A DNA stretch of 12,301 nt from Verrucomicrobiota bacterium (GTDB lineage: Bacteria; Verrucomicrobiota; Verrucomicrobiia; Chthoniobacterales; UBA10450). A program made the translations under genes and the position numbers. Positions 1 through 12,301 of the stretch are shown here, piece by piece. The stretch is from assembly GCA_003219995.1 (NCBI GenBank), contig QHRC01000068.1:12401-24701 (forward strand), in the 5' to 3' direction. The notes beneath the pieces were generated by a model, which saw nothing but the letters and a program-made list of their open reading frames with translations, did no database searches and was not told the DNA's origin. Every line of letters starts with the position of its first letter. Positions within the stretch are counted from its first letter, which is position 1.

Positions 1-87
1 AAGCTGTTCCATGTTATTGATATTGTACGCGCCCACGGCGAATTTTCCGTAGGCGACTTTATAGAGCTGAGCAGTGGTGACGATCAT
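1..87 (-). CDS. Class II fructose-bisphosphate aldolase, N-terminal fragment
   Basis: Only the first 29 codons are inside the window; the rest lies beyond base 1. The reverse strand from the ATG at 87-85 reads MIVTTAQLYK followed by VAYGKFAVGAYNINNMEQL. The pattern 'VTT..LY..A..G.FAVGAYNINNMEQ' is the usual opening of zinc-dependent class II ketose-bisphosphate aldolases, which interconvert fructose 1,6-bisphosphate with DHAP and glyceraldehyde 3-phosphate in the cytosol. The zinc ligands and catalytic residues lie off-window and cannot be checked. The gene starts 85 nt after the stop of the upstream kinase on the same strand, so it may share that transcript or have its own promoter in the gap. 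A tagatose-bisphosphate aldolase is the main alternative. Confidence 0.72.
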   Translation of the reverse strand, partial: MIVTTAQLYKVAYGKFAVGAYNINNMEQL

Positions 88-126
88 AGGTTGAAGATGT
101 CGATCTTGCGTGCGGGCACGGTTACG

Positions 127-163
127 CGGCAAATCTTAAGTCGGAAATCGCGAATCGGAAATC
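127..163. repeat. Three degenerate short direct repeats upstream of the aldolase
   Basis: Two exact copies of TCGGAAATC lie at 141-149 and 155-163 (14-nt period). A looser copy (GCGGCAAATC, 127-136) precedes them. They fill most of the 85-nt gap between the kinase stop and the aldolase start. The spacing is seen directly. Any role, such as an operator or remnant of a simple-sequence element, is unknown. Confidence 0.4.
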
Positions 164-172
164 TGAAATTAT

Positions 173-1645
173 TCAGTTTCCGTTCGGGCTGGCGGGCAAC
201 ATGACGCTCACCAGCGTGCCGTGTGATGTCGAATCGATGTCGACGCGGCCGTTGTGATCGAAGACGGTGCGCTTGACGATGGGAAGGCCAAGTCCCATTC
301 CACGCGGCTTCGTTGTGCAAAATGGCGAAAAGATTTTGTCCTTCAAATCGGGCGCGATCCCCTTGCCGTTGTCGCGGATGGTCACGATGACGCCGCTGGC
401 GCGTTTGCCTTCGCGAATCGGTTTCGCGGCTAGGCTAATACGCGGTTTGGTCCGTCCCGAAAGCGCTTCAGCTGCGTTGGCGACGAGATGTGCGAAGGCC
501 TCGGCCAGCGCTGTTTCGTCACCCAGCACTTTCGGCAGATCGTCCGACAGAGAAGTTTCAACCGCCAACCCGTTTGTCGGGCCGAGGCGATGGCGCGCGA
601 TCTCGATCGCTTTTTTCACAGGCTTGCGCACGTCAATTGGTTTAAACACGAGCTCCGGCGGATGCGCAAAGTTGTTGATTTGGGTGATGATCTTATCAAG
701 CCGGTCGATCTCGCGGACAACGATTTCGTTGAAATCTTTTCGAAAATCGGCGTCGTCAAATCGCTCGGGAAGAAGTTGGGCGAAGGTTTTAATCGCAACC
801 AGCGGATTGCGAATTTCGTGAGACATGCTGGCGGCCAAGTCTGTCCAAAAGGCGGCGCGATCGAGGAGGGTTTGCTTTTCACGCAAAGTTTCCTCGGCGG
901 TGAGATCGTGGACGACAGCGACCGCGCCGAGAGGCGTGTCTTCGCTCATCAGCCGGCGTGTCTCGACCGCGAGCGATCGGCGCGTCTTATTGTCGATCCA
1001 TTGTAACGGGGGTAGAGTGGCTTTTGAGTCGAGCGTCTCACGAAGAGATGCACCGAGCCTGCTTCCTGCAGATTCGATCGGCTTGTTCAGGACATCCTTA
1101 CTCGACAATCCCAAAATCTGTTCGGCGGTGGGATTGAACCAACGAACGATGGCGTTTTCATCGGTCGCGACGATTCCCGGCGGGATTGATTTGAGCAGGG
1201 TCTCAGCGAGGGTTTTTTGCAGGGTGATTTCCTCGGAAAGAAGCGCGTTTTCGAGGACAGTCGAAACATGCTCCGCGAGAATCATTAGTCCTTCGAGGTC
1301 GGCATACTCAAAGCGCTGCCCGGTCAGGCGATGACCAAAGAAGAGCCACCCGATAATTTGGCCACGCGCATAGAGCGGCAAGATCACTTCCGCGCCGAAA
1401 GTGTCGAGCGCACGGCGCAGAAGGGATCGCTGGGCTCGGTCGGGCGTTTGCGCGAGATTCGCGCGGGAGATCAAATGGGCGTGGAGCTCAAACCAGCGCA
1501 CCAGCGGGTCGCGTTCGCCAAATTCAATCTCGTTCGTGTCCGGCAAACAGCGCAAGCCGGCCCGCAGTCGATAACGATCGCCGTTTCGAATTTTTGAAAA
1601 AATTCCGACCCGCGTCACACTCGCGGCATCAGCGACGCTTTCCAC
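173..1645 (-). CDS. GAF-PAS sensor histidine kinase (probably the 3' part of a broken receiver-kinase gene)
   Basis: This is the cytosolic kinase half of a two-component sensor. Counting from the GTG at 1645, a GAF domain spans roughly residues 1-135 and a PAS domain about 145-250. A HisKA dimerisation domain carries the phospho-accepting His276 in SHEIRNPL. A GHKL ATPase domain has N-box Asn390, the G1 box DNGKGI (425-430) and the G2 box GMGLGL (449-454). No membrane segment is visible. Two starts are possible. GTG at 1645 keeps more of the GAF domain. GTG at 1618 overlaps the upstream stop as GTGA, a classic reinitiation arrangement, but cuts into the GAF. The GAF domain lacks its first helix here, and that helix is encoded in the other frame at the end of the preceding receiver gene. 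The HisKA region closely resembles that of the kinase at 2163-2858, so the two are paralogues. Which promoter or effector it serves cannot be told. Confidence 0.85.
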   Translation of the reverse strand: MESVADAASVTRVGIFSKIRNGDRYRLRAGLRCLPDTNEIEFGERDPLVRWFELHAHLISRANLAQTPDRAQRSLLRRALDTFGAEVILPLYARGQIIGWLFFGHRLTGQRFEYADLEGLMILAEHVSTVLENALLSEEITLQKTLAETLLKSIPPGIVATDENAIVRWFNPTAEQILGLSSKDVLNKPIESAGSRLGASLRETLDSKATLPPLQWIDNKTRRSLAVETRRLMSEDTPLGAVAVVHDLTAEETLREKQTLLDRAAFWTDLAASMSHEIRNPLVAIKTFAQLLPERFDDADFRKDFNEIVVREIDRLDKIITQINNFAHPPELVFKPIDVRKPVKKAIEIARHRLGPTNGLAVETSLSDDLPKVLGDETALAEAFAHLVANAAEALSGRTKPRISLAAKPIREGKRASGVIVTIRDNGKGIAPDLKDKIFSPFCTTKPRGMGLGLPIVKRTVFDHNGRVDIDSTSHGTLVSVMLPASPNGN

Positions 1646-2166
1646 AACGCTGGGTCGACATTGTCGAACCGGCGGAATACACGGGGAAAGCGCAACAAAG
1701 GTAACGAAGGCATTCCGTAACGATCGGTCACAACGTCGCTTCTGGGTGGCTGGGTGAGAGTAGCACCGCTGGATTCTTCGCGCAGTTCCCGATTGTCCTG
1801 CAAAACTTTTAAGTAGTCGAACGCCCGTCCGACCAACGCCTGGAAGTGAGGCCGATCAAGCTGGAGGTCATCGGCTGCGTAAATTCCGCTTTGCTCGGCT
1901 TCGCGCAAAGGTTCGGAGCGCGCTATGCCCAGCGCGATGATCAGGACCTCCGGCCAGTCTTTTTGAATTTGATCGAGCAAATCGCGACTTTCCTTCGCGC
2001 GGAGATCTATCATGAGCAGCGCGGGATTGCTCTGCTGCAAGACGGCATCGAGACGACTCGCATCCGACACATGACGCGTTTGCGCGATCGTGCGCAGGAA
2101 CGCTTTCACCCGCCGCACGAGATCGGGATCCTGCGTGTATAAAATGCAGACCGGCGAAGAAATCAT
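1615..2166 (-). CDS. Degenerate receiver-domain protein, probably the 5' part of the following kinase gene
   Basis: Residues 5 to about 120 have the alternating strand/helix pattern of a CheY-like receiver. The putative phospho-acceptor Asp is kept in 'LLMIDLRAKES'. The acidic pair is weakened (YTQDPD). The conserved Thr/Ser is replaced (IIALG), and the usual Lys-Pro reads Asp-Arg-Pro (LQLDRP). It is therefore likely a pseudo-receiver or a poorly phosphorylated one. There is no DNA-binding output domain. The last 25 residues (LPLLRFPRVFRRFDNVD and onward) look like the linker and first helix of a GAF domain, which continues in the next frame in the kinase at 173-1645. This suggests a former receiver-GAF-PAS-kinase fusion. 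The start ATG at 2166 overlaps the stop of the upstream kinase as ATGA, so translation is probably coupled. Confidence 0.75.
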   Translation of the reverse strand: MISSPVCILYTQDPDLVRRVKAFLRTIAQTRHVSDASRLDAVLQQSNPALLMIDLRAKESRDLLDQIQKDWPEVLIIALGIARSEPLREAEQSGIYAADDLQLDRPHFQALVGRAFDYLKVLQDNRELREESSGATLTQPPRSDVVTDRYGMPSLPLLRFPRVFRRFDNVDPALWKASLMPRV

Positions 2167-2858
2167 GCCGCTGCCACCTTGCTGTCAAAGCGAACAAGCG
2201 GCAGCAGAATGTGAAACGCGGTGCCCTTCTTGAGTTCGCTCTCCACTTCGATTTGGCCGCCATGTTCCTGAATTATTCCGTGGACGACCGACAAGCCCAA
2301 GCCGGTGCCGTAATCTTTTGTGCTAAAAAAAGGATCGAAAACGTGGGGAATATCGTCGCCGCGAATTCCTTCGCCTGTATCGCGGACAGTGATACGAAGG
2401 ACTTCCTGCGCCTCACCATTGCCATGTCCAATCGCGGTCACCCATTCCTCGTCGTTTCCGATCTGTGTGCTTACACTCAGCTCGCCGCCGCGCTTCATCG
2501 CGTCCATGGCGTTGATGAAAAAGTTGAGGAAAACCTGCTCCAGCTGGTCGCCATCGGCGCGTATTGTATCAACATTAGCCTCCCAGGAACGAGTTAATTT
2601 GATGTCCTTCTGATACAACCGATGGCCGACGAGCAGGAGCGATTTTTCCAAAACCTCATGCACGTGCATTGGCTTGAGAATCGGTTTGGCGGGGCGGGCG
2701 AAGCGGAGCAGCTGGTTGACCAGCGAATCGATCCGATCGATTTCGTGACCGATCAGGTTTGAGAATGTTTCCCGAAAATCGGAATCCTGATATCGCTCGG
2801 GCAGCAGTTGCGCGAAGGTCTTGATCGAGACAAGCGGATTTTTGATTTCGTGCGCCAT
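2163..2858 (-). CDS. Histidine kinase core (HisKA-HATPase), frameshifted 3' part of the membrane sensor kinase
   Basis: This frame encodes the catalytic half of a histidine kinase. The H-box is MAHEIKNPL with His3 as phospho-acceptor. The N-box has Asn116 in FLNFFINAMDAM, the G1 box is DTGEGI (160-165) and the G2 box GTGLGL (184-189). The ATG at 2858 is simply the Met of the H-box. Coding similarity extends upstream in the same frame as DRLASLGTLSAG to about position 2897. That is the normal sequence before an H-box, so 2858 is not the original start. The sensory half lies in another frame at 2753-4636 and overlaps this one by 106 nt. The stop overlaps the start of the receiver gene (ATGA). 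If translated alone from 2858, it would lack the first dimerisation helix turns and all sensing domains. Confidence 0.8.
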   Translation of the reverse strand: MAHEIKNPLVSIKTFAQLLPERYQDSDFRETFSNLIGHEIDRIDSLVNQLLRFARPAKPILKPMHVHEVLEKSLLLVGHRLYQKDIKLTRSWEANVDTIRADGDQLEQVFLNFFINAMDAMKRGGELSVSTQIGNDEEWVTAIGHGNGEAQEVLRITVRDTGEGIRGDDIPHVFDPFFSTKDYGTGLGLSVVHGIIQEHGGQIEVESELKKGTAFHILLPLVRFDSKVAAA

Positions 2859-4636
2859 CCCGGCGGAAAGCGTGCCCAGACTGGCGAGACGATCGCTTCG
2901 GTCAATACCATCAATGCGCCGAGGACTTGTCGATCTTCGCCGCGAAAGATAGACGTGCTGGCGCGAACGATGACGCCTCGATCATCGAAGCGCAGGACAA
3001 GCTCGTTATTTTCCTGGCTCTCACCGGTTCGCAATGTGTCGCGCAATGCGTCTCGAAGCGCTTCCGGAAGTTCATCGATGGCGTGATCGAGAATGTCCCG
3101 CGAATTCAATTCTGTGATCTGCCCGGCCTCGTTGTTGAAAACAGTAATGCGTTCGTCAATCCCCGCAGCGATCACGCCCGTAGTAAGGTTTTCGAGCAAT
3201 GTTTCGTTGTAGATCTTTGCGTTTTGCACTTCGGTAAACAGCTTCGCGTTTTCGATGGCGACGGCCAGCTGACCGCAGAGAACCTGGAGCGCGTTCTGCT
3301 CCACGCTGCCATAAATCCTTCCGGAAAGGCGTGAACCGAGAAGCATTACGCCCTCGAGTTGATCGCGCGCGAAAATTCCCATCACAACTGCCACATTCAG
3401 GTGGCGCATTTGGTTGATCACGCGATGCAGCTCTGGCGTGGGCCGGATGCGATGCAACTCGTCGAGCACGATTGGTTGGCCCGAACTACAGAGATAGGAC
3501 AGAAGGGGGTGGCCTTTGGGAAGGTCAATCTGGCTCTCGCGCGTGGGCGGGGGATGCTGCTGCGCAAAAACATCCTTCTGCGCGAGCAGAATCAAAACCC
3601 GATCCGTACCTACAGCCTGCGCGATCGTCCCGGCGAAGCGTTCAAGGAGTTCGCGTAACGTCGTGACTGATTTTAGAATCGCCGCGGCCTGATTCATCGT
3701 CGCTTGGAAGTCGAGGCGGCGCGTACCGACGAAAAGCCGGTCCGCTAGGCGCTGAGAAATTCCCCGCGCCGGCGCCATCGCAAACGCCACAACAAGCGCA
3801 GCGATAATGTGTGCTAATGACGTCGACTCGTTCGGCGGCAGCGGGGCGAAAACGTTGAACGCGAGCCACCAGACAAAACCGTAGAGGAGAAGAAGATAGA
3901 CAACGAGGAGTACGTAAGCCATCGCATGTCGGAGGAAATAGCCCACCTCCAAGATCTTCCGGGTGGCGATCCCGTACGCGATTATGAGGCTAAAGACGAT
4001 AATGCGAAACGGCGCGAACCAGATCGCTCGTGATGACCCAAAAAAGTATTCGAGAACAAACGAGAGCAGCAGCGCGATCGCCATCGCGGCAACTGCGCCG
4101 ATAAGGATGAACGCGAGCTCGACATGCTCACCGCCCGTGGTTTTCCTCAGGTCGCGCCAATAGCTGATGATCAGCGCGACGAATGCGAGAACAAAATAGA
4201 CTGCATAAAGGTAAACCGCCGGCCCATAAATCGGACTCGGTGTGCCGCCCGCCTGGTGGGGCATCTCCGCGCCTCGCAAAAACGCGTTTGTCTGGCAGAG
4301 GGCGACGATGGCGATGGTGAGAATGAGCCAAACGCGAGAATGGCGAAGAAGGCCGCGCCAATCCGGCTGCTTTTGCCTGACTGAAAGGCGCAGAAGGTTG
4401 AGTACCGCGAGGTAAACCGCCCCGCTAGCCGAAGCTTGTCGGATGGCGAATTCTGCGACCTGCGGACCGCTGGCAACGAATGCAAGGTACAAGCTGCCGA
4501 GCCATGCGTCGATAGTTACCGAAAGTAGCAAAAAGCATTGGTTGGCCATCCTATGCCGATTCGCTTGGAATACGACGAGACCAAGGGCGAACTGAAAGAT
4601 CAGCGCCCCGAGAGTTGGAATCGTAACGTTCGTCAT
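2753..4636 (-). CDS. Membrane sensor kinase, N-terminal 7TM-like/GAF/PAS part (frameshifted before the kinase core)
   Basis: Residues 1 to about 290 contain some 8-9 hydrophobic segments (about 9-25, 33-55, 64-84, 101-117, 139-159, 173-196, 207-222, 238-261, 272-288). This resembles the multi-pass N-terminal region of 7TM-type histidine kinases such as the PrsK family. A GAF domain (about 320-465) and a PAS domain (about 475-578, ending GALMVLTE) follow. After about residue 581 the frame turns into an Arg/Ser/Pro-rich tail unlike any kinase, while the true kinase sequence continues in the -1 frame. The original protein was probably about 800 residues. The ATG at 4636 is the first plausible start; no clear Shine-Dalgarno is seen. 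It lies 61 nt after the ketoacyl synthase stop on the same strand, suggesting one transcript. The signal it senses is unknown. Confidence 0.8.
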   Translation of the reverse strand: MTNVTIPTLGALIFQFALGLVVFQANRHRMANQCFLLLSVTIDAWLGSLYLAFVASGPQVAEFAIRQASASGAVYLAVLNLLRLSVRQKQPDWRGLLRHSRVWLILTIAIVALCQTNAFLRGAEMPHQAGGTPSPIYGPAVYLYAVYFVLAFVALIISYWRDLRKTTGGEHVELAFILIGAVAAMAIALLLSFVLEYFFGSSRAIWFAPFRIIVFSLIIAYGIATRKILEVGYFLRHAMAYVLLVVYLLLLYGFVWWLAFNVFAPLPPNESTSLAHIIAALVVAFAMAPARGISQRLADRLFVGTRRLDFQATMNQAAAILKSVTTLRELLERFAGTIAQAVGTDRVLILLAQKDVFAQQHPPPTRESQIDLPKGHPLLSYLCSSGQPIVLDELHRIRPTPELHRVINQMRHLNVAVVMGIFARDQLEGVMLLGSRLSGRIYGSVEQNALQVLCGQLAVAIENAKLFTEVQNAKIYNETLLENLTTGVIAAGIDERITVFNNEAGQITELNSRDILDHAIDELPEALRDALRDTLRTGESQENNELVLRFDDRGVIVRASTSIFRGEDRQVLGALMVLTEAIVSPVWARFPPGWRTKSKIRLSRSRPSRNCCPSDIRIPIFGKHSQT

Positions 4637-4697
4637 GTCGCGCCAGCGCGCTTCGAGGCCATTGTGCTCGTATTCATTCCGATACGCGTAACATTGT

Positions 4698-5942
4698 TCA
4701 GTTCAATTCGACGCGATTCACAATCATTGTGCTTGCGCTTCCTCCGAGACCTCGGACGTTAATAAGAGCGCAGTCGACCTTAGTTTTCCGCGCACGGTTT
4801 GGCACGAAATCCAGATCACAATCTGGATCTTCGACTTCGTAATTGGCGGTGGGAGCGATTACTTGGTCGCGGATGCTCAGAGCGCAAGAAGCCAGCTGAA
4901 AAGGGCCCGCGGCCGCTAATGGATTTCCGGTTACTCCTTTGATTGAGCTAACCGGCACAGAGTACGCGTAATCGCCAAAGACTTTTCTAATAGCATCGAC
5001 CTCGACCGCATCGAGAATCGGATGGCCGGGCCCATATGCCGAAATGTAGTCAATTTCGGCCGCTTCAGCACCAGCATTCGCCAGTGCGAGCGTCATTGAA
5101 TCCTCGAGGCCGGAACCGGCCCTCGTAGCATCTCGATCACGTCGCTTGCCGTAGCCGCAAATTTCTAAGTAAATCCGCGCACCTCTCGCCGTCGCGCGCT
5201 CCAAATTTTCAAGTATGAAAATGGCGGCACCTTCCGATATCACGCCAGAATCCCTGCAAAGATCGAATGGCCTGCTCGCAGTTTCCGGTTCGCCATTACG
5301 GTAGGAGCTCAGTCCACTCGCAATAAAGCTTGCCATTACCAACGGTGTGATCGGAGCGTCCGTGCCTCCTGCGATTGCGATTTCAGCCTCGCCTAAGCGA
5401 ATCATTGCTGCAGCGTCGGCGACACCGTCCAGTCCTGAGGGACACGCCGAGGTAACGGTCGCGGCGTTAGCGCAGGCCCCGATTCGGTCGGCGACCACAT
5501 TGGCTGGCGCTTGTGGCATCGACGCCACTGATGTGGTCGGAGCCACACGGTTGGGCCCCGTATCGCGCACCGCGTGAAGTGCGCGCTCGAGCACGTCCAT
5601 GGAGTTCATACTCACGCCGATCACAACTGGCGTTGGACTGGGTAATTCAAGCTTGAGTGGATCCAGCCCGGCATCTTTTAATGCCATCATCGTGGCCGCA
5701 TAGGCAAGTTGCGTATGCCGCGCCATCCGTTTCGGTTTTAATTCGGGCTCGATGTATTCAAGTGGATCGAATCCCTTTACCTCGCCGGCGATGCGGCTCT
5801 TGAGTTCCGAGGCATCGAACAATGTGATCGGGCCGATGCCGCTGCGCCCGGCCAGAATCGATTCCCAAAATGGCTCAACCCCGATTCCGTTCGGGGCTAA
5901 AATTCCCATACCGGTAATGACGACACGGTTGCGCTTGATCAT
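4698..5942 (-). CDS. Beta-ketoacyl-ACP synthase (FabF-like) lacking both active-site histidines
   Basis: This is a full-length (414 residues) KAS I/II-fold condensing enzyme. It opens with the typical RVVITGMG at residues 6-13, and the nucleophilic Cys167 lies in TSACPSGLDG. Lys335 in SSIKG and a C-terminal glycine-rich loop (GLGG, 398-401) are also kept. The two catalytic histidines of this fold are absent. The HGTSTP-equivalent reads YGPGHP with Tyr303, and the TGH-equivalent reads TGN with Asn340. These numbers match E. coli FabF His303 and His340 by coincidence of length. With cysteine but no histidines, acyl transfer onto Cys is plausible and decarboxylative condensation doubtful; this is inference, by analogy with non-elongating KS domains. 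No acyl carrier protein or partner synthase lies nearby; the downstream neighbours are sensor kinases. The start at 5942 gives the standard N-terminus. Confidence 0.88.
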   Translation of the reverse strand: MIKRNRVVITGMGILAPNGIGVEPFWESILAGRSGIGPITLFDASELKSRIAGEVKGFDPLEYIEPELKPKRMARHTQLAYAATMMALKDAGLDPLKLELPSPTPVVIGVSMNSMDVLERALHAVRDTGPNRVAPTTSVASMPQAPANVVADRIGACANAATVTSACPSGLDGVADAAAMIRLGEAEIAIAGGTDAPITPLVMASFIASGLSSYRNGEPETASRPFDLCRDSGVISEGAAIFILENLERATARGARIYLEICGYGKRRDRDATRAGSGLEDSMTLALANAGAEAAEIDYISAYGPGHPILDAVEVDAIRKVFGDYAYSVPVSSIKGVTGNPLAAAGPFQLASCALSIRDQVIAPTANYEVEDPDCDLDFVPNRARKTKVDCALINVRGLGGSASTMIVNRVELN

Positions 5943-5968
5943 GTTAGAGAGATATACAAAACGATAAA

Positions 5969-6009
5969 CAGGCCGCGCCGGCGCCGAAAGAGAACGATCT
6001 CGCGGCCTG
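5969..6009. repeat. 9-bp perfect inverted repeat in the synthase leader
   Basis: CAGGCCGCG (5969-5977) and CGCGGCCTG (6001-6009) are exact reverse complements separated by 23 nt. The repeat ends 27 nt upstream of the ketoacyl synthase ATG. It could be a protein-binding operator or a leader-RNA stem. There is no adjacent U-run on the synthase-proximal side, so a terminator is unlikely. Confidence 0.4.
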
Positions 6010-6075
6010 CGATGGTCGAAAAAGCCTTTTAGATATTAGGCGCTGGGGGTTAAGGGCGGCCACGAGCAGATCACA

Positions 6076-6234
6076 ATGCATTCTAAGCACTACATTAAAT
6101 CCAGTCATTATATTTTTTTAGGACTCGGAGCCGACTTATTCACCGAATCCGCAAGTTATTCACAAATTGCAGCTTGCGCGCCAGCCGAAACTATTTCACT
6201 GTCTGGCGGCCGAATTTTTTTTTATCATTCGTAA
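6076..6234 (+). CDS. Possible 52-codon small ORF, unrecognised
   Basis: An ATG at 6076 opens 52 sense codons ending in TAA at 6232-6234. The predicted peptide begins MHSKHYIKSS, has a central FTESASYSQIAACAPAE stretch and ends GGRIFFYHS. It lies 66 nt upstream of the receiver-kinase gene on the same strand. There is no good Shine-Dalgarno, and the frame crosses both TTATTCAC words. An open frame of this length can arise by chance. I list it because a LanB-like enzyme lies two genes downstream and such enzymes act on short Ser/Thr/Cys-containing peptides. No family is recognised. Confidence 0.15.
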   Translation: MHSKHYIKSSHYIFLGLGADLFTESASYSQIAACAPAETISLSGGRIFFYHS

Positions 6235-6300
6235 ATACTTTTCTTCCCGGCACTTTGCTATGCGGCACGCCCCTAGCTTCTATCCGATCCCAGTCCGGTC

Positions 6301-7452
6301 ATGACTGTCTCCACCGATCTGCCGCAAATCCTCGTTATCGATGACGAAGTGGGCCCCCGCGAGAGCCTGCGGATGCTATTGAAGCCGGACTATCAGGTGC
6401 ACACCGCGGATTGCGTCGAAGCGGGAATGAAACTCCTGAAAGAGAAACAACCCGACACAATCGTGATGGACATCCGGATGCCCGGCATCACCGGAATCGA
6501 TGGTTTACGCAAGATTCGCGAGATCGATCCTCATCTTTCCGTTATCATGTTGACCGGCTTCGGTGCCCTGGAAACTGCCAAGGAAGCGCTCCGACTTGGA
6601 GCCAACGATTACATTAGCAAGCCTTTTGACGCGGGCGAAATGCGTGACATCATCGGGCGCAATGTCGAACGCACGCGCCTCCACCGGACAAGTGAACATG
6701 CGGCAGCCGAGGTCAAGGAATTAAATAATCGCTTGCGCAAAGAACTGGCGCGGAAGGAGCGGCTGGCCTCCCTCGGCCAGGCTTCAGCCGAGTTCGTTCA
6801 TGATTTGGGCAATCCGCTCACCATCGTTTGGGGTTACGTGCAACTTCTCGCCAAAAAGCTGGAACGTTCCGAAAACGGAGGTGCCACACACAATGCCACT
6901 TCGATTAAAGAACTGAATATCATCGAGCAAAATGTGAGGCTTTGCCGTGAGCTTCTGACCATGTGGCAAAGTTATGGCAGCGCCGAAGCGTTACCGCATA
7001 AGCAGATTTCGGTCTCCACCGTCCTCCGTGAAGTGATCAAAGCAGTCGATGCGCTGGCGACGCAGAGCGGAGTCGATCTGCAGTCCAATATCTGTGAGCA
7101 CGCGTGCACGGTTCTTGGGGACCCTGTCCAAATTAAACGCGCCATCCAGAACGTGATCATCAATGCGGTGCAGGCGTGTGCCGAAAGAAAAGGCTCGGTT
7201 CTGGTCACCTGCACGCAAAAAGAGTTTTACGTCGACATTCGAATCGAAGACGACGGTTCTGGAATCACACCGACGCAGATAAGCAGGATTTTCGATCCCT
7301 ATTTTACGACCAAACAAGGAAAGAGCGGCACAGGGCTCGGTCTATACATTACCCAAAAAGTTCTGGAAGATCACAACGGCTCGATCAAGGTCGATAGTAC
7401 GCCGGGTCGCCGAACGACTTTCACCATTCGCTTGCCGCTTGTGAATAGCTGA
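6301..7452 (+). CDS. Receiver-histidine kinase (response regulator with C-terminal kinase)
   Basis: This cytosolic two-component protein has an N-terminal receiver and a C-terminal kinase. In the receiver (about 8-122), Asp14/Asp15, phospho-acceptor Asp57 (MDIRMPG), Thr85 and Lys107 (SKPF) are all present, so it should be phosphorylatable. A charged helical linker (about 130-155) leads to a HisKA-type domain with His167 in FVHDLGNPL. An ATPase domain follows, with N-box Asn288, G1 DDGSGI (317-322) and G2 GTGLGL (343-348). No sensor or membrane segment exists, so input probably comes from another kinase phosphorylating the receiver. The broken kinases on the opposite strand are candidates by proximity only. 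Unlike those two, this gene is intact. The ATG at 6301 sits ten residues before the first receiver strand; no clear Shine-Dalgarno precedes it. It may be co-transcribed with the LanB-like gene 62 nt downstream. Confidence 0.9.
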   Translation: MTVSTDLPQILVIDDEVGPRESLRMLLKPDYQVHTADCVEAGMKLLKEKQPDTIVMDIRMPGITGIDGLRKIREIDPHLSVIMLTGFGALETAKEALRLGANDYISKPFDAGEMRDIIGRNVERTRLHRTSEHAAAEVKELNNRLRKELARKERLASLGQASAEFVHDLGNPLTIVWGYVQLLAKKLERSENGGATHNATSIKELNIIEQNVRLCRELLTMWQSYGSAEALPHKQISVSTVLREVIKAVDALATQSGVDLQSNICEHACTVLGDPVQIKRAIQNVIINAVQACAERKGSVLVTCTQKEFYVDIRIEDDGSGITPTQISRIFDPYFTTKQGKSGTGLGLYITQKVLEDHNGSIKVDSTPGRRTTFTIRLPLVNS

Positions 7453-7490
7453 CGTCTCGGAAAATCTTCCGGGTTTAACTTGTCAGTTCC

Positions 7491-7517
7491 CACGCGTTTG
7501 GTTTTGCTGAACGCGTG
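7491..7517 (+). promoter_or_regulatory. 8-bp hairpin containing the LanB-like start codon
   Basis: CACGCGTT (7491-7498) and AACGCGTG (7510-7517) are exact reverse complements around an 11-nt loop. The last three bases of the right arm are the GTG start codon of the LanB-like gene. In mRNA this G/C-rich stem would hide the start. Translation may therefore be limited, or helped by ribosomes or a factor opening the stem. There is no U-tract, so it does not look like a terminator of the upstream kinase gene. If translation begins elsewhere, the fold may be incidental. Confidence 0.4.
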
Positions 7518-9938
7518 CCTACTTCGTATCGAGTCGCACCGGTTTTTCTGATTCGGATGGCCGGTGTGCCATTCGAGATCGTTGAACGATTGTGCACGCC
7601 GGCAACTTCAGCAGCCGCGCGCGAGTTGCTTCTTAGGCGCGAGGAATTTTCGAACGCAAAGGCAGAGGTGGAGGAAATTCTGCGGTCCCGCACCCATGGC
7701 CTTTCCAAAGAACTATTTCGCGCCTGGCGCAAAGCGATTCGGTCGGGTACGGTGCCGCCAATAGCTGATCCGCCCTCGCGCGTATTCGCTGCCTGCTGGG
7801 ATGGTGCAGCAAAGCTGGCGGATGCTGAAGCGCACTTCGATCAGTGTCTTCAACGCGAGCTCAAAACTGCGCGCGAGGCTCTGCTCGATTCCGCCCGAAC
7901 GATCTTGCCGCCTTATCTTGTGTTTGCCGCGAAAGGATTGGGTGAACGTCTTTCCAAGCAATTTTCTTCCGGTAGTGGCGCCTTGCCGCCGCGCAACAAA
8001 AATGAGCGTGCACACGAGCGGACAATGGTTTTGTACTTGCAGCGCATTTGCGCGAAGAACGATTCGTTAAGCGCCTTTGGTCCCGGCGGGTGGGGCAAGA
8101 TCGACAAACAGATCACCCTGACTCTGACTCCCGCGCCGGGAATCGCTAAGCGAGAATCTTTTCTCGAGCGCTGGACCGCACATGGCGCAGCTGCAGCACT
8201 GAATGCGGACCCAGATATTCGCGCTGAGCTCTCTCCACGCCTTCATCCAAACGGTCGGCTTGATGGCGAGCAATTTGTCTTCGCCGAAACCGGTGAAACA
8301 CTTCAGCTCGATCAGCAAAGCGTCGCATTGCTTGCCCGCTGTGACGGCGGAACACCCGCGCATTCGCTAGGCGTCGAGATTGAATTGCTCGAACAGTTGG
8401 CGCAGCAGAACATCCTTCGCTGGGAAGTGGAGGTTCCCGCTCTCGAGCCATACGCCTTTGATGTCTTGATCTCGGATATTCTGCGGTGGCGCGATGGGCC
8501 CATTCGAAAACGATGGCTCGACTTGCTTCAACCAATTGCAGGCTCACCCGCCAAATTTGCTGGCGCGGGCGAGACCGATTCGCGCGTTCAGGTCATGGAT
8601 GAAGCGTGCGAGCGCCTCGAGCAGCTCGGCAGCGCGCGCAAAACGTCCGGTCGATTTCTCTATTCCGCGACCAATCCTATTTGCGAAGAATGTTTTCGCG
8701 AATGCGGTTTTTCAATCGGCGAAAACCTCATCAATGAGATCGCGACTGACGCCGCGCCCTGGATTGATTTTTGGCGCGACAACTATGCTTTTGTCGCAGG
8801 CCGCGTCGCCACTGGTTTGCGACAAGTGCTTGACAAGATGTCCGTCAAAAGAGACTTCGCTGTCCCGTTACCCGCGTTTTTGCATGCTTGCGAGACCGCA
8901 AACTTTCCCTTAACCGGACCGGGTCTGGTCGGCCTGGCGCATCGCGCTTTTCAAGAAGTGAAAACGGCTTTTCGCGAGCGCATGAAGCCTCACGCAGATA
9001 AGACTGAGTACAAACTCACGGCTGACGATTGCCACTTTATCCGCGACAATTTTCAATACGAGCGATTCGACGAATACACGTATCCGTCGGCCGATTTACA
9101 GCTCGCGGCGAAATCAATCGAGGCGGTCACGCGTGGCGAATATCAATGGATTCTCGCGGAGCTCCATCCGCCGGTCGCCCTGCTCCACCATGGATTTTAC
9201 TGGTCGTGTCCGGACAAAACAGGACTTTCCCATGCCCTGACCGCGACGATTTTTGGGCAGCCAAATTTTCATTTCGGGATTTTTGCAGCCGATTTCACCG
9301 CCACCACCACCGTGCACCTCTTCGATGCGCCGCCGAGATCCTGCAACTTCGTCGCCCCGCAGCGCGGCCATCCAAATTGGCCGACGGTTCGTCCTGCCGA
9401 AGCCGAAGTTTATGTCGATCAAACGAGCGGTGACGTTTGCCTTCGCAAAATCGTAACAAGCGAATATCTCGGCTCGTTTGCGCGTAACTGGATCATTCCG
9501 CTTGGCTTTCATCCATTTCAATTCGGGATGACGCCGCAGATGCCGCGATTGCGTTGCGGAAAAGTTATCGTCCAGCGCCGCTCCTGGACAATAACGCTGA
9601 ATGAAATCGGAAAAGGCGATTTCACGGGAATTTCGCACGATCTTGTTCTTGCCATTGAACATCTGCGCGTGGAGAGGGATTTGCCGCGCTTTATTTACAT
9701 TCGCCCGACCGAGCACGCGCTTCGACGCAGCGGCGCGGAAGGACGCGATAAGGATACAAAGCCCGTCTTTGTTGATCTTGAGAGTTACCTTTTTCTCGAA
9801 ATCTTCCATCGCTGGCTGACCAAATCGGGCGAGCTTGAAGTGACCGAGATGCTGCCCGATCCGGATCATTTGCTCTGGAAAGAAACGGACGGTCGCCGGA
9901 CCTTCGAGTTGCGTACACTCATTATTCCGCGCTCATGA
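7515..9938 (+). CDS. LanB-like (lantibiotic dehydratase-type) enzyme without elimination domain; PEARL candidate
   Basis: The 807-residue protein matches the glutamylation (N-terminal) part of class I lantibiotic dehydratases. It opens YRVAPVFLIRMAGVPF, the usual start of the family. AKNDSLSAFGPGGWGKI (180-196) fits the conserved 'K.S..F..fG' region. GKVIVQRRSW (682-691) and the end segment LPRFIYIRP (723-731) ... KPVFVDLESYL ... LEVTEMLPDP (775-784) are LanB hallmarks. The roughly 300-residue SpaB_C elimination domain that completes full LanB enzymes (about 1000 residues) is absent. Such short LanB proteins either work with a separate elimination partner or are PEARLs, which use aminoacyl-tRNA to add amino acids to a scaffold peptide. 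No partner or obvious precursor is in the window. A C-x2-C-x3-C cluster (390-397) is notable. The start is GTG at 7515; a stop at 7476-7478 limits the upstream frame. The stop overlaps parA as ATGA. Confidence 0.85.
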   Translation: MPTSYRVAPVFLIRMAGVPFEIVERLCTPATSAAARELLLRREEFSNAKAEVEEILRSRTHGLSKELFRAWRKAIRSGTVPPIADPPSRVFAACWDGAAKLADAEAHFDQCLQRELKTAREALLDSARTILPPYLVFAAKGLGERLSKQFSSGSGALPPRNKNERAHERTMVLYLQRICAKNDSLSAFGPGGWGKIDKQITLTLTPAPGIAKRESFLERWTAHGAAAALNADPDIRAELSPRLHPNGRLDGEQFVFAETGETLQLDQQSVALLARCDGGTPAHSLGVEIELLEQLAQQNILRWEVEVPALEPYAFDVLISDILRWRDGPIRKRWLDLLQPIAGSPAKFAGAGETDSRVQVMDEACERLEQLGSARKTSGRFLYSATNPICEECFRECGFSIGENLINEIATDAAPWIDFWRDNYAFVAGRVATGLRQVLDKMSVKRDFAVPLPAFLHACETANFPLTGPGLVGLAHRAFQEVKTAFRERMKPHADKTEYKLTADDCHFIRDNFQYERFDEYTYPSADLQLAAKSIEAVTRGEYQWILAELHPPVALLHHGFYWSCPDKTGLSHALTATIFGQPNFHFGIFAADFTATTTVHLFDAPPRSCNFVAPQRGHPNWPTVRPAEAEVYVDQTSGDVCLRKIVTSEYLGSFARNWIIPLGFHPFQFGMTPQMPRLRCGKVIVQRRSWTITLNEIGKGDFTGISHDLVLAIEHLRVERDLPRFIYIRPTEHALRRSGAEGRDKDTKPVFVDLESYLFLEIFHRWLTKSGELEVTEMLPDPDHLLWKETDGRRTFELRTLIIPRS

Positions 9939-10753
9939 AAATCGTCGCAATCGCCAACCAAAAAGGCGGCGTAGGCAAGACGACGACCGCCGTGAACCTC
10001 AGTTGCGCGCTGGCCGAGCGCGGTGTGCGCGTTTTACTTATCGATCTAGATCCGCAGGCCAACGCGACAAGCGCGCTTGGCCTGCAGGATCTTGAAGCCG
10101 ATAGTATTTACGATTCGCTCTTGAGCGGCGCTTCCATTGCCGACAAAATTCTGCCCTCCCGGACCAAGCATCTCTTCATTGTTCCGGCGAATCTCGATCT
10201 CGCCGGAGCGGAGGTAGAAATCGCGCGGATGAGCGATCATCTCATGCGCCTGGCGAAGGCGTTGTCGATCTTGCGCACGGACCAGACTTTCGATTTTGTT
10301 CTCCTCGATTGTCCACCCTCGCTCGGCATTCTAATGACGAACGCGCTGGCTGCCGCTGAGGAAATTCTCACGCCAATCCAGTGCGAGTATTTCGCGCTCG
10401 AGGGGATTGTAAAAATCGTTCACGTCGTCGAGCAAGTGCGCGACTCCGGCGCGAACGAACAGGTCGAGATCGGCGGCATTGTCATGACGATGTTCGATAG
10501 CCGCACTAACTTGAGCGCGCAGGTCGTGGCGGAAGTTCGCCAGCATTTTGGCGAGCGCGTTTATCAAACCGTCATCCCGCGCACCGTGCGGTTAAGTGAA
10601 GCCCCAAGTTTTGGTAAATCGATTCTGGAACATGATTCGCACGGAGCGGGAGCGCACGCATATCGCGCCCTCGCCCGCGAATTCATTAAGCGGCACCCAT
10701 CGCCAACCATTGCTCGCGAATCAGGGCGAACACTTGAGTCGGAGATCCTCTGA
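9935..10753 (+). CDS. ParA/Soj-type partition ATPase
   Basis: This is a deviant Walker-type ATPase of the chromosomal ParA/Soj/MinD superfamily; members dimerise on ATP and bind DNA non-specifically to move cargo. Visible features are the deviant Walker A KGGVGKTTT (10-18, signature Lys10 and Lys15), A' motif DLDPQANAT (37-45), LAGAEVEI (89-96) and Walker B LLDCPPSLG with Asp125. Near the end comes RTVRLSEAPSFGKSI, standard for Soj-like proteins. No N-terminal helix-turn-helix is present. ParA genes are normally followed by parB; here the next gene is an unrelated acetyltransferase on the opposite strand. The ATG overlaps the LanB-like stop by ATGA, tying its expression to that enzyme. About 20 residues extend past the usual C-terminus and overlap the convergent gene. 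It may be a cargo-positioning ParA rather than the main chromosome segregation one. Confidence 0.93.
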   Translation: MKIVAIANQKGGVGKTTTAVNLSCALAERGVRVLLIDLDPQANATSALGLQDLEADSIYDSLLSGASIADKILPSRTKHLFIVPANLDLAGAEVEIARMSDHLMRLAKALSILRTDQTFDFVLLDCPPSLGILMTNALAAAEEILTPIQCEYFALEGIVKIVHVVEQVRDSGANEQVEIGGIVMTMFDSRTNLSAQVVAEVRQHFGERVYQTVIPRTVRLSEAPSFGKSILEHDSHGAGAHAYRALAREFIKRHPSPTIARESGRTLESEIL

Positions 10754-11213
10754 AGAGAATTTCCTTTTCGAAAGTCATGCCGATTTTTTCGGCGACGCGC
10801 CGCGACGGAATATTGTCGTAATGAATGAGCGAAATAACGCGCGGAAGTTTCAGGTCGCGAAAAGCGTGATCGCGCACCGCGCGCGCTGCTTCGGTGGTGA
10901 TGCCTTTGTTCCAGTAGTGAGGGTGCAAACGATAACCAATTTCGATGTCGTCACTTTGCTCGATATGCTGGTGATAGAAGCCGCAATAGCCGATCAGCAC
11001 GGCGGTATTGCGGAAGATCATCGCGAAAAGCGAGGGCAATCCACGATTCTGCCAGCCGATTAGTTTGTTAAGAAATTCAAGTGTTTGTTCTCGCGAATAG
11101 ACGCCGAGAGAGAAGCGCATGAAATCCGGGTTCATCATCAACTCGCTCATAAGATCGACGTCTTGCTGCCGGAACGGGCGCAGGATTAATCGGCGGGTTT
11201 CAAGAATGGCCAT
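10686..11213 (-). CDS. GNAT-family N-acetyltransferase, RimJ/RimL type
   Basis: This 175-residue cytosolic acetyl-CoA-dependent acetyltransferase begins ETRRLILRPFRQQD (5-18), the stereotyped opening of the RimJ/RimL branch. IGYCGFYH (a central beta strand), IEIGYRLHPHYWNKGITTEA (motif A region, with the W.KG..TEA acetyl-CoA loop) and NIPSRRVAEKIGM (motif B, 'N..S..v.eK.Gm') follow in order. Members acetylate ribosomal protein N-termini, small amines or antibiotics; the substrate here cannot be inferred. The ATG at 11213 starts five residues before the conserved TRRL. The last 68 nt overlap the 3' end of parA tail to tail. The UdgX gene diverges from it across 51 nt. Confidence 0.9.
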   Translation of the reverse strand: MAILETRRLILRPFRQQDVDLMSELMMNPDFMRFSLGVYSREQTLEFLNKLIGWQNRGLPSLFAMIFRNTAVLIGYCGFYHQHIEQSDDIEIGYRLHPHYWNKGITTEAARAVRDHAFRDLKLPRVISLIHYDNIPSRRVAEKIGMTFEKEILFRGSPTQVFALIREQWLAMGAA

Positions 11214-11264
11214 TGCTTATCCAAGCACAAACAGTGCGCCAGTTTCGATTTAATAAACGGGAAC

Positions 11265-11906
11265 ATGCCAGCGATTGAGAAAGAATATGCGCGCCCGGCT
11301 GCGCCGCCGGCGACATCGAGTTTGAGTGCGACGCGCGCAGCCGCCCGGGATTGCACGGCCTGTCATCTTTACAAACGGGCGACCCAAACCGTCTTCGGCG
11401 AAGGACCAAAACACGCGACGATCATGTTGGTGGGCGAACAACCAGGCGATTCCGAAGATGTGGCCGGAAAACCTTTCGTCGGGCCGGCTGGAAAAATCCT
11501 CGATCGCGCCCTGGCGGAGGCGGGGATCAATCGGAACGAGGTTTACGTCACAAATGCGGTCAAGCATTTCAAATGGGAGCCGCGCGGGAAGCGGCGAATC
11601 CATCAGAAACCCAACTCGCGCGAAATCGCCGCCTGCCGGCCCTGGCTCGAGGCGGAACTGCGTCTTATAAAACCGAAGCTCCTGGTCTGCCTCGGCTCGA
11701 CTGCCGGCCAGACAATTTTCGGTCCATCTTTTCGCGTGACGCGCGAGCGCGGCAAAGTCTTGTCTTCGAAGTTCGCACCAAAAGTGGTGACGACGGTTCA
11801 TCCTTCCTCGTTACTGCGCCAACCGGATGAAATGTCGCGCGACCGCGAGTACGCGCGTTTCGTTGTCGATCTTCGCGTCGCTTTGAAAGCGGCCGGCGAA
11901 GGATAA
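11265..11906 (+). CDS. udgX: UdgX-type uracil-DNA glycosylase (covalent uracil-DNA binder)
   Basis: This 213-residue member of the uracil-DNA glycosylase superfamily lies close to family 4. Four cysteines for a 4Fe-4S cluster are visible: Cys30 and Cys33 (DCTACHLY), Cys124 (AACRPW) and Cys142 (LVCLGS). Motif A is GEQPGDSED (57-65), followed by GKPFVGPAG (68-76). The second motif is HPSSLLR (179-185). The GKRRIH loop (108-113) after the central YVTNAVKH strand is diagnostic for UdgX. In the mycobacterial enzyme the His of that loop attacks the deoxyribose, leaving the protein covalently attached to DNA at the uracil site. His113 is the equivalent here. It probably acts in uracil repair or in flagging uracil-containing DNA. 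The ATG at 11265 is preceded by a weak GGGAA-type ribosome site; about 20 variable residues precede the core. Confidence 0.93.
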   Translation: MPAIEKEYARPAAPPATSSLSATRAAARDCTACHLYKRATQTVFGEGPKHATIMLVGEQPGDSEDVAGKPFVGPAGKILDRALAEAGINRNEVYVTNAVKHFKWEPRGKRRIHQKPNSREIAACRPWLEAELRLIKPKLLVCLGSTAGQTIFGPSFRVTRERGKVLSSKFAPKVVTTVHPSSLLRQPDEMSRDREYARFVVDLRVALKAAGEG

Positions 11907-11923
11907 AAAATGTTGCTTACTGC

Positions 11924-11988
11924 TGTAGCCACCGGCCTGTGGCCGGTTCGAGGCGAATACCAAAGCGGCGCACAGCGCCGTGGCTACA
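11924..11988. repeat. Y-shaped palindromic element (nested hairpins)
   Basis: The outer arms TGTAGCCAC (11924-11932) and GTGGCTACA (11980-11988) are perfect reverse complements. Inside lie two more hairpins. One is ACCGGCC-TGT-GGCCGGT (11931-11947). The other is CGGCGC-ACA-GCGCCG (11966-11980). The whole folds as an outer stem carrying two arms; the outer and inner stems share a few bases, so they partly compete. It sits 17 nt after the udgX stop in a 99-nt gap between convergent genes. It resembles REP-type dispersed palindromes. A transcription-stopping or RNA-end-protecting role is possible, but there is no U-run. Confidence 0.7.
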
Positions 11989-12005
11989 AGCTTTGCCGAG
12001 TCGCG

Positions 12006-12301
12006 TTACGGCTTTGGTGAAGCCGAACCCTTTGGTGAGGCCGAAGCTTTTGGAGAAGCGGTAGGCGAAGCCGCGGCTTCGAGCGTGCCATCAGGATTCT
12101 TCCAATACGAACCGCTGACCTCTTCATTCTCCACAATGTCTTTTATCGTCGCAGCGTTGCCGCCTTTCGTCACCGTGGTTTTGTCTGTAACTTTAAAGAC
12201 ACGCGTTTTCTCCTTGCCCGCAGTCGTAAATGTTTTTGCTTTCTGATCGACCGCCGAAATCATTCCGTGAAATGGAAAAGGGCGCGCAGTTTGTTTCCTA
12301 G
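12006..12301 (-). CDS. Small probably secreted protein, DUF5666-like, 5' end outside the window
   Basis: The reverse frame is open from the window edge to the TAA at 12008-12006. The first visible residues, RKQTARPFPFHGMISAVDQK, run through a Met at 12263. That Met is internal, because 'PFPFHG.ISAVD..AKTFT' is one continuous beta-rich motif. The annotated start must therefore lie beyond 12301, where a signal peptide would be expected. The body (AKTFT, RVFKVTDKTTVTK, ATIKDI, GSYWKNPDGTLEA) follows the 'G.V..VD....tF.V...T.i......dl..G..V.g.....dGtl.A' pattern of small OB/DUF5666-like secreted proteins. The last 21 residues are a low-complexity Ala-Ser-Pro-Lys tail (PTASPKASASPKGSASPKP), probably flexible. 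Function is unknown; the localisation is inference, since the N-terminus is not visible. Confidence 0.65.
   Translation of the reverse strand, partial: RKQTARPFPFHGMISAVDQKAKTFTTAGKEKTRVFKVTDKTTVTKGGNAATIKDIVENEEVSGSYWKNPDGTLEAAASPTASPKASASPKGSASPKP

Follow-up and report, generated by a model that had tools for sequence, protein, structure and literature searches.

A LanB-like protein in what looks like a conserved signalling gene set of soil Verrucomicrobiota

Genes of the window

The window, by which we mean the whole stretch of 12,301 nucleotides that was analysed, carries a divergent set of genes (here called the cassette), in which KS-HK2-HK1 and RRHK-LanB run on opposite strands. On the minus strand lie HK1 (173..2166), which has a receiver-like N-terminus and GAF, PAS and histidine kinase domains, HK2 (2163..4636), a 7TM-GAF-PAS histidine kinase, and a FabF-like ketosynthase (KS; 4698..5942) that keeps its Cys but has Tyr and Asn in place of both catalytic His. 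Each of the two kinases is read here as two overlapping ORFs and in relatives as a single one (667–669 aa for HK1, ~840 aa for HK2). Residues 1–235 of HK2 (3932..4636, minus strand) form a polymorphic 7TM sensor domain subject to allele swaps, which matches PF16927 in orthologues; a profile search did not detect PF16927 in the window's own copy. On the plus strand, RRHK (6301..7452; 383 aa), a receiver domain fused to a histidine kinase (PF00072 and PF02518), lies upstream of the LanB-like protein (7515..9938; hereafter LanB), which has 807 aa and a GTG start. Its ORF overlaps by the ATGA at 9935–9938 with that of a chromosomal-type ParA (9935..10753, plus strand; 272 aa, ATG start), a backbone gene probably outside the cassette. 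Two further backbone genes flank it, a GNAT acetyltransferase (10686..11213, minus strand) and a member of the uracil-DNA glycosylase family (11265..11906, plus strand).

The gap between KS and RRHK (5943..6300) is a putative divergent promoter region, in which a conserved TTATTCACA (at 6156) is preceded by TTATTCACC at a distance of 20 bp. The former was found in 31 of the 33 orthologous gaps compared, and in contigs of 316 and 357 kb this 9-mer occurs once per contig, precisely at the KS-RRHK gap. Though it resembles a DnaA box, we rejected a replication origin at this site, as neither contig has a skew minimum at the locus.

The LanB-like protein and its ATP-site residues

The original prediction described a LanB-type protein without an elimination domain, as in PEARLs and split dehydratases, whose stop shares ATGA with the parA start, and both features are confirmed by the ORF coordinates and by the two profile searches that it proposed. 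PF04738 (Lant_dehydr_N) matches the 807-aa protein with 50.2 bits (cut-off 28), the match being split in two stretches, and PF14028 (SpaB_C, the elimination domain) matches neither the protein nor anything beside it. The same holds more widely: PF04738 is matched by 45 of 46 members of the LanB family, and PF14028 is absent among the 15 Pfam families found over these 46 proteins. When whole genomes are considered, 43 of the 44 that bear LanB lack PF14028, though many of these are incomplete; the remaining one (G325) has it in a separate full-length dehydratase. The LanB fold spans the glutamylation module of TbtB, NisB, MibB and GodF (VIA-align, among the folds listed). LanB was found in 44 of 83 genomes of one family, the only family with it in an order of 213 genomes. 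Two more distant matches were rejected, one in G372 (another protein, a RapA-type helicase) and one in G306:C16, where the scanned ORF, possibly not the one matched, is a glycosyltransferase.

Among the best 120 of 944 database homologues, with distant relatives lying outside these 120, many records begin 14 codons downstream of the GTG and are about 793 residues long. The upstream start is nevertheless supported by a YRVAPxFLIR stretch that precedes the later annotated start and is conserved across loci, with R14 present in all 70 alignment rows reaching that position. Four comparisons gave dN/dS values of 0.10–0.17 for LanB, which is thus under purifying selection.

The residues of the ATP site place the protein more closely, with equivalences to TglB and BhaB resting on motif, spacing and published positions. 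D527 (9093..9095, plus strand) corresponds by motif and spacing to Asp542 of TglB and is kept in 162 of 162 rows; E549-x-H551 (9159..9167, plus strand) is the E-x-H Mg/ATP motif (E 162/163, H 163/163); and E798-x-R800 (9906..9914, plus strand) corresponds by motif to TglB Glu801/Arg803 (161/161 each). R688 (9576..9578, plus strand; 163/163) aligns by HMMER with the adenine-stacking Arg743 of TbtB, provided that numbering in the PDB chain is shifted by three residues. At each site the PEARL signature is therefore kept in at least 160 of 161–163 LanB sequences, and its residues are constant across relatives 50–99% identical. Asp542 and Arg803 (TglB numbering) are described in the excerpt of PMC11117183 as ATP-site residues found only in PEARLs, and by motif and spacing LanB has both. 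Seven of seven aligned Streptomyces/Kitasatospora relatives have D527, H551, R688, the E-x-R motif (E798, R800) and an FGP motif in common with LanB; KN(D/E) is found in six of these and E549 in five. For comparison, two full-length Verrucomicrobiota LanBs (dehydratases) lack E549, H551 and R688 in a MAFFT alignment, in which their elimination domains are misaligned to positions 798–800, and those cells were left out. The CCA-binding Tyr-x-x-Arg (Y205 and R208 of BhaBCTrp) is found in LanB as Y174 (158/163, with 5 Phe) and R177 (163/163), but is also present in the two full-length LanBs and so does not discriminate for PEARLs. With the fold, the PEARL-type residues and the lack of an elimination partner, the idea of a PEARL or split LanB is well supported, and LanB most likely works as an enzyme that draws on charged tRNA for the addition of an amino acid to a peptide or small molecule.

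LanB also has an RRE-like domain (residues 232–313; 8208..8453, plus strand). Seven of 157 full-length relatives, from three separate lineages, lack it, and on this sequence evidence the domain is dispensable in evolution. As the excerpt of PMC11962472 gives the RRE-binding segment as dispensable for carrier-peptide PEARLs too, such losses do not discriminate a carrier-peptide enzyme from other readings; the three natural losses do bear on the need of PEARLs for this domain, a question raised in the same excerpt.

Inheritance of the cassette and of ParA

LanB adjoins ParA in 41 of 42 genomes of the family whose contigs cover that flank. A neighbourhood survey had been proposed to see whether the pair was confined to one genome, and it is not. 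Of 41 loci, 22 have a spacing of −4 (the ATGA overlap) and 10 a gap above 100 nt. However, ParA of this type occurs in 184 of the 213 genomes of the order against LanB in 44 of the 83 of its family, giving neither exclusive co-occurrence nor dependence of LanB on ParA. In g163, a genus nested inside the family, LanB is found in 0 of 35 genomes; ParA and the flanks are kept, the block from HK1 to LanB is absent as a unit, and all seven loci examined have ParA and no LanB. The g163 loci carry the gene clusters c20 and c55. An apparent second loss is seen in G320, where a C-terminal remnant of RRHK adjoins ParA. Absence calls are limited by the incompleteness of the MAGs, with G293, G326 and G332 ambiguous. 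The original idea of aminoacyl-tRNA chemistry joined to ParA is therefore not borne out: most of the order has this ParA whether LanB is there or not, and the variable unit, HK1-HK2-KS/RRHK-LanB, comes and goes without it. From the gene orders compared, the adjacency is conserved gene order and ParA is probably an ordinary housekeeping neighbour; such adjacency by itself gives no ground for inferring a pathway.

A different picture emerges for the kinases. RRHK occurs in 42 of the 213 genomes, every one LanB-bearing, and adjoins LanB in 42 of the 43 genomes whose contigs cover that flank. Among four genomes of family f4, examined at their best KS match, three have the KS-HK2-HK1/RRHK core without LanB; in the fourth (G439) this match is an ordinary Cys-His-His KS with no kinases. 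A single deletion may account for the missing block in g163, which is weaker evidence than repeated co-loss would be. KS lacks the Cys-His-His of an elongating ketosynthase (FabF): among the rows that cover the site, Cys is present in all 38, and the His positions hold Tyr (38/38) and Asn (37/37). His is kept in two ordinary KS sequences aligned with them. Since the acyl-accepting Cys is retained and the two His of condensing enzymes are gone, KS is probably acyl-transferring.

A single block of ~2 kb, made up of KS and the neighbouring 7TM domain of HK2, has been exchanged between close relatives on a conserved background, and this joint exchange is seen in several close genome pairs. There are exceptions, as KS differs without a 7TM difference in G000/G331, G310/G313, G309/G313 and G327/G328. 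The allele groups, chosen after the trees were seen, comprise four of six g155 genomes (omitting G294, in the tree, and G293, not entered) and five g156 genomes. The partial correlation of KS distances with 7TM distances is 0.42, which is not specific, as that with ParA distances is equally high (0.45). LanB does not track the KS/7TM alleles and so need not act on a polymorphic product. As far as sequences tell, the alleles of this KS/7TM-kinase locus in soil Verrucomicrobiota behave like pherotypes, with some exceptions, and no paper on such a locus there was found among the literature matches listed.

A search for short peptide ORFs near the locus had also been proposed. Over 33 KS-RRHK intergenic regions and other gaps, in contig stretches of up to 20 kb (not always 20 kb either side), we found no short ORF that was both conserved and confined to loci with LanB. 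Those that recur are common to LanB-free loci or tRNA-like, one of them giving a peptide that seems to read like tRNA sequence, and a carrier peptide near LanB was rejected on these grounds. The C-termini of RRHK, KS, HK1 and ParA gave nothing decisive as ligase substrates.

Interpretation and rival explanations

We favour, with a probability of roughly 0.55, LanB as a PEARL-type ligase within a KS/7TM-kinase signalling cassette, and infer its workings as follows. LanB would use ATP to phosphorylate a carboxylate, which would then be coupled to the amine of an aminoacyl-tRNA, a chemistry like that proposed for NRPS-associated PEARL-like enzymes and not Ser/Thr glutamylation. KS would transfer an acyl group via its retained Cys, and the small molecule so formed, or else a carrier whose gene lies elsewhere, would receive an amino acid through LanB. 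The product, or a ligand related to it, would be detected by HK2, which would in turn feed HK1/RRHK; ParA lies beside the cassette by inheritance. This is supported by the PEARL residues and their presence in Streptomyces/Kitasatospora relatives, some of them beside NRPS-type genes, the fold, the replaced His of KS, the co-occurrence and adjacency with RRHK, the f4 core, the block loss in g163 and the KS/7TM co-swaps. It is weakened by the uncoupled KS pairs, by G439, by the layout of G306, where RRHK and KS are on other contigs and LanB stays beside ParA, and by the cassette itself, which revealed neither a substrate or carrier peptide nor an ACP, an exporter or a DNA-binding response regulator. 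More speculatively, and with doubt prevailing, the KS acyltransferase and the ligase may make an acyl-amino-acid-type signal read by the 7TM kinase, with the KS/7TM alleles passing between species as pherotypes of a new form of cell–cell signalling. If true, quorum sensing in these uncultivated Chthoniobacterales of soil would be tied to the supply of charged tRNA, and so to the state of translation.

Among the alternatives, a PEARL with no tie to the kinases and KS, its substrate a ribosomal carrier peptide whose gene is far off, is unlikely: it would account for the PEARL residues, and the PEARLs named in the excerpt of PMC12945691 use carrier peptides, but LanB is co-inherited with the RRHK, KS and HK genes, and two of the four plasmid relatives examined lie in NRPS-type clusters. 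The three kinases, the loss of both His from KS and the greater variability of LanB than of RRHK would suit a simple two-component system for envelope stress or lipid sensing, in which KS is a ligand-binding pseudoenzyme and LanB a degenerate passenger. Such a reading sits poorly with the constancy of the LanB ATP site among relatives 50–99% identical, with the dN/dS values and with a KS Cys that never varies, and we consider it improbable.

We consider it very improbable that LanB is the glutamylation half of a split class I lanthipeptide dehydratase with its elimination partner and precursor elsewhere. Though the PF04738 match and TbtB-like fold agree with this, the single PF14028 in 44 genomes lies within a separate full-length enzyme, E549-x-H551, R688 and E798-x-R800 are kept here and two full-length LanBs lack E549, H551 and R688, and the searched stretches hold no precursor ORF; a split subunit was rejected on the first two counts. 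Least probable of all is a functional pair in which LanB modifies ParA, or in which LanB or what it makes is positioned by ParA. The adjacency in 41 of 42 genomes, the frequent ATGA overlap and the layout of G306 speak for it, against which stand the order-wide spread of ParA, the seven g163 loci, G327 with the two genes on different contigs, the gaps above 100 nt and ParA C-termini that are not conserved among those compared.

Relation to known systems

Like TglB and BhaB/AmmB (PMC11962472, PMC11117183 and PMC12945691, in excerpt), LanB has ATP-GRASP-like residues by motif, the CCA-binding Y-x-x-R and an RRE that is perhaps dispensable; unlike them, it has no carrier peptide gene that we found, and its cassette is without tailoring enzymes or a protease. 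From the split glutamylation proteins TbtB and GodF it differs by its PEARL-specific residues (by motif) and by having no elimination protein. Another parallel is SnaE of Stackebrandtia, in the excerpt of PMC11212132 a stand-alone PF04738-type protein annotated as a lantibiotic dehydratase, with no precursor peptide known. The Streptomyces/Kitasatospora relatives share the ATP-site signature, but the plasmid ones (ten records among the matches listed) are only 22–26% identical to LanB, and adenylation-domain and MbtH genes adjoin in two of four records examined. Unlike such NRPS-associated PEARL-like enzymes (SnaE being compared by description), LanB is conserved across a bacterial family and has sensor kinases and a His-less KS, not NRPS modules, as partners, which puts an enzyme of the PEARL type inside a regulatory cassette that is widely conserved, and not in a sporadic biosynthetic cluster.

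ParA resembles chromosomal ParA/Soj in its ATPase domain and in having a ParB_N protein in its own genome, but that protein is on another contig and ParA is not beside parB; it has one match at E 1e-60 in its own genome. The cassette differs from ComQXPA in that KS takes the place of ComQ/ComX, there is no DNA-binding response regulator or known signal within it, and some swaps are uncoupled. As in the ComQXPA pherotypes (PMC4008528 and PMC4408185), variation in an enzyme gene goes with variation in the N-terminal membrane portion of the adjacent kinase, whose kinase part is conserved.

LanB and its neighbours

The window's source genome comprises 285 contigs (2.1 Mb, completeness 77 percent), and those relatives that carry names are metagenome-assembled genomes of Chthoniobacterales, Spartobacteria or Verrucomicrobia. 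The LanB candidate (7515–9938, plus strand), an 807-residue protein probably of the peptide aminoacyl-tRNA ligase (PEARL) type, matches PF04738 (Lant_dehydr_N) at 50.2 bits against a cut-off of 28, and a Pfam domain search found no elimination domain in it. PF04738 is matched in 45 of 46 aligned relatives and PF14028, the elimination domain, is not among the families listed for them, in agreement with the original prediction of a LanB-like enzyme lacking that domain. The predicted sharing of ATGA between its stop and the start of parA (9935–10753, plus strand) is likewise seen in the window; this −4 overlap occurs in 22 of 41 loci, and a gap of more than 100 nt in 10.

In the window's family LanB is found in 44/83 genomes, spread over 13 of 14 genera; none of the 35 genomes of g163 has it. 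A sample of 288 genomes across the phylum gave it in 3, all belonging to the same family. By our reading of the locus maps, and counting genomes with the relevant flank present, its upstream neighbour is the receiver–histidine kinase fusion RRHK in 42/43 and the next gene after it is ParA in 41/42, so the pairing is kept across related genomes rather than being confined to one. The exceptions are G306, where LanB adjoins ParA and both RRHK and the ketosynthase KS lie on other contigs, and G327, where LanB adjoins RRHK and ParA is elsewhere; in G331 a gap of about 0.8 kb separates LanB from a broken RRHK. RRHK itself occurs in 42 of the 213 genomes of the order, every one of them LanB-bearing. 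G327 also holds a second, partial LanB copy 3′ of the full one (L096:742–5387), with no ParA in the remaining 0.7 kb of the contig.

Separately, G325 encodes a true full-length class I LanB with PF04738 and PF14028 (L134:7723–10923), and one further such protein, in G542, came up when 387 genomes of the phylum were searched for PF04738 at a strict threshold (E no higher than 1e-10). On a Kitasatospora plasmid, three genes annotated as lantibiotic dehydratases form a single run with large hypothetical genes (L252:11980–20550), possibly a multi-PEARL cluster.

What is conserved in the LanB–ParA pair is its gene order. Close ParA matches (E up to 1e-60) occur in 184 of the 213 genomes of the order, covering 44/45 genera; the window's genome has one match at that threshold, and a ParB_N protein on a different contig. 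All seven g163 loci fetched have ParA without RRHK or LanB. ParA is a backbone gene, and with this breadth and these LanB-free loci the suggested joining of aminoacyl-tRNA chemistry to ParA is not supported. In the six g163 loci mapped, the GlgC-, NYN- and LpxD-type genes found upstream of the histidine kinase HK1 in the window's genome lead straight into ParA, with HK1, HK2, KS, RRHK and LanB all absent between the flanks; most maps also hold a gene at the place of the aldolase-type gene, and GNAT and UDG (uracil-DNA glycosylase) follow ParA wherever the contig continues. Since g163 forms a single clade nested among LanB-bearing rows on the ParA tree, the block was, judging from these sequences, most simply lost in g163. 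G320 shows an apparent second loss, the RRHK C-terminus alone being left beside ParA with LanB gone (L201:3895–4957).

The ketosynthase and kinase core

KS, HK2 and HK1 lie on the minus strand, RRHK and LanB on the plus strand. The FabF-like KS (4698–5942) has Cys-Tyr-Asn in place of Cys-His-His; the Cys and Tyr are each present in 38/38 sequences and the Asn in 37/37, whereas ordinary KS rows of the same alignment have His at the Tyr and Asn positions. HK2 (7TM-GAF-PAS) and HK1 (GAF-PAS), at 173–4636, are each two overlapping reading frames in the window and single ones of about 840 and 667 residues in relatives; the splits may be assembly errors or real.

The divergent KS-HK2-HK1/RRHK arrangement also occurs in three genomes of another family, f4 (G440, G441 and G442), with KS motifs C-W-N or C-W-I. 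Their loci gave no match to the LanB profile, so the four-gene core exists also without LanB. Six other loci around the best KS matches, including G439 of the same family, hold an ordinary KS without such kinases. In the three f4 genomes a conserved protein is encoded after RRHK (L244:10475–12910; 811 residues in G440); its AMP-binding match is weak, at 22 bits, and falls below the cut-off.

The motif TTATTCACA is present in 31 of 33 orthologous KS/RRHK divergent promoter gaps, and contigs of 316 and 357 kb from two relatives have it at a single place each. The pattern TTWTNCACA has 37 sites in 9.7 kb of gaps; all loci together, gaps included, span 629 kb and have 58. In the window the direct repeat TTATTCACC/TTATTCACA (6136–6164) resembles DnaA boxes; a replication origin was considered and rejected, as GC skew marks none there in these two contigs.

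Joint variation of KS and the HK2 sensor

In several close pairs of genomes, identity drops jointly in KS and in residues 1–235 of HK2 (the 7TM sensor domain), with all else kept. For G290/G295 the values are 0.75 for KS and 0.55 for 7TM versus 0.95–0.98 elsewhere, and for G303/G305 they are 0.68 and 0.41 versus 0.90–0.97. Similar values are found for G299/G301 (0.69, 0.42), G308/G310 (0.68, 0.44) and the window's genome with G330 (0.72, 0.52); G300/G303 keeps both (0.97, 0.97). G305, a close relative of G303, is nevertheless nearer to G299 (KS 0.91, 7TM 0.75), and the window's KS is nearest to G013/G288 (0.77), with LanB, HK1, RRHK, ParA and the remaining HK2 at 0.86–0.95 to same-genus G330 and G331. 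For G290/G295 the block edges are sharp: DNA identity is 0.94–0.99 before KS, 0.47–0.77 from KS through 7TM to 300 bases beyond it, and 0.90–0.99 in the remaining HK2 and HK1. Three orthologues have PF16927 (HisKA_7TM) over the 7TM part, and two of these matches exceed its cut-off.

Quick trees of 33 genomes, leaving out G311 for coverage and G330 for want of RRHK, group G292, G295, G300, G301 and G303 across two genera by KS (support 98.8) and by 7TM (99.5). With groups picked after the trees were inspected, backbone data reject both this group (p 4e-51) and a G299/G305 pairing (p 6e-16). The backbone instead unites G290, G291, G292 and G295 (support only 82) and G299, G300, G301, G303 and G305 (100), both rejected by KS (p 0.013, 0.011) and by 7TM data (p 0.017, 0.004).

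KS and the HK2 7TM domain (2163–5942, minus strand) behave in related genomes as a swapped, pherotype-like allelic block. A chimeric assembly could mimic this for one such pair, but its recurrence in several genera argues against that. The coupling is imperfect, as G000 (the window's genome)/G331, G310/G313, G309/G313 and G327/G328 differ in KS and less in 7TM. The partial correlation of KS with 7TM distances (0.42 over 496 non-independent pairs) is not specific, because that of KS with ParA is 0.45.

Proposed function and known systems

The gene set, its co-inheritance, the active-site states and the allele swaps are what the sequences themselves establish. In the proposed scheme LanB would ligate a tRNA-borne amino acid to a carboxylate connected with the chemistry of KS, and HK2 would sense a product. 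As LanB follows the backbone and not the KS/7TM alleles, it may supply a constant step.

Our literature search found no paper combining Verrucomicrobia with lantibiotic dehydratase, and the titles and abstract openings of the matches listed held no description of the cassette. Quorum-sensing signals made by KS-type enzymes are known, as for PpyS (PMC4578411), whose triad is Cys-His-Asn, unlike the Cys-Tyr-Asn of the cassette KS. The KS/7TM pattern resembles the ComQXPA pherotypes (PMC4008528), in which an enzyme gene and the membrane part of the neighbouring kinase vary together.
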